Made by a program: the position numbers and the translations under genes. A stretch of 55,100 nucleotides of DNA from Magnetococcales bacterium. Its GTDB lineage: Bacteria; Pseudomonadota; Magnetococcia; Magnetococcales; JADGAQ01. Under the pieces are notes generated by a model. The model saw nothing but the letters and a program-made list of their open reading frames with translations. It did no database searches and was not told the origin of the DNA. The stretch lies in assembly GCA_015231925.1 (NCBI GenBank), contig JADGAQ010000006.1, forward strand, positions 1-55,100, in the 5' to 3' direction. Position 1 is the stretch's first letter; every line of letters starts with the position of its first letter. Below are positions 1 through 55,100 of the stretch, piece by piece.

Positions 1-60
1 ATTATCCCCCCCGACGGGTCCAGGGCAGCGCCCTGGGACTCTTCCTTTCGCCGTTTTGAC
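1..60. repeat. Rep-B copy, truncated by the window edge
   Basis: GC-rich palindromic repeat matching the inner half of the complete elements at 616-800, 11241-11427 and 39376-39562, in the same orientation as the second. It holds the CCAGGGC-AGC-GCCCTGG hairpin at 20-36. The match fades around base 54-60, where the glycosyltransferase remnant begins. In the frame of that gene the repeat has no stop codon. Confidence 0.8.
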
Positions 61-63
61 GGG

Positions 64-399
64 GTGGTTCCCTGGCGCAGTCGCTTGGGCAATCGCTTGA
101 CGCGATGGATCATGGGGCGGTTCGGGGGGTTGACGTTGGGGGATACGCAGACGGGTTTGCGGGGCATACCGATGGCGTGGATTCCCTGGATGGTGGGGTT
201 GTCGGGGGAGCGTTACGAGTTTGAATTGCAGATGTTGCTGGCGTGTCGGCAACGGGGGTTGGTGATCCGGGAGGTTGGGATTGCCACGATTTACCATCCG
301 GTGAATGCGGTTTCGCGTTTTCGTCCCTTGCGGGATTCGGCACGTATTTATCGGATTCTGCTGAAGCACCTGCTGTTTACTGTTTTGCCTTTAAAGTGA
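64..399 (+). pseudogene. C-terminal remnant of a family 2 glycosyltransferase
   Basis: The 111 residues from a GTG at 64 resemble only the end of DPM1/GtrB-type family 2 glycosyltransferases, which transfer sugars from nucleotide donors to lipid or polymer acceptors at the membrane. Visible are the GNRLTRW stretch, the D-TQTGLRG-P segment, the GERYEFE-LL motif and the RFRPLRDS-RIYRILL tail. The nucleotide-binding N-terminal half, with its DxD motif, is not present. Upstream, bases 1-60 are a copy of dispersed repeat Rep-B that is open in the same frame, so the gene is either disrupted by the repeat or fused to something beyond the window. The GTG at 64 has no convincing ribosome binding site. 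I treat it as a broken or partial gene; the family call is firm, the state of the gene is not. Confidence 0.6.
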
Positions 400-445
400 G
401 GGAATTGCAAAACGCCCGCTGCCAGTCGGGAATATATTTTAAATT

Positions 446-615
446 TTTTGACTTTTAATATTTTATCTTTTAAGTATCAAAAAAAGGAAATGTTCTATCC
501 TTTGACGTTGATTTTATCTTTTCAATTAAGATAATCGGTCAGAGCGAGCGGAACGAATGGTCAATGAAAAAGTCAACGGACAGAACACGTTCTTTTTTTA
601 CTTTTTTAAAAGATT
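446..615. repeat. Rep-A element (degenerate inverted pair)
   Basis: AT-rich inverted repeat. The left arm (446-510) runs TTTGACTTTTAATATTTTAT, then CTTTTAAGTATC, an A-tract, GTTCTATCCTTTGACG. The right arm (567-614) is its imperfect reverse complement, with several substitutions. The loop of about 56 bases is unlike the loops of other copies. It lies 3' of the glycosyltransferase remnant and abuts Rep-B at 616. The gap 400-839 contains no gene, only this repeat, Rep-B and a GC hairpin. Confidence 0.8.
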
Positions 616-800
616 GTAACTATTCAGCCCCCTGACCAGCGCAGCGTGACCGAATCAAAAGAGAAAGGAAAAGTCCCAGGGGTGCCCCCTGGACCCCATG
701 GGGTTGGAGGTCAACGGCGAAAGGAAGAGTCCCAGGGCGCTGCCCTGGACCCGTCGGGGGGGATAATCCCCCCCGAACCCCCGTATACCTGAATAGATAC
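616..800. repeat. Rep-B element, complete copy 1
   Basis: 185 bp element bounded by GTAACTATTCAG (616-627) and CTGAATAGATAC (789-800), which are inverted repeats with 11 of 12 matching. Inside are a CCAGGGG/CCCCTGG-type hairpin near 675-695, a CCAGGGC/GCCCTGG hairpin near 733-750 and a GGGGGGATAATCCCCCC palindrome near 757-775. Copies at 11241-11427 (opposite orientation) and 39376-39562 share the same ends and order. No reading frame is conserved. Confidence 0.85.
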
Positions 801-810
801 AAAAGCAAAA

Positions 811-828
811 GGGGGGGTAATCCCCCCC
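811..828. terminator. G7-TAAT-C7 palindrome at the receptor 3' end
   Basis: A run of seven G, TAAT, then seven C forms a perfect hairpin 11 bases beyond the stop codon of the minus-strand TonB receptor. There is no long T-tract on either side, so termination is inferred from position. The same kind of G-ATTAT-C palindrome lies near the ends of several other genes in the window. Confidence 0.4.
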
Positions 829-839
829 TGAATCCCCGA

Positions 840-2999
840 TCAGAAGGTGGTGGTCAGCCCGATATTGAAGGACCGCCCCTGTCCGGGAAGAGCCCAAACC
901 GGAACGGTGGTGTTGTTGAGGGCCTTCCAATCCCCGTAATCCACCCCACCCAGAGGGTCGGCGTAGTACTTGTCCAACAGATTGGTGATGCCGAGATCCA
1001 GCCTCCAGCCGTTATCCCATTTGTAGGAGCTGCGCAGATCCACCAATGCGTAAGCGGGGGTGGTCGGCTCCTGGCGCAGGGCATCGACATTGGACTTTTT
1101 GTCCACCAGTTGCACGGCCATGGCGTTATCCCAGGCGTTGAGCCGCTGTTCCAGGGTGACGGTGCCGTTGAGAGGCATCATGTGATAGAGATTGTCTCCG
1201 CTATCCAGCGTTTTGCCACGCACCCAGCCCACAACCCCCTTGATCTGCCCCTCGCCGAAACGATCATTGCTCCACAGATGGGTATGGCCGCTCAGGTCGA
1301 AACCATACATCTCGGCATCGTGGTTGGCGAACATCAACTGCACCGAATTGACGGGAGTGCGGGCGGAGGTGTTGGGGCCCCGGTCCACATTGATGTAGTC
1401 GTGGACGTAGGTGTAATAGGGGGTGATTTCAACCCCCCAGCTCTTTTTGGCACCCTCCTGCCAACGGGCGGTGGCGCTGAGGGTATGAGCCACTTCCGGT
1501 TCGAGATCGGGATTGCCCACATAGCCGTTGACATCCCCCAGCCAGTTGACCATGTTGCTGGCCATGGTGCCCGCCGACCAGGCGTAGCGTTCGTAAAGAT
1601 TGGGAGAACGGGTCTTGCGGGCGTAGCCGCCTTCATAGGTGGCGTTGGGGCTGGGCTCATAACGCACGGTGGCGGTGAGGTCGACATTGGTGTCGGTGCG
1701 ACTGCGGTCCCGGGCATTGAAGGCGTCGGCATCGGTGGCGTAACGCACCGCCGCCGTGTTCAGCCGGGAGTAGCCCTGAACCGGATCGGTATCCATGCGC
1801 ACCCTATCCCCGCGAAGGCCCAGAAGGGTGGTCCATTCCGGCTGCCATTGGGCCTGCCATTCGCCGAACAGACCGAAACGGTCCCGCTGCCCGTTGTTGA
1901 TGTTCCAGAAGGTATCCGGACTCATGCCCCCGTTGGGAGTGGCCGAAATGGGAGGCCACCAGTCGTCCAGGGTGAAGCGGTGGAAATCGTGACCCACCTT
2001 GAGGGCATGGTTCGCGGAAAGCTGGATTTCACCTTTCACATCGTATCCCAGATCGACCCCGTGGGTCTTCATCGGCATATTGCCGCTTTTTTCGGAAGAG
2101 ATGAAATTCATCTCATGGCGGGTGTCCTGCCAGTAGATTTTGCTATCGAGTTCACCCCAGCCGAAGGAGCCTTTGTAACCGGTATTGAGGAAGAGGCCCT
2201 GATTTTCGGTCATGTCCATGCGCTGATTGGGGAACCCCTGATAGGGGATGAACTGCATGCCGATTTTGACCGTGGCCTCCTGCTTGTCCCCCCGGCCTGC
2301 CAGGGTGATGCTGTGGTTCTGGGTTTCATAAAGGGAGGCCCGGACACGGTCTCCGTGGCCGTCCGTGTAATCCTGGGCGTGATCGGCGGCGCCGCTGTAG
2401 GCAAAGCTTGTGTTCCGCCCGGCCAGGGTGGTGTCGAAGGAGCCGCCCAGGCTGTTGTTGTTGCTGCGGTAGTGGGTGGCGATGCGGCCACTGGCCCGGC
2501 TCTCCGAGCCGGCGGGGGCGAAAACCGGGGCCGGAGAGGTGATGGCGATGGCCCCGCCGATGTTGTCCCCGCCGGCACTGACCGGGGCGATGCCCGCCAT
2601 GACGTTGATGCCTCCCACTTGCGCCGGATCGACGTAGGAGAGGGGGGGATTCATGTGATTGGCGCAGGCGGAGGTGATGGGCATGCCGTCGAGGGTGACG
2701 GCAAGGCGGTCATCCCCGAGACCGTGGATGATCGGCAGGCTGGAAACCCCGCCTCCCGTGGCCAGATTGACTCCGGGATGCGTTTTGAGCAGTTGCGCGG
2801 TGTCGTTGGTTTCGGTGCGTTTGGCCACGAGGGGTTCTTCCTCGCGGACAGCGGATTCACGCGGGGCGGAGACGGTGACTTCCGGCAGACGGGTGGTTCC
2901 CGCCTCTCCGGCGTCCGCCGGACCGGCAGGGAATACCGTTCCGGCCTGCAGGGGCAGGAGGAGAAGACCCAGGAGGCGGTGAGGTTTGAATCCGGACAT
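840..2999 (-). CDS. TonB-dependent outer-membrane receptor, copper-receptor-like
   Basis: A 719-residue beta-barrel receptor that would import a metal or metal complex with energy from TonB. The start at 2999 is preferred over the longer frame from 3074 because it follows an AAGGTG site and opens a signal peptide (MSGFKPHRLLGLLLLPLQAG). A TonB-box-like LPEVTVSA lies near residues 38-45, the plug covers about 50-175, and the barrel ends in the expected terminal Phe (TTTF). The plug motif CANHMNPPLSY (residues 112-122) resembles the C-x-NHMDPP-SY signature of OprC/NosA-type copper receptors. That points to copper but does not prove it. No exbB or exbD is in the window; a TonB-family gene lies about 22 kb away in the copper-storage operon. 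The upstream region carries interleaved inverted repeats that could be an operator. Confidence 0.9.
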   Translation of the reverse strand: MSGFKPHRLLGLLLLPLQAGTVFPAGPADAGEAGTTRLPEVTVSAPRESAVREEEPLVAKRTETNDTAQLLKTHPGVNLATGGGVSSLPIIHGLGDDRLAVTLDGMPITSACANHMNPPLSYVDPAQVGGINVMAGIAPVSAGGDNIGGAIAITSPAPVFAPAGSESRASGRIATHYRSNNNSLGGSFDTTLAGRNTSFAYSGAADHAQDYTDGHGDRVRASLYETQNHSITLAGRGDKQEATVKIGMQFIPYQGFPNQRMDMTENQGLFLNTGYKGSFGWGELDSKIYWQDTRHEMNFISSEKSGNMPMKTHGVDLGYDVKGEIQLSANHALKVGHDFHRFTLDDWWPPISATPNGGMSPDTFWNINNGQRDRFGLFGEWQAQWQPEWTTLLGLRGDRVRMDTDPVQGYSRLNTAAVRYATDADAFNARDRSRTDTNVDLTATVRYEPSPNATYEGGYARKTRSPNLYERYAWSAGTMASNMVNWLGDVNGYVGNPDLEPEVAHTLSATARWQEGAKKSWGVEITPYYTYVHDYINVDRGPNTSARTPVNSVQLMFANHDAEMYGFDLSGHTHLWSNDRFGEGQIKGVVGWVRGKTLDSGDNLYHMMPLNGTVTLEQRLNAWDNAMAVQLVDKKSNVDALRQEPTTPAYALVDLRSSYKWDNGWRLDLGITNLLDKYYADPLGGVDYGDWKALNNTTVPVWALPGQGRSFNIGLTTTF

Positions 3000-3134
3000 A
3001 GGGCACCTTATGCGGGTTGAGGGGGAGGATGCCGATCCACGCGGGATTGCGGGATGGACTGGATGGGCTGTCATCGCAAACGAGGGGCCATATACAACTA
3101 ATTAAATAAAACAGGTAGATGTATTATCAATTCA

Positions 3135-3191
3135 CCACAAACAATTGGTAGTATTGTGTCATTTGACCTGTTTGTTGTGGCATATGACACA
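3135..3191. promoter_or_regulatory. Interleaved inverted repeats upstream of the receptor
   Basis: Two inverted repeats interlock. CCACAA (3135-3140) pairs with TTGTGG (3175-3180), and TGTGTCAT (3155-3162) pairs with ATGACACA (3184-3191). Within them GTCATTTGAC (3158-3167) is itself palindromic. The cluster lies between the divergent receptor and ratA-like genes, in an AT-rich patch that contrasts with the flanks, as expected for an operator. Which regulator would bind is not visible. The rest of 3000-3365 shows no gene. Confidence 0.4.
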
Positions 3192-3365
3192 TTGTGGGGG
3201 AGGAGAGGAAAACCGAGAGGTCGGAGAGGTGAAGTCGAGGGATTCCACCCGGCATGCATCAAAAGGCTTGCCGAGCAAAGGGGAACCCGCTACCGTCTCC
3301 CGCCAGGAGCCTTGGTTTGCCGATTCGAGTCGTCACCCTTTTGTCCCGGAGGATTGATTGCTGCC

Positions 3366-3794
3366 ATGCCCAGCATTCGCATCAGCGAGATGGTGCCGTT
3401 TTCGCCGCAGCAGATGTTCGATCTGGTGGTTGATGTGGAGCGATACCCGGAATTCCTGGTCTGGTGTTCCAAGGGACGCAAGACCGAGGTTGAAACGAGC
3501 CAGTTCGTGGCGGAGATGTCGGTAAACTTCAAAGGGGTGCGGGAGAAGTTTCGTACCCTGGACCGCCTGATTCCGGGGGAGAAGGTGACGATTACCCTGG
3601 TTTCGGGACCGTTCGAGCATCTGGAGAGCGCCTGGCATTTCACCGCCAAGCCCAATGGCACCCAGATCGACTTTTACATCGACTTCAAATTTCGCAGTCG
3701 CCTGATGGAGATGACGCTGGGGCCGTTTTTCAACCAGGCGGCCAAGCAGATGGTGTCGGCTTTTCGCACCAGGGCCATGGCGCTGTACGGTTGA
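3366..3794 (+). CDS. ratA: RatA/COQ10-type START-domain protein, copy 1
   Basis: A 142-residue single-domain protein of the polyketide cyclase / coenzyme Q-binding family. Members bind ubiquinone for the respiratory chain (COQ10) or were described as the ribosome-association toxin RatA. Family landmarks are SEMVPFSPQQMFDLVVDVERYPEF near the start, the mid-domain GPFEHLES-WHF, and the C-terminal DFKFRS-LMEMTLGPFF. ATG 3366 aligns with the family start; GGAGG at 3348-3352 is slightly far (13 bases), and the frame stays open upstream without homology. The next gene encodes a clear paralogue 33 bases downstream. Family membership is firm; quinone binding versus ribosome effects cannot be settled from sequence. 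Confidence 0.9.
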   Translation: MPSIRISEMVPFSPQQMFDLVVDVERYPEFLVWCSKGRKTEVETSQFVAEMSVNFKGVREKFRTLDRLIPGEKVTITLVSGPFEHLESAWHFTAKPNGTQIDFYIDFKFRSRLMEMTLGPFFNQAAKQMVSAFRTRAMALYG

Positions 3795-3827
3795 ATTTGG
3801 AATCAGGGAGGCGTTTGGGAGGAGAGG

Positions 3828-4262
3828 ATGCCGAGAAGAGAAGCCAGTGAAACCGTGCCGTTCACCCCGGAACAGATGTATGATCTGGTGGTCGACATGG
3901 CGAGTTACTCCCAGTTTTTGCCCTGGTGCGTCAAGGCGCGCAAGTTTGACGAGACACCGCAGCAGTTCATCGCGGAGATGACCATCGCTTTCAAGGGGCT
4001 GCGGGAGACCTTTCAAACGGTGGATACGGTGATTCCGGGTCGGGAGGTGACCATCCGGCTGAAATCGGGGCCGTTTCGCGCTCTGGAGAGCCAATGGCGC
4101 TTCACGCCGCTGGATGAAGGCACGCGCATCGATTTTTACATCGACTTTCAGTTTCGCAACCCCATTCTGGAAATGACCCTCGGGCCTGTATTCTCGGCGG
4201 CTTCCAAGCAGATGGTGGAGGCCTTTCGGCAAAGGGCGCACGCCCTTTACAACCGGTCGTAA
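3828..4262 (+). CDS. RatA/COQ10-type START-domain protein, copy 2
   Basis: A 144-residue paralogue of the preceding gene, same strand, with a GGGAGGAGAGG site just before its ATG. The two proteins align end to end (ETVPFTPEQMYDLVVDM against EMVPFSPQQMFDLVVDV; DFYIDFQFRNPILEMTLGP against DFYIDFKFRSRLMEMTLGP), differing mainly at surface positions. Usually one such gene is found per genome near smpB or respiratory genes; two adjacent copies point to local duplication. Divergence is large enough that the duplication is not recent. The two could act as a pair or on different ligands; this is inference. Confidence 0.9.
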   Translation: MPRREASETVPFTPEQMYDLVVDMASYSQFLPWCVKARKFDETPQQFIAEMTIAFKGLRETFQTVDTVIPGREVTIRLKSGPFRALESQWRFTPLDEGTRIDFYIDFQFRNPILEMTLGPVFSAASKQMVEAFRQRAHALYNRS

Positions 4263-4298
4263 GGGATCGGTTCACCCCTGGAGAAGAGGATTATCCTG

Positions 4299-5315
4299 AT
4301 GGAATTCAATGTGCGCCGACTCCTTCTGGGGTTGACGGTAACGGCGGGGATCGTGGCGGGCCCTTCGGCCTGGGCGGCGGAAACGGCGGTCAAGGTGGGT
4401 TCCTGGTCCCTGACGGTGGAGAGTCTGGACAAGGAGCTTGTCGGGAAATATTACGATCTGGATCGCAAGCGTTACATGTTGCGCATGCGTCTGCTGCAGC
4501 AGAAGCTGGCCGATCACCTGCTGGACCTGGAAGCCAAGGCCAAAGGGATGACATCGGATCAGTTCCTGAAAAGCGAGATGGAGAAACGCATCCGCAAGAT
4601 CACCGATGAAGAGGTGGAAACCTTCCTGAAGGCCAATCGCGGAGAGGCGCCTCCTTCCGGCGATCCGGCCCAGGAGAAGAGCTACGTGCGTCAGCAAATG
4701 GAGGAGGAGGCTCAGGACGAGGCCTTCACCCAGTTCATGGGTGAGTTGGTCAAGAAGCACAAGGTGGAAGTGTTGTTGCAGGCTCCGACGCCACCCCGGG
4801 TGGCGGTGAACGGTCCCATGGAGCCTTCCCGTGGCAACGTCAAGGCCCCGGTGACCATCGTGGAGTTTTCCGATTTCCAGTGTCCCTACTGCAAGAAGGG
4901 GCAACAACTGTTGCAGGATCTGGCCAAGAAGTATTCGCCCGATCAGGTGCGGGTGGTGTTCCGCCACTATCCGGTGCCTGGGCACGACCAGGCCGCAGAG
5001 GCGGCAGAGGCCTCCATGTGCGCCCACGAACAGGGTCGCTTCTGGGAGTATCACGATGCCTTGTTCGCGCAGCAGGAGGCTTTGGGCGCCAAGCTCTACG
5101 GGGAGATCGCCGGCAAGCTCAAGCTGGATGCGGACAAGTTCAACGCCTGCATGGCCGGCAACAAACAGGTGCCGCGGATTTCCGGGGATTTTGAGGAGGG
5201 CAGCCGCCTGGGCGTGACGGGAACCCCGACCTTTTTCATCAATGGTCTCATGGTGATGGGAGCCAAGCCGTTGGCGGAGTTTCAGGCACTGATCGACCAG
5301 GAGTTGAAAAAGTAG
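4299..5315 (+). CDS. Periplasmic DsbA-family thiol oxidoreductase with N-terminal helical domain
   Basis: A 338-residue exported protein. A signal peptide ends near residue 27 (GPSAWAAET). Residues about 30-160 are charged and helical and resemble the SurA/PrsA-like N-terminal segments that precede thioredoxin domains in some envelope proteins. Residues 180-338 form a DsbA/BdbD-like thioredoxin fold with the active-site CPYC at 195-198, reached through VTIVEFSDFQ, and the cis-proline loop TGTPTFFING near the end. It would form or isomerise disulfides in periplasmic proteins. Cytochromes or the Rieske protein encoded nearby are possible clients, but this is inference. It follows the second RatA-like gene by 36 bases on the same strand and may be cotranscribed. 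Confidence 0.9.
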   Translation: MEFNVRRLLLGLTVTAGIVAGPSAWAAETAVKVGSWSLTVESLDKELVGKYYDLDRKRYMLRMRLLQQKLADHLLDLEAKAKGMTSDQFLKSEMEKRIRKITDEEVETFLKANRGEAPPSGDPAQEKSYVRQQMEEEAQDEAFTQFMGELVKKHKVEVLLQAPTPPRVAVNGPMEPSRGNVKAPVTIVEFSDFQCPYCKKGQQLLQDLAKKYSPDQVRVVFRHYPVPGHDQAAEAAEASMCAHEQGRFWEYHDALFAQQEALGAKLYGEIAGKLKLDADKFNACMAGNKQVPRISGDFEEGSRLGVTGTPTFFINGLMVMGAKPLAEFQALIDQELKK

Positions 5316-5331
5316 TTCAGACCGATAAACC

Positions 5332-5363
5332 GGGTTCCGGGGTGGATATCCCTCCCGGAACCC
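5332..5363. terminator. Hairpin between convergent genes
   Basis: GGGTTCCGGG (5332-5341) and CCCGGAACCC (5354-5363) form a perfect 10 bp stem with a 12-base loop, between the convergent DsbA-like and trmL genes. An outer GTTCAG / CTGAAC pair extends it. There is no strong T-run, so it is either a weak bidirectional terminator or a degenerate relative of the GC palindromes seen elsewhere. Confidence 0.45.
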
Positions 5364-5441
5364 CTTTACCTGAACAGGCGGGAACTTTCCGATTCTTTCT
5401 GAGCGCCGGCCCTGTATGTGGCGCTCTTCCGCCTGACCGGC

Positions 5442-5927
5442 TCACGGCATCACCGAATTGTCTGTCGGGGAGAGGCCGGGGTAGTCCAACTGACGCAAGG
5501 CTTCATAGAGGACGATGGCCACGCTGTTGGCCAGGTTGAGGCTGCGGGCCCGCGGGGTCATGGGAATGCGCACCACCCGGGGGAGGAGTTGGGTCAGGAG
5601 TTCTTCCGGCAAGCCCCGGCTTTCGGCGCCGAAAAGCAGGCGGTCTCCCGCCGCGAACCGACATGCCGAGGGGGGCAGGGCGCCACGGGTGGAGAGGGCA
5701 TAGGTGTTTTCGGGAAAGGGATTTCCCTGGAGGTAGTGATCCCAGTCCCGATAGCGGCGCACCTCGCTCCAGTCCCGGTAGTCCATTCCGGCTCGTTTCA
5801 CCCCGGCGTGGTCCAGTCTAAAGCCCAGCGGCCCCACCAGATGCAGCACCGAAGCGGTGGCGGCGCACAGTCGTTGAATGTTTCCGGTATTGGCGGGTAT
5901 TTCCGGGGCGAGGAGAATCACATGCAT
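5442..5927 (-). CDS. trmL: tRNA (cytidine/uridine-34 2'-O)-methyltransferase
   Basis: A 161-residue minimal SPOUT methyltransferase that methylates the ribose of the wobble base of tRNA-Leu isoacceptors with S-adenosylmethionine. The start at 5927 gives the canonical N-terminus MHVILLAPEIPANTGNIQR; the frame continues further upstream without homology. The trefoil-knot motifs are clear: LVGPLGFRL, the FGAESRGLP loop, and IPMTPRARSLNLANSVAIVL near the C-terminus. Length matches the family. It is transcribed toward the DsbA-like gene and away from petA, so it shares the 5928-6171 upstream region with the bc1 operon. Confidence 0.95.
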   Translation of the reverse strand: MHVILLAPEIPANTGNIQRLCAATASVLHLVGPLGFRLDHAGVKRAGMDYRDWSEVRRYRDWDHYLQGNPFPENTYALSTRGALPPSACRFAAGDRLLFGAESRGLPEELLTQLLPRVVRIPMTPRARSLNLANSVAIVLYEALRQLDYPGLSPTDNSVMP

Positions 5928-6056
5928 TCCGGTTCCCGAAGGGGCTTCCAGGCTGATCAAGGCAAGATCTCCATATGTGCATTCAGCATTTTTTCTGATC
6001 CGGATCAATGTACATCCAAAAAAGAGGCTTTAACATCCTCCTGATGCAATTGTAGG

Positions 6057-6085
6057 TTGACGAGGCCATCACACTCTGGAATATT
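6057..6085 (+). promoter_or_regulatory. Possible sigma-70 promoter of petABC
   Basis: TTGACG at 6057-6062 and AATATT at 6080-6085 are separated by 17 bases and lie about 90 bases before the petA start. The -35 is good and the -10 is poor. It is the best match in the trmL-petA gap; the assignment is tentative. Confidence 0.3.
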
Positions 6086-6171
6086 TGCCGACGCACATTT
6101 CCGGTTTTTCCGTTTCCGTCACTCAGAAGGTTGCCACCATTTCCTTACTCCCGGGGAGGTCGAAAGAGCTC

Positions 6172-6702
6172 ATGGTCATCGAGCAGGAAGAGAACCGTCG
6201 CGATTTCCTTATTCTGGCCACCGGTGCCGTTGGTGCTGCTGGCGTGGTCGGGGCGGCCTGGCCTTTCATCCGCTCCTGGAGCCCTTCCGCCGACGTTTTG
6301 GCCCAGGCCACGACCGAAGTCAATCTGGGATCCATCGAGAAAGGCCAGATGATCACCGTGCCCTGGCAAGGCAAACCCGTCTTCATTCTGCACCGCACCG
6401 AGGCTCAGATTGCCGCCGCCCGCAAGGATGACAGCGACACCTCCATGCGGCAACCCGAAAAGGACGACGAGCGCGCCAAGAATCCGGAGTGGCTGGTGGT
6501 TCTGGCCATCTGCACCCATCTGGGCTGTGTGCCCCAACCGATCGGTACCGGCGATTTCGGTGGATTCCTGTGCCCTTGCCACGGTTCCCACTACGATACC
6601 TCGGGTCGCATTCGCAAAGGACCGGCGCCGAGCAATCTGCCGGTACCCCATCACGAATTCAAGGACGCCAAGACCCTTGTCATCGGCAAAAAGATGGCCT
6701 AA
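6172..6702 (+). CDS. petA: Cytochrome bc1 Rieske iron-sulfur subunit
   Basis: A 176-residue Rieske protein that passes electrons from ubiquinol to cytochrome c1. ATG 6172 follows GGGGAGG at 6152-6158; the longer frame from 6085 adds sequence without homology. A twin-arginine pair (residues 9-10, NRRDFL) precedes one hydrophobic helix (about 14-34) that acts as Tat signal and membrane anchor. The two cluster-binding boxes are intact: CTHLGC at 114-119 and CPCHGSH at 134-140, giving two Cys and two His ligands plus the structural disulfide pair. It is the first gene of petABC. Confidence 0.97.
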
Positions 6703-6734
6703 TCGAGATTCTCGTCACGCCTAGGAGGTCATAC

Positions 6735-7943
6735 GTGTTCAAAGGTATTATGGAGTGGGTGGACGCACGTCTCCCCGTAACCGAACTCATCAAAAGCCAG
6801 GCTACGGAATATCCGACTCCGAAGAACCTCAACTATTGGTGGAACTTCGGATCGTTGGCTCTCTTCGTTCTGGTCATCCAGTTGGCCACCGGTATTTTTC
6901 TGGCCATGCACTACAAGCCGGACGCCGCCCTGGCTTTCGACTCCGTGGAACACATCATGCGGGATGTCAACTGGGGTTGGCTCCTGCGCTACATGCACGC
7001 CAACGGCGCCACCTTCTTCTTCATCGCCGTTTACATCCACATTCTCCGGGGGTTGTACTACGGCTCCTATCGGGCTCCCCGGGAGATTCTCTGGTGGTTC
7101 GGCGTGATCATCTTCTTCCTGCTCATGGGCACGGCGTTCATGGGTTATGTGCTGCCCTGGGGTCAGATGTCCTACTGGGGAGCTGCGGTGATCACCAATC
7201 TGGTCAGCGCCGTTCCGGTGATCGGCGAGGATCTGGTCATCTGGGTCTGGGGCGGGTTCTCCGTGGGTGATCCCACCCTGAACCGCTTCTTCTCCCTGCA
7301 TTTCCTGCTGCCCTTCGTCATCTTCGGCCTGGTTTTCGTTCACCTCTGGGCCCTGCATGCCGTTCATTCCAACAATCCCGACGGTATCGATCTGGAGCAC
7401 AAGGACACCATCCCCTTCCATCCCTATTTCACCATCAAGGATCTCTACGGGGTGGGCGTCTTCCTGATCTTCTTCTGCGCCTTCGTCTTCTACTTCCCGA
7501 ATGCGTTTCTGGAGCCGGACAACTACATCATGGCCAATCCGATGCAGACCCCGGCTCACATCGTTCCGGAATGGTATTTCCTGCCCTTCTACGCCATTCT
7601 GCGTTCCATCGACTTTCTGGGTTCCTACAGCAAGCTGGTTGGTGTCCTGGCCATGGTGGCGGCCATTGCCATTCTCTTCGTGCTGCCTTTCCTGGATCGT
7701 TCCCCGGTGCGTTCGTTCCGTTACCGGCCCATCAGCAAGCGGATTTTCTGGATCTTTGTCGTGGACTCCATCGTCCTGGGTTGGGTGGGGTACAATCCGG
7801 CGGATGCCACGGTCCTCGGTGGCATGCCCATCGTCTATGTGGGGCGTTTTGCCACGGCGGTCTACTTCTCCTACTTCTTCCTGATCTGGTTTATTACCGC
7901 CTTCGACATCGAGAAACCACTCACCCCACCCAAGTGTCTGTAG
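6735..7943 (+). CDS. petB: Cytochrome bc1 cytochrome b subunit
   Basis: A 402-residue, eight-helix membrane protein carrying the two b hemes and the quinol oxidation and reduction sites. The GTG start at 6735 is set by AGGAGG at 6723-6728, six bases away; the frame is open further upstream but overlaps petA. Heme ligand helices are seen in [21 protein letters not shown] and in [15 protein letters not shown]. The PEWY motif of the quinol oxidation site is present in [14 protein letters not shown]. Length fits the fused bacterial form (not split b6 plus subunit IV). It lies 32 bases after petA and 15 before petC. Confidence 0.97.
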
Positions 7944-7958
7944 GAGGAGGCGAAAACC

Positions 7959-8789
7959 ATGGGCTTCATGAAGACTGTAAAAACCGCGGCCCTGCTTTTG
8001 GCCCTGTTGCCCCAGGTCGGGACCGCTTCTTCCGGTGGTGCTGTCTTGCCCAACGAAAATTGGGGTTTTCAGGGTATCTTTGGCAAGTTCGACCAAGGGG
8101 CGCTCAAGCGTGGCGCCCAGGTGGTGGTTCAGGTCTGCCTGGGTTGTCACGGGGTCAAGTACATCAAGTTCGACCAGTTGCGCAAGATTGGCCTCAACGA
8201 GAACGAGGTCATTCAGCTGGCGGAATTCGTGGGCAAGTCCAAGAACGATTCCATGAAATCCAGCATGGATCCGGAGAGTGCCAAGGAGTCGTTTGGCGTG
8301 GTGCCCCCGGATCTTTCGCTGATCACCAAGGCGCGCAAGGGGTATGAAAACTACACCTTCGGCCTCCTGACCGGCTATGTCACCGAGCAGGAGAAGGCGC
8401 TGGTGGACAAGGCGCTGGCGGACAATAATCTCTCGGACACGGAGATCAAGGAGCTGGCGGCCACCTTGCAGTTGGATGCCTCCCATCCCGACAAGATGCG
8501 GGAGGTGTTGACGCGCATTCAGAACGGGGACAATTTCAACAAGTACTTCCCCGGCCATTTCTTCGCCATGCCCATGCCGTTGGCCAGTGGGGCGGTGGAG
8601 TATGTGGACGGTACGGAAAATTCTCAGAAGCAGTTGGCGCGTGATGCGGTGACTTTCCTGGCCTGGGCGGCGGAGCCGACCATGGAGGAGCGCAAGTCGG
8701 CAGGCATTAACGTGATGCTGTATCTGGTGGTTTTCACGGCCATGTTGTATGCGGTGAAGCGGCGCGTTTGGGCCAAAGTGCATCACTGA
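7959..8789 (+). CDS. petC: Cytochrome bc1 cytochrome c1 subunit
   Basis: A 276-residue periplasmic c-type cytochrome with a C-terminal anchor. A signal peptide covers about residues 1-23. The covalent heme motif CLGCH is at 60-64. The distal Met ligand is probably in AMPMPL, after the FPGHFFAMP stretch. A single transmembrane helix near 250-268 is followed by basic residues, as in the family. AGGAGG lies 10 bases before the ATG. It ends the petABC operon and is followed by a strong terminator at 8798-8832. Confidence 0.96.
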   Translation: MGFMKTVKTAALLLALLPQVGTASSGGAVLPNENWGFQGIFGKFDQGALKRGAQVVVQVCLGCHGVKYIKFDQLRKIGLNENEVIQLAEFVGKSKNDSMKSSMDPESAKESFGVVPPDLSLITKARKGYENYTFGLLTGYVTEQEKALVDKALADNNLSDTEIKELAATLQLDASHPDKMREVLTRIQNGDNFNKYFPGHFFAMPMPLASGAVEYVDGTENSQKQLARDAVTFLAWAAEPTMEERKSAGINVMLYLVVFTAMLYAVKRRVWAKVHH

Positions 8790-8797
8790 GTGGTAAA

Positions 8798-8832
8798 GGG
8801 GGCGCGGTTGAAATACCGCGCCCCCTTTTTTT
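8798..8832 (+). terminator. Rho-independent terminator of petABC
   Basis: GGGGGCGCGG (8798-8807) and CCGCGCCCCC (8816-8825) form a perfect 10 bp stem with an 8-base loop, followed directly by seven T (8826-8832). It begins 9 bases past the petC stop. Confidence 0.95.
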
Positions 8833-8999
8833 GCCTTTTAATATGTATCCTTTAAGTATCAAAAAAAGAAAATGTTCTATCCTTTGACTTTTCTCAAAAT
8901 CTTTTCAAGATATTATTGAATAGACAATAACAATAAAGTCAAAGGATAGAACATTTTCTTTTTTTGATACTTAAAAGAAAAAATATTAAAAGTCCAAAA
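8833..8999. repeat. Rep-A element with perfect 41 bp arms
   Basis: Best-preserved Rep-A copy. The arm at 8851-8891 (TTTAAGTATC, A-tract, GAAAATGTTC, TATCCTTTGACTTT) is an exact reverse complement of 8935-8975. Outside the arms the similarity continues imperfectly with TTTTAATATG and AAAATATTAAAA. The 43-base loop is AT-rich and unique. It sits between the petABC terminator and the convergent LysR gene. Confidence 0.9.
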
Positions 9000-9011
9000 A
9001 CTTCTGCTCCA

Positions 9012-9033
9012 TCCGGGGGGAATCCCCCCCGGA
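9012..9033. terminator. GC hairpin at the LysR gene 3' end
   Basis: TCCGGGGGG (9012-9020) pairs with CCCCCCGGA (9025-9033) around a 4-base loop, 14 bases beyond the LysR-family stop codon. It is a member of the GC palindrome family; a terminator role for the minus-strand gene is inferred from position. Confidence 0.45.
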
Positions 9034-9047
9034 ACCCTGTGCTTCCC

Positions 9048-9977
9048 CTATTTTTTCAGCACCATCTCGCCCCCAAGCCGCTGGCATTGTTCCTTGGCGA
9101 AATGGAGAAACTCCTCCACGGCTTTGGTGCGGAACTTCTGCTTTTGGTAGACGAAATTGATGCGCCGTTTCATGGCGACACCCTTGACCCGCTTTACCAC
9201 CAGACTGGTCAGGGCGAGTTCTTTCTGCAAAGAGGCCATGGAGACGATGCTGATACCCACACCACCTTCCACCGCCCCCTTGATGGACTCGGTCGAGCCG
9301 AGTTCCAGCACCACGTTGAGCTGTTCATAAGGCAAGCCGGCCTTACCCAGAAATTCGGTGATAACAGCCCGGGTTCCGGAGCCTTCTTCACGGGAGACAA
9401 AGGGATACTCCCGCATATGGGCGATGGTGAGTTCTTCATACTCGGCAAGAGGATGGTTGCGCGGCATAATGACCACCAGTTCGTCTTCGGTGCAGGGCGA
9501 GATGGTGACGTTCTTGTTGCGCACCGGCCCTTCCACCAGACCCACGTCGATGGTGGCGTCTTCGAGCTTGCGAATGACAAGGCGGGTGTTGTGGATGGTC
9601 AGCCGAATCTGCACGCTGGGAAATTGAGAATGGTAAATTGATAAAATCTTCGGCATCAAATATTCGCCGATCGTCGTCGAAGCCCCCAGTTTGACCACGC
9701 CTTTCGTGACCCCGGTCATCTCATTGATGGCTTTTTCCGTTTCGCGGTAAAGCTCCAGAATGCGTTCGGCATAGGTGAAAACCACCTGTCCCGCATCCGT
9801 CAGGGAGATTCGGTTGTGGTGGCGGTCAAACAACCGGGTGTTGAAATGTTCCTCCAACTGTCGGATCTGAAACGTTACGGCGGGCTGGGTCAAATAGAGT
9901 TCTTCAGCGGCCCGGGTAAAAGAAAGATGTTTGGCCACGGCATAAAAAACCCGTAACCTGGTGTCCGAAAAGCTCAT
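9048..9977 (-). CDS. LysR-family transcriptional regulator
   Basis: A 309-residue regulator. The N-terminal winged helix-turn-helix (about residues 1-65) has the usual LRVFYAVAKHLSFTRAAEELYLTQPAVTFQIRQLEE pattern, in pieces LSFTRAAEELYLTQPAV and FQIRQLEEHFNTRLFDR. A linker helix follows, then a periplasmic-binding-protein-like effector domain from about 90 to 295 (KLGASTTIGEYLMPKIL; EGSGTRAVITEFL; GVGISIVS). The style resembles CbbR/CysB-like members. The target is unknown: the divergent neighbour is a HAD hydrolase about 230 bases away, and divergent genes are often the targets of such regulators. That link is inference. Confidence 0.93.
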   Translation of the reverse strand: MSFSDTRLRVFYAVAKHLSFTRAAEELYLTQPAVTFQIRQLEEHFNTRLFDRHHNRISLTDAGQVVFTYAERILELYRETEKAINEMTGVTKGVVKLGASTTIGEYLMPKILSIYHSQFPSVQIRLTIHNTRLVIRKLEDATIDVGLVEGPVRNKNVTISPCTEDELVVIMPRNHPLAEYEELTIAHMREYPFVSREEGSGTRAVITEFLGKAGLPYEQLNVVLELGSTESIKGAVEGGVGISIVSMASLQKELALTSLVVKRVKGVAMKRRINFVYQKQKFRTKAVEEFLHFAKEQCQRLGGEMVLKK

Positions 9978-10036
9978 TGCATCACCCCCTTGACATCACG
10001 TGCTTAAGATTTGCCAATCATCGGCTGGCGCAGTAG

Positions 10037-10057
10037 ACTGCCCGATTATTGGGCAGT
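10037..10057. promoter_or_regulatory. Hairpin in the LysR-HAD divergent region
   Basis: ACTGCCC (10037-10043) and GGGCAGT (10051-10057) form a 7 bp inverted repeat with a 7-base spacer, between the divergent lysR-type and HAD genes. Spacing and position suit an operator; ATTATT in the centre is not the classical T-N11-A box. Assignment is tentative. Confidence 0.3.
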
Positions 10058-10208
10058 TGTTTTCCGGTTGCCGCAGTGCCATCCTGCGGGCTCTCCCTTT
10101 CCATCTTAAGAATTTTTATGCCCATACATGGATTTTTACAATATGTTTTCGTGATAGACAAGAGATTCCTTATTCAGAGATATAAAAAAGTCGAAGAGGT
10201 GAAAGTCG

Positions 10209-11177
10209 ATGTCCGCCAAGCCGCCCCTCACGGATCTGTCTCTGCTGGAGTTGATGTATGACAGCTATCGCCCGGAACTGGTGGAGGCGGGGAGAAGTGA
10301 TCGCCTGACCAGGGGGGGGATGCAGCACCGGGAGGATTTTATCCGCCTGGCGGAAGGCTATGATCTGGTATTGCTGGATGCCTACGGGGTATTGAATCGC
10401 GGCAGTGAGGCCATTCCGGGGGTGGGGGCCACGTTGCGGGCTTTGCGAACGGCGGGCTGCCCGTTTCGTGTGGTATCCAACAATGCCTCCCAGTCACCGG
10501 AAAAGCTGTTGGCCAAAATGCGGCGCCTGGGTTTGGAGGTCGAGGCCGAGGAGCTGGTGACCTCCGGCATGGTTGTAGCGCAATGGTGGCCCACATCGTG
10601 GTTGTATGGGCGGCCTTATTATCTGGTGGGTACCGAGGAGAGTCGGGAGGCCTATGGGCCCGAGGCGCAACGGTTGCAGGTCAACCATCCGACCTCGGGG
10701 CGCTGGTCGCTGATGGATGCGGAATGGATCTTGTGTTGCAGCAACCGGGACTATTACGGCGGGCCGCAGCAGCGGGAGGTGGAGGTATTGCTGCAGAGCA
10801 AAGGGGAGGATTTTCCGGTGGTGCTGGCCAATCCCGACATGGTGGCTCCTTTGGCCGACGGGGGGCTGGATCCGGTGGCGGGGTATACGGCGGCTGAGTG
10901 GGCGCGATGGCATAAAGTGGAGCGTATCGGTTTGGGCAAACCCTTTCCGGCGATCTTCGAACTGGCGTTGCGGAAGTTTCCGGGTGTGGAGCCTTCGCGT
11001 TGTCTGATGGTGGGGGATACGCTGGAAACAGATATTCTGGGTGGCCTTGTAGCGGGCATGGCAACCTGTCTGGTGCTTTCCGGCTCCTTGGCGGGGTGTT
11101 CCGAACCGATTGAAGCGCGCTGCCGGAGACGGGGCATCCATCCAGACTATATTATGAACTCTATCGCTTGCGAATGA
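10209..11177 (+). CDS. HAD-superfamily class IIA hydrolase
   Basis: A 322-residue haloacid-dehalogenase-like phosphatase. Motif I is LLDAYGVL (nucleophile Asp57); the position usually held by the second Asp is Tyr59, as in the sugar-phosphatase-like group whose motif reads D-x-W/Y-G. Motif II is VVSNNAS, motif III is the Lys in GLGKPFPAIF, and motif IV is MVGDTLETDILGG. The cap lies between motifs II and III, which defines class IIA (NagD-like). The start at 10209 follows GAAGAGGTGAAAG. The substrate cannot be read from sequence. The gene stands alone, divergent from a LysR regulator. Confidence 0.9.
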   Translation: MSAKPPLTDLSLLELMYDSYRPELVEAGRSDRLTRGGMQHREDFIRLAEGYDLVLLDAYGVLNRGSEAIPGVGATLRALRTAGCPFRVVSNNASQSPEKLLAKMRRLGLEVEAEELVTSGMVVAQWWPTSWLYGRPYYLVGTEESREAYGPEAQRLQVNHPTSGRWSLMDAEWILCCSNRDYYGGPQQREVEVLLQSKGEDFPVVLANPDMVAPLADGGLDPVAGYTAAEWARWHKVERIGLGKPFPAIFELALRKFPGVEPSRCLMVGDTLETDILGGLVAGMATCLVLSGSLAGCSEPIEARCRRRGIHPDYIMNSIACE

Positions 11178-11240
11178 TCTGTTTCGCAATATGGGGGATC
11201 ATCCCTGCGGAACCCCTGCTTGCTGAACTATTGCCGAATC

Positions 11241-11427
11241 GTAACTATTCAGATAAACGGGGGTTCGGGGGGGGGATTATCCACCCCGACGGGTCCAGGG
11301 CAGCGCCCTGGGACTCTTCTTTTTGTTGTTGACGTTCAATCCCATGGGGTCCAGGGGGCACCCCTGGGACTTTTCCTTTCGCCGTTGACTTCGTCATATC
11401 GCGCTGCGCGGGATCCTGAATAGTTAC
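11241..11427. repeat. Rep-B element, complete copy 2 (inverted)
   Basis: 187 bp element with perfect terminal inverted repeats GTAACTATTCAG (11241-11252) and CTGAATAGTTAC (11416-11427). Internal palindromes appear in the reverse order to copy 1, so it lies in the opposite orientation. A Rep-A arm begins 34 bases downstream. Confidence 0.88.
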
Positions 11428-11460
11428 AGAAAAACTACGCATTCCAAAGTAGACGCGGTA

Positions 11461-11506
11461 TATCTTTTAAGTATCAAAAAAAGAAAACGTTCTATCATTT
11501 GGCTTT
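11461..11506. repeat. Solitary Rep-A left arm
   Basis: TATCTTTTAAGTATC, A-tract, GAAAACGTTCTATCATTTGG matches the left arm of Rep-A with three or four changes. No right arm is present within 400 bases. Confidence 0.75.
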
Positions 11507-11990
11507 AAATTCTTTCTATACGTAAATGGCCCGCTCCTATTTCCTTACCGTTTTACAACTGCTTACTTTACTGTTTGTGTGTCGCTGGTCCCTCCGAAGT
11601 TCCATGGTATTTTGGCATCTCAGTTTGTCCTCTACCCGTTTCAGGATTGTGAAGACGGCGGGTATGCTCGTTGTTCAGTCGGTTGATTTAACGGTAACGG
11701 GATCCGCTGTTCCTGGTTTGGCTGAGGTGGTAAACCGGGCAACAGTATATAAAAAGCTATAAACAACTCTCGGAAAACAATACATCGCTTTTAACCGTAT
11801 CGATTCGCTGCATAAAATATAAAAAGGACTTTCATAAGATGCCCATAATAAATTGTTTAAAGTCAAACTCTCCGATTTCGGCGAACTTATCAGAAAAAAA
11901 TTAAGAGCGGTTGTCAGATGATAGTCACCGGTATAAATTAGGATCCAAGACCGTAACCGTCATCAAATGAACCATATAGGGGGAATGATC
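11507..11990. other. AT-rich gap without a supported gene
   Basis: Base composition is visibly lower in GC than the surrounding genes. A 78-codon frame at 11526-11762 has no ribosome binding site and no recognisable features. The last part must hold the promoter and leader of the gene at 11991, whose AGGGGGA site is at 11978-11984. No hairpins of note were seen. Confidence 0.5.
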
Positions 11991-12656
11991 ATGAGTGTAA
12001 CCGATACGTTGAATTCCTTGCTGCAAAAATTGTTGCCCGCTATCAACCTGGCGCTGCCAACGATCATCAAAACGGAAGGGCTCGACCCCCTGGCAACCGT
12101 GGTATCCGGTTCGGACACCCTGGGAAAGATAAACCTGGGCATATGCAAAGCCTCCGCGAAGGCCTCCTACTCGATCACCAACATGACCGGGCTTTCGGGC
12201 ATGGTTGTCAACAGCCTGACGTTGTTGACCGTGGCTTCGAGCGATAACCTGTCCAACGTGACCGGGACATTGTCGTATGCCGTGTCCGATGGCACCACGT
12301 TGTCGGCGAAGGTTTCGGGCAAGATCAAGGCGGGGTGCGGGGGGATTTCAGACAGTGAGAGCATTTCCGGTACGGTAAGCGCGAAAGGGGTGACCGGTAC
12401 CGGCACCGCCACCTTCGCTGCGGATTTGACCGGCACCGGTTGTCTGACCAAGGTGGTTCTCGACGACCTGAGTTTGAACTACAGCGACGTGGATGTTCAC
12501 ATCGACGGTCTCGGGGTCTTCAATGAGTTCCTGGCTCCGTTGGTCGACGCAATCGACGATCTTTTCGGCAAGTACATCAAGAACTCTCTTTCCGGTGTGG
12601 TGGAAAAGGCTCTGGATGATCTGCTGGATGACGAGATGCCATTCTGCCTGAGCTGA
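11991..12656 (+). CDS. Unrecognised protein with possible TULIP-like lipid-binding pattern
   Basis: A 221-residue protein starting at ATG 11991, seven bases after AGGGGGA; ATGs at 11985 and 11967 are alternatives. No signal peptide is evident. The order is: an amphipathic N-terminal helix (DTLNSLLQKLLPAINLALP), a DPL motif, long alternating Ser/Thr/Gly/Val beta strands (about 45-165), a segment DDLSLNYSDVDVHIDGLG, and a C-terminal amphipathic helical region rich in Leu and Asp. This order resembles takeout/JHBP and mite group 7 allergen proteins of the TULIP superfamily, which bind lipids in a groove. The similarity is of pattern only. Cysteines are few (about four). It is followed by a good terminator, so it is probably monocistronic. 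Confidence 0.75.
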   Translation: MSVTDTLNSLLQKLLPAINLALPTIIKTEGLDPLATVVSGSDTLGKINLGICKASAKASYSITNMTGLSGMVVNSLTLLTVASSDNLSNVTGTLSYAVSDGTTLSAKVSGKIKAGCGGISDSESISGTVSAKGVTGTGTATFAADLTGTGCLTKVVLDDLSLNYSDVDVHIDGLGVFNEFLAPLVDAIDDLFGKYIKNSLSGVVEKALDDLLDDEMPFCLS

Positions 12657-12671
12657 TTTGGCAAGAGAGAT

Positions 12672-12701
12672 CCCGAGGGGGGAAACCCCTCGGGCATTTT
12701 T
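12672..12701 (+). terminator. Rho-independent terminator
   Basis: CCCGAGGGG (12672-12680) and CCCCTCGGG (12686-12694) form a perfect 9 bp stem with a GGAAA loop, followed by CATTTTT. It lies 15 bases past the TULIP-like gene and just before the convergent TPR gene's end. Confidence 0.9.
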
Positions 12702-12703
12702 CG

Positions 12704-14308
12704 TTATGGCGATTGCAGGAGGGTTTTGGCTTTCTGCAAGAATTCCACGCACTCCTCGTGGAGATCGTTATTCTCCTCACATTGGGGCATGGCGGTTTCA
12801 AGGACGTTGACGGCTTTTTCGAGGCTTGCTTTGTCGTGGTTGAGTTTACCGAGTTCCAGCAGCGCCCTTCCCAGCTTGTGTTGAATTTTAACCTGAGTGA
12901 TACCGCCACGTATTGTTTGCGGTATTTCCAGAAGAGTTTGATAAGTGGTTACGGCTTCCAGCAAGGGTTCGGCTTCCTCGGCATCCTGGCCGAGTTTGAT
13001 CAAGTCGAGGCCCAGATTGTAGTGGGCCCTTGCCCAATTTTCCGGTAGGCGTTTCAGGGTCCACTCCTTGAGGGCTTCCCGGCCGGTTGCGATGGCTTTC
13101 CGCAGGGTGCTGAGGCTGTGTTTCCGCCTGGCCAGCGTGGCCTGGGTTTGGCTGAATTCGTTTTGTATTTCGGCCCAAAGGAACGGGGCTCTTTCCTGGT
13201 TGTATTCGCCGAGGAGCTGCTGGTAGATCTGGGTGCCCAGGTCAAAGAAATAGGTTCCGGAGTCTCGGTTTCCGAGGTAGTAATAGAGATCTGCCAACTG
13301 GAGTTGTGTCCGGGCCCAGGAGTAGGGATATCTTTCTTTGGTATAGATCTTCAGGGCCTCCTTGTAGGCCAGAGCGGCGCGTTGCAGGGTTTCGAAGCCC
13401 TGGTCGTTTTCCAGGATGCCGAAGTGTTTCAGAAGTTCGCCGAGTTGGACTTGATGGGCGGCCCAATCGGTGGATGTGCGGTTTTTGCTTCGTATCGGCA
13501 GGGCCTCTTTGTGGGTGGTGAGGGCCAGTCGCAGTGTTTCGGCATCTTTTATGAGCAGACCCAGTGTTTCGAGGGTATCTCCCAGCTCTTCCTGGTTTTC
13601 GGCCCACTCTTCCTCGTTTTTCTCACGGGGGTTGAGGGTGAGCCATTCGCGATGCAGGGTGACGGCTTGTTCCAGGGCGTTTCGATCGTTGTGTCGCAGG
13701 CCTTGATTGTTCCAGGCCGATTGTTCCCGATTCAGCCAGAGGGTGTAGTGTTTATGCTCCTTGTCGGGCAGGAGTTGTCTGGCTTGTTGGAAGAGGGAGG
13801 CGGCATGGGTGTATTGGAAGCGGGTATTGGCGAGATCGGCCTGGAAGGCCAGGATCGGGGCCAGGTTGGCGGGGTCGTCTTTCAGGGTGATTGCGGCGTT
13901 GGCCAGCAGGGAATCGGCTTCCGGGAAGTTGAGGGTGGTGAGGGCGTTTTTGACCGATTCGCGCAGGGTGGGAATTTCCGGGAGGTTTTGGATGCGTTCC
14001 AGGTGCATGGGGTAGCGTTGGGCGAAATCGAGGGTCAGGACGAACCAGTGTTTCGTGGCGATTTGGCTATCGCGCAGCAGGGTTCGGAGGGTGGGCAGGG
14101 TATTATGGGGCAGGCCCAGGTGGGTTTCTTCCTGGTGGAAGGTGGTTTGTTGTTCGGGGGTGAGTTGTTCCCAGGGGATATCCCGGGAATCGAGGAGGAG
14201 GCGGCTTCCGGCGGGGGTCAGCAGGTCCGGGACGGGAGTAGCCGCAGCCTGGCAGATGCCGAGGGTGAAGAGGCTGAAGAGGATGGTGAGGAGCTGACGG
14301 TAGATCAT
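12704..14308 (-). CDS. Exported TPR-repeat protein 1
   Basis: A 534-residue protein. The start at 14308 is chosen because it opens a signal peptide (MIYRQLLTILFSLFTLGICQA) cleaved near residue 22; a longer frame would start inside repeat Rep-A. Residues about 35-115 form a module beginning WEQLTPEQQ and followed by a helical domain also found in the next gene. From about 150 to the end are tetratricopeptide-like repeats in which units of about 55 residues carry WA-TQ-QLGELL or similar. It is likely a periplasmic protein-interaction scaffold. A Rep-A arm lies directly upstream and must form its leader or promoter. Its partner gene 14417-16168 lies upstream in the same direction. Confidence 0.85.
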   Translation of the reverse strand: MIYRQLLTILFSLFTLGICQAAATPVPDLLTPAGSRLLLDSRDIPWEQLTPEQQTTFHQEETHLGLPHNTLPTLRTLLRDSQIATKHWFVLTLDFAQRYPMHLERIQNLPEIPTLRESVKNALTTLNFPEADSLLANAAITLKDDPANLAPILAFQADLANTRFQYTHAASLFQQARQLLPDKEHKHYTLWLNREQSAWNNQGLRHNDRNALEQAVTLHREWLTLNPREKNEEEWAENQEELGDTLETLGLLIKDAETLRLALTTHKEALPIRSKNRTSTDWAAHQVQLGELLKHFGILENDQGFETLQRAALAYKEALKIYTKERYPYSWARTQLQLADLYYYLGNRDSGTYFFDLGTQIYQQLLGEYNQERAPFLWAEIQNEFSQTQATLARRKHSLSTLRKAIATGREALKEWTLKRLPENWARAHYNLGLDLIKLGQDAEEAEPLLEAVTTYQTLLEIPQTIRGGITQVKIQHKLGRALLELGKLNHDKASLEKAVNVLETAMPQCEENNDLHEECVEFLQKAKTLLQSP

Positions 14309-14318
14309 GTTTATTTTG

Positions 14319-14377
14319 CCTTTCAATATGTATCCTTTAACTATCAAAAAAAGAAAATGTTCTAATCCTTTGACGTG
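14319..14377. repeat. Solitary Rep-A arm between TPR genes
   Basis: CTTTCAATATGTATCC, TTTAACTATC, A-tract, GAAAATGTTCTAATCC and TTTGACG match a Rep-A left arm with one inserted A. No partner arm lies nearby. It occupies most of the 108-base gap between the two TPR genes, immediately upstream of the first codon of the second. Confidence 0.78.
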
Positions 14378-14416
14378 CTTTTTCTGCCCTTATAAAACGT
14401 ATCATAAAGTCCCGTA

Positions 14417-16168
14417 TCATGGGCTGACTTTACATTGCGCAAGAAGCGCCTCGGCTCCTTGCAGATTTTTTCCTGTTCTCTGAATAAAAAACTCCGCCTT
14501 GGAGGCCTCGAAGACTCCGAGCGCATTTCGGTAATGGGTGATGGCCTGGCGTAAGGTGTCGGGGGCTTTATCCTTTTTGAACCGGGCCAACAATGCGTTT
14601 CCGAGATTGTTTTGCGTCTTGGCCCAGTCGAAGGGAACGCGCTCAAGGCGGTATTCTTTGAGTGCCTCATGGAAGACACTGATGGCCCTATTCAGGGATT
14701 CGGCTCCGCTTTCGAGCTTGCCGAGGTGGGTAAGAGCGTTTCCCAGATTATATTGCGTCATGGCCCACTTGAGGGGGATCCGCTGTTGGGTGAACTCTTT
14801 AAGCGCATCGTTGAAGGTCCTGACAGCCAGCTCCAGGGACTTGGTACTGCTTTCCTGTTCGCCGAGTTCCTGTAAAGTGAGTCCCAGATTGTTCAGCGTT
14901 GTGGCCCATTGGAAGGGGGTGTCTGTTTGGGTGTACACTTTAAGGGCTTCGTTGAAGGCGTTGATGGCCATCTTGAGAAACGTGATGCTGTTTTCGCGTT
15001 CGCCGAGAGCCGCAAGCGCGTTTCCCAGGCTGTTCTGCGTTTCGGCCCAATCGAGAGGGGTGGATTCTTGACTTCTCTCTTTTAGCGCTTCGTTGAAAGC
15101 GTCCACGGCCAATTTGAGGGATTGAGTACCGCTTTCCAGTCCGCCCATATTTTGCCAAACCATTCCCAACTGGTTTTGCGTTTGAGCCCAATCGAGTGGT
15201 GTGTCCTGTCGGGTGAACCCTTTGAGCGCCTCTTTGAAAGCTGAAACGGCCTGTTTAAGGAAATGGGCGTCACGTTCCCGTTCCCCGAGAGTTGCCAGGA
15301 CACCACCCAGATTGCCTTGCACAACCGCCCAATCGAGGGGCTCCTTTTCGGGGGAGATGTGGCTCAGCAACTCCTGTCGTATCTGAATGGAACGGTGTAG
15401 GGCCTCGGTTTCGCCGTATTCATGCCCTTGGCGAAACCAGGCATCGGCGGACTGTTCCAGATAGGCGATATTCTTTTTGGCCGACCCGGCTGGAAGTTGC
15501 TTGGCTGCTTGCGCGAAGTGTTCTGCAGCCTTTTTATAGTTCAGGCGCACCAGCGCTGTTTCGCCCCGGCTGGCCCAGGTGGCGGCGAAGCTCCGGGCGA
15601 TTTTCCGCAGATTCTCCTGCTGGAGATTCAGAGACCGCACCACAACAGACTCGGCCCTGTAGTAGTCGAAGGCGGCAATGGCGGCCTCGGCCTCCCGCTT
15701 CAAGGCATCCAATTCGGCGTTTTCCCCTGCTGGAATCGTCTCGATTTGCGCCAATAAATCCTGGTGACGTTCGGCAATCTCGGCCAGTTTTTTTGGCCAT
15801 ATTTCATCGGGGATGTCGTTCTCGATCAGAATAGCCAGGAAGCTTCGCATGGCTTCATCCGGCAAACCCAGATGGTTCAGTTGTTCCCGGATGGTCTTCT
15901 GCTGCTCCGGAGTCAATTTCTCCCAGTAGGCTGCTTGGGCCTTTAAAAGCAGGTTGAAGTCTTCCGTCGTTGGGCCACTGGGAGTGGCGGTGCCGGTTCC
16001 GGAAACAATGTCGCTGTCCGGGGAGGCGGTTATCGAATGATTCTCAAGGGTTGAATCATTTTGACTCCCGGAAAGGCAAGGGATTGGAAAGATTATTATT
16101 CCTACAAAGATCTCCGCGACAAGCACATTGGCGCGCATCCAACCGACTATACGATGATACCACGCCAT
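14417..16168 (-). CDS. Exported or anchored TPR-repeat protein 2
   Basis: A 583-residue protein with GGGAGGAAGG placed eight bases before its ATG. A hydrophobic segment at about residues 12-31 (NVLVAEIFVGIIIFPIP) is a signal or anchor; the following Cys is not in a canonical lipobox. Residues 80-165 hold the WEKLTPEQQ module, then LPDEAMRSFLAIL and IPDEIWPKKLAEIAERH, a pattern I associate with an N-terminal domain preceding TPRs in signalling proteins. Residues about 250-560 contain six near-identical units around P-DWA-TQNNLGNAL--LGE, spaced about 50 residues. It is a paralogue of the downstream gene. No enzymatic domain is present; partners are unknown. Confidence 0.87.
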   Translation of the reverse strand: MAWYHRIVGWMRANVLVAEIFVGIIIFPIPCLSGSQNDSTLENHSITASPDSDIVSGTGTATPSGPTTEDFNLLLKAQAAYWEKLTPEQQKTIREQLNHLGLPDEAMRSFLAILIENDIPDEIWPKKLAEIAERHQDLLAQIETIPAGENAELDALKREAEAAIAAFDYYRAESVVVRSLNLQQENLRKIARSFAATWASRGETALVRLNYKKAAEHFAQAAKQLPAGSAKKNIAYLEQSADAWFRQGHEYGETEALHRSIQIRQELLSHISPEKEPLDWAVVQGNLGGVLATLGERERDAHFLKQAVSAFKEALKGFTRQDTPLDWAQTQNQLGMVWQNMGGLESGTQSLKLAVDAFNEALKERSQESTPLDWAETQNSLGNALAALGERENSITFLKMAINAFNEALKVYTQTDTPFQWATTLNNLGLTLQELGEQESSTKSLELAVRTFNDALKEFTQQRIPLKWAMTQYNLGNALTHLGKLESGAESLNRAISVFHEALKEYRLERVPFDWAKTQNNLGNALLARFKKDKAPDTLRQAITHYRNALGVFEASKAEFFIQRTGKNLQGAEALLAQCKVSP

Positions 16169-16355
16169 GGCGAAGCCTTCCTCCCGGATGCCATTCTCAA
16201 TGTTGCCACGCTCTACCCCTCAAACCTGAATTCAGAGTTTCCCGGATTGCTCGAAAAATGTCAAACAGGTGTTTATACCGGGCTCACATCACGAAACAGG
16301 GATATTCCTGGCGGGTTTGGCATATGGAAAGGATTTGAAAAACAAGACAACGTCC

Positions 16356-16380
16356 AAGGGGGGCAGCGGAGCTCCCCCCT
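16356..16380. repeat. GC hairpin between TPR gene and PLP gene
   Basis: AAGGGGG (16356-16362) pairs with CCCCCTT (16374-16380) around GCAGCGGAGCT, followed by GACCCCCC. It resembles the GC palindromes elsewhere. It lies about 40 bases beyond the stop of the PLP enzyme gene and may act as its terminator. Otherwise 16169-16418 contains no gene. Confidence 0.45.
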
Positions 16381-16418
16381 TGACCCCCCAACCCCTTTTA
16401 ATAGTTAAAGGACAAATT

Positions 16419-17597
16419 CTACTTCATATAATCTTTTTTCACAGCTATTAAAAGCCTGGTAACGTCTTCAAGATCGTTATATACCTGCCCAGAAATCCGC
16501 ACGCATTTCACCCCGTCCAGCTCCACCACGGGAACCTCCACCCGGTACTCTTCCAGCAACCGGTCGTGAATCGCCGCCAAAGAGTTCTCCTGCGCCCCGG
16601 CAGGCAACGCAACCGTGGCCATGGAACGCCAGCGTCCCTCATCCGCCAGCGGTTCCACCCCCCACGCCTCCTGCAACATCCCGGCCCCCCGACGCACCAA
16701 CTCCCGCTGCCAGCTCCACACCTCCTGCCACCCCAGATGACCCAGAAAATCCAAAGCCGCCCCAATCGCCAGCCACGCCGAAGGATCCCGTGTTCCCATC
16801 CAGCCGAATTCGGCGTGATATCCCTGTCCCTCATGCACCGAAACCACCAGCGGCTTGGGAACAAACGGCGCCTGCCCGTTCATCCACAAAAAGGCGCTGC
16901 CCTTCGGCGCACACAGCCACTTGTGGGCGTTGCCCGTATACCAGTCCACCCCCAGCTCTTCCAGATCGATGGCCACACTGCCCGGCGCATGGGCCCCATC
17001 CACCAATACCGCTATCCCGCGAGACCGACACAGCGCAGCAATCTCCCGCACCGGGGTGACCACCGGCAACGGCGAACCCACATGATCCAGAATCACCAGC
17101 CGGGTGCGACCCGTGATGGCGGCGGCAAAGGCCTCGACCGTGGCGGACGCCTCCCCGACCGGAAGAGGATCCCTGGCCTCGACCAATAGCGCCCCATTGG
17201 CCTGACAGACGACCCGAGCCGCATTTTTTACCATGGGGTAGGCAAACCGGGACAAAAGGATCTCCTCCCCCGCCCGCAAAGGCATCTGCCGCAAAACGGC
17301 GTTCACCCCGCTGGTGGCGTTGTCCACCAGCACAATGCGCTCCCCCGTGGTGCCCAGAAACCGGCCCAGCCGGTCCGCCACCTCCCGCAAGGCTCCGGGA
17401 AGTTCCCTGGTGAGAAAATGCACCGGCTGCCGCTCCATGGTCTCCCGAATCGCCTGCTGCCGCGCCAGCACCCAGCGGGGACAGGCCCCGAAAGAGCCGT
17501 GATTCAGAAAGGTGATCGCCTCATCCAACAGCCACCAGGGGCGCAAAGCCCGACCGAAGGTGGCGGGACGAGGGGGCAGGGCATCGGTGTCGATCAT
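16419..17597 (-). CDS. Class V-fold PLP-dependent enzyme, isopenicillin N epimerase-like
   Basis: A 392-residue fold-type I aminotransferase class V protein. The N-terminal FLNHGSFGACP (residues 30-40) is typical of the isopenicillin N epimerase / cysteine desulfurase-like group. The cofactor-binding Asp and His are in VLVDGAHAPG (Asp200, His203), and the Schiff-base lysine is Lys226 in TGNAHKWLCAPKG. The C-terminal small domain ends in VRISGQVYNDLEDVTRLL, also characteristic. It may act as an epimerase, lyase or desulfurase on an amino acid; the motif set does not decide. It appears monocistronic, divergent from the methyltransferase operon across a Rep-C copy. Confidence 0.92.
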   Translation of the reverse strand: MIDTDALPPRPATFGRALRPWWLLDEAITFLNHGSFGACPRWVLARQQAIRETMERQPVHFLTRELPGALREVADRLGRFLGTTGERIVLVDNATSGVNAVLRQMPLRAGEEILLSRFAYPMVKNAARVVCQANGALLVEARDPLPVGEASATVEAFAAAITGRTRLVILDHVGSPLPVVTPVREIAALCRSRGIAVLVDGAHAPGSVAIDLEELGVDWYTGNAHKWLCAPKGSAFLWMNGQAPFVPKPLVVSVHEGQGYHAEFGWMGTRDPSAWLAIGAALDFLGHLGWQEVWSWQRELVRRGAGMLQEAWGVEPLADEGRWRSMATVALPAGAQENSLAAIHDRLLEEYRVEVPVVELDGVKCVRISGQVYNDLEDVTRLLIAVKKDYMK

Positions 17598-17639
17598 GGT
17601 CGTTCCTCAACAGGGCCATTGCACTTGAAAATTACGGGG

Positions 17640-17820
17640 CTCCGGGGGGGATTATCCCCCCCCGGCGGGGTTCGGGGCAGCGCCCCGAGGTGTTGACGTG
17701 GCGGGTCGAAGCCAACAGGAGATTTGCCCAACCCCGCATCACCTCCAAACCCTATCCTATCTTCGACCCGCCCGGAGGGGGCAAGGGGAGGGCCTCATCC
17801 TCCCCATCCTTACCCCCCGG
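17640..17820. repeat. Rep-C copy 1
   Basis: It starts with a GGGGGGATTATCCCCCCCC palindrome, then a CGGGGC-AGC-GCCCCG hairpin, then GCGGGTCGAAG (17701-17711) and its exact inverse CTTCGACCCGC (17761-17771) separated by 49 bases, then a purine-rich GGAGGGGGCAAGGGGAGGG and TCCTCCCCATCC. It closely matches 40970-41147. It fills the gap 17598-17941, where no gene is seen. Confidence 0.85.
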
Positions 17821-17941
17821 ATCAACGATTCAAATACCATTGCCCTGTCAACAGGGGCTTGTGATTTGGCCTCATGTCGGGTCATAGTGCGGTAACGGGT
17901 TTCTTCAAAGCTCCATTGGCAACTGGCCGTCCGGCTTTCCC

Positions 17942-18727
17942 ATGATCATAGCGTCATCCTGCCCCCTTTGCGCCAGTCGAAACCGGCTTACGCCGCTGCG
18001 CGAAAACCGTTTCGCCCCCCCCTTCGAGGTCGTGGAGTGCGCCGACTGCCACACCCTGTTCCGTCCGGGCGGGGAGGAGTCCCCACCCCACCACCTCTGC
18101 GATGGCCGACCCCTCCTGCAAAAATTGCGTTGCTGGAAAACCCCCTGGCGGCGATTCGTCAATAGCTGCCGCATGCGCCAATCCCTGGGGCGGGACCATC
18201 TGTTGGGACGCCTGATGCTGCACATGTTCGGGCCCCATCCCCTGGCGGGCTGGTTCCGACCGGGTCGCGTCGGGCAGGGCGCACGCATTCTGCAGGTGGG
18301 TTGCGGCGCGGGGGAACTGCTGGTGGAATTGCACCTCGGCGGTTTTACCGAACTGACGGGGGTGGAGTCGCGATTGCAGGCCGATTGCCGCCTGGACGAG
18401 GGACTCTCCCTGGTCAAGGGGGAGGTGACGGAGCTGGCCGGTCCCTTCGACCTCATCGTGTTGCATCATCATCTGGAATACCATGTCGACCCGGCGGCCC
18501 TGCTGGCTCGGCTGCCGCCGCGTCTGGCGACGGAAGGCACGGTTCTGCTGCGCATGGCCCTGGCCGGAGCGGAAGCGTGGCGCGACCTTGGCGGGGCGGG
18601 GCAGCCCCCCCGGTTTCTGCCGACGGTGAGAGGGTTGCGCCAACTGGCGGAACGAACCGGTTTCGCTTTGACCCACGCGGACGAGGAAGAGGGCTGTTTT
18701 GTCTTGAGCAAGGCCGAAGGACGATGA
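17942..18727 (+). CDS. SAM-dependent methyltransferase with N-terminal zinc ribbon
   Basis: A 261-residue class I methyltransferase. Cysteines 7, 10, 33 and 36 (CPLC and CADC) form a small zinc ribbon as in many Methyltransf_23-type enzymes that modify sugars or small metabolites. The SAM-binding motif I is ILQVGCGAGELLVEL; FDLIVLHHHLEY is the motif IV region and ATEGTVLLRM the following strand. The ribosome binding site is weak. Its stop overlaps the next start (ATGA), so it is translationally coupled to the RND pump genes. The substrate is unknown; the coupling could mean it modifies a pumped compound, which is speculation. Confidence 0.88.
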   Translation: MIIASSCPLCASRNRLTPLRENRFAPPFEVVECADCHTLFRPGGEESPPHHLCDGRPLLQKLRCWKTPWRRFVNSCRMRQSLGRDHLLGRLMLHMFGPHPLAGWFRPGRVGQGARILQVGCGAGELLVELHLGGFTELTGVESRLQADCRLDEGLSLVKGEVTELAGPFDLIVLHHHLEYHVDPAALLARLPPRLATEGTVLLRMALAGAEAWRDLGGAGQPPRFLPTVRGLRQLAERTGFALTHADEEEGCFVLSKAEGR

Positions 18728-19842
18728 ACGTGATCAGGATGTGGGCGATAATGGGGTTTCTGGCGGGATTGGCCGGGTTTTGCCCGGCGGAGGCGGCCCA
18801 AGGCAAGGGCACGCCCCTGCCGCCGCCTGCCGTGAAGGTGGCCACGGCGCAACGCCGCGCCGTGCCGGTGGAGGTCCGCACCATCGGCCATGTGAAAGCC
18901 CCGGCGACCGTGGCCATCCGACCCCGGCTGGATGCGGAAATCGTGGGGGTCTTCGTGGCCGACGGCGCCATGGTGAAGGAGGGGGATCGCCTCTTTGCCC
19001 TGGATGCGCGGGAGGTGGAAAACCGCCTCAAGCTGGCGCAGGCCAATCTGGCGCGGGATCGCGCCGCTCTGGTCAACGCCCGGCGTCTGCTGGAGCGGCA
19101 AACCCGCCTGGCGAGCAGCGAGGTCTCCTCACCGCAGAATCTCGACAAAGCCAAAGCCGATCTGGAGATGCTGGAAGCCTCCATCGTCGCCGACGAGGCC
19201 CAGCTCGATTCGGCCCGGTTGCAACGCTCCTACACCGAGTTGCGCTCCCCCCTGGCCGGACGGGTGGGGGCGGTCTCCCTGCAAAAGGGCAACATCGCCC
19301 GGACCGGCGAGGCCACGCCGTTGCTGGTCATTCACCAGATGCAGCCCATTCACGTCTCCTTCGCCCTGCCCCAGTTGCACCTGCCCGCCTTGAGAAGCGC
19401 CACGGAGGCCCTGCCGGTTGCGGTGACCATTCCCGGGGACGGACGGCCCGCCGTTCTGGGCAAGCTGGCCTTCATCAACCACGAAGTGAGCCGGGAGACG
19501 GGAACCGTCACTCTGGAAGGGGTCTTCGCCAACGGTGACGAACGTCTCTGGCCCGGACAACTGGTGGATGTGACCCTGGTGTTGCGCACCGATCCCCAGG
19601 CCCTGGTGGTGCCGACGGAAGCCGTCTCCAGCGGCCAGAACGGACCTTACGTCTTCGTGGTGGAGTCGGAAGTGGCCACACCCCGCCCGGTGCGGCTCGA
19701 TCGGGTCCATGACGGTTTGGCGGTGATCGGCGACGGCCTGCGGGAGGGGGAGACGGTGGTCATCGACGGCCAGTTCCGCCTCACCGGCGGCATGAAGGTG
19801 ACCCTCGAAGCCCCCGTCGAAAAGAAGCCGGTTGCGCCATGA
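18724..19842 (+). CDS. RND efflux periplasmic adaptor (membrane fusion protein)
   Basis: A 372-residue HlyD/AcrA-type adaptor. A signal peptide ends near residue 25 (PAEAAQG). The barrel-sandwich lipoyl half motifs flank a coiled hairpin (about 95-155, rich in Leu, Ala and Arg), with the second half in RSPLAGRVGAVSLQKGN. The beta-barrel and membrane-proximal domains follow (VPTEAVSSGQNGPYVFVV). The start overlaps the methyltransferase stop, and its own stop overlaps the pump start (ATGA in both cases). It would bridge the inner-membrane pump to an outer-membrane channel, which is not encoded here. Confidence 0.95.
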   Translation: MNVIRMWAIMGFLAGLAGFCPAEAAQGKGTPLPPPAVKVATAQRRAVPVEVRTIGHVKAPATVAIRPRLDAEIVGVFVADGAMVKEGDRLFALDAREVENRLKLAQANLARDRAALVNARRLLERQTRLASSEVSSPQNLDKAKADLEMLEASIVADEAQLDSARLQRSYTELRSPLAGRVGAVSLQKGNIARTGEATPLLVIHQMQPIHVSFALPQLHLPALRSATEALPVAVTIPGDGRPAVLGKLAFINHEVSRETGTVTLEGVFANGDERLWPGQLVDVTLVLRTDPQALVVPTEAVSSGQNGPYVFVVESEVATPRPVRLDRVHDGLAVIGDGLREGETVVIDGQFRLTGGMKVTLEAPVEKKPVAP

Positions 19843-22800
19843 ACCTCTCGGAAGTCTGCATTCGCCGCCCGGTGATGACCACTCTGCTGACGGCGGCCAC
19901 GGTCCTCTTCGGGCTTTTCGCCTACCGCCTGCTGCCGGTGGCGGCCCTGCCCAAGATCGAATATCCCACCCTGGTGGTCTCCGCCAGCCTCTCCGGGGCC
20001 AGTCCGGAAACCATGGCCTCCGCCGTGGCCACGCCCCTGGAGAAGCAGTTCTCCACCATTGCCGGCATCGAATCGATCAACTCCAACAATACCCTGGGTT
20101 CCACCCAGATCACCCTGCAATTCGAGCTGGACCGCTCTCTGGACGCGGCGGCCATGGACGTGCAGGCCGCCATCGGGGTGGCGCAGCGCTGGCTGCCGGA
20201 AGAGATGTCCACCCCTCCCTACTATCGCAAGGTCAACCCGGCGGATGTCCCGGTGCTGCTGCTCTCCCTGCGCTCCGACACCCTGCCGCTACCCACGGTG
20301 AACGAAGCCGCCGAAACCCTGGTGGCGCGACGCCTCTCCACCCTCACCGGAGTGGCCCAGGTGCTGGTTTACGGCCAGAAGCGCCATGCGGTGCGGGTGC
20401 GGGTGGATCCCGCCGCCCTCTATCAGCGGGGTCTGGCCCTGGAAGACGTGCAACGCACCCTGAGCAGCGCCACCGACAACTCCCCCACCGGAACCCTGAG
20501 CAACGCCACCCGCCAGGTGACCATCCAGTCCACGGGACAACCCCTGCATGCCGAGGGCTACCGACCCCTGATCGTGGCCTGGCGCCAGGGGGCGCCGGTA
20601 CGTCTCGAAGAGGTGGCCACGGTGGAGGACGGGGTGGAAAACGAGCGGCTGGCCACCTGGTTCAACGGCACCCGGGCCATCGTGCTGGCGGTGCAACGCC
20701 AGCCCGACGCCAATACCGTGGCCCTGGTGGATGCGATTCTGGAGCTGTTGCCCCAGTTTCGCGCCCAATTGCCCCCCGCCGTTCAGTTGGAGGTTCTCAT
20801 CGACCGCTCCCAATCGGTGCGCGACTCCCTGCGGGACATCCAGTTCACCATGGCCCTGACCATTGCGCTGGTGCTGCTGGTCATCTTTCTGTTTCTCAAG
20901 AGTCTATCCGCCACCATCATTCCTGCGGTGGTGCTGCCGGTCTCCCTGATCGGGGCCTGCGCGATCATGTACCAGTTCCATTTCACCATCGACAACATGT
21001 CCCTCATGGCCCTGACCCTGGCGGTGGGTTTCGTGGTCGACGACGCCATCGTGGTGCTGGAAAACAGCGTGCGCCATCTGGAGCGGGGCGAAAAAGTTCT
21101 GGAGGCCGCCATCCTCGGCGCACGGGAGATCAGCTTCACCATCCTCTCCATCACCCTCTCCCTGATCGCGGCCTTCATCCCCATTCTGTTCATGGGCGGC
21201 GTGGTGGGGCGCATGTTCAACGAATTCGCCATCACCATCAGCATCGCCATCCTCATTTCGGGAGTGGCGGCGCTGACTGTCACCCCTCTGCTGTGCAGCC
21301 GGCTGCTGCGCCTGCCGAAAAGGGGCCATTCGGAGGGCAAGCCCCACTTCTTCACCCACCTGCTGGCCGGCTATCGGGTCACGCTGGATGCGGTGTTGCG
21401 CCATCCCCTGCTGACCCTGCTGGTCACCCTGGCCACGGTTTTTCTCACCGTCTGGATGTTCCGGGAGGTACCGAAGGGCTTCTTCCCCGTGGAGGATACC
21501 GGCCTGATCATGGGCACCAGCGAGGCCGCCGAGGAGATCTCCTTTCCGGCCATGGTGGAACGGCAGCAGCAACTGGTCGCCATCGTCCGGGCCGACCCGG
21601 ACGTGCTGGCGGTCAACTCCACCGTGGGGGCCGGTGGCCCCAACTCCGCCATGAACAACGGTCGGGTCTTCATCATTCTCAAACCGGCTCGGGAGCGCAC
21701 CGGCTCCACCTTCGACGTGATCCAGCGCCTGCGCAAGGCCACCGCCGTGCTTCCCGGCATCGCCCTGTTCATGCGACCCCTGCCCAATATCAACCTCTCC
21801 ACCCGCTCCTCCAAGAGCGAGTATCAGTTCACCCTGCAAACCAGCGAACTGAATGAGCTGTTCGGCTGGGCGCAACGTTTCGAAACCCGCCTGCGCGCCT
21901 TGCCCCAGCTTCAGGATGTCACCTCCGATCTGCAGATCAGGAACCCCATCGCCAGTGTGGTCATCGACCGGGAGAAGGCCTCCTCCCTGGGCATCACCAC
22001 CGAGGCGCTGCGCGCCACCCTGTTCGACGCTTTCGGCTCCCGGCAGGTGGCTACCATCTACACCCCGAGCAACACCTATCCCGTGATCATGGATTTGTTG
22101 CCCGGTTTTCAGGAAGACACCGCCGATTTGGCCCGATTGTATGTCCGTTCCAAAGAGGGCCACCTGGTTCCCCTGGAGGCCTTCGCCCGCATCGAACGCC
22201 AGGCCGGCCCCTCCCGCATCGGCCATCAGGATCAACTGCCCGCCGCCACCCTCTCCTTCAATCTGGCCCCCAAAGTGGCCCTGGGACAAGCCGTGGAGGC
22301 CATCGATCAGGTGCGCCGCGAACTCGATGCCCCGCCAAGCCTGCTCACGGGATTCCAGGGAACGGCCCAGTTGTTCCAGAAATCCTTTCAGAATCAGTTG
22401 ATCCTGATCGCTTCGGCCATTCTCGTTGTCTACATTGTTTTGGGTGTGCTTTACGAGAGCTTTCTCCACCCGTTGACCATCCTGTCCGGCTTGCCCGCAG
22501 CGGCGGTGGGGGCTTTGTTGACCTTGATGATTTTCGGCAAGGATCTGGATGTCATGGCCATCATCGGTCTGGTGATGCTTATCGGCATCGTGAAGAAGAA
22601 CGCCATCATGATGATCGACTTCGCCATTCAGGCCCAGCGTCGGGGTCAGGAGGCGCTGCCCGCCATCCGGGAGGCCTGCCTGCTGCGATTTCGACCCATC
22701 ATGATGACCACCATGGCGGCGTTGATGGGCGCACTGCCCATTGCCTTCGGCTGGGGCGCCGGAGGCGAGCTGCGGCAGCCGCTGGGCATGGTGGTGGTGG

Positions 22801-22913
22801 GCGGGTTGCTGCTCTCCCAGATGTTGACGCTCTACATCACCCCGGTGATCTTCCTCTATCTGGAGCGGGCCAGGGCGCGGGTCATGGGGCCCCGGCAGGC
22901 CGGGGTTCTCTGA
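19839..22913 (+). CDS. RND efflux pump, MdtB/MdtC-like permease
   Basis: A 1024-residue inner-membrane proton-driven transporter with the two-fold repeat of transmembrane helices and large periplasmic loops. The N-terminus MNLSEVCIRRPVMTTLL is typical. The proton-relay aspartates are Asp401 and Asp402 in VGFVVDDAIVVLEN, and the second-repeat GLVMLIGIVKKNAIMMIDFA is intact. The length and motif set fit the hydrophobe/amphiphile (HAE1) MdtBC/AcrB group rather than heavy-metal CusA. A single permease is present, so it would act as a homotrimer. It is translationally coupled to the adaptor and followed two bases later by the glycosylase gene. Confidence 0.95.
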   Translation: MNLSEVCIRRPVMTTLLTAATVLFGLFAYRLLPVAALPKIEYPTLVVSASLSGASPETMASAVATPLEKQFSTIAGIESINSNNTLGSTQITLQFELDRSLDAAAMDVQAAIGVAQRWLPEEMSTPPYYRKVNPADVPVLLLSLRSDTLPLPTVNEAAETLVARRLSTLTGVAQVLVYGQKRHAVRVRVDPAALYQRGLALEDVQRTLSSATDNSPTGTLSNATRQVTIQSTGQPLHAEGYRPLIVAWRQGAPVRLEEVATVEDGVENERLATWFNGTRAIVLAVQRQPDANTVALVDAILELLPQFRAQLPPAVQLEVLIDRSQSVRDSLRDIQFTMALTIALVLLVIFLFLKSLSATIIPAVVLPVSLIGACAIMYQFHFTIDNMSLMALTLAVGFVVDDAIVVLENSVRHLERGEKVLEAAILGAREISFTILSITLSLIAAFIPILFMGGVVGRMFNEFAITISIAILISGVAALTVTPLLCSRLLRLPKRGHSEGKPHFFTHLLAGYRVTLDAVLRHPLLTLLVTLATVFLTVWMFREVPKGFFPVEDTGLIMGTSEAAEEISFPAMVERQQQLVAIVRADPDVLAVNSTVGAGGPNSAMNNGRVFIILKPARERTGSTFDVIQRLRKATAVLPGIALFMRPLPNINLSTRSSKSEYQFTLQTSELNELFGWAQRFETRLRALPQLQDVTSDLQIRNPIASVVIDREKASSLGITTEALRATLFDAFGSRQVATIYTPSNTYPVIMDLLPGFQEDTADLARLYVRSKEGHLVPLEAFARIERQAGPSRIGHQDQLPAATLSFNLAPKVALGQAVEAIDQVRRELDAPPSLLTGFQGTAQLFQKSFQNQLILIASAILVVYIVLGVLYESFLHPLTILSGLPAAAVGALLTLMIFGKDLDVMAIIGLVMLIGIVKKNAIMMIDFAIQAQRRGQEALPAIREACLLRFRPIMMTTMAALMGALPIAFGWGAGGELRQPLGMVVVGGLLLSQMLTLYITPVIFLYLERARARVMGPRQAGVL

Positions 22914-23339
22914 CCATGCGTTTGTGGACCCTGCATCCGCGTCTGCTCGACGCAACGGGACTGGTGGCCTTGTGGCGCGAAGGGCTGCTGGGGCGCAAGG
23001 TTTTGTCGGGCGGCACCACGGGCTATCGACACCATCCGCAACTGCGTCGTTTCCGCGACGATCCGGATCCGGTCAACCGGTTGGGCTGTTACCTGCTGGA
23101 GGTCTGGGAGGAGTCGCGTCGCCGGGGGTATCGCTTCGATCGGGAGCGCCTGGGCGAGGTGCGGACGGAGAGTCGCCTTCTGGAGGAGACGCGGGGTCAA
23201 CTGCTCTGGGAATGGAGCCATCTGCGGGCCAAGCTGACCCTTCGCTCCCCCCGCTGGCTGGAGGATTTGCCCGAGACGCCCGAAGCCCATCCCCTGTTCC
23301 GCCTGATCGAGGGGGAGGTGCGTTCCTGGGAAAAGGGTT

Positions 23340-24303
<964 letters not shown>

Positions 24304-24311
<8 letters not shown>

Positions 24312-25098
24312 CGATCAAATTGAAACGCACCGGGACTTCCACCACGGCCCGAACCACTTCCCCGCCACGTCGGGCGGGGTCGAAACGCCAGCGCTGCACG
24401 GCGGCTTGCGCCGATTGATCCAGAATCTGGTGGCCGGAGGAGCGTTTGACGGTCACCGCTACCGGAGCGCCGTCCCGTTCCACCACCGCTTCCACCACCA
24501 CCACTCCCTGCCACCCTCGGGAGCGGGCCATGGCCGGATAGATCGGTCGTGGTTCTTCGCGCGGCACGGCGGGTTGCCAGGGCTCCGCCCGGCCTTCGGG
24601 GGGAGCGGAAACGTCCCCCTCGGCAGAAGGCGGGTTGCCCACCCCCGGTGCCGGAGCGGTCTCTTCGAAGACTGCCGCCGCAAGGCTTTCGGGCGGTTTG
24701 ACCCGAACCGCTGCGGTGGGGGCTTTCACCATCGCTTTGCGGGGCGCGGCTTTCCTGACCGGCGGCGGGGGGGGAGGTTCCGCGACCTTTTCCACCACCG
24801 GGGCGGCAGCGACCGGCTCGGCAACCGCTGCAGGGGGCGCGGTGTCGGGAACCGCCTCGGGTGGCGCGGGAGCCGGCGTTTTCATCGATACCAGTTGCAC
24901 GATCAACGGGCGCGGTTCTTCCACCGGGGCAGGGAGGCGTCCCCAGCCGGAGAGGATCACCCCTGCCGCGAACACCAGGTGCAACACCACCGAGAAGCCC
25001 ACGGGTCGACCACTCAGGCCGAACGGTGTTCTCCGCCGGATGGGACCGCTCTCCCGGACCTCCTCCACAATCCCTTCCGAGGCAAAAACCCCGTCCAT
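24304..25098 (-). CDS. tonB: TonB-family energy transducer
   Basis: A 264-residue TonB protein. The start at 25098 has GAGGAG five bases upstream and gives a normal N-terminus; a longer frame exists but overlaps the Csp gene. One transmembrane helix lies near residues 32-50 ([19 protein letters not shown]), then a Pro/Ala/Glu-rich linker (about 70-160, including PPPPPPVRK) and the C-terminal TonB domain ([40 protein letters not shown]). It would transfer proton-motive energy to outer-membrane receptors. No exbB/exbD are adjacent, so it must borrow them from elsewhere. It is flanked in one operon by a copper-storage protein and a sigma-54 activator. Confidence 0.93.
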
Positions 25099-25106
25099 GC
25101 CGCTCC

Positions 25107-25577
25107 TCAGGCCGGAAGCGCCTTGCAGGCGGCGATGCAGCGCTTGCAGGAATCCGCGCAAGCCTTGCAGGAGGCGTGTTTGTCTTCGTGTTTGCGGCAC
25201 TCCTTCTCACAGGCTTCGCAAGCGTCAATGCACACCGCCGCCAGCTTTTGCAGTCGTGGGGAGTTCAGGGAGGCGGCGGTGGCCAGGGCGGTACACAGAG
25301 CGACGGTTTCGGAAACCGAGATGGCGCAGGCGGCCAGGGAGGTGTCTCCCGCCGCGAAAAGTCCCAGACAATGGGCCAGGCAGGCCTCTCCCTCACCACG
25401 GCAGTCGAGGGCGGCGGCGATGACCTTTTGCAGGGGGTTTCCGGCTTGCGGCGTGTCGTGCTGATGGGGCTTCTCTTCCGCCAGCGCCTGGCCGGTCAAT
25501 GTCAGGGCGGCCAGGGTGCCGATTCCGGTGAACAAGACATCCCGCCGATCAATGATGACCCGATCCTCATGATCCAT
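25107..25577 (-). CDS. csp: Tat-exported copper storage protein (Csp1-like, DUF326)
   Basis: A 156-residue Cys-rich four-helix-bundle protein. A twin-arginine signal (residues 11-12, [12 protein letters not shown]) leads to cleavage after ALA near 33, so the mature form is folded before export to the periplasm. Fourteen cysteines (59, 66, 70, 84, 95, 116, 120, 123, 127, 137, 140, 144, 147, 151) are spaced i/i+3/i+4/i+7, as in methanotroph Csp1, where they line the bundle core and bind many Cu(I) ions. The N-terminal stretch also has HxH (KPHQHD). AAGGAG precedes the ATG. The first gene of a three-gene operon with a TonB-family protein and a sigma-54 activator. Confidence 0.92.
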
Positions 25578-25783
25578 AACTGATACTCCTTACTGTTCAT
25601 CCAAAAAATTGCAGTATACCACGTCATGTTAGCCGTTTCTCGCCAAATCGGCAATTTGCCTTTTTGTAAGGGCTGGTCCGCGGTAATTGTAGCACCTCAA
25701 GGTTCCGGTTGATCCCCATCCCCGCCCGTGGCACTATAGCCTCCCCATGGAAGGATGGAATGGGAAGCATATTGGGATACGCC
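25578..25783. promoter_or_regulatory. Divergent promoter region of csp operon and DUF3142 operon
   Basis: The 206 bases contain the AAGGAG site of csp (minus strand) and the leader of the DUF3142 gene. A GGCAA-TT-TGCC short palindrome lies near 25650-25661. No clear copper-regulator box (CueR or CsoR type) or sigma-54 -24/-12 element was recognised. Confidence 0.35.
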
Positions 25784-27004
25784 ATGCCTGCCATACCGCA
25801 ACGAACCCGGCCCTTCACCCTCGTGTGGCTACTGGTCGCGGGGCTGTTTCTGACCGCCTGCAGCGAGTCCGCCTCCCCCGTGGTCCGCAGTCACGACGCC
25901 TACATCTGGCAGCGTCAGTGGACCCCTGCTCTCAAAAGCGCCATGATGGAGTCGGCCTCCCGCATCCGGGCCTGGCATGTGCTGGCTGCCGAAACCGATG
26001 CCGTCGGCCGTCTGAGCGTCTTTGCGCCGGGCAAGGAGATGTTGCACAACGGCAAGCCGGTGGTGCTGGTGGTGCGCTTCAACCACGCCCTTTCGGCAAC
26101 GGAGTGGGATCCCCTGATTGTCGGCATCGCCGATTTGCTCGGCAAATGGCGTCGGGCCGATCCTCCCGTCATCGGTCTGGAGATCGACTACGACGCACCC
26201 ACCGCCCAACTGCGGGAATACGCCCATTTCCTGGCCGAGTTGCGGCCCGTTCTGGACAAGAACGTCAGGATCACTCTGACCGCACTGCCGGCCTGGCTGC
26301 GCAGTCCCATCCTGCTTGAAGTGCTGCAACAGGCCGATGAGGCCGTTTTGCAGGTGCATGCCGTGGCCAATCCGCGTCTGGGATTGTTCAACCGGCAGCA
26401 GGCGTTGCGCTGGATCGAGGAGTTCGCCGCCGAGACGCCGGTTCCCTTCCGGGTGGCGTTGCCGACCTACGGATCCCGGGTCGGATGGGACGAGACGGGC
26501 AAGGTGGTGGTGGTGGAGAGCGAAACCGCTCTTCCCGGTCGGGGTGTGGTGGAGCGGGAACTTTCCGCCGATCCGCGAGAGGTGCGAGGCCTGCTCGATG
26601 ATCTGGCCCGCAAGACCATTCCGCTGCTGCTGGGGCCGATCTGGTTTCGTCTGCCCACCGACGACGACCGCCGCGCCTGGAGCCTGGCCACCTGGCACGG
26701 CGTCATCGACGGCGCGCCCCTGGAACCCCGGCTCGGGGTCAGGGCGGTGATGGACGAGGCCTCGGGAGCCAGCGACATCCGCATCGCCAACGACGGCAAT
26801 CTGGACGCCGCCTTGCCCAACGAGGTCTTCGTGCAGTGCGGCAGTTGCCAGGAGGCCGACGCCCTGGAAGGCTACCTTCTGCAACGGGTCGAAAAGGGTT
26901 TCTATCTGCGTTTGAGCCAGCCGCAACCGTTGAAAGCCAAACAACAGCGCACCATCGCCTGGGTGCGTTGCGCCGTCGAGAAGGTGGGATTCCATGCTCC
27001 CTAG
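25784..27004 (+). CDS. DUF3142 lipoprotein
   Basis: A 406-residue protein of unknown function. The N-terminus has a lipoprotein signal (RPFTLVWLLVAGLFLTAC), with the lipid-modified Cys about residue 26. The body resembles DUF3142 proteins: the segment HDAYIWQRQWTPAL, the LEIDYDAPTAQL motif, RITLTALPAWLRS, VHAVANPRLGLF and FRVALPTYG. These suggest a TIM-barrel-like glycosidase-type fold, although no catalytic activity is established to my knowledge. ATG 25784 was chosen because it gives a compact signal; ATG 25760 is an alternative with AAGGA nearby. The end overlaps the next gene by 11 bases, showing translational coupling. Confidence 0.85.
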   Translation: MPAIPQRTRPFTLVWLLVAGLFLTACSESASPVVRSHDAYIWQRQWTPALKSAMMESASRIRAWHVLAAETDAVGRLSVFAPGKEMLHNGKPVVLVVRFNHALSATEWDPLIVGIADLLGKWRRADPPVIGLEIDYDAPTAQLREYAHFLAELRPVLDKNVRITLTALPAWLRSPILLEVLQQADEAVLQVHAVANPRLGLFNRQQALRWIEEFAAETPVPFRVALPTYGSRVGWDETGKVVVVESETALPGRGVVERELSADPREVRGLLDDLARKTIPLLLGPIWFRLPTDDDRRAWSLATWHGVIDGAPLEPRLGVRAVMDEASGASDIRIANDGNLDAALPNEVFVQCGSCQEADALEGYLLQRVEKGFYLRLSQPQPLKAKQQRTIAWVRCAVEKVGFHAP

Positions 27005-29186
27005 GCTGTGGCTGGCCGCACTGGTGCTCCTTTTGCCGGTGCCGGGTTGGTCTTGCGGACCCGAATTCGGCATCAGCTTGCTGTACGATCGGGAAGGGTC
27101 TCTGCTTTCGGGTCCACGCTCCTGGTTTTTCCGCGAACTGCCCCGCCTGTTACCCAAATCCGCCGAATCCTGGCGGCCCGATCAGCATGATTCGATCGAC
27201 GGGACGGATCCGGACAATTATCAGCTGCCCGAGTGGAGGGAAGCCCGGCGGGAGAGCTTTGAAGAGCAAGGCCTTTCGATAAGCCAGGTCCACTCGCTTT
27301 ACGAAGCGCGTTCCCGTGAGTCGGCGTGCGAAGCCTATGCTGCCGGCCATGGCCTGCCGGAGGCGGTCCGCCACTACGCTGCGGGAGCAGTGGCTTTCCG
27401 ACGGGGTGCCTGGGAGGCAGCGCGAAACCATTTCGAGGCGGTACTCTCCCGTCCCGAGGAAGAACGGGGTTTCCGGGAGGTGTGGGCGCTTTACATGCTG
27501 GGTCGGTTGGAGGCGAAACAGGACCATCGGGAGGCGGCGGCTCGCCACTTCGAGCAGGTTCGACAGCGGGTCTCCGAAGGTCTCGCCGATCCTTTGGGGC
27601 TGGCGGTGGCCAGTCTGGGGGAGGAAGCCAGGCTCCATCTGATTCCGGGAAGTTTGGCCAAAGCCCTGGCCCTTTATGCCAAACAGGCCTCTTTCGGTTC
27701 CCGTAGCGCCTATCTCTCCCTGTTGGCGGTGGCGCAAAGCATGCTTTCCAACCAGAATTTGCTGGATGAAGCTGTTTTGGATCCGTTGTCCCGGTCGATA
27801 ATCGTTTTATTGGCCCATTCCGGAAATATTAATAATTATCCAACCGATTTGGACAAGCTGCCTGCCGCCCGCACATCGGGATTGTCCCGCTCGACGGTGG
27901 AACGACTGGTGGGGGCACTGGAGGGGCAGGGTGTTCCCGAGGTGACCGGCGCTTCCTGGCTGGCCGCCGAGGCTTATCGCAAGGGGTGGTTCGATCTGGC
28001 GGGGAAGCTTCTTCCGTTGGAGAGGAACTATCTTGCTTTCTGGATAGAAGGCAAACTGGCCTTGAGGAAGGGCGAGCGGGACGTGGCGCTGGCAAGCTAC
28101 CAACGGGCGATCAAGGCCTTTCCCCGAGAGGAGGGCGTCCTCTCCAGGCACGGCGAGTTGATCACCGGAGACGAGGACCGCTCGACTCAGTGTATCATCC
28201 AGGCCGAAGAGGGCGTTTTACGTTTGGATCGTGGTGAGTATGTCGAGGCTTTTCGCCTGTTTTATTTTGCGGCGTTGGATCGATGGCAATGGAAGTTTGT
28301 AACACCGTATTGGTCGGATGTGGTTTATCTGGCGGAACGCATTTTGACTGTAGATGAATTGAAGAATTTCGTAGCGGGAAATATTCCGGCGCCTTCCAAA
28401 GAAATCCTCGATGAAGTTGAACAATATGAGTATACAAATGCTGACGTTCCCCCTGGTGTGGAAATTCGCCTGATTCTGGCGCGGAGGTTGATGCGGGCGG
28501 GGCATTTTGCCGAGGCCTTGACCTACTTCGATGGGGAAAGGCTTCGAGACCAGGCCCGGCGTTACGGACAAGCCATGGACAGGGCGCGGAGTCCCTGGGG
28601 AGGAACCATATCCCAAGCAGAAGCCTGGTATGAAGCCGCCATGCTGCTGTGGGAATCGGGTATGGATCTTTTGGGTTTTGAGATGCGACCCGATTTCAAG
28701 ATCTATGATGGATCATATTTTGGAAACAATCCGGATACGGATCAATCCTATACCACTTCCGAAGAAAAATCTCGGGTGAAGGAATCCGGTCCAGCCGATG
28801 AGATGCCCCGGTTTCATTACCGTCTGCTGACAGCCGAACATTTGTCCATGGCGGCGGACCATGTACCGAAAACCTCACAGGCCTTTGCCGCCTTGCTGTG
28901 CAAGGCCACGGGGCGGATGCTGGCGCGGGAGCCCGATCGGGCGGCGGTCTACTACCGGCGCTATCTGAAAGAGGGGCCTTATGTCCCTTGGGCGGCCCAT
29001 TTCGGCAGGGGGTGTCCCGAGCCCGATTTCGAGCGGGCCCGGCAACGCCTGTGGCAGCAACGCCTCGACACCCTGCGGCGTTTTTCCGCTTACGACACCT
29101 GGTGGGCCGCCGGTCTGCTGCTGGTGGTGGTGACCTTGGGTGGGTGGTGGACCCGACGCCATTTCCGGAAAATTGAAATTTCATGA
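26994..29186 (+). CDS. Large exported TPR-like protein, partner of DUF3142
   Basis: A 730-residue protein without a recognised family. It has a signal peptide (MLPRLWLAALVLLLPVPGWS) followed by CGPEF, helical repeats resembling TPR/Sel1 units (AAGAVAFRRGAWEAARNHFEAVL; VALASYQRAIKAFP), and a C-terminal transmembrane helix (WWAAGLLLVVVTLGGWW) with a basic tail at the very end. It would therefore sit in the periplasm anchored at its C-terminus. Its start lies 11 bases inside the DUF3142 gene. DNA around 27790-27850 and 28200-28440 is clearly richer in A and T than the rest of the gene. Confidence 0.8.
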   Translation: MLPRLWLAALVLLLPVPGWSCGPEFGISLLYDREGSLLSGPRSWFFRELPRLLPKSAESWRPDQHDSIDGTDPDNYQLPEWREARRESFEEQGLSISQVHSLYEARSRESACEAYAAGHGLPEAVRHYAAGAVAFRRGAWEAARNHFEAVLSRPEEERGFREVWALYMLGRLEAKQDHREAAARHFEQVRQRVSEGLADPLGLAVASLGEEARLHLIPGSLAKALALYAKQASFGSRSAYLSLLAVAQSMLSNQNLLDEAVLDPLSRSIIVLLAHSGNINNYPTDLDKLPAARTSGLSRSTVERLVGALEGQGVPEVTGASWLAAEAYRKGWFDLAGKLLPLERNYLAFWIEGKLALRKGERDVALASYQRAIKAFPREEGVLSRHGELITGDEDRSTQCIIQAEEGVLRLDRGEYVEAFRLFYFAALDRWQWKFVTPYWSDVVYLAERILTVDELKNFVAGNIPAPSKEILDEVEQYEYTNADVPPGVEIRLILARRLMRAGHFAEALTYFDGERLRDQARRYGQAMDRARSPWGGTISQAEAWYEAAMLLWESGMDLLGFEMRPDFKIYDGSYFGNNPDTDQSYTTSEEKSRVKESGPADEMPRFHYRLLTAEHLSMAADHVPKTSQAFAALLCKATGRMLAREPDRAAVYYRRYLKEGPYVPWAAHFGRGCPEPDFERARQRLWQQRLDTLRRFSAYDTWWAAGLLLVVVTLGGWWTRRHFRKIEIS

Positions 29187-29230
29187 CTTTAATGAAGTTT
29201 TAAGTATCAATACGTAGATATATTAAAAAT

Positions 29231-29459
29231 CATTTTACTTTCAATATTTTATCTTTTAAATATCAAAAAAAGAAAATGTTCTATTCTTTTGACTTTTCTG
29301 TTATTCTTTTAGAATGTTCTGAATATATACTTCAGAGCCAATGGCAAGACCCTTCCGGAAGGGTCATGAGAAATTTAGATAAATGATAATGAAAAAGTCA
29401 GAGGATAGAACATTTTCTTTTTTATATTTAAAAGATAGCATATTGGAAGAGCAAAAAAT
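29231..29459. repeat. Rep-A element with a palindromic centre
   Basis: Left arm (about 29231-29298) and right arm (about 29392-29459) match the Rep-A arms with a few changes, separated by about 95 bases. The centre holds the perfect 18 bp palindrome GACCCTTCCGGAAGGGTC (29348-29365). The gap 29187-29634 contains this element and the sqr leader, and no gene. Confidence 0.85.
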
Positions 29460-29552
29460 TTTAAAGAATACTATTGTCTGATTTTGAGTGTTTTGCAACT
29501 CCCTCTTCAGTTACAAAGAAAAAAATCTGAAAAAGCTTCAAAAAAAGAGTAG

Positions 29553-29618
29553 GATCAATTCCCTCGGCTCCTGCCGATTGCGCAAGCGGCAGGAGTCGCT
29601 CCTCCGAACGGATTGATC
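29553..29618 (+). promoter_or_regulatory. Structured leader of sqr
   Basis: Two nested stems lie just before the ribosome binding site. The inner stem is CTCCTGCCG (29568-29576) with CGGCAGGAG (29587-29595), 9 bp perfect. The outer stem is GATCAATTCC (29553-29562) with GGATTGATC (29610-29618), one bulge. The AGGAAAGG site starts at 29619, one base after the outer stem, and ATG is at 29635. The placement fits translational control, a protein-binding leader, or a DNA operator; no known riboswitch is recognised. Confidence 0.5.
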
Positions 29619-29634
29619 AGGAAAGGATTGTCTC

Positions 29635-30909
29635 ATGGCCCATATCGTGGTGGTGGGGTGCGGCATCGGGGGTATGCCTGCGGCTTACGAACTCCGGAGC
29701 CTGCTGGGCAGGGAACACGCCATCACGGTGGTGCATCCTTCGGACTACTTCTCCTTCGTGCCGTCCAATCCTTGGGTTGCCGTGGGCTGGCGCAGCCGCA
29801 AAGATGTGATCCTGCCCATCAAACCGCTTCTGGAACGACAGGGTATTCGTTTCATTCCCCTGGGGCTCTCCGCCCTCCATCCCGACGAAAACCGTCTGGA
29901 ACTGACCGACGGCCAGGTTCTCGGCTACGACTATCTGGTGCTGGCCACCGGCCCCAAACTGGCCTTCGACGAAGTGGAAGGGTTGGGTCCTTCGGGTTTC
30001 AGCCAGTCCGTCTGCACGGTTCCCCACGCGGAAGCCGCCTGGGACGCCTGGCAGCATTTCGTCATCGAACCCGGTCCGGTGGTGGTCGGAGCGGTGCAGG
30101 GTGCCTCCTGTTTCGGTCCGGCCTACGAGTTCGCCTTCATCATGGATGCGGAGTTGCGCAAGCGCCGCCTGAGAGATCGGGTGCCCATGACTTTCGTGAC
30201 CTCCGAACCCTATATCGGGCATCTGGGTCTGGGGGGAGTCGGCGATTCCCGGGGACTCATGGAGGCGGAGTTGCGACAGAAGCATATCCGCTGGATTTGC
30301 AACGCCAGGGTGTCGCGGGTCGAGGCGAACAGAATGTTCGTCGCGGAACACAACGAACGGGGCGAAGTGATCCGGGAACACGATCTGCCGTTCCACTACG
30401 CCATGATGCTGCCCGCCTTCAAGGGCATCGATCCGCTGGTGGCGGTGGGGCCGGATCTGGTCAATCCCCGCGGTTTCGTCAAGGTCGATGCCTACCAACG
30501 CAATCCGCGCTGGCACAATATCTATGCTGTCGGCGTCTGCATCGCCATTCCTCCGGTTGAAACGACTCCGGTGCCGACCGGCGCTCCCAAGACCGGGTAC
30601 ATGATCGAATCCATGGTGACGGCGGCGGTACACAACATTCAGCACGACCTGCGTGGTGAAGCACCCGAACGTCAGGGCACCTGGCATGCCATTTGTCTGG
30701 CCGATATGGGTGACACCGGAGTGGCCTTCGTGGCCATGCCGCAAATTCCGCCGCGCAACCTCTCCTGGATGAAAAAAGGCAAATGGGTTCATTTGGCAAA
30801 ACTGGCTTTTGAAAAATACTTCTTGCGAAAAATGAAGAAAGGTGTGTCAGAGCCATTTATCGAAAAGTTTATTTTAAAAGCTGTCGGAATTGCAAAATTA
30901 AAAGAATAG
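29635..30909 (+). CDS. sqr: Sulfide:quinone oxidoreductase
   Basis: A 424-residue FAD-dependent membrane-associated enzyme that oxidises sulfide to polysulfide or sulfane sulfur and reduces ubiquinone. An N-terminal dinucleotide-binding GCGIGGMPAAYEL precedes the family's ATGPKLAFDEV. The three catalytic cysteines are Cys127 (SQSVCTVP), Cys159 (GASCFGPAYE) and Cys354 (HAICLADMG), matching the spacing known for the Acidithiobacillus ferrooxidans enzyme. The quinone-site region VCIAIPPVETTPVPTGAPKTGYMIESM is present, and the C-terminal amphipathic basic helices (KYFLRKMKKGVSEPFIEKF) would bind the membrane. Electrons would enter the quinone pool used by the bc1 complex encoded at 6.2-8.8 kb. 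Confidence 0.94.
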   Translation: MAHIVVVGCGIGGMPAAYELRSLLGREHAITVVHPSDYFSFVPSNPWVAVGWRSRKDVILPIKPLLERQGIRFIPLGLSALHPDENRLELTDGQVLGYDYLVLATGPKLAFDEVEGLGPSGFSQSVCTVPHAEAAWDAWQHFVIEPGPVVVGAVQGASCFGPAYEFAFIMDAELRKRRLRDRVPMTFVTSEPYIGHLGLGGVGDSRGLMEAELRQKHIRWICNARVSRVEANRMFVAEHNERGEVIREHDLPFHYAMMLPAFKGIDPLVAVGPDLVNPRGFVKVDAYQRNPRWHNIYAVGVCIAIPPVETTPVPTGAPKTGYMIESMVTAAVHNIQHDLRGEAPERQGTWHAICLADMGDTGVAFVAMPQIPPRNLSWMKKGKWVHLAKLAFEKYFLRKMKKGVSEPFIEKFILKAVGIAKLKE

Positions 30910-31130
30910 AAAAATCGCTCGCTTCATGTCATGAGTGTCGGGGGTCGATCGCCACCTGAAATTAATATAGGTTTTCGAGCCCCGGCTTCCTGAATGAAAG
31001 CCGCCGGAAGAAATCCCACCCCACGGGCGATGGGTTTGATAAGGTTATTTCAATTGGCAAGCTGTTTATGATGGGTGATAATGGGCACTGGATCGAGCGT
31101 CCCAACCTGTCGGAAATCCCGGTTGCCGCC

Positions 31131-33803
31131 ATGAAAAAGCTTTTACTACTTGTCTGTTTGTTCTGGACGCTCCTGATTGTGGCTTCTCTCCACTGGAACC
31201 TCCACAAGGAGCGGCAGGAGAGCCTCAATATGGCGATGAACAGCGCTCGGGCCCATTTCAACAAGGATCTGGCCCTGCGCCATTGGGCCACTTCCCACGG
31301 AGGGGTTTATGTTCCGATAGACTCCAACACCCCTCCCAGTCCCTATTTGAGCCATATCCCCGAACGGGATCTGACCACCCCCTCGGGCAGACGGCTGACC
31401 CTGATGAATCCCGCCTACATGCTGCGTCAGATCATGGAACAATACAGCGATCTGTACGGAGTTCGGGGCCGCATCACCAGCCTCAAACCGCTCAATCCCG
31501 CCAATGCGCCCGATGTCTGGGAAGCGAAGGCGCTGCACGCCTTCGAAAGGGGGGAGACGGAAGTCCAGGAATTCACCAGCATCGGGGATGAACCCTTCCT
31601 TCGTCTCATGCGCCCCATGATGGCCACGGTGGGGTGCCTCAAATGTCATGCCCACCAGGGCTACAAGGTGGGGGATGTGCGGGGTGGCATCGGGGTGTCG
31701 GTGCCCATGCAGCCCTTTCTGGAACAGGAAAACATTGGAACCATCCTGACGACACATGGGGTGTTCTGGTTTTTGGGCATGTTGGGCATGGGTTGGGGTT
31801 ACTCCCGGTGGTATGCCCAGGAGAGCCGGCGTCGGGCCATCGCCGAGGAGTTGCGTCTTTCCGAAAAGCGTTTCCGCGCCCTCTTCGAAAAGAGCCCCAT
31901 GCCCATGCAGATTTGTGGTCGGGACGGCCGCACCATTCAGGTCAACCAGGCCTGGGAGAAGATGTGGGGGGTCGATCTGGCCTGGCTGCAGGAACGCCGC
32001 TACAGCATTCTGGATGATCGGGAGGTGGCCAGACACGGTCTGGATACGGAGATACGGCGTGCCTTCGCCGGCGAATCGCGGGATCTGGGACCCATTCCCT
32101 ACGATCGTTCCACGGAAGGCGGACCGGATCATGCCGGTATCATCTGGGTCAGGACCTGCATCTATCCCATGGGTACCGGGTCGACGGAGGGGATTTCCGA
32201 GGTGATCCTGATCCACGAAGATGTCTCCCAGCACTATCGGGACCGTATGGCCCTGCAGGCCAGCGAGGAGCGATTCCGTTCGCTGTTTCAGTCTTCCCCG
32301 GATGCCATCTTCCTGGCCGATCCGGAAAACGGCCTGCTTTTGGATGCCAATGTGGCGGCGGCGCATTTGATGGGGCGGGAAGTGAGCGAAATCCGTGGCT
32401 GGCATCAAAGCCGGCTGCATCCCCCCCGTGAAGAGGAGAAGGTGCGGGCGCTTTTCCGACAATGCGTGGAGCAGGATCCCGATGTCGTCGGCAAGCCGAC
32501 CGAGATGAACATCCTGCGTTCCGACGGCCAGGAGGTGCCGGTGGAGGTGGTGGGTACGGTCCATCTCATTGGCGGGCGACCCATGCTGCAGGGCATCTTC
32601 CGGGATATCACCGAACGCCAGCGGGCGGCGCGGGAGTTGCGGCGCTATCATGAGGAGCTGGTCCATTCCAAGGAGCAGGCGGAGGCGGCCAACCGGGCCA
32701 AAAGCGAGTTTCTCGCCGCCATGAGCCACGAAATTCGCACCCCCATGAATGTGGTGATCGGTATGGGGGATATTCTGCTGGATTCGGGCCTGGAGGAGGA
32801 GCAGCTTGGCTATGTGCGCAAGTTGCAGCAGGCGGGCAACAACCTGCTGGAACTGATCAATCAGATTCTCGACTTTGCCAAGATCGAGGCGGGCAAATTG
32901 AAGTTGATGGAAGAGACCATCGATTTGCCGGGGTTGCTTGAGGAAGTGGTGGCGTTGATGCAGGTGCTGGCCCGCAACAAGGGGCTGGCGCTGAACCTGC
33001 AGCTGGACCCGAACATGCCCCGATGGGTGCGCAGCGATGCCATGCGTCTGCGTCAGGTATTGTTCAATCTGGTGGGCAACGCCGTGAAATTCACCGACCA
33101 GGGATCGGTACACCTGGTCACCCGGCGGGATGGCGGGGTCTGGCATCTGGTGGTGGAAGATACGGGCGTAGGGATCTCCGAGGCGGATTTGCAGCGGATA
33201 TTCACCCCCTTCACCCAGGTGGACGGGGGACTGACCCGACGCCACGGCGGCACGGGTCTCGGCCTGGCTTTGTCCCGGGCACTGATCTCTCTGATGGGCG
33301 GCAGCCTGCGGGTGGAGAGCCGGGAGGGGCACGGCAGCCACTTCGAAATCACTTTGCCCTTGTATCTGCCCACCACTCCGGAGGTTGCGACGGAAGGCGA
33401 AGTGGCCACGGCCATGCCCGGCAGGGCCAAACGGGTTCTTCTGGTGGAAGATTCGATCGACAATCAGGAGCTGATCCGGGCTTTTCTCAAGGGAACGCCC
33501 CATCATCTGGAGGTGGTCAACAACGGGTTGGAAGCCTTGGACAAGGTGGGTCGGGAGCGCTTCGATCTGGTGTTGATGGATGTTCAGATGCCGGTGATGG
33601 ACGGTTACAGTGCGACGCGCGAGATCCGGCGGCGGGAGGGGCGGAGCGGAGAGAAACCACTGTTTATCGCCACGCTGACGGCCCATGCCCTGGAAGGTGA
33701 AGAACAACGCAGCCGGGAGGCGGGGTGCGACCTCTTTCTGACCAAGCCGATCAAAAAGAAGCACTTGTTGGAGGTGATTTCCGAGGTGGAGGGAGGGGAG
33801 TGA
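31131..33803 (+). CDS. Hybrid histidine kinase with a CxxCH sensor domain
   Basis: An 890-residue membrane sensor. ATG 31131 places the first transmembrane helix at once ([18 protein letters not shown]); ATG 31068 is an alternative with no better ribosome binding site. Residues about 25-205 form a periplasmic DUF3365/Tll0287-like domain with the c-type heme motif CLKCH at 169-173. A second helix follows ([15 protein letters not shown]), then two PAS domains (about 245-370 and 375-500), HisKA with phospho-acceptor His533 ([11 protein letters not shown]), an HATPase domain (GTGLGLALS) and a C-terminal receiver with Asp817 ([13 protein letters not shown]). There is no HPt domain. The heme suggests redox or gas sensing. 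It follows sqr on the same strand across about 220 bases, so sulfide-linked signalling is an inference. Confidence 0.93.
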
Positions 33804-33844
33804 CGATGGTCTTTCCCCTGTCGCACTGGGATATGCTTAAAATC

Positions 33845-33989
33845 TTTTGACTTTCAGTATGTTATCTTTTAAGTATCAAAAAAGGAAATGTTCTATCCTT
33901 TTGACTTTTTTAGTCATTAAAGGAATAGTCCCAGGGCGCTGCCCTGGACCCGTCGGGGGGGATAATCCCCCCCCGAGTCCCCGTATATG
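33845..33989. repeat. Rep-A arm joined to half of Rep-B
   Basis: A Rep-A left arm (33845-33910: TTTGACTTTCAGTATG, CTTTTAAGTATC, A-tract, GTTCTATCC, TTTGACTTTTT) is followed after about 8 bases by the inner half of Rep-B (from AAGGAATAGTCCCAGGGCGC to the GGGGGGATAATCCCCCCCC palindrome and CCCCGTATAT). The Rep-A right arm and the Rep-B outer half are missing. The junction ends directly at the stop codon (33990-33992) of the helicase gene. Confidence 0.8.
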
Positions 33990-35435
33990 TTATCGTTTGA
34001 CATCCTGCCGTTGGGTTCGGACCCGGATTCGGGCCGGCGGTGCGGTTTGAACTTCGGTTTTGCGCCGTGGGGCGGAAATCGTGTTACCGGCGTAGTTGGC
34101 CCGCGGGCTGTCGCTGCCGGCGCTACGGGGTTTGCCCTGACCGGGGCGACCGGGCGCCGCCGCCGTTTCCCGACGTCGGGAGGACTGGGCCTGGGGAGTT
34201 CCCTGGCGTCCGCCATTACCGCCGCCGTTGCCGCCGCCGTTGCCGCGTCCCATCACCGGCGGAGCGGTTTCGGGAGCGTTGGAGTGGTAGGCATGGGCCG
34301 TATCCAAAGGCACCGTGGCGCGAATGGTGCGCTCGATGGCCCGCATGTAACCCCGTTCGCTGCTGTCGCAGAAGGAGATGGCCTGTCCTTCCCGTCCGGC
34401 GCGAGCCGTGCGTCCGATGCGATGCACGTAGCTTTCCGGCTCGTTGGGCAGGTCGTAGTTGATGACGTGGCTGACTCCGGGAACATCGATGCCCCGGGCG
34501 GCGATATCCGTGGCCACCAGAACCTGGGCCGTACCCTGGCGGAAATCCTTCAGGGCCGATTCGCGGGCGCTTTGGGACTTGTTGCCGTGGATGACGGCGG
34601 CGGTGACGCCATGTTTTTCCAGATCTTCCGCCAGACGGTTGGCCCCGTGTTTGGTGCGGGTGAAGACCAATACCTTCTGCACCGCGTCCTGCTGCAGGAT
34701 TTCGCGCAGCAAGGCCACCTTGTGCCCTTTTTCCACCCGATAGACCTTTTGCTCCACCCGTTCCACGGTGGTGGCGGGGGGCGCGACTTCGACCCGTACC
34801 GGATCGGTGAGGATGTTGCCGGCAAAGGTGGCGATCTCATCGGGCATGGTGGCCGAAAAGAGCAGGGTCTGCCGTTTGGCGGGCAGGGCGGCGACCACCT
34901 TCTGGATATCCTGAATGAACCCCATGTCCAGCATGCGATCCGCTTCGTCGAGGACGAAGACTTCGATGCGGCTCAAGGAGAGGCAGCCCTGACCCATCAG
35001 GTCGAGCAGACGGCCCGGCGTGGCGACCAGAACTTCCACGCCGCGTTCCAGGGCGCGCACCTGGGGGCGTTGGTTGACGCCGCCGAAGACCACCGCCCGG
35101 GAGATTCCCAGGTTGCGACCGTAGGTGGCGAAGCTGGCGTCGATCTGGGAAGCCAGTTCCCGGGTCGGGGCCAAGACCAGAACCCGGACATGTTTGGGTT
35201 GCGGGGGCAATCGCTTGCGTCCCAGCCGGTCCAGGATCGGCAGGGCAAAAGCCGCCGTCTTGCCGGTACCCGTCTGGGCGATGCCCAGAAGATCCCGTCC
35301 GGTTTTGAGGTGAGGGATGGTCTCCGCTTGAATGGGTGTCGGTTGGTGATAACCGGCTTGTTGGAGGGCGGAGAGTATGGGAGAAAGCAGGTGCAACGAG
35401 GAGAAATCGCCAGAAGACAACAGAGAACCTTTCAT
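33990..35435 (-). CDS. rhlE: DEAD-box RNA helicase, RhlE-type
   Basis: A 481-residue ATP-dependent RNA helicase that remodels RNA, for example in ribosome assembly or mRNA decay. The Q motif is present in GYHQPTPIQAETIP, Walker A is AQTGTGKT, Walker B VLDEADRML gives the DEAD box, then SAT (LLFSATMP) and motif VI HRIGRTARAGREG. The C-terminal tail from about residue 385 is low-complexity and basic, with GRGNGGGNGGGNGGRQG repeats, typical of RhlE-group RNA-binding tails. It ends exactly beside a Rep-B half. The upstream gap 35436-35652 shows no gene. Confidence 0.95.
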   Translation of the reverse strand: MKGSLLSSGDFSSLHLLSPILSALQQAGYHQPTPIQAETIPHLKTGRDLLGIAQTGTGKTAAFALPILDRLGRKRLPPQPKHVRVLVLAPTRELASQIDASFATYGRNLGISRAVVFGGVNQRPQVRALERGVEVLVATPGRLLDLMGQGCLSLSRIEVFVLDEADRMLDMGFIQDIQKVVAALPAKRQTLLFSATMPDEIATFAGNILTDPVRVEVAPPATTVERVEQKVYRVEKGHKVALLREILQQDAVQKVLVFTRTKHGANRLAEDLEKHGVTAAVIHGNKSQSARESALKDFRQGTAQVLVATDIAARGIDVPGVSHVINYDLPNEPESYVHRIGRTARAGREGQAISFCDSSERGYMRAIERTIRATVPLDTAHAYHSNAPETAPPVMGRGNGGGNGGGNGGRQGTPQAQSSRRRETAAAPGRPGQGKPRSAGSDSPRANYAGNTISAPRRKTEVQTAPPARIRVRTQRQDVKR

Positions 35436-35652
35436 GCAAAGGCGGATACCGGCTTGACTGATCCGGACGATGACGCCTTATCCGCTGAATTGGGATCCGC
35501 CCGGCAGAACAGAATGGTCTGGAATGGGGAGATTGTCAATCAATAAACCATTGGAGCCGATTGTAACATGGTGAAGCAATTGTTCAGGGGGGATCTGAAA
35601 CGAATGAGGGAGTTGTAATACTTCCGAGACCAGGCAGGGGTTTATTAAAAAT

Positions 35653-35833
35653 CTTTTGACTTTAAATATTTAATCTTTATAAGTATCAAAAAAAGAAAAT
35701 GTTCTATCCTTTGACTTTTCCGTTATTTCATTCATCAATATTCATAACTCAGTTTTGTAATTTACTCGAATGACAAATAAAAAGTCAAAACATTTTCTTT
35801 TTTTTGATACCTAAAAGATTAAATATTGAAAAA
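35653..35833. repeat. Rep-A element with a shortened right arm
   Basis: Left arm about 35653-35718 and right arm about 35780-35833. The right arm lacks the eight bases GGATAGAA after AAGTCAAA, so it jumps to ACATTTTC; the left arm retains them. The loop of about 60 bases is unrelated to other loops. The gap 35436-35862 holds this element and the upstream region of the helicase, with no gene. Confidence 0.83.
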
Positions 35834-35862
35834 CAAATAAATATAAAAATATTGATTTTCTC

Positions 35863-37461
35863 TTAAATTTTCACGGCGCCATAAGTGGCCTGCCACCACT
35901 CGTCGCGATCCAGGTGGGCGGGACGCACCCCGGAGTAGCCCATGCGGCCCAGAACGGCTTCAACGGATTCGGCAGGTTGCCAGTCGAGCATCTCGAAGGT
36001 GTCGGGGCCGGTGACCTCCAACGTGGCGCGAGCCGGTTCCCCGAAAAGATTGTGCAGGCTGCCCAGAGTCTCCTGATAGGCCCCGGTGAGAAAAATCCCC
36101 AGGGGCAGCGACTCGCCCGGTCCGGTGGCGGGCAGGGGCAGAGCGGTCCCCCGTCGACCACGCACCGCGTAATGGGTCAGGCGTCCGTCCGAGTCGCAGG
36201 TGGGGTCGGCCAGCACCACCCGCTGGGCGGGAGGTTGGTCCAGTTTGACCAGGGGCATCACGGGAAAAGGCTGATGGATGGCCCAGGCATCGGGCAGGCT
36301 GCGAAAAACCGACAGATTGATGAAACGCATGGGGACCGGCATGGCTTTGCCAGGCGATTTCCCCCGGTTTTTCCCGGGCGACTCGCCCCTTGAAACCCCG
36401 GCCTCCGGATTGTCGCCCGGCAGAGTATGGGTGAGCAGAAAGGCGTGATGCGCGGTCAGAGCGCGGCCCGATTCGATCCACAATTCGACGGGCTCTCCGG
36501 GGATGTTCGCCACGATGCCCATCAGCGCGTCGGCATAGGCTTCCAGCGTATAATGGATATCGAAGGCGGTGGAGTGACGGGCGAGACCGTAGTCGATACC
36601 CAATCCGCCGCCGGCGTCCACAATGGCGATGGGAGCGCCCAGACGGCGCAGTTCGTCCACCCGTCGAGCCGCCGTTCTGGCGGCGGTACGGAAATCGGAG
36701 AGGTGCGCCACCTGGGAACCGATGTGGAAATGAAGCATCCGCAGTCGCTGCAACAGTCCCGCCGTCTTCAGTTGGGCTACCGTCTCCGGCAGATCGGAAG
36801 CGGAGAGGCCGAATTTGGCCTGTTCACCCCCGCTGTGGCGCCAATGGCCGGAATCGGCCTCCTGCAGCCGCAGTCGCAATCCCAGAATCAGGGAGGGCGG
36901 GGGAGAGGGGCAGGCGGCGAGAAAACGCCGGCATTCGGAAACGTGTTCCAGCACCAGCACCAGGGGTTGTCCCTCCTGAGCGGCCCGGCAGGCCAGAGCC
37001 ATCATGGCTTCGTCTTTGTAGCCGTGGCAAACCAGCCAGTTGCGTCGGGTTTGGGGCAGACTCAGGGCGGCCAGCCACTCGCTGCGGGTGCCTACTTCCA
37101 CCCCCAGTTCCCCGTTGCCGTGATCCAGCAGGGTGGTGACCACCTCGCGGCGGGGATTGGCCTTGAGGGGATAGATGACACGCCAGGAGGGAGGGGTGGA
37201 CTGGCGACGCGCCGCCTGTTCCAGGGTGGTGGAGAGCCGGTCCAGACGATGGCGCAGAATGGCGGGAACATGCACGGCGACGGGCCATCGCCCCTGACCG
37301 GGCAAGTCGCGCAACAGACGTGACACGTCCACACGCAGGTCCGGACGATCCGGTTGGGGCAACAGACACAGATGGCCTTCCGGCGTGATGCGCAGATACT
37401 CCCCTCCCCAGCGGGAGAGACGATAGAGCCGGGCGGTACGGTCGATGGACCAGGAACTCAT
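35863..37461 (-). CDS. speA: Biosynthetic arginine decarboxylase
   Basis: A 532-residue PLP enzyme that converts arginine to agmatine, the first step of one route to putrescine. The start at 37461 is preceded by CAGGGATG. The PLP lysine is Lys100 in VIYPLKANPRREVV. HFHIGSQVAHLSDF and VDAGGGLGIDYG are the phosphate-binding stretches, and DPTCDSDG (Cys422) is the active-site loop from the neighbouring subunit. The protein is shorter than E. coli SpeA (about 658 residues). Between residues 355 and 372 is a short repetitive insertion with two GKSPGK-like units, probably in a surface loop. It is divergent from agmatinase. Confidence 0.95.
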   Translation of the reverse strand: MSSWSIDRTARLYRLSRWGGEYLRITPEGHLCLLPQPDRPDLRVDVSRLLRDLPGQGRWPVAVHVPAILRHRLDRLSTTLEQAARRQSTPPSWRVIYPLKANPRREVVTTLLDHGNGELGVEVGTRSEWLAALSLPQTRRNWLVCHGYKDEAMMALACRAAQEGQPLVLVLEHVSECRRFLAACPSPPPSLILGLRLRLQEADSGHWRHSGGEQAKFGLSASDLPETVAQLKTAGLLQRLRMLHFHIGSQVAHLSDFRTAARTAARRVDELRRLGAPIAIVDAGGGLGIDYGLARHSTAFDIHYTLEAYADALMGIVANIPGEPVELWIESGRALTAHHAFLLTHTLPGDNPEAGVSRGESPGKNRGKSPGKAMPVPMRFINLSVFRSLPDAWAIHQPFPVMPLVKLDQPPAQRVVLADPTCDSDGRLTHYAVRGRRGTALPLPATGPGESLPLGIFLTGAYQETLGSLHNLFGEPARATLEVTGPDTFEMLDWQPAESVEAVLGRMGYSGVRPAHLDRDEWWQATYGAVKI

Positions 37462-37552
37462 GAAACATCCCTGCGGCAAAAGGTGTCGGAAGCCAACTAC
37501 ACATGATACTCTGTGATGCTTCCGTTGCCCATACCCGAACCACTGAGCGGTC
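37462..37552. promoter_or_regulatory. Shared divergent promoter region of speA and speB
   Basis: Only 91 bases separate the two start codons. The GATACTCTGTGATGCTTCC stretch lies centrally, but no standard -35/-10 pair is convincing for either strand. Co-regulation of the two polyamine genes is inferred from the arrangement. Confidence 0.4.
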
Positions 37553-38461
37553 ATGAATTTTCTGCACCTTCCCAACGCTCCCCTTGAGCAGGCCCGTGTG
37601 GTTATCCTGCCGGTACCCTACGAAGGCACCGTTTCCTGGGGGCATGGGGCGTCACGGGGGCCTGCCGCTCTGCTTCAGGCTTCCGGCAGCCTGGAATATT
37701 ACGACGAGGAGTTGCGTCGGGAACCGTATCGGGACGGCTACCATACCCTGCCACCGGTGGGGGTCGAGCTGGCCTCTCCGGAGGCGATGGGGGAGGCCAT
37801 CCGGCAGGCGGCCCTGCCCCATGTGGTGGCGGGACGAGTGTTGGCGGCTGTCGGCGGGGAGCATGGCATCACCCCCTGGTTGGTAGACGCGGTGCGTCAG
37901 GCTCGGGGAGACGATTTCGGCATTCTGCAACTGGATGCTCATGCCGATATGCGGCACAGCTACCAGGGCACAATCTGGTCCCATGGCTGCGTCATGCGGC
38001 GTCTGGTGGAGAAGGGGCTGCCCGTGACCCAGGTGGGTATCCGCTCCCTGAGTCAGGAGGAGGCTCTTTTCCTGGCGGAGACGGGTGGGGAAAATCGTCT
38101 CTTTTGGGCCAGGGAGATCTGGGAGGAGACCCGCCGGGGTGAGGATCGGTGGATCGCGCGGGTGATCGACCAGTTACCGCTGAAGGTCTATGTAACATTG
38201 GACCTGGATGGACTCGATCCTTCGGTGTTGCCGGCAACGGGCACACCGGTGGCGGGGGGGTTGGGTTTTTACGAGGTGTTGCGCCTGTTGCGGCGGGTTG
38301 GAGCGGAGCGGGAGGTTGTGGGGCTGGACCTCGTCGAACTGGCTCCGCTGCCGGGCAACGAAGTCAGTGAACAGGTGGCTTCCCACCTGCTCTACAAGAT
38401 GTTGGCCTATTTCGTTCGAGGGGGTTGTGAAATGCTCCCCACCAAGTCGGGATGCATATAA
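37553..38461 (+). CDS. speB: Agmatinase
   Basis: A 302-residue ureohydrolase that splits agmatine into putrescine and urea using two Mn ions. All metal ligands are visible: His104 in GGEHG, Asp128, His130 and Asp132 in LDAHAD, and two Asp in TLDLDGLDPS. The N-terminal VILPVPYEGTVSWGHGASRGP and the His in SHGCVMRRL also fit agmatinase rather than arginase. Together with the divergent speA it completes arginine-to-putrescine conversion. A Rep-A arm starts 10 bases downstream of the stop, and no terminator is seen. Confidence 0.95.
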   Translation: MNFLHLPNAPLEQARVVILPVPYEGTVSWGHGASRGPAALLQASGSLEYYDEELRREPYRDGYHTLPPVGVELASPEAMGEAIRQAALPHVVAGRVLAAVGGEHGITPWLVDAVRQARGDDFGILQLDAHADMRHSYQGTIWSHGCVMRRLVEKGLPVTQVGIRSLSQEEALFLAETGGENRLFWAREIWEETRRGEDRWIARVIDQLPLKVYVTLDLDGLDPSVLPATGTPVAGGLGFYEVLRLLRRVGAEREVVGLDLVELAPLPGNEVSEQVASHLLYKMLAYFVRGGCEMLPTKSGCI

Positions 38462-38470
38462 AATCCGTTG

Positions 38471-38532
38471 GTTTTCAATATGTTATCTTTTAACTATCAA
38501 AAAAAAGAAAATGTTCTGTCCTTTGACTTTTT
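38471..38532. repeat. Rep-A left arm, outer pair member
   Basis: GGTTTTCAATATGTTATC, TTTTAACTATC, an eight-base A-tract, GAAAATGTTCTGTCC and TTTGACTTTTT match the left arm. Its inverted partner is the right arm at 39312-39375, so the two bracket about 780 bases including the lysine-rich gene. Confidence 0.78.
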
Positions 38533-38867
38533 CCTTTCTTATAGATTTTATAGGGAGACCTCGAACGGGATTTGCAAGGTGATCGTTCGATAACAAACGG
38601 CACTCCATCGAGACCGCAAAGAAGGACTTGATCCGGCCCCGATCGGAGAAAGGCCCACTTCCGGCGGGTTGGTCGAAAAAAACGACAGTCCGCCCTACAC
38701 CTTCTTTGACTTGGACCTTCTTTTAGGGCAACCTAAGGAGCCGTTTTACCAACTATACCAGGATGAACCCGTTTCTCACAAGCGTTCGATAGTTTCAATA
38801 CGAAAGATCGTGTTGGGGATCTTTTTAGGTTATCTCTGCTTTCCTCACTACTTCAGGAGACGTTTCA
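38533..38867. other. Gap upstream of the lysine-rich gene
   Basis: No gene is supported. A 101-codon frame at 38669-38974 overlaps the real gene in another frame and has no features. The sequence is less GC-rich than coding DNA nearby; AGGAGA at 38850-38855 belongs to the next gene. No clear promoter was identified. Confidence 0.4.
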
Positions 38868-39134
38868 ATGAAAGTAAAAGCTTTTCTTGTTGCCATGGTG
38901 TTGGCGCTGTCCATCATGGTCGGTGGAACCTATTCCCAGGATGCCTTTGCCGCTTCCGGAATGCCCTCCTATGATGCGCAGGGCCAATCCCAGGTGCAAA
39001 AGGCCAAGAGCAAGAAGCATGTTGCCAAGAAGAACGCCAAGAAGTCCCATGCCAAAAAGGCCAAGAAGTCCGGCGCTGCCAAGAAGGCCCATGCCAAGAA
39101 GAAGGCCAAGAAGAAGAGCCGCATGCCCGCCTGA
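38868..39134 (+). CDS. Small exported lysine/alanine-rich protein
   Basis: An 88-residue protein. A clear signal peptide (MKVKAFLVAMVLALSIMVGG) ends near AFA-A at about residue 29, then a short Ser/Gln-rich linker. Residues about 45-86 are almost only Lys, Ala, Ser and His, with repeating KKAKKS and HAKK units like histone H1 or AlgP tails. The mature protein would be very basic and disordered. Because it is exported, nucleoid binding is unlikely; it might bind envelope polyanions, extracellular DNA, or mineral surfaces, all speculation. It is preceded by AGGAGA and followed by a strong hairpin, and is bracketed by a split Rep-A pair. Confidence 0.85.
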   Translation: MKVKAFLVAMVLALSIMVGGTYSQDAFAASGMPSYDAQGQSQVQKAKSKKHVAKKNAKKSHAKKAKKSGAAKKAHAKKKAKKKSRMPA

Positions 39135-39189
39135 ATTCCGCTCCCGGAATCTCTTTCCGGACCATCGCCGCACGGCGATTGGACTCTCC

Positions 39190-39221
39190 TGGTCGGACTG
39201 GAGGCTGATCCAGTCCGACCA
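39190..39221. terminator. 13 bp hairpin after the lysine-rich gene
   Basis: TGGTCGGACTGGA (39190-39202) and TCCAGTCCGACCA (39209-39221) form a perfect 13 bp stem with a GGCTGA loop, 56 bases past the stop. No T-run follows (GAGGGTCGG), so it is either a terminator needing no T-tract or an RNA-stabilising structure. Confidence 0.55.
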
Positions 39222-39311
39222 GAGGGTCGGATTGACCTCTTTGCAGCCCCGCTCTCTCTCCTGAGCCAAAACGGCGAAGCAATCATTCAAGAAAGATCTG
39301 AATGATAAATG

Positions 39312-39375
39312 GAAAGTCAAAGGATAGAACATTCTCTTTTTTGATAATTAAAAGATAATATATTGAAAATCAAAA
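39312..39375. repeat. Rep-A right arm, outer pair member
   Basis: GGAAAGTCAAAGGATAGAAC, ATTCTCTTTTTTGATAATTA and AAAGATAATATATTGAAAATC match the right arm with few changes. It is inverted relative to 38471-38532 and touches Rep-B at 39376. Confidence 0.8.
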
Positions 39376-39562
39376 GTAACTATTCAGACCCATGAACGGT
39401 GCCGCATGATCGTGTCAACGGCGAAAGGAAAAGTCCCGGGGGCGCCCCCTGGACCCCATGGGGTCGGAAGTCAACAGCAAAAGGAAGAGTCCCAGGGCGC
39501 TGCCCTGGACCCGTCGGGGGGGATAATCCCCCCCCCGAACCCCCGTATATCTGAATAGTTAC
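39376..39562. repeat. Rep-B element, complete copy 3
   Basis: 187 bp, perfect terminal inverted repeats GTAACTATTCAG (39376-39387) and CTGAATAGTTAC (39551-39562), same orientation and palindrome order as copy 1. It starts immediately after a Rep-A right arm. The gap 39135-39620 contains the 13 bp hairpin, this Rep-A arm and this Rep-B copy, and no gene. Confidence 0.88.
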
Positions 39563-39620
39563 AGTCAAAAAATATAAAAATATGTTCCCGCTTGCGGCGG
39601 GAACTTTGTAGCGCCCTCTG

Positions 39621-40910
39621 CTATGCGAAAAAACCTTTCAGAAGTTTCTGTAGATGCAGAACATCCCGTTTGCCCGCCGTCTCCCGAATCGAGTGCATCG
39701 CCCAGGTGGGCACGCCCAGATCGACGCCGGGTATGCCCAATGAAGCGGAAAGCACCGGTCCCACCGTCGTGCCGCAGGACATGTCGGCGCGCACGGTGAA
39801 CTCCTGCAGGGGCAGACCCTCCGTGTAGGCCAGATCCTTGATGCGGGCGGCGGAAAGGGCGTTGGTGGCGTAGCGCAGGCCGGGATGGCGCTTCAGCACC
39901 ACGCCGGCGTCGAGCCGTGGGCAGTGTTGTTCGTCTTGCAACGACGGGTAGTTGGGGTGGCAGGCGTGGGCGTTGTCCAAAGAGAGCAGCCAGGAGCGGG
40001 CCATGGCGCGACTTCGCGAGGATTCCTGGGGAAAGAGTCTGGACACGATGCTTTCGGCAAAGTTGCCGTTGGCCCCATAGGCCGATTGACTGCCGACCTC
40101 CTCATGATCGAAGCATCCTCCCATGGCGATGGCTTCTGCGGAGCGGGGATCGTGTTCCTGCAACGCCTTCACGATGGTCCAAACCGACAACAGATTATCG
40201 AGACGGGAGCCGACCAGCCATTGCCCGTCGGAACCGGCTTGGGTGGCGGGGTTGACATCGTAAAGGTTCAAATCCCAATCCAGCAGGTCCGCCTCTTCCA
40301 GACCGGGATGGGCAGGGGCCAGGATGTGGAACAGCAGGTGGCGCAGGGGAGCGTTGCTTGCGTTCTCCTCGGAAGGATCTCCAGGGAGAAACGGGGCGGA
40401 AAGCTCTTCGTGGGGGTTGATCTTGTAGGCGTCGTTCAGGGAACGATTCAGGTGAATGGCCAGATTGGGAATGCGGGTAAGGGGTTGGCGACAGTCCACC
40501 AGGGCGTGGCGAAGGCCCCCTTCCGGGTGTCGCAGGTAGACGATACCGGCCAGGGAGAGGTCACGATCGAACCAGGAGGAGAGGATGACGCCACCATAGA
40601 CCTGCAGGTCGAAGACCAGCCAGCCGCGTTTTATTTTCAGGGCATTGGCTTTGGGTTTGAGGCACGGGCTGTCGGTGTGGGCCACCGCCAGGTGGATCGG
40701 GCAGGGTGCGGGGGATTGGCGCGGCATGATCCAGGCCATGAAGGAGCTGTGGCCGCGTACCACGACATAACGGCCTTCGGGGCGCAGGGACCAGTCGTCT
40801 TCTTCCCGCAGGCGGACGAAGCCGGAGCGGGTCAGCAGATCAAGGCTGGTCTCGACGGCGTGGTAGGGGGTGAGGGAGCGGTTGAGGAAATTCAGAAGTT
40901 CCTGGAGCAT
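39621..40910 (-). CDS. apeB: M18 family metallo-aminopeptidase
   Basis: A 429-residue cytosolic zinc aminopeptidase of the aspartyl aminopeptidase family. Landmarks: the metal-binding His in AVAHTDSPCLKPK, the central Asp in VGSRLDNLLSVW, the catalytic Glu pair in FDHEEVGS, LDNAHACHPNYP, and the last His in WAMHSIRETAG. Length matches the family. It removes N-terminal residues (acidic preferred) from peptides. It lies alone, transcribed away from the Rep-C pair at 40970-41420. Confidence 0.96.
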   Translation of the reverse strand: MLQELLNFLNRSLTPYHAVETSLDLLTRSGFVRLREEDDWSLRPEGRYVVVRGHSSFMAWIMPRQSPAPCPIHLAVAHTDSPCLKPKANALKIKRGWLVFDLQVYGGVILSSWFDRDLSLAGIVYLRHPEGGLRHALVDCRQPLTRIPNLAIHLNRSLNDAYKINPHEELSAPFLPGDPSEENASNAPLRHLLFHILAPAHPGLEEADLLDWDLNLYDVNPATQAGSDGQWLVGSRLDNLLSVWTIVKALQEHDPRSAEAIAMGGCFDHEEVGSQSAYGANGNFAESIVSRLFPQESSRSRAMARSWLLSLDNAHACHPNYPSLQDEQHCPRLDAGVVLKRHPGLRYATNALSAARIKDLAYTEGLPLQEFTVRADMSCGTTVGPVLSASLGIPGVDLGVPTWAMHSIRETAGKRDVLHLQKLLKGFFA

Positions 40911-40969
40911 GGAATGGCCCGGGAAAATAAGAGTTAAGAAAGTGTGATAGATGAGTTTTTAAGGCATGC

Positions 40970-41147
40970 GGGGGTCCGGGGGGGCTAGCCCCCCCGGCGG
41001 GGTTCGGGGCAGCGCCCCGAGGTGTTGACGTTGCCGTAGCGGGTCGAAGCCAAAAGGAGAAATGCCCAACGTCGCATTGTCTCCAAACCCTGTCCTCACT
41101 TCGACCCGCCGGAGGGGGCCAGGGGAGGGTCTCATCCTCCCCATCCG
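40970..41147. repeat. Rep-C copy 2
   Basis: Same order as copy 1: GGGGGGGCTAGCCCCCCC palindrome, CGGGGC/GCCCCG hairpin, GCGGGTCGAAG (41039-41049) with CTTCGACCCGC (41099-41109) separated by 49 bases, then GGAGGGGGCCAGGGGAGGG and TCCTCCCCATCC. Inside the 49 bases, GGAGAAATGC can pair with GCATTGTCTCC. Confidence 0.85.
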
Positions 41148-41235
41148 TAAAACGTGCCCATTCCGCCATCGTTCGGGTTTTTCAAGAACAAGGGGTGCTC
41201 CGAACAACCCCGGCGATGTCCGGGTGGTGACTTCG

Positions 41236-41420
41236 AGGATGGGGAGGATAAGGCCCTCCCCTGGCCCCCTCCGGCGGGTCGAAGTGGTTACGAAGATCGT
41301 GTAGGGAACCCGATTGGTGCGCTTTCCTTTTGGCTTCAACCCACCAAAGGCCAAGTCAACACCTCGGGGCGCTGCCCCGAACCCCGCCGGGGGGATTATC
41401 CCCCCCCCGGACCCCCGTAT
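41236..41420. repeat. Rep-C copy 3, inverted relative to copy 2
   Basis: Reverse complement of the Rep-C plan: GGATGGGGAGGA, CCCTCCCCTGGCCCCCTCC, GGCGGGTCGAAG, a diverged interior, a degenerate CTTCAACCCACC, the GGGGC/GCCCC hairpin and the GGGGGGATTATCCCCCCCC palindrome. With copy 2 it makes a large inverted repeat around an 88-base centre. The gap 40911-41440 contains only this pair. Confidence 0.83.
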
Positions 41421-41440
41421 TTCCTGGCTGTTCACTTCAC

Positions 41441-43330
41441 TCAGTGGCGCTCGGTGTGGAAGAACTCCACCTGTTGGCGCAACATGTCCGCCTGCCCGGA
41501 CAGCTCTTCCGCCGTGGCGGCCAACTCTTCCGCCGTTCCGGCGTTGCTCTGAATGGCCTGATCGAGCTGCTGGATGGCGGCGTTGATCTGGGCGATGCCC
41601 TGACTCTGCTCGTTGCTGGAGGCCGAAATCTCCTGCACCAGTTCAGCGGTGCGCTGAATGTCGGGCACCAGTTGGCCGATGATCTCACCCGCCTGTTCCG
41701 CAATGGCCACGCTGGAAGCGGAAATCTGCCCGATCTGTCCCGCAGCGGCCTGACTGCGCTCCGCCAGCTTGCGCACTTCCGCCGCCACCACCGCGAAGCC
41801 TTTGCCGTGTTCACCGGCCCGTGCCGCCTCGATGGCGGCATTGAGGGCCAACAGATTGGTCTGCCGCGAGATCTCCTCGATGACCGAGATCTTGTCGGCA
41901 ATCTCCTTCATGGCCGTCACCGCCTGGGAGACGGCGTTGCCGCCCTCCACCGCGCTTTGCGCCGCTTTGGCCGAGATGCCCGCCGTCTCCTGGGCATGGT
42001 CGGAGTTCAGCTGAATGCGACTGGTCAGCTCCTCCACCGACGCGGAGGTCTCCTCAATGGAAGCAGCCTGACTGGAAGCGGCGTCCGAGAGCCCGTTGAC
42101 GTTGGCCGTCAGCTCGTTGCTGCCGTCGGCCACGGCATCGGCGGCGTTGCGCACCTCGCTGACCACCTTGTTGAGCCGCATGGTCATGCTGTTGAGGGTG
42201 CTGACCAGTTGCCCCGCCTCATCCTGACGATTGCCCACGCTGATGGTGCAGCAGAGATCCCCCTGCTCGACCTTTTTGGCGTAATCGACGCATTTCAGGA
42301 TCGGCGCGATGATGGAGCGGGCCAGCAGCGGCGCCAGAACCAGTCCGACCACGATGGCCACCAGGGTCATGCCGATCACCCCGGAATGGGTGGAGGCGGC
42401 CCTTTTCAACATGACCTCTTCCGACATCATGTTGTCGTTGGTCAGCTTGACCAGCTCGCGCAGGTTTTTCTGCACTTCGGAGAGGTTGGCCTGGGTCTGT
42501 TCGGCGAAGATCTTTTTGGCTTCGGACTTGCCTTTGAGGTTTTCCTGGGCCCGGGCCTGCATCTTGGAGAGGATCTCCCGGGTTTCGGCCAGGGCCTTCT
42601 GGATATTGGCCATGAAGAGTTCCCGCGCCTGATCGACGTTGCCGGCGGCCAGAGCGGCTTTCACCTCTCCGCCGGCGGCATGCAGCCGGGCATGGGGCGC
42701 CTTGATCTCTTCCAGCATGCGGGCCAGCTCCGGATCGGCCTTGGACATCTTCTCCCCCTCCGGACCGAAGAGGAACTTGCCCAAGCCGCACTGAGTGGGA
42801 TCCAGCATCACCGTCAACTCCTTCTGACGGTTCAACACGGCGGTTTCCACCTTTTCCGACCAGACCAGATGGTCCACTTCCCGTTTGGTCAGGAAGGGGG
42901 GCAACTGTTCGTCGGCGGGCTTGAACTTCTCCTTGATGGTCCGTGCCGAGGCGTGCAGCGCCTTGTGGGGATTTTCCAGATTGTCCAGCACCGGTTTCAG
43001 CAGGGGCAGGCGCTCTTCCGCCTGTTTGCGTCCCTCGCCGTAATACCATTTGCCGAAACCGCACTGGGTGTGATCCATCTGCACGGTCAGATCGGCCGTG
43101 GGCGAGTCGCTGTTGATGAAGGCGGCGACCTGGTTGGCCCAGTTGAGATGGTCCACCTCGCGTTGCAGGATCTCGCCCTTGAGACGATTGCCACCCACCA
43201 CCTGCAGCCCGTCGGACACCATCATGGAGATGCCCTGAACGGCCCAATACCCCACGGCCCCGAGCAGAATCAGGACCACGCCGAACCCAAAGAGAACCTT
43301 CTTCCCAAGGCCAAGCGAATTCCAACCCAT
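41441..43330 (-). CDS. Methyl-accepting chemotaxis protein with two periplasmic CZB domains
   Basis: A 629-residue chemoreceptor; the start at 43330 has GAGGAGAG five bases upstream. Helices at about 12-31 and 315-338 enclose a periplasmic region with two tandem chemoreceptor zinc-binding (CZB) domains. The first has His61, Cys90 (QCGFGKW), His122 and His126; the second has His154, Cys181 (QCGLGKF), His213 and His217, with the same spacing. HAMP follows (about 340-395), then the signalling domain, with the hairpin tip region [21 protein letters not shown] and [16 protein letters not shown] domains bind zinc and are best known from cytoplasmic proteins; here they would sense periplasmic zinc or an oxidant. 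It controls CheA and flagellar motion. Confidence 0.93.
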
Positions 43331-43404
43331 GGGTCTCTCCTCATGTTGCAACAAATTGTAAACAAAGTGTGACAATTGCACATCATCCCATGGTTGGGAC
43401 GATT

Positions 43405-45405
43405 TTACCAGCGTTCCCGCTGCAAGAGAGATTCAAACTGTTCGGCAGGGACCGGGGGGCTGATGAAATAACCTTGAATTTCATCACAATTTTGCGAGGC
43501 GAGCATCTCCATCTGTTCGGCGTTTTCCACCCCTTCGGCGGTGACTTTCAATTTGAGGGTGTGGGCCATGGCGATGATGGCGGAGGTGATGGCGGCGTCG
43601 TCCTGCTTGGTGGTGATGTCGCGCACGAAGGAGCGGTCGATCTTGAGGGTATGGATGGGCAGCCGCTTCAGATGACCGAAAGAGGAGTAGCCGGTGCCGA
43701 AATCGTCGATGGCCAGACGGATCCAGCGGGTGCGGAAGTGTTCCAGCGCCTCGATGGTGTGGTTGACGTTGCGCATGACGATCTCTTCCGTCAATTCCAG
43801 CTCCAGGCAATCGGAGGGCAGACCGGTTTCCAGCAGGATGTTGTTGACCTGGGGAATCAGATCCTCCCGGTTGAAGAGCTGGTGGGAGAGGTTGACGGAG
43901 ATGCGGATGGCGCAGAGCCCCTGATCCCGCCAGGAGCGGGTTTGACGACAGGCCTCCCGCAGCACCCAGAGGTCGAGGTCGGCCATGATGCCGATCTCCT
44001 GGGCGGTGGGCAGGAAGGCCATGGGTGGCATCATGCGGCCATCCTGGAACCAGCGCACCAGGGCCTCCGCGCCCACGATGCGTCGGGACTCCAGATTGAC
44101 CCGGGGTTGATAGAAGACGCGGAATTCCTGACGGGCCAGGGCGTGGCGCAGGGCGTTTTCCACGGCCATGCGTTCGTCGGCGCGGGCGTTGAGTTCCGGG
44201 TTGTAGAAAAAGATCTGGTTCTTGCCCCGCACCTTGGCGTGCTGCATGGCGATGTCGGCGTGTTTGAAAAGGACATCGGGTTCCAGTCCGCTTTCGGGGA
44301 AGAGACTGATGCCGACGCTGCCGGTCAGATAGATCTCCTGTCCCTTGTCCAACGGAATGGGTGCGGCGACGGCATCCATGGCCTTGCGGGAGAAGCGTTG
44401 CAGGTCTTCGGGTCGGGCCACGTCCACCAGCAGGACCACGAACTCGTCACCACCGATGCGGGCCACGGTATCACCCTGTCGGATGCAGCACTTCAGGCGG
44501 TTGGCCACCTCCTGGAGGATGAAGTCGCCGCTCTGATGTCCCAGAGTGTCGTTGATCACCTTGAAGCGATCCAGCCCCAGATAGCAGATGCCCACCAGAC
44601 GTTTGGTCCACGGGGCACGGGACAGGGCCTGGGTGAGGCGTTCCAGAAACAGGGTGCGATTGGGCAGTTTGGTCAGAACATCGAAATTGGCCAGGAAGTG
44701 CAGTCTCTCCTCGTCGCGTTTGCGTTCGGAAATATCCTGAACCAGGAAAACGGCGCCCAGGGCTTCGCCCTTGCTGTCGGTGAGGATGTTGCAGGAGAGG
44801 GAAACCGGAATCTCCTCCCCCTTGTTGGTGCGGAAGTTGGTCTCCAGATTGGAAACGGCCCCCCGGGCGTAGACATCCCGGAAAACCGAAGCCAGCAGCG
44901 CCCGGTCGGGAATGAGAAAATCCATGTTCTGCCCGAGCAGTTCGTTTTCTCCGTAACCCAGAATCCGGGTTGCCGCCTGATTGACCTGCTGGATGCGCGC
45001 CTGGCGGTTGAGGACGAAGAGAGCGTCGGCGATGGATTGCAGGATGTTGTGTACCAGCTCTTTCTGGATGGTGGAGCTGTCGAGGGCCACGACCATCTGG
45101 TTGAAGGTGCGGGCCAGTTGTCCGAGTTCGTCGGTGCCGGGATTGGCAATCTGCACGTCCCGCTGTCCGGAAGCCAGGGCCAGGGCCGCATTGGAAAGCT
45201 GACTGACCGGCTTGAGCAGCCTGCGGCTGGTGACATAACCCGCAAGAAGGATGAGAGCCCCGCCACCCAGCCACAGCAGACGCCAAACCTCGTTCCCCTG
45301 TTCCATGGTGAACCCGGTCAGGAAGATCGGCAGGGCGGCTGCTGCGAATATGAGGTGCAAGCGGGTCGATATGTTCAAGGATCGCACCTGGCCAGGAAAT
45401 GACAC
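43405..45405 (-). CDS. GGDEF-EAL protein with HAMP and PAS domains
   Basis: About 666 residues. It carries an N-terminal membrane segment with HAMP ([15 protein letters not shown]), a PAS domain with C-terminal motif, a diguanylate cyclase domain with intact GGDEF ([11 protein letters not shown]), and an EAL phosphodiesterase domain ([23 protein letters not shown]). The inhibitory I-site RQGD sits five residues before GGDEF, so product inhibition is likely. Both active sites look complete, so it could make or degrade c-di-GMP. The start is uncertain: the frame is open to a TTG at 45480, overlapping the mscK-like gene, but GTG 45405 has a GGGGC nearby and gives a sensible N-terminus. It lies just downstream of the mscK-like gene on the same strand. 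Confidence 0.92.
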
Positions 45406-45454
45406 CAAAGCCCCATTATCCACGAGTCGGGGAAACGAACGCAACGGGCTCTTC

Positions 45455-48400
45455 TCATGAATCGCCCGTCGGTCGGGCAAAAAGTGTTTCGAAACCCGAT
45501 CGGAGATGCAAATCCTGTTGAGGGAAGGGAATTTCGATGCCCTCTTCCCGGAAGCGGCGGTTGATGGCGGTATTGAGCCGGTCGGTCATGACCCAGCGCA
45601 GGGAGGGGTTGCCCAGAAAGACGCGGAGTTCGAAATCGAGAGAGCTGGCGGCATGGCGCAGGAAATAGGCTTCCGGCGGAGGCTCCTTGAGAACGTCGGT
45701 CTGTTCGCGGGCGATGGTCAGCAGCAGGGTGCGCACCAAAACGGGATCGGAGCCGTAGGCCACCCCGATGGGAATCACCACCCGCAGGGTGGTGTTGGCC
45801 AGGGTCCAGTTGGTGACCTCCCGGGTGATCAGGTCGCGATTGGGCACCAGCAGCTCCTGATTGTCGGAATTGAGCACGGTGGTGGCGCGGATCTTGATCC
45901 GGGTGACCCGGCCGTAGGTGGCGCCGACGGTGATGGTGTCTCCCACCCGGATGGGACGTTCCACCAGGAGGATGATGCCGGAGACGAAGTTGGCCACGAT
46001 CTCCTGCAGGCCGAAGCCGATGCCGACGGAGATGGCGGCCACCAGCCAGCCGAACTGGGCCAGATCGAGATGGAGAAAGGTGAGGGCGAAGAGGATGCCG
46101 GCCAGAAAGACCAGGTAGCGGCTCATGGTGACCACGGCGTAGCGCACGCCGGCGTCCACGGACATGCGGGAGAAGAAGATCAGTTCGAAGAGGCGGGGCA
46201 GATGTTTCAACAGCCAGAACATGGTCATCAGCACCAGCACGAAGCCCAGCAGATCGGCCAGAGTGACCAGCATGACCCGGCCATCGGGGGTGGAGGTGCG
46301 ATAGAGGGTCTGATCCCGAAGGATTTCCAGGGCGCGCTGACCGAGGCCCCAACTGATGGCCAGGATGTAGAAGCCGGCCAGATTGATGAGGAATTGCAGG
46401 GAGTGGCTGATCTGCCGGGCCACCTGAGGACGGCTTTCGGAGGGGCGGACCCCGGGGGGGGTCAGCTCCGGGGAGCGTCGCAGGTTGGTCACCACCCGGG
46501 AGATCATGGCCTCCACCAGATGGGAGAAGCCGATCATCAGGAAGAGGACCAGGAGGGTGACGAGGCCGTTCTGAGCCAGGTAGATGGCGCCGAAGCGGAA
46601 TCCGCTGGTCTCCAGGAGCAGAATGGCCACCATGTAGATCAGGGAGAGGGGGTGAATCATGACCCAGTGACGTCCCAAAAACCCCCGTGTTTTGCTTTGA
46701 GGTGTGTCGGCCGGGCCGAAGGCGTGCCGGATCAGGGGGGAGCGGGGGCGGATGAGCAGGTGGACGGCAAACATCACGCCGATTTCGAAACAGATGAAAC
46801 CCAGCCGGGGCAGGGCCTCGAACTGGAAGGGATCGACCCGGAAGATCATCCAGGGCAGCAGACAGACCAGGTAGGCCATCAGCACCACCCGGATGGTGCG
46901 GTGCAGCATCAGCGCCAGGGGCGCGGGCAGATCGAACCAGAGGCGGGCCAGTCCGTCGCTGCCCAGAAGAACCCGGTTGGCGGCCCAGAGCAGCCAGAAG
47001 AGGGCCAGGTGAATCAACACCTGCTGAATGACGGTGCCGATGGCGGCGGGCAGATCGAGTTCCCGTACCAGGAAGGCGGCGGCCAGCAGATAGAGCGGCG
47101 CCAGGCTGACCCAGAGCAGGGAGGAGAGGATGGTGAGCAGACTCTCTTCCTGCGGGGAGTAGCGGAGGGATTCCGCAGGTCGGCGGGCCCTGGGCAGATG
47201 CATCTCCAGATGTTTGCGCAGATAGCGCCAGAAGAGGGGCATCACCACGACCAGCAGCACCATGAAGGCGATGAACCGGGCCTCCCGCAGGGTGGAGAGC
47301 AGGCGCAGCACGGTTTCGCCCGACAGCACCTGCCGCCACCAGTTGAGGATGGAGTAGGGTTTGGTGGTGGAGAAGATCTCCTGAAAGAGGGTATTGACCG
47401 TGGCCAGACCAAGGGGGGGCACATCCTGGATCCAGAAAACCTGGGCCAGCACCAGGGCTTCCAGGTCGTTGAGTACGCCGGCCCGTTGCGCGGGGAAAAG
47501 TTCCAGACGACGCATCTGGGAGGTGATCTCCAGCAGAAGCTGCTTCTCCTCTCCCAGCCCCCGGCGGTAGGCATCCGCCAATTGGTCGGCACGGGTGCGG
47601 AAGGCGTTCTTGCGTTCTCCGCTCAACACCGACTCGATGAGCGGAATGGAGCGTTGCCATTCGTCCCGCCAGTTGACCAGCAGGGTGTTGATCTCCTGGC
47701 TGCGGGTTTGAAAGGCCGGCTGCCGTTCGGCCAGGGTGGGCGGCAGCACATGATCCAGCCCTTTGCGCTGATGGCCCAGATCCCGGAAAGTCTCCTTGAG
47801 GCTCTCGGCGGTGGTTTCGCTGCGAATGCCGCCCTGTTTGACCAGGGCATCCAGGGTACGGAGCTGCTCCTGTTCCGCCTCCAGCTGCTTCTCCTGTTCG
47901 GAGGTGATGGAGAGGAGGTTGGTGCGTACCGTGTTGAGGTCGGCGATGTGGTGGCGAAGACGGGCCACTTCCGCATCCCAATGGGCCAGAAACTTCTGGT
48001 CGGGCTCGGTGGCTTCCTGTTCCAGTCGCTCCTTGCGGGCCAGTTCCGCCAGGGTGTTCTGCAACACGTTTTCCTGGATGCGGTTGAGGGCATCCTGGTA
48101 GAGGGCGAAGGCCTTTTCCCGCCACTTCTGCCGCAGACGCGCCGCTTCCAGATTCTGATCCCGCGCCCCCACACTCTCTTTTTCGTACTCCTGTTCCGCT
48201 TCCAGCCACTTGACGCGCAGCACCGAGACCTTGGCTTTCAGGGAGGCGTTGCCCGCCTGCAGCGACATCAGATCCCGCATGGCCCCCTGTTCCTTGAGGG
48301 CCTGGTTCTGGAAGCGTTCGGCCTCTTTTTCGGCGGTTTTGCGGGTTCCCAGAGCCTCCAGCAGACGTTGCGGCAGACCCTGCAGGAACTGTTGCCTGGC

Positions 48401-48913
48401 CTCGGCACGGGCGGTCAGCTCGGCGACCTCCCGCACGGCGGCGTCCAACTCATCGTTGAGTTTGCGAAATCCTTCGGGGGTGGGATTCTCCGGCGCCACG
48501 GGCGGAGCCCACTCCTCCTGCCGGGCCGTGGCCTGACGGGAGGCGCGGTTGTCGGTGACGACCTCTTTGCGGCTCTTTTCCAGTTCCGCCAGATGCCCGA
48601 CCACTTCAAGGAGAGAGGTGGTCCATTCCAGGCGTTCCTTCAATACCGCCCGACGCTGCCCGTCGGGGGTGTTGGCGCCGCTCTTGGCGATGGTCTCGAT
48701 CTCTTTTTCCAAAAGGGCCTTGGCTTCGGCCACCTTTTCGGTGGTCAGCGGATCCTGATTCCAGAAGAGGGCGCCCTGGGGGGAGGTGGGCAGGGTGGGC
48801 GAGGCGACAGCCGTGGTTTTTTTGGTTTCTTTGGCTGCGGACTGAACCGGGCTGGCCGGAGTCAGCAGCCACAAAGGCATCCATAACAGCAAAAGCGGCG
48901 CGATCTTCTTCAA
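45455..48913 (-). CDS. mscK: Large mechanosensitive channel, MscK/KefA-like
   Basis: An 1152-residue membrane protein. A signal peptide (about 1-25) is followed by a long periplasmic coiled-coil region rich in Glu, Gln and Ala (about 40-500), a multi-helix membrane portion (about 510-900), and a C-terminal MscS channel domain with the pore helix and cytoplasmic beta domain (NFVSGIILLVERPIRVGDTI; TTVLNSDNQELLVPNRDLI). The layout fits MscK/KefA, which opens under membrane tension, modulated by K+. The length is near that of E. coli MscK. GGDEF-EAL and a histidine kinase gene flank it on the same strand. Confidence 0.93.
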   Translation of the reverse strand: MKKIAPLLLLWMPLWLLTPASPVQSAAKETKKTTAVASPTLPTSPQGALFWNQDPLTTEKVAEAKALLEKEIETIAKSGANTPDGQRRAVLKERLEWTTSLLEVVGHLAELEKSRKEVVTDNRASRQATARQEEWAPPVAPENPTPEGFRKLNDELDAAVREVAELTARAEARQQFLQGLPQRLLEALGTRKTAEKEAERFQNQALKEQGAMRDLMSLQAGNASLKAKVSVLRVKWLEAEQEYEKESVGARDQNLEAARLRQKWREKAFALYQDALNRIQENVLQNTLAELARKERLEQEATEPDQKFLAHWDAEVARLRHHIADLNTVRTNLLSITSEQEKQLEAEQEQLRTLDALVKQGGIRSETTAESLKETFRDLGHQRKGLDHVLPPTLAERQPAFQTRSQEINTLLVNWRDEWQRSIPLIESVLSGERKNAFRTRADQLADAYRRGLGEEKQLLLEITSQMRRLELFPAQRAGVLNDLEALVLAQVFWIQDVPPLGLATVNTLFQEIFSTTKPYSILNWWRQVLSGETVLRLLSTLREARFIAFMVLLVVVMPLFWRYLRKHLEMHLPRARRPAESLRYSPQEESLLTILSSLLWVSLAPLYLLAAAFLVRELDLPAAIGTVIQQVLIHLALFWLLWAANRVLLGSDGLARLWFDLPAPLALMLHRTIRVVLMAYLVCLLPWMIFRVDPFQFEALPRLGFICFEIGVMFAVHLLIRPRSPLIRHAFGPADTPQSKTRGFLGRHWVMIHPLSLIYMVAILLLETSGFRFGAIYLAQNGLVTLLVLFLMIGFSHLVEAMISRVVTNLRRSPELTPPGVRPSESRPQVARQISHSLQFLINLAGFYILAISWGLGQRALEILRDQTLYRTSTPDGRVMLVTLADLLGFVLVLMTMFWLLKHLPRLFELIFFSRMSVDAGVRYAVVTMSRYLVFLAGILFALTFLHLDLAQFGWLVAAISVGIGFGLQEIVANFVSGIILLVERPIRVGDTITVGATYGRVTRIKIRATTVLNSDNQELLVPNRDLITREVTNWTLANTTLRVVIPIGVAYGSDPVLVRTLLLTIAREQTDVLKEPPPEAYFLRHAASSLDFELRVFLGNPSLRWVMTDRLNTAINRRFREEGIEIPFPQQDLHLRSGFETLFARPTGDS

Positions 48914-48988
48914 GGGTGGCTCTCAAACCAGGGGATATCGGCGTTGGGACCGTTTTCGGCCCGAGGCCCCACCGATCCATGGGGGGAT

Positions 48989-50533
48989 TTATAACCCAAT
49001 TTCCCCGGCAAGTGAATGATTCCCCACGGGGGTTGGAAAACGCAGACGAACCAGCAGTCCCGGTCCGGGGGAAGGCTCCTCGAAGCTGATGCTGCCGCCG
49101 CAGCCGGTCATGATGCTCTGGCAGATGGTCAACCCCAACCCGAAGTGGCCTTCGTCACCTTTGGTGGTGAAAAAGGGTTCCAGAACCTGATAGCGCAACT
49201 CCGGCGGGATGCCCGGCCCGTGATCCCTCACCTCCACCACCACCCAATCGCCTTCCCGATGGCCGGCAATGGCCAGTTCGCTTCCCGGTGGCGAGGCGTC
49301 GGCGGCGTTTTGCAGCAGATTGACGAACAACTGTTCCAGTTTGGCGAAGATGCCGTGAAGAAGGAGATTTTCCTCAATCAGCGCCTTGTGCACCACAAAC
49401 GGGGACAGTTTGAATTCCAGAAGTGTCAACGCCCCTTCCAGAACCTCATCCAGGCTGACCGGTCCGCCATCTTCCGTTTCCGCCCGGGAGAAACTCAGCA
49501 GCTCCCGGGAGAGGGCGATGGCCTTGTTGATGTTGCGTTCCACGACCTCCAGGCGGCTGTGCAGTTCCGGACCGGCTTCGGCAGGGAGCTGGGATCGCAT
49601 CAGTTGCAGGTTCATGGCGGCATTGGCCAGGGGATTATTGATCTCGTGAGCCAGGCCGCAGGCCAGTCGTCCCGAAGAGGAGAGCCGCTCCTTGCGCAAA
49701 GCCAGTTGTTCCACGTCGCGACGCTCCCGTAGCGAGCGGATCAGAATCTGCAGACTGGTCAGCATCTGGCCGACTTCGAGAGCGGCATGGTTTGGCAGAC
49801 TTTCCAGGTGCGCTTCTCCCGTCGCTAGGCGACGGCAAGCCGCACTCATCTGCCGCAAGGGGAGTTGTACGGAACGATGCAGGTAGAGGAAAAGGGCGAT
49901 GCCACTGGCCAGACAGAGGAGCCATACGGCGGCGACGGCGAAGGTGAAACGGGTTTGAACCTCCTTTTGTGCGGCGGACCAGTGCGCCACCTGCCGTTCC
50001 CCTTCGTCCACCGCGTCCAGCACGGCTTTGGTCAGGGTGTGGAGGCCGTTGCGAATCGCCTGTTCCTGCTCCCTGGGAAAGCAGGTTTCCTTGTCGGTAG
50101 GCCCCCGGATCAGATGTTTTTCCAAATGGGTGGCCCAGGCTTCTTCCGTGGTTCGGATCCAGGCCACGGCCTGTTTCAGTTTGTCGAATTCGGCAAGGTT
50201 TCCGATTTCGTAGACGTGGTGGGTTACCAGGGCCATGGCTTCACGAGTATCCAGATGCAGGTGTTTGATCTCTTCACGGAAGAGATCCTCGTCGTGAAAC
50301 ATCAGGAAGCCTTCCGTGGAGGCGGGTCGGGGGGAGGCGAAGTCGTGACTGAGTTCGAAAAGAGTGCTTTCCAGGCGGGAGAGGGTTTGCAGCAGTGGCA
50401 TATGGAAGGAGGTCAGGCGCCGGATCTGCTCCTGCCGGGTGGCGAACTGTTCGAAGGAGAACCAGGCCAGCAGAGCCAGCAGAACGAGATTGGCGCCGAA
50501 GGTGAAATAGAGTTTGAAGGAGAGGGTGTTCAT
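48989..50533 (-). CDS. Membrane-bound sensor histidine kinase
   Basis: A 514-residue kinase. The first helix is at about 8-27, a periplasmic helical sensor at about 28-195 with many charged residues and no recognised ligand domain, the second helix at about 198-220, HAMP to about 275, then HisKA (GLAHEINNPLANAAMNLQ) and an HATPase domain (LLQNAADASPPGSE; DHGPGIPPE; GHFGLGLTICQSIM). No receiver is attached. It has no adjacent response regulator; the nearest, at 54076, is over 3 kb away and on the other strand. Input signal unknown. Confidence 0.93.
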   Translation of the reverse strand: MNTLSFKLYFTFGANLVLLALLAWFSFEQFATRQEQIRRLTSFHMPLLQTLSRLESTLFELSHDFASPRPASTEGFLMFHDEDLFREEIKHLHLDTREAMALVTHHVYEIGNLAEFDKLKQAVAWIRTTEEAWATHLEKHLIRGPTDKETCFPREQEQAIRNGLHTLTKAVLDAVDEGERQVAHWSAAQKEVQTRFTFAVAAVWLLCLASGIALFLYLHRSVQLPLRQMSAACRRLATGEAHLESLPNHAALEVGQMLTSLQILIRSLRERRDVEQLALRKERLSSSGRLACGLAHEINNPLANAAMNLQLMRSQLPAEAGPELHSRLEVVERNINKAIALSRELLSFSRAETEDGGPVSLDEVLEGALTLLEFKLSPFVVHKALIEENLLLHGIFAKLEQLFVNLLQNAADASPPGSELAIAGHREGDWVVVEVRDHGPGIPPELRYQVLEPFFTTKGDEGHFGLGLTICQSIMTGCGGSISFEEPSPGPGLLVRLRFPTPVGNHSLAGEIGL

Positions 50534-50701
50534 GAGTCGCCTCAGTACCCGCCAGGAGGGTGGGTCATGTAAAATTGCGTTAACAAAACAGGCTCGAATT
50601 ATAAGTATTATTTACCTTAATTTCATGAAACTTTCCTCTATCATCAATGAGAATGCAGGAGATCCTATCACACGCTTGCCAGAAACCAGAGGGGAGTAGA
50701 C

Positions 50702-50944
50702 ATGGAACTCGCCAAACGGCGTTTTGTGGCTAAGAAACAGGGTATTCACTGGCAAATCATCCCTTCCGGCGAGGCGATCTCTCCACAGTCTCCCTCGGAA
50801 AAATCCTCTCTTTTCCCGTCGGTTTCGTCGTTGCCCCTGATGCGGGAGGATACTCCTTTTGCCATCGTGGGGGCCACGGGTGGTTTCAGCAGGCGCACCC
50901 TGCGCCTTTACCACCTCCGTCCGGCAAGTCAGAAATCAGGATAA
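50702..50944 (+). CDS. Small hypothetical protein
   Basis: An 80-residue frame starting at ATG 50702, with AGAGGGGAG placed six bases upstream. The first part is basic (ELAKRRFVAKKQG), then a Ser/Pro-rich middle, then TPFAIVGATGGFSRRTLRLYHLRPASQ. No signal peptide, membrane helix or known family is visible. The good ribosome binding site and the hairpin that follows at 50998 support a small independent gene, but length alone is weak evidence. Confidence 0.5.
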   Translation: MELAKRRFVAKKQGIHWQIIPSGEAISPQSPSEKSSLFPSVSSLPLMREDTPFAIVGATGGFSRRTLRLYHLRPASQKSG

Positions 50945-50997
50945 CGTTCTGGGGAAACAGATCATTTTTCATCGCAACCCCCGCCGATGTCAATCTT

Positions 50998-51033
50998 CCC
51001 GGGGAGGCTATTCCCCGGGACAGGGGTATTTTT
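50998..51033 (+). terminator. Probable rho-independent terminator
   Basis: CCCGGGGA (50998-51005) and TCCCCGGG (51012-51019) make an 8 bp perfect stem with loop GGCTAT, followed after ACAGGGG by TATTTTTT. The T-run is 8 bases from the stem, slightly far. The gap 50945-51270 holds this and otherwise AT-rich sequence with no gene. Confidence 0.6.
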
Positions 51034-51270
51034 TCGAAAAATGTTAATTCAAATTTCGGTATATGCATATTAACGAAACAATAATTTACATTCACAATAA
51101 AAGCATCCAGAGGCTATGTTTGCCCAGGGAGGATCGAGAGAAGAGGCATCGTGCATGGGATTCGAGGCCATTCTCTCACTGGGAAAAACAGCTGCCGGGC
51201 AGGGTGCCACCCCTGGAAAATGGGAATAAAACACCCCATTTGCCCGGTAAACCGGGAGACAACATACTCT

Positions 51271-52710
51271 ATGGATATATCATCGCTGTCGGCGGAATGG
51301 GCTGGGCTGCTTGCTTCGGAGCATTTTGGGGAAACGGTCGTTCGATTCCTTGCGCAGGTGATCTTTCTGTCCATGTCGGCCTTTTTTTCCGGGTCGGAGG
51401 TGGCCCTCTTTTCTCTGAGCCGTCTGGATCTCAGCAAACTGCGCTCCTCCCGAGATCCGGCGGCGGAGCCGATTCATCGCATGTTGAAGGAACCCCGCAG
51501 TTTGATCATCTCCATCCTCTGCGGCAACGAGTCGGTCAACATCGCCTCCTCGGCCAACATGGCGGCCTTCCTGCTGCTCTTCTTCTCCGAGGAGCAGACC
51601 CGATGGATCAATCTGGTGATCATGGTTCCGGTGTTGCTGCTGGTGGGTGAGGTGACCCCCAAAACCGTGGCCATCACCATGCCGGTGCTTTTCGCCAGCC
51701 GGGTTACCGCTTGGATCATGCCCACCTGGATTCTGATCGTCACCCCGGTGCGCAAAGTGGTGCGCGTGGTGGCCGACAGCGTGACCACCTTCATCGTCGG
51801 CAAGCCGGTGGCCCAGGAGAACATCCTGCACACCGACGAATTCCGCACCCTGGTGGAAGAGGGTGAAGCCGCCGGGGCCATCGATCCCCGGGAGGGCATC
51901 CTCATCGGCAACATGCTGGAGGCCTCCGAGACCGAGGTCATCCAGATCATGACCCCCTGCACCCGCATGAACTATCTCGACGCGGACAAACCCCTGGTAC
52001 AGATCCTGGAGGATTTCCGCCGCTTCAAGCATCCCCACATGCCGGTAATCCGCAAGCATCGCAACAATATCCTGGGCTTTCTGGAAACCGAGGATATCCG
52101 CAAACTGCTTGCCCTCAAGCCCGATTTTTCCAGACTGCGCATCGATGACCTGTTGCGTCCCGCCCATTTCGTGCCACCGAACAAGAAGGTGGACGAGATG
52201 TTCGACTACTTCCGCCACCACGATACCTGGGCCGCCATCGTATTGGGCGAGTATGGCGATGTTTTCGGCATCGTCACCATCGCCGACGTGCTTGGTTTCG
52301 TGTTCAGCGGCATATCCCAGAAGATCGATGCCCTGGGGCAGCACGTCAAAAAGGATGAACAGGATCTCCACCGGGTGCGGGGGGACATGAGCATCATCCT
52401 GTTCAACGATATGACCCGGATCGAGGTCGATGTTCCCGAGGATACCATGATCACCACGGTGGGTGGTTATGTGTTCCATCTGTTGGGTCGCCTGCCCCAG
52501 GTGGGGGATGAGGTGGAAGAGGACGGGGTTCGTTTCGTGGTGACGGAGATGGATAACCTGATGATCAAATCCGTGGAGGTGTGCCGGGTCAAGCCTCGGA
52601 ATACCGCTGCGGGCACGCCTTCCGGGGAGCTTCCCGACGCAACGCCGAACCCGACCGAGACGGTTTCCGACGCCGGAAACGAAACGGTTGCGGCTTCGTC
52701 CGATCACTGA
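51271..52710 (+). CDS. CNNM/CorC-family membrane protein 1
   Basis: A 479-residue protein with an N-terminal DUF21 domain (three or four helices, starting AQVIFLSMSAFFSGSEVALFSLSRLDL), two CBS domains in the middle (about 205-325; IMTPCTRMNYLDADKPLVQ and GDVFGIVTIADVLGF), and a C-terminal CorC_HlyC domain (RGDMSIILFNDMTRIEVDV). Members are implicated in Mg2+/Co2+ efflux or export. The start at 51271 was chosen at the DUF21 boundary, with GGGAG 12 bases upstream; a longer frame from 51151 has no homology. The tail beyond 440 is low-complexity Thr/Pro/Ser. Confidence 0.92.
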   Translation: MDISSLSAEWAGLLASEHFGETVVRFLAQVIFLSMSAFFSGSEVALFSLSRLDLSKLRSSRDPAAEPIHRMLKEPRSLIISILCGNESVNIASSANMAAFLLLFFSEEQTRWINLVIMVPVLLLVGEVTPKTVAITMPVLFASRVTAWIMPTWILIVTPVRKVVRVVADSVTTFIVGKPVAQENILHTDEFRTLVEEGEAAGAIDPREGILIGNMLEASETEVIQIMTPCTRMNYLDADKPLVQILEDFRRFKHPHMPVIRKHRNNILGFLETEDIRKLLALKPDFSRLRIDDLLRPAHFVPPNKKVDEMFDYFRHHDTWAAIVLGEYGDVFGIVTIADVLGFVFSGISQKIDALGQHVKKDEQDLHRVRGDMSIILFNDMTRIEVDVPEDTMITTVGGYVFHLLGRLPQVGDEVEEDGVRFVVTEMDNLMIKSVEVCRVKPRNTAAGTPSGELPDATPNPTETVSDAGNETVAASSDH

Positions 52711-52731
52711 CCCTGCAAAGGCGAAACGACA

Positions 52732-54012
52732 ATGGAAACTTATATCGAAATTCTGGTGATCGTGGTCTTGATGGCGCTCAAGGGCTTTTTTTCCGGTTCG
52801 GAAATCGCCATCGTCAACTCCGACAAGATCAAGATGCGCCATCGGGCCAAAATGGGCCACAAGGGCGCCACCCTGTTGCTGAAACGTTTCCAGAATCCCG
52901 ACATCATTCTGGGTACCACCCTGATTGGCACCAACGTGGCCACGGTGGGTGTCTCCACCCTGGGCACCCTGCTCTTCATCGATCTCTTCGGGCAGGGCGG
53001 CGATATGCTGGCGGTACTCTTCTTCACCCCCTTCATGCTCATCTTCGGCGAAATCGTGCCCAAGAGCATCTACCAGCAGAAGGCCAACACCATCGCCTCC
53101 ATCATCATCTTTCCCTTGACCTTCATGACTTATGTACTTTATCCGTTCATCTTCGTCTTTAGCCGTTTTGCGCGTTTCTTCACCAAGATGGTATCCGGCA
53201 AAAGCACCACCCGTTCTCCCTACATCACCCGAGAAGAGATTCGCAGTCTGCTGGACATGCCAGAATCCAGCAGTGCCACCGAAGATGAAGACCGCCGCTT
53301 CGACAAGGAGCGGGTGCGCAGCATCATTCGTTACGCCGAAACCAATGTCGGTTCCGCCATGATTCCCCTGTCCGATATCCACGGCATCGCGGTGGATGCG
53401 AGCATGGAGGAGGCCATGGCCCTTTCGGCGGCCAACAATATCAGCCGGGTTCCCGTCTACAGCGGAAATCTGACCAACATTGTGGGCATTCTCACCCTCA
53501 AGACGTGGGATCTCATGGACGAAACCCTACCGCAACAGAAAATTGCCGATCGTCTGCAGCCGGCCATCTTCATTCCGCCCCGGCAGACCATTCATGAGAT
53601 TCTGCCCACCCTGCTGGTGCGCAACGACCGCATGGCGGTGGTGGTGGACGAGTTCGGATCCGCCATGGGCATGTTGTTCCTGGAGGATCTCTTCATGGAG
53701 GTCATCGGGGACATGCCGGAAGGGGATAAACGCAGTGGCGGTCCGGGTGCGAGCGGGCAGAAGAACAGCCAGATCAAAACGGTGGGCGAAGATGTCTACG
53801 AAGTCTCCGGACGTATGCCCATCACCGAACTCAACGAGGAGCTCAATACTCAACTGCCGGTGGAGGAGGCCTATACCGTGGCGGGCCTGCTGGTCAACCG
53901 CATGCGCACGATTCCCAAACAGGGCTCTTCCCTGGTGATACAGGGGCTTTTGTTCGAGGTCATGGAGACTGACGGTCGAGCCGTGACCAAAGTCTCTCTG
54001 CAACGGGTTTGA
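52732..54012 (+). CDS. CNNM/CorC-family membrane protein 2
   Basis: A 426-residue paralogue of the preceding gene, starting 21 bases later on the same strand. DUF21 appears as MALKGFFSGSEIAIVNSDKIKMR, the CBS pair as MIPLSDIHGIAVDASMEEAMAL and VVVDEFGSAMGMLFLEDLF, and the CorC_HlyC end as DVYEVSGRMPITELNEEL and YTVAGLLVNRM. Family members usually form dimers; the tandem arrangement suggests a heterodimer or functional specialisation. Substrate cation unknown. Confidence 0.92.
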   Translation: METYIEILVIVVLMALKGFFSGSEIAIVNSDKIKMRHRAKMGHKGATLLLKRFQNPDIILGTTLIGTNVATVGVSTLGTLLFIDLFGQGGDMLAVLFFTPFMLIFGEIVPKSIYQQKANTIASIIIFPLTFMTYVLYPFIFVFSRFARFFTKMVSGKSTTRSPYITREEIRSLLDMPESSSATEDEDRRFDKERVRSIIRYAETNVGSAMIPLSDIHGIAVDASMEEAMALSAANNISRVPVYSGNLTNIVGILTLKTWDLMDETLPQQKIADRLQPAIFIPPRQTIHEILPTLLVRNDRMAVVVDEFGSAMGMLFLEDLFMEVIGDMPEGDKRSGGPGASGQKNSQIKTVGEDVYEVSGRMPITELNEELNTQLPVEEAYTVAGLLVNRMRTIPKQGSSLVIQGLLFEVMETDGRAVTKVSLQRV

Positions 54013-54075
54013 TTCGGAAGGGTGTTCCGGTAGAATTGCGCCGCAGCATTTCCTTCGCGTGAAGTGAGTACGGCC

Positions 54076-54738
54076 ATGGCGGCAATTCTGGTTGTGGATG
54101 ACGATGTGGATTTCCGCCATACTTTGGTGGAGCTGCTGCGCAATGCTTCCCACGAGGTTTGGGAAGCGACCTCGGGGCGGCAAGCCCTGGAGTTGGTCTC
54201 CCGGAATGCTTTCCACCTGATTCTTCTCGACCTGGTGATGCCGGGCATGGATGGGTTGGAGACGTTGCGGGAACTGCGGCAGCGGGACCACCAGGCCAAG
54301 GTTATCCTGCTCACCGCTTTTTCCACGGTGGAAACAGCGGTGAGCTGCATCAAACTGGGGGCTTCCGACTATCTGTCGAAACCTTTCGCCATCTCCGAGT
54401 TTCTGACGCTGGTGGGCCGCACTCTGGAGGAGCGCCGTTTCGAGGAGATGATCGGCGCCATGGACATGGGAGGGGTGTTGGCTTGCCTGGCCCATCCCCT
54501 GCGCCGCGCCATTCTGGAGCGGCTGACCCGCAACGACAATCTGCGCCTGTCCGTTCTCATGCGTGAACTGGCCATCAATGATCACGCCAAGCTCACCTTT
54601 CACCTGAAACACCTGCTGGAACATGAAGTGATCCTCAAGACCCCGGAGCGTACCTACCGCCTGACGCCCCAGGGCAGAGAGCTTCTGGGGGGCATGCGTC
54701 AACTGCTTTTTCGCATGGGCCACTCTCCCAAGAGTTGA
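54076..54738 (+). CDS. Receiver-domain protein with ArsR-like winged helix
   Basis: A 220-residue regulator. The receiver (about 1-120) has VVDDDVDF, the phospho-acceptor Asp52 (LLDLVMPGMDG), Thr in LLTAFSTVE, and Lys in LSKPFA. A C-terminal winged helix-turn-helix of ArsR/MarR-like style follows (MGGVLACLAHPLRRAILERL; AKLTFHLKHLLEHEVILKTPERTYRLTPQG). This receiver-plus-ArsR-like pairing is unlike OmpR, NarL or NtrC families. GTG 54064 is an alternative start four codons earlier. It closes a run with the two CorC-like genes, 63 bases apart. Confidence 0.88.
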   Translation: MAAILVVDDDVDFRHTLVELLRNASHEVWEATSGRQALELVSRNAFHLILLDLVMPGMDGLETLRELRQRDHQAKVILLTAFSTVETAVSCIKLGASDYLSKPFAISEFLTLVGRTLEERRFEEMIGAMDMGGVLACLAHPLRRAILERLTRNDNLRLSVLMRELAINDHAKLTFHLKHLLEHEVILKTPERTYRLTPQGRELLGGMRQLLFRMGHSPKS

Positions 54739-54939
54739 TCTTGTCAGGCAAATTACTGGATCATCCGCATTCTGTTGACCGGTTCATGGCACTGCCCTGG
54801 GGCTTTGCCCTCTATTACCATTCCTTTCTTCTCTCAGGCTTGCCCAGCTCACGGGCGGGATCTTTTCCCGAGGGGTTCGGGAACGAGCCCCTGGCGCCGT
54901 AATTCCATTTCTGTTTCATTCGTTCATTAATACGGGGGT

Positions 54940-54962
54940 CCGGGGGCGATTATCGCCCCCGG
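54940..54962. repeat. GC palindrome with 11 bp arms
   Basis: CCGGGGGCGAT (54940-54950) and ATCGCCCCCGG (54952-54962) are perfect inverses around one T. It is a variant of the G-ATTAT-C palindrome that opens Rep-B and Rep-C. Confidence 0.85.
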
Positions 54963-54976
54963 CGGAGGTTGGACTC

Positions 54977-55061
54977 GGGCCATCCATGGCCCTCGCCCTT
55001 CGGGCGCCGCTTTGCGGCGTCCAATTCGGCTTTCCTGCCGAATTGTGGAGGCGGAGCCTCC
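54977..55061. repeat. Run of five consecutive hairpins
   Basis: Head-to-tail inverted repeats: GGGCCAT/ATGGCCC (54977-54992), GCCC/GGGC (54995-55005), GCCGC/GCGGC (55006-55018), AATTCGGC/GCCGAATT (55023-55044) and GGAGGC/GCCTCC (55047-55061). Loops are 2-6 bases. The gap 54739-55100 contains this array, a GC palindrome and no recognisable gene. Confidence 0.8.
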
Positions 55062-55100
55062 AAGGTTCTGTTTTTGGTTTTCTCTTGTTCTTTTATTCCC

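What the first reader, a model, noticed from the sequence alone, without database searches (positions are those of the whole stretch)
8833..8999. Rep-A: dispersed AT-rich element with perfect 41 bp inverted arms
Arms 8851-8891 and 8935-8975 are exact inverses, while loops differ between copies. Paired copies lie at 446-615, 29231-29459 and 35653-35833, and single arms at 11461, 14319, 33845, 38471 and 39312. Conserved arms with variable loops suggest a MITE-like mobile unit or a hairpin kept by selection.
Basis: seen in the sequence. Interest (0 to 1): 0.7.

Follow-up and report, generated by a model that had tools for sequence, protein, structure and literature searches.

The report
Repeated DNA hairpins after stop codons
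The genome of an uncultured Magnetococcales bacterium carries well over a hundred AT-rich hairpins built from the same two mirror-image 60-base arms, almost always just after the end of a gene; they are probably a home-grown family of gene-end structures like the REP/REPIN repeats of other bacteria, with no sign that they jumped in as classical mobile DNA.

Summary
The 41-base arms at 8851-8891 and 8935-8975 are exact inverses, and they belong to a high-copy family: 368 arm cores in the 4.5 Mb genome, 0 for the reversed control pattern. The full arm is about 60 bp. Arms come as inward-facing pairs around a loop of mostly 25-85 nt. The loops are essentially unrelated between copies.

The MITE reading is weakened. 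There is no target-site duplication, while the same kind of test finds an 8-bp duplication in a neighbouring family, Rep-B. The family's outermost bases vary, no transposase was found within the arms, and no Y1/RAYT transposase gene was found in the genome.

The 'hairpin kept by selection' reading gains. None of 251 arms lies inside a gene. Occupancy of convergent, tandem and divergent gaps is 14.1%, 6.3% and 0%, matching the number of gene 3' ends per gap. The two arms covary above every shuffle.

I file it as a lineage-specific, REPIN/BIME-like family of 3'-end hairpins, most likely bidirectional terminators or mRNA 3'-end stabilisers. How it spread is unknown. One odd fact: unpaired arms are as conserved as paired ones, so a single arm may be the functional signal.

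The parts
8827..9000 (.). Rep-A element of the finding; best-conserved span 8835-8992; follows a canonical terminator hairpin (8795-8828) of the cytochrome c1 gene
8830..8893 (+). left arm (41-nt perfect part 8851-8891)
8894..8933 (.). loop, sequence not shared with other copies
8934..8996 (-). right arm (41-nt perfect part 8935-8975)
447..612 (.). paired Rep-A copy; outer part of right arm missing where Rep-B (616-800) begins
29230..29457 (.). paired Rep-A copy between two tandem genes
35652..35840 (.). paired Rep-A copy; right arm carries the recurrent deletion in the inner core
11461..11506 (+). single arm lacking its outer 20 positions, next to Rep-B 11241-11427
14315..14378 (+). single arm; outer end faces a gene start (an exception)
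33845..33909 (+). single arm at the 3' end of gene 31068-33803, followed by Rep-B-like sequence
38466..38532 (+). arm 5 bp after arginase-family gene 37553-38461; opposite partner 778 bp away
39311..39375 (-). arm facing 38466-38532 across a small gene (38868-39134); abutted by Rep-B 39376-39562

Best explanation
Rep-A is a lineage-specific, high-copy family of extragenic inverted-repeat elements, comparable to REPINs/BIMEs, that sit at gene 3' ends. Transcribed from either side, each element gives one long hairpin of about 55-60 bp. A T-rich tract follows the inner stem in both directions: stem GUUCURUCCUUUGACUUU, then AUUUYCUUUUUUU. I infer that it works as a two-way 3'-end structure that ends transcription and/or shields the upstream mRNA from 3' exonucleases. 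The arms are kept by selection at each site while the loop drifts freely, apart from its length. Shown: copy number, pairing geometry, 3'-end placement, arm constancy, arm covariation, loop non-homology, absence of a target-site duplication. Inferred: the RNA function and its selective cause. Unknown: how the copies were originally spread.
For: Arms are inward-facing pairs: 87 convergent pairs under 700 bp against 0 outward-facing ones. No arm of 251 lies inside a predicted gene, though 85% of the DNA is coding. Pairs lie in 31 ++, 29 -- and 22 +- gaps and 0 divergent gaps, where 26% of long gaps are divergent (p = 2e-11). Gap occupancy 14.1: 6.3: 0% follows the number of 3' ends per gap, 2:1:0. 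In tandem gaps the median distance to the upstream stop is 10.5 bp against 58 bp to the next start. The example folds at -69.2 kcal/mol, z = -14.9. Over 48 elements, the tandem ones oriented by transcription, 90.3% of cells pair against 89.3 +/- 0.3 shuffled; 71 double changes against 47.8 +/- 6.8; 0 of 500 shuffles reach either. At arm column 43 a G facing an A in the partner arm (G-U pair in RNA) occurs 17 times, the reverse (A-C mismatch) 5 times. Loop length is mostly 25-85 nt, also after Rep-B insertions are subtracted. Variable positions within arms are near linkage equilibrium, so the elements are old and constrained rather than fresh copies.
Against: Core conservation (most positions 97-100%) exceeds what base pairing alone needs. 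Arm column 53, inside the stem, does not covary (p = 1). Unpaired arms are as conserved as paired ones (58.5 vs 58.2 bits) although one arm does not fold. Some elements follow an ordinary terminator or sit inside pyrR-pyrB-pyrC and gsp gene runs, where a strong terminator would be polar. The terminator-depletion test was uninformative because the scan was insensitive. Covariation could partly reflect co-inheritance of the two arms. No transcript data exist.
Confidence: 0.55

Rival explanations
1. Rep-A is an old MITE family moved by a transposase now lost or unassembled. Its 3'-end bias is a survival filter, because insertions in genes or promoters were purged; the arms are transposase-binding ends and the loops have decayed.
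For: Dispersed, high copy, confined to one lineage, paired inverted arms. The draft assembly would lose multi-copy transposases: almost no near-identical multi-copy proteins are in the sample.
Against: No target-site duplication while Rep-B shows 8 bp in 13 of 61. Outermost bases vary and some ends lack the outer TTTTGA. Two elements whose arms differ at 2 aligned positions have unrelated loops. Only gene-free or passenger-gene interiors seen. Neutral decay would not keep cores at 97-100% in both paired and single arms.
Confidence: 0.2
2. The single arm, not the hairpin, is the functional unit: a sequence-specific, oriented site read by a protein (3'-end processing or termination factor, topoisomerase or nucleoid protein). 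Pairs simply present two sites.
For: Single arms are as conserved as paired ones, and 60 of 76 point their outer end to a gene 3' end (p = 4e-7). Conserved at sequence level beyond pairing, with two purine-only positions varying freely. A lone arm does not fold.
Against: Arms pair within a narrow range of loop lengths and covary as complements. In tandem gaps the second arm faces a gene start, which a pure 3'-end signal would not need. Some singles may have lost their partner recently.
Confidence: 0.15
3. The arms are DNA-uptake signals spread by biased uptake, with inverted pairs doubling as terminators, as reported for DUS.
For: Sequence-specific arms, unrelated loops, inverted pairs at gene ends, no duplication. 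DUS pairs are reported to form terminators (PMC2267715).
Against: The unit is about 60 bp and its core does not occur more often than the whole arm (354 vs 368 hits). None of 251 is inside a gene, unlike known uptake signals, which are common in genes (own knowledge).
Confidence: 0.04

Closest known systems
REPINs (REP doublets forming hairpins; PMC3116915)
   Same: Two highly conserved inverted sequences around a spacer whose length and folding seem to matter; high copy; extragenic; singles also present.
   Different: Rep-A arms are about 60 bp, AT-rich and do not fold alone; loops vary in length; no RAYT (Y1 transposase) found in the genome; singles are not more decayed than doublets.
E. coli BIME / PU (REP clusters)
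   Same: Concentrated at gene ends, frequent between convergent genes, and themselves targets for other mobile DNA (PMC1525189), as Rep-A loops are for Rep-B.
   Different: No GC-rich palindromic REP unit; sequence unrelated; no gyrase/IHF/Pol I data.
ERIC and other long stem-loop repeat families (PMC2267715)
   Same: A single long stem-loop, intergenic, reported in Yersinia to affect neighbouring genes as an RNA hairpin.
   Different: ERIC has a conserved interior (own knowledge); Rep-A has none.
Intrinsic bidirectional terminators
   Same: Stem followed by a T-rich tract on both sides, placed after stop codons.
   Different: Very long AT-rich stem, large loop, T tract interrupted and able to pair; not found by a standard terminator scan.

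Membership tests
MITE | target-site duplication | tested here: not met
   no excess over shuffled flanks at any length or offset in 80 elements; similar test finds 8 bp in Rep-B
MITE | conserved terminal bases | tested here: not met
   outer columns 1-8 vary (0.56-0.90) and are absent in some copies
MITE | copies share their interior | tested here: not met
   60 short loops, one weakly similar pair
MITE | partner transposase with the same ends | tested here: inconclusive
   none seen within arm pairs; draft assembly may lack it
REP/REPIN (RAYT-linked) | Y1 (RAYT) transposase in the genome | tested here: not met
   PF01797 absent from the 97%-complete own genome, control genomes ring
REP/REPIN (RAYT-linked) | each unit is itself palindromic | tested here: not met
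   two single arms fold no better than shuffled, z -0.01 and -0.41
REP/REPIN (RAYT-linked) | inverted conserved doublet around a spacer, extragenic, high copy | tested here: met
Intrinsic terminator | stable hairpin followed by a T run after a stop codon | tested here: inconclusive
   hairpin and placement met; standard scan reports only the adjacent GC-rich terminator
Intrinsic terminator | RNA 3' ends at the site | not testable with these tools
   no transcript data
Known Rfam RNA | match to a curated family | tested here: not met
   no gathering-level match in the window

The most novel reading that the evidence does not exclude
A bacterial lineage has equipped a sizeable share of its gene ends with a sequence-specific, oriented 60-bp 3'-end signal that is read by a dedicated factor and works singly or as an inverted pair. 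It multiplied without carrying its loop along, that is by a mechanism other than transposition of the whole unit.
Probability: 0.13. Interest if true: 0.75.

Novelty: new variant of a known kind. Interest (0 to 1): 0.42.

Why it matters
REP/REPIN-like families are usually explained by RAYT transposases and by copying of whole units. Here the arms are strongly conserved, the loops unrelated, no RAYT was found, and the copies track gene 3' ends in the ratio 2:1:0. That makes it a clean case for asking whether such repeats are kept because they serve gene ends rather than because they move. The presence of 8-bp-duplicating Rep-B copies inside the loops also parallels IS elements that target REP sequences, seemingly by convergence.

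Tried and rejected
Perfect arm identity as evidence of recent origin or of arm-to-arm conversion: rejected, since core identity within elements is close to that between elements. HGT to another family (G008): rejected; its two arm-bearing contigs are probably misbinned, because G008 has its own pyrB (72% identical) while the window's genome lacks one. A duplicated L118 segment as a clock for loop evolution: ambiguous, because homology starts at the Rep-A boundary and may reflect recombination between elements. Depletion of ordinary terminators near Rep-A: scan too insensitive. Viral contigs, plasmids and Rfam: nothing. Long arm pairs as autonomous elements: they enclose passenger genes (antitoxin-like, AAA ATPase, small secreted protein), not a transposase. 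Papers on repeats in Magnetococcus or Magnetococcales: none bearing on this found in the held library.

Full report
WHAT IS THERE. The arms at 8851-8891 and 8935-8975 are exact inverses over 41 nt; shuffled windows give at most 13. The window is a contig (C6, 55,100 bp) of a 4.51-Mb, 358-contig, 97%-complete draft genome. Its held relatives are placed in the same order; the one relative whose title was seen is a Magnetococcales MAG. The 27-nt arm core occurs 190 + 178 times with up to 3 mismatches; the reversed control pattern gives 0. Among 48 genomes of the order, only this genome and one other (G008, 14 matches on two contigs) hold it, apart from a stray one-mismatch hit to a shorter pattern. 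The named genome collection, viral contigs and plasmids add nothing beyond those two contigs. G008 has a second pyrB and the own genome lacks a close one, so the G008 contigs are probably misbinned, perhaps from the window's own lineage (inference).

ANATOMY. I sampled 98 stretches (1.69 Mb) and found 251 arms, forming 87 inward-facing pairs under 700 bp apart; outward-facing pairs under 700 bp: 0. The arm is about 60 bp. The 27-bp core is 97-100% constant at most positions, with freely varying R at columns 43 and 53 and Y at 56; the outer 34 columns are less constant. A recurrent deletion in the inner core appears in some arms. Loops are 24% GC, mostly 25-85 nt, and keep that length once Rep-B insertions are subtracted. 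Their sequences are essentially unrelated: among 60 short loops one pair shares 21 nt, and two elements whose arms differ at only 2 aligned positions have different loops (alignment). A single arm does not fold; the whole element does, at -69.2 kcal/mol, z = -14.9.

WHERE IT SITS. Using a simple codon-model gene caller of my own, no arm lies inside a gene. Pairs occupy 14.1% of convergent, 6.3% of tandem and 0% of divergent gaps, matching two, one and zero gene 3' ends per gap. The absence from divergent gaps has p = 2e-11. In tandem gaps the element starts a median 10.5 bp after the upstream stop and ends 58 bp before the next start; the stop codon often lies inside the element's outer end, as TGA in TTTTGAC or TAA in TTTTAAT. 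Single arms also point their outer end to a gene 3' end, 60 of 76. In the window the example lies between the cytochrome c1 gene, with its own GC-rich terminator, and a convergent LysR-type gene.

MOBILITY. No target-site duplication shows in 80 elements. The same kind of test on Rep-B, a roughly 185-bp GC-rich family with ends GTAACTATTCAG / CTGAATAGTTAC, gives an 8-bp duplication in 13 of 61 against 0.3 expected, so the test can see one. Rep-B sits in Rep-A loops far more often than the small loop length predicts (26 of 147 places), as some IS elements do in REP sequences (PMC1525189). No Y1 transposase is found; arm pairs enclosing genes hold passengers. The draft may lack multi-copy transposases, so this is not proof.

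CONSTRAINT. Variable positions inside an arm are near linkage equilibrium, so there are no clear subfamilies. With unrelated loops and constant cores this fits old elements under purifying selection better than recent copying. The two arms share unusual bases more than shuffled partners: outer part 83 vs 51.7 expected. The paired structure scores above every shuffle on cells paired and covariation, and above every slid version. The effect is modest: column 53 is independent, and overall core wobble-type changes exceed A-C mismatches only 62 to 41, p = 0.05. Related sequences can inflate such scores.

MECHANISM. I take the element to act at gene 3' ends as an RNA hairpin readable from both sides. 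The inner stem is followed by a T-rich tract. Because the outer arm and loop come first, that tract lies well beyond the distance at which a ribosome at the stop codon represses a terminator (PMC4824070). Termination or protection of the mRNA end are both possible; neither is shown. The main tension is that single arms are as conserved as paired ones, which a pure hairpin does not explain, and that elements occur inside pyr and gsp gene runs on the misbinned contigs.

COMPARISON. It works most like REPINs (PMC3116915) and BIMEs, but fails two REP features tested here (RAYT present; unit palindromic), so it is not filed as a REP/REPIN. It fails three MITE features. I rate it a new variant of a known kind.

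Noticed in passing
window 616-800, 11241-11427, 39376-39562; fragments at 1-55 and 33919-33974: Rep-B: a GC-rich repeat of about 185 bp with ends GTAACTATTCAG / CTGAATAGTTAC and an 8-bp target-site duplication, a good MITE candidate, enriched inside Rep-A loops.
   Followed up: partly
window 17632-17812, 40966-41146 and 41237-41407: Another GC-rich dispersed repeat (CCGGCGGGGTTCGGGGCAGCGCCCCGAGGTGTTGACG...), up to 98% identical over about 46 nt, partly inverted.
   Followed up: no
window 38868-39134: Small gene for a signal-peptide-bearing Lys/Ala-rich protein lying between two facing Rep-A arms.
   Followed up: no
L106 (G008 C153) 2872-3043: Three Rep-A arms in direct tandem at 54-bp spacing between pyrB and pyrC, opposite one arm at 2626.
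   Followed up: partly
G008 contigs C153 and C253 (JADGAP010000238.1, JADGAP010000044.1): Probably misbinned contigs in MAG nNGHbin13: second, 72%-identical pyrB and the only arm-bearing contigs of that bin.
   Followed up: yes
Rep-A loops, e.g. L067 4071, L074 5488, L064 8432: A short third motif (TTGCAAAACGGCGAAGCAAT...) recurs in some loops and beside some single arms.
   Followed up: no
L130 3008-4017 and 7944-8953: A stretch of about 1.0 kb spanning one gene is repeated nearly exactly at about 4.9 kb spacing.
   Followed up: no
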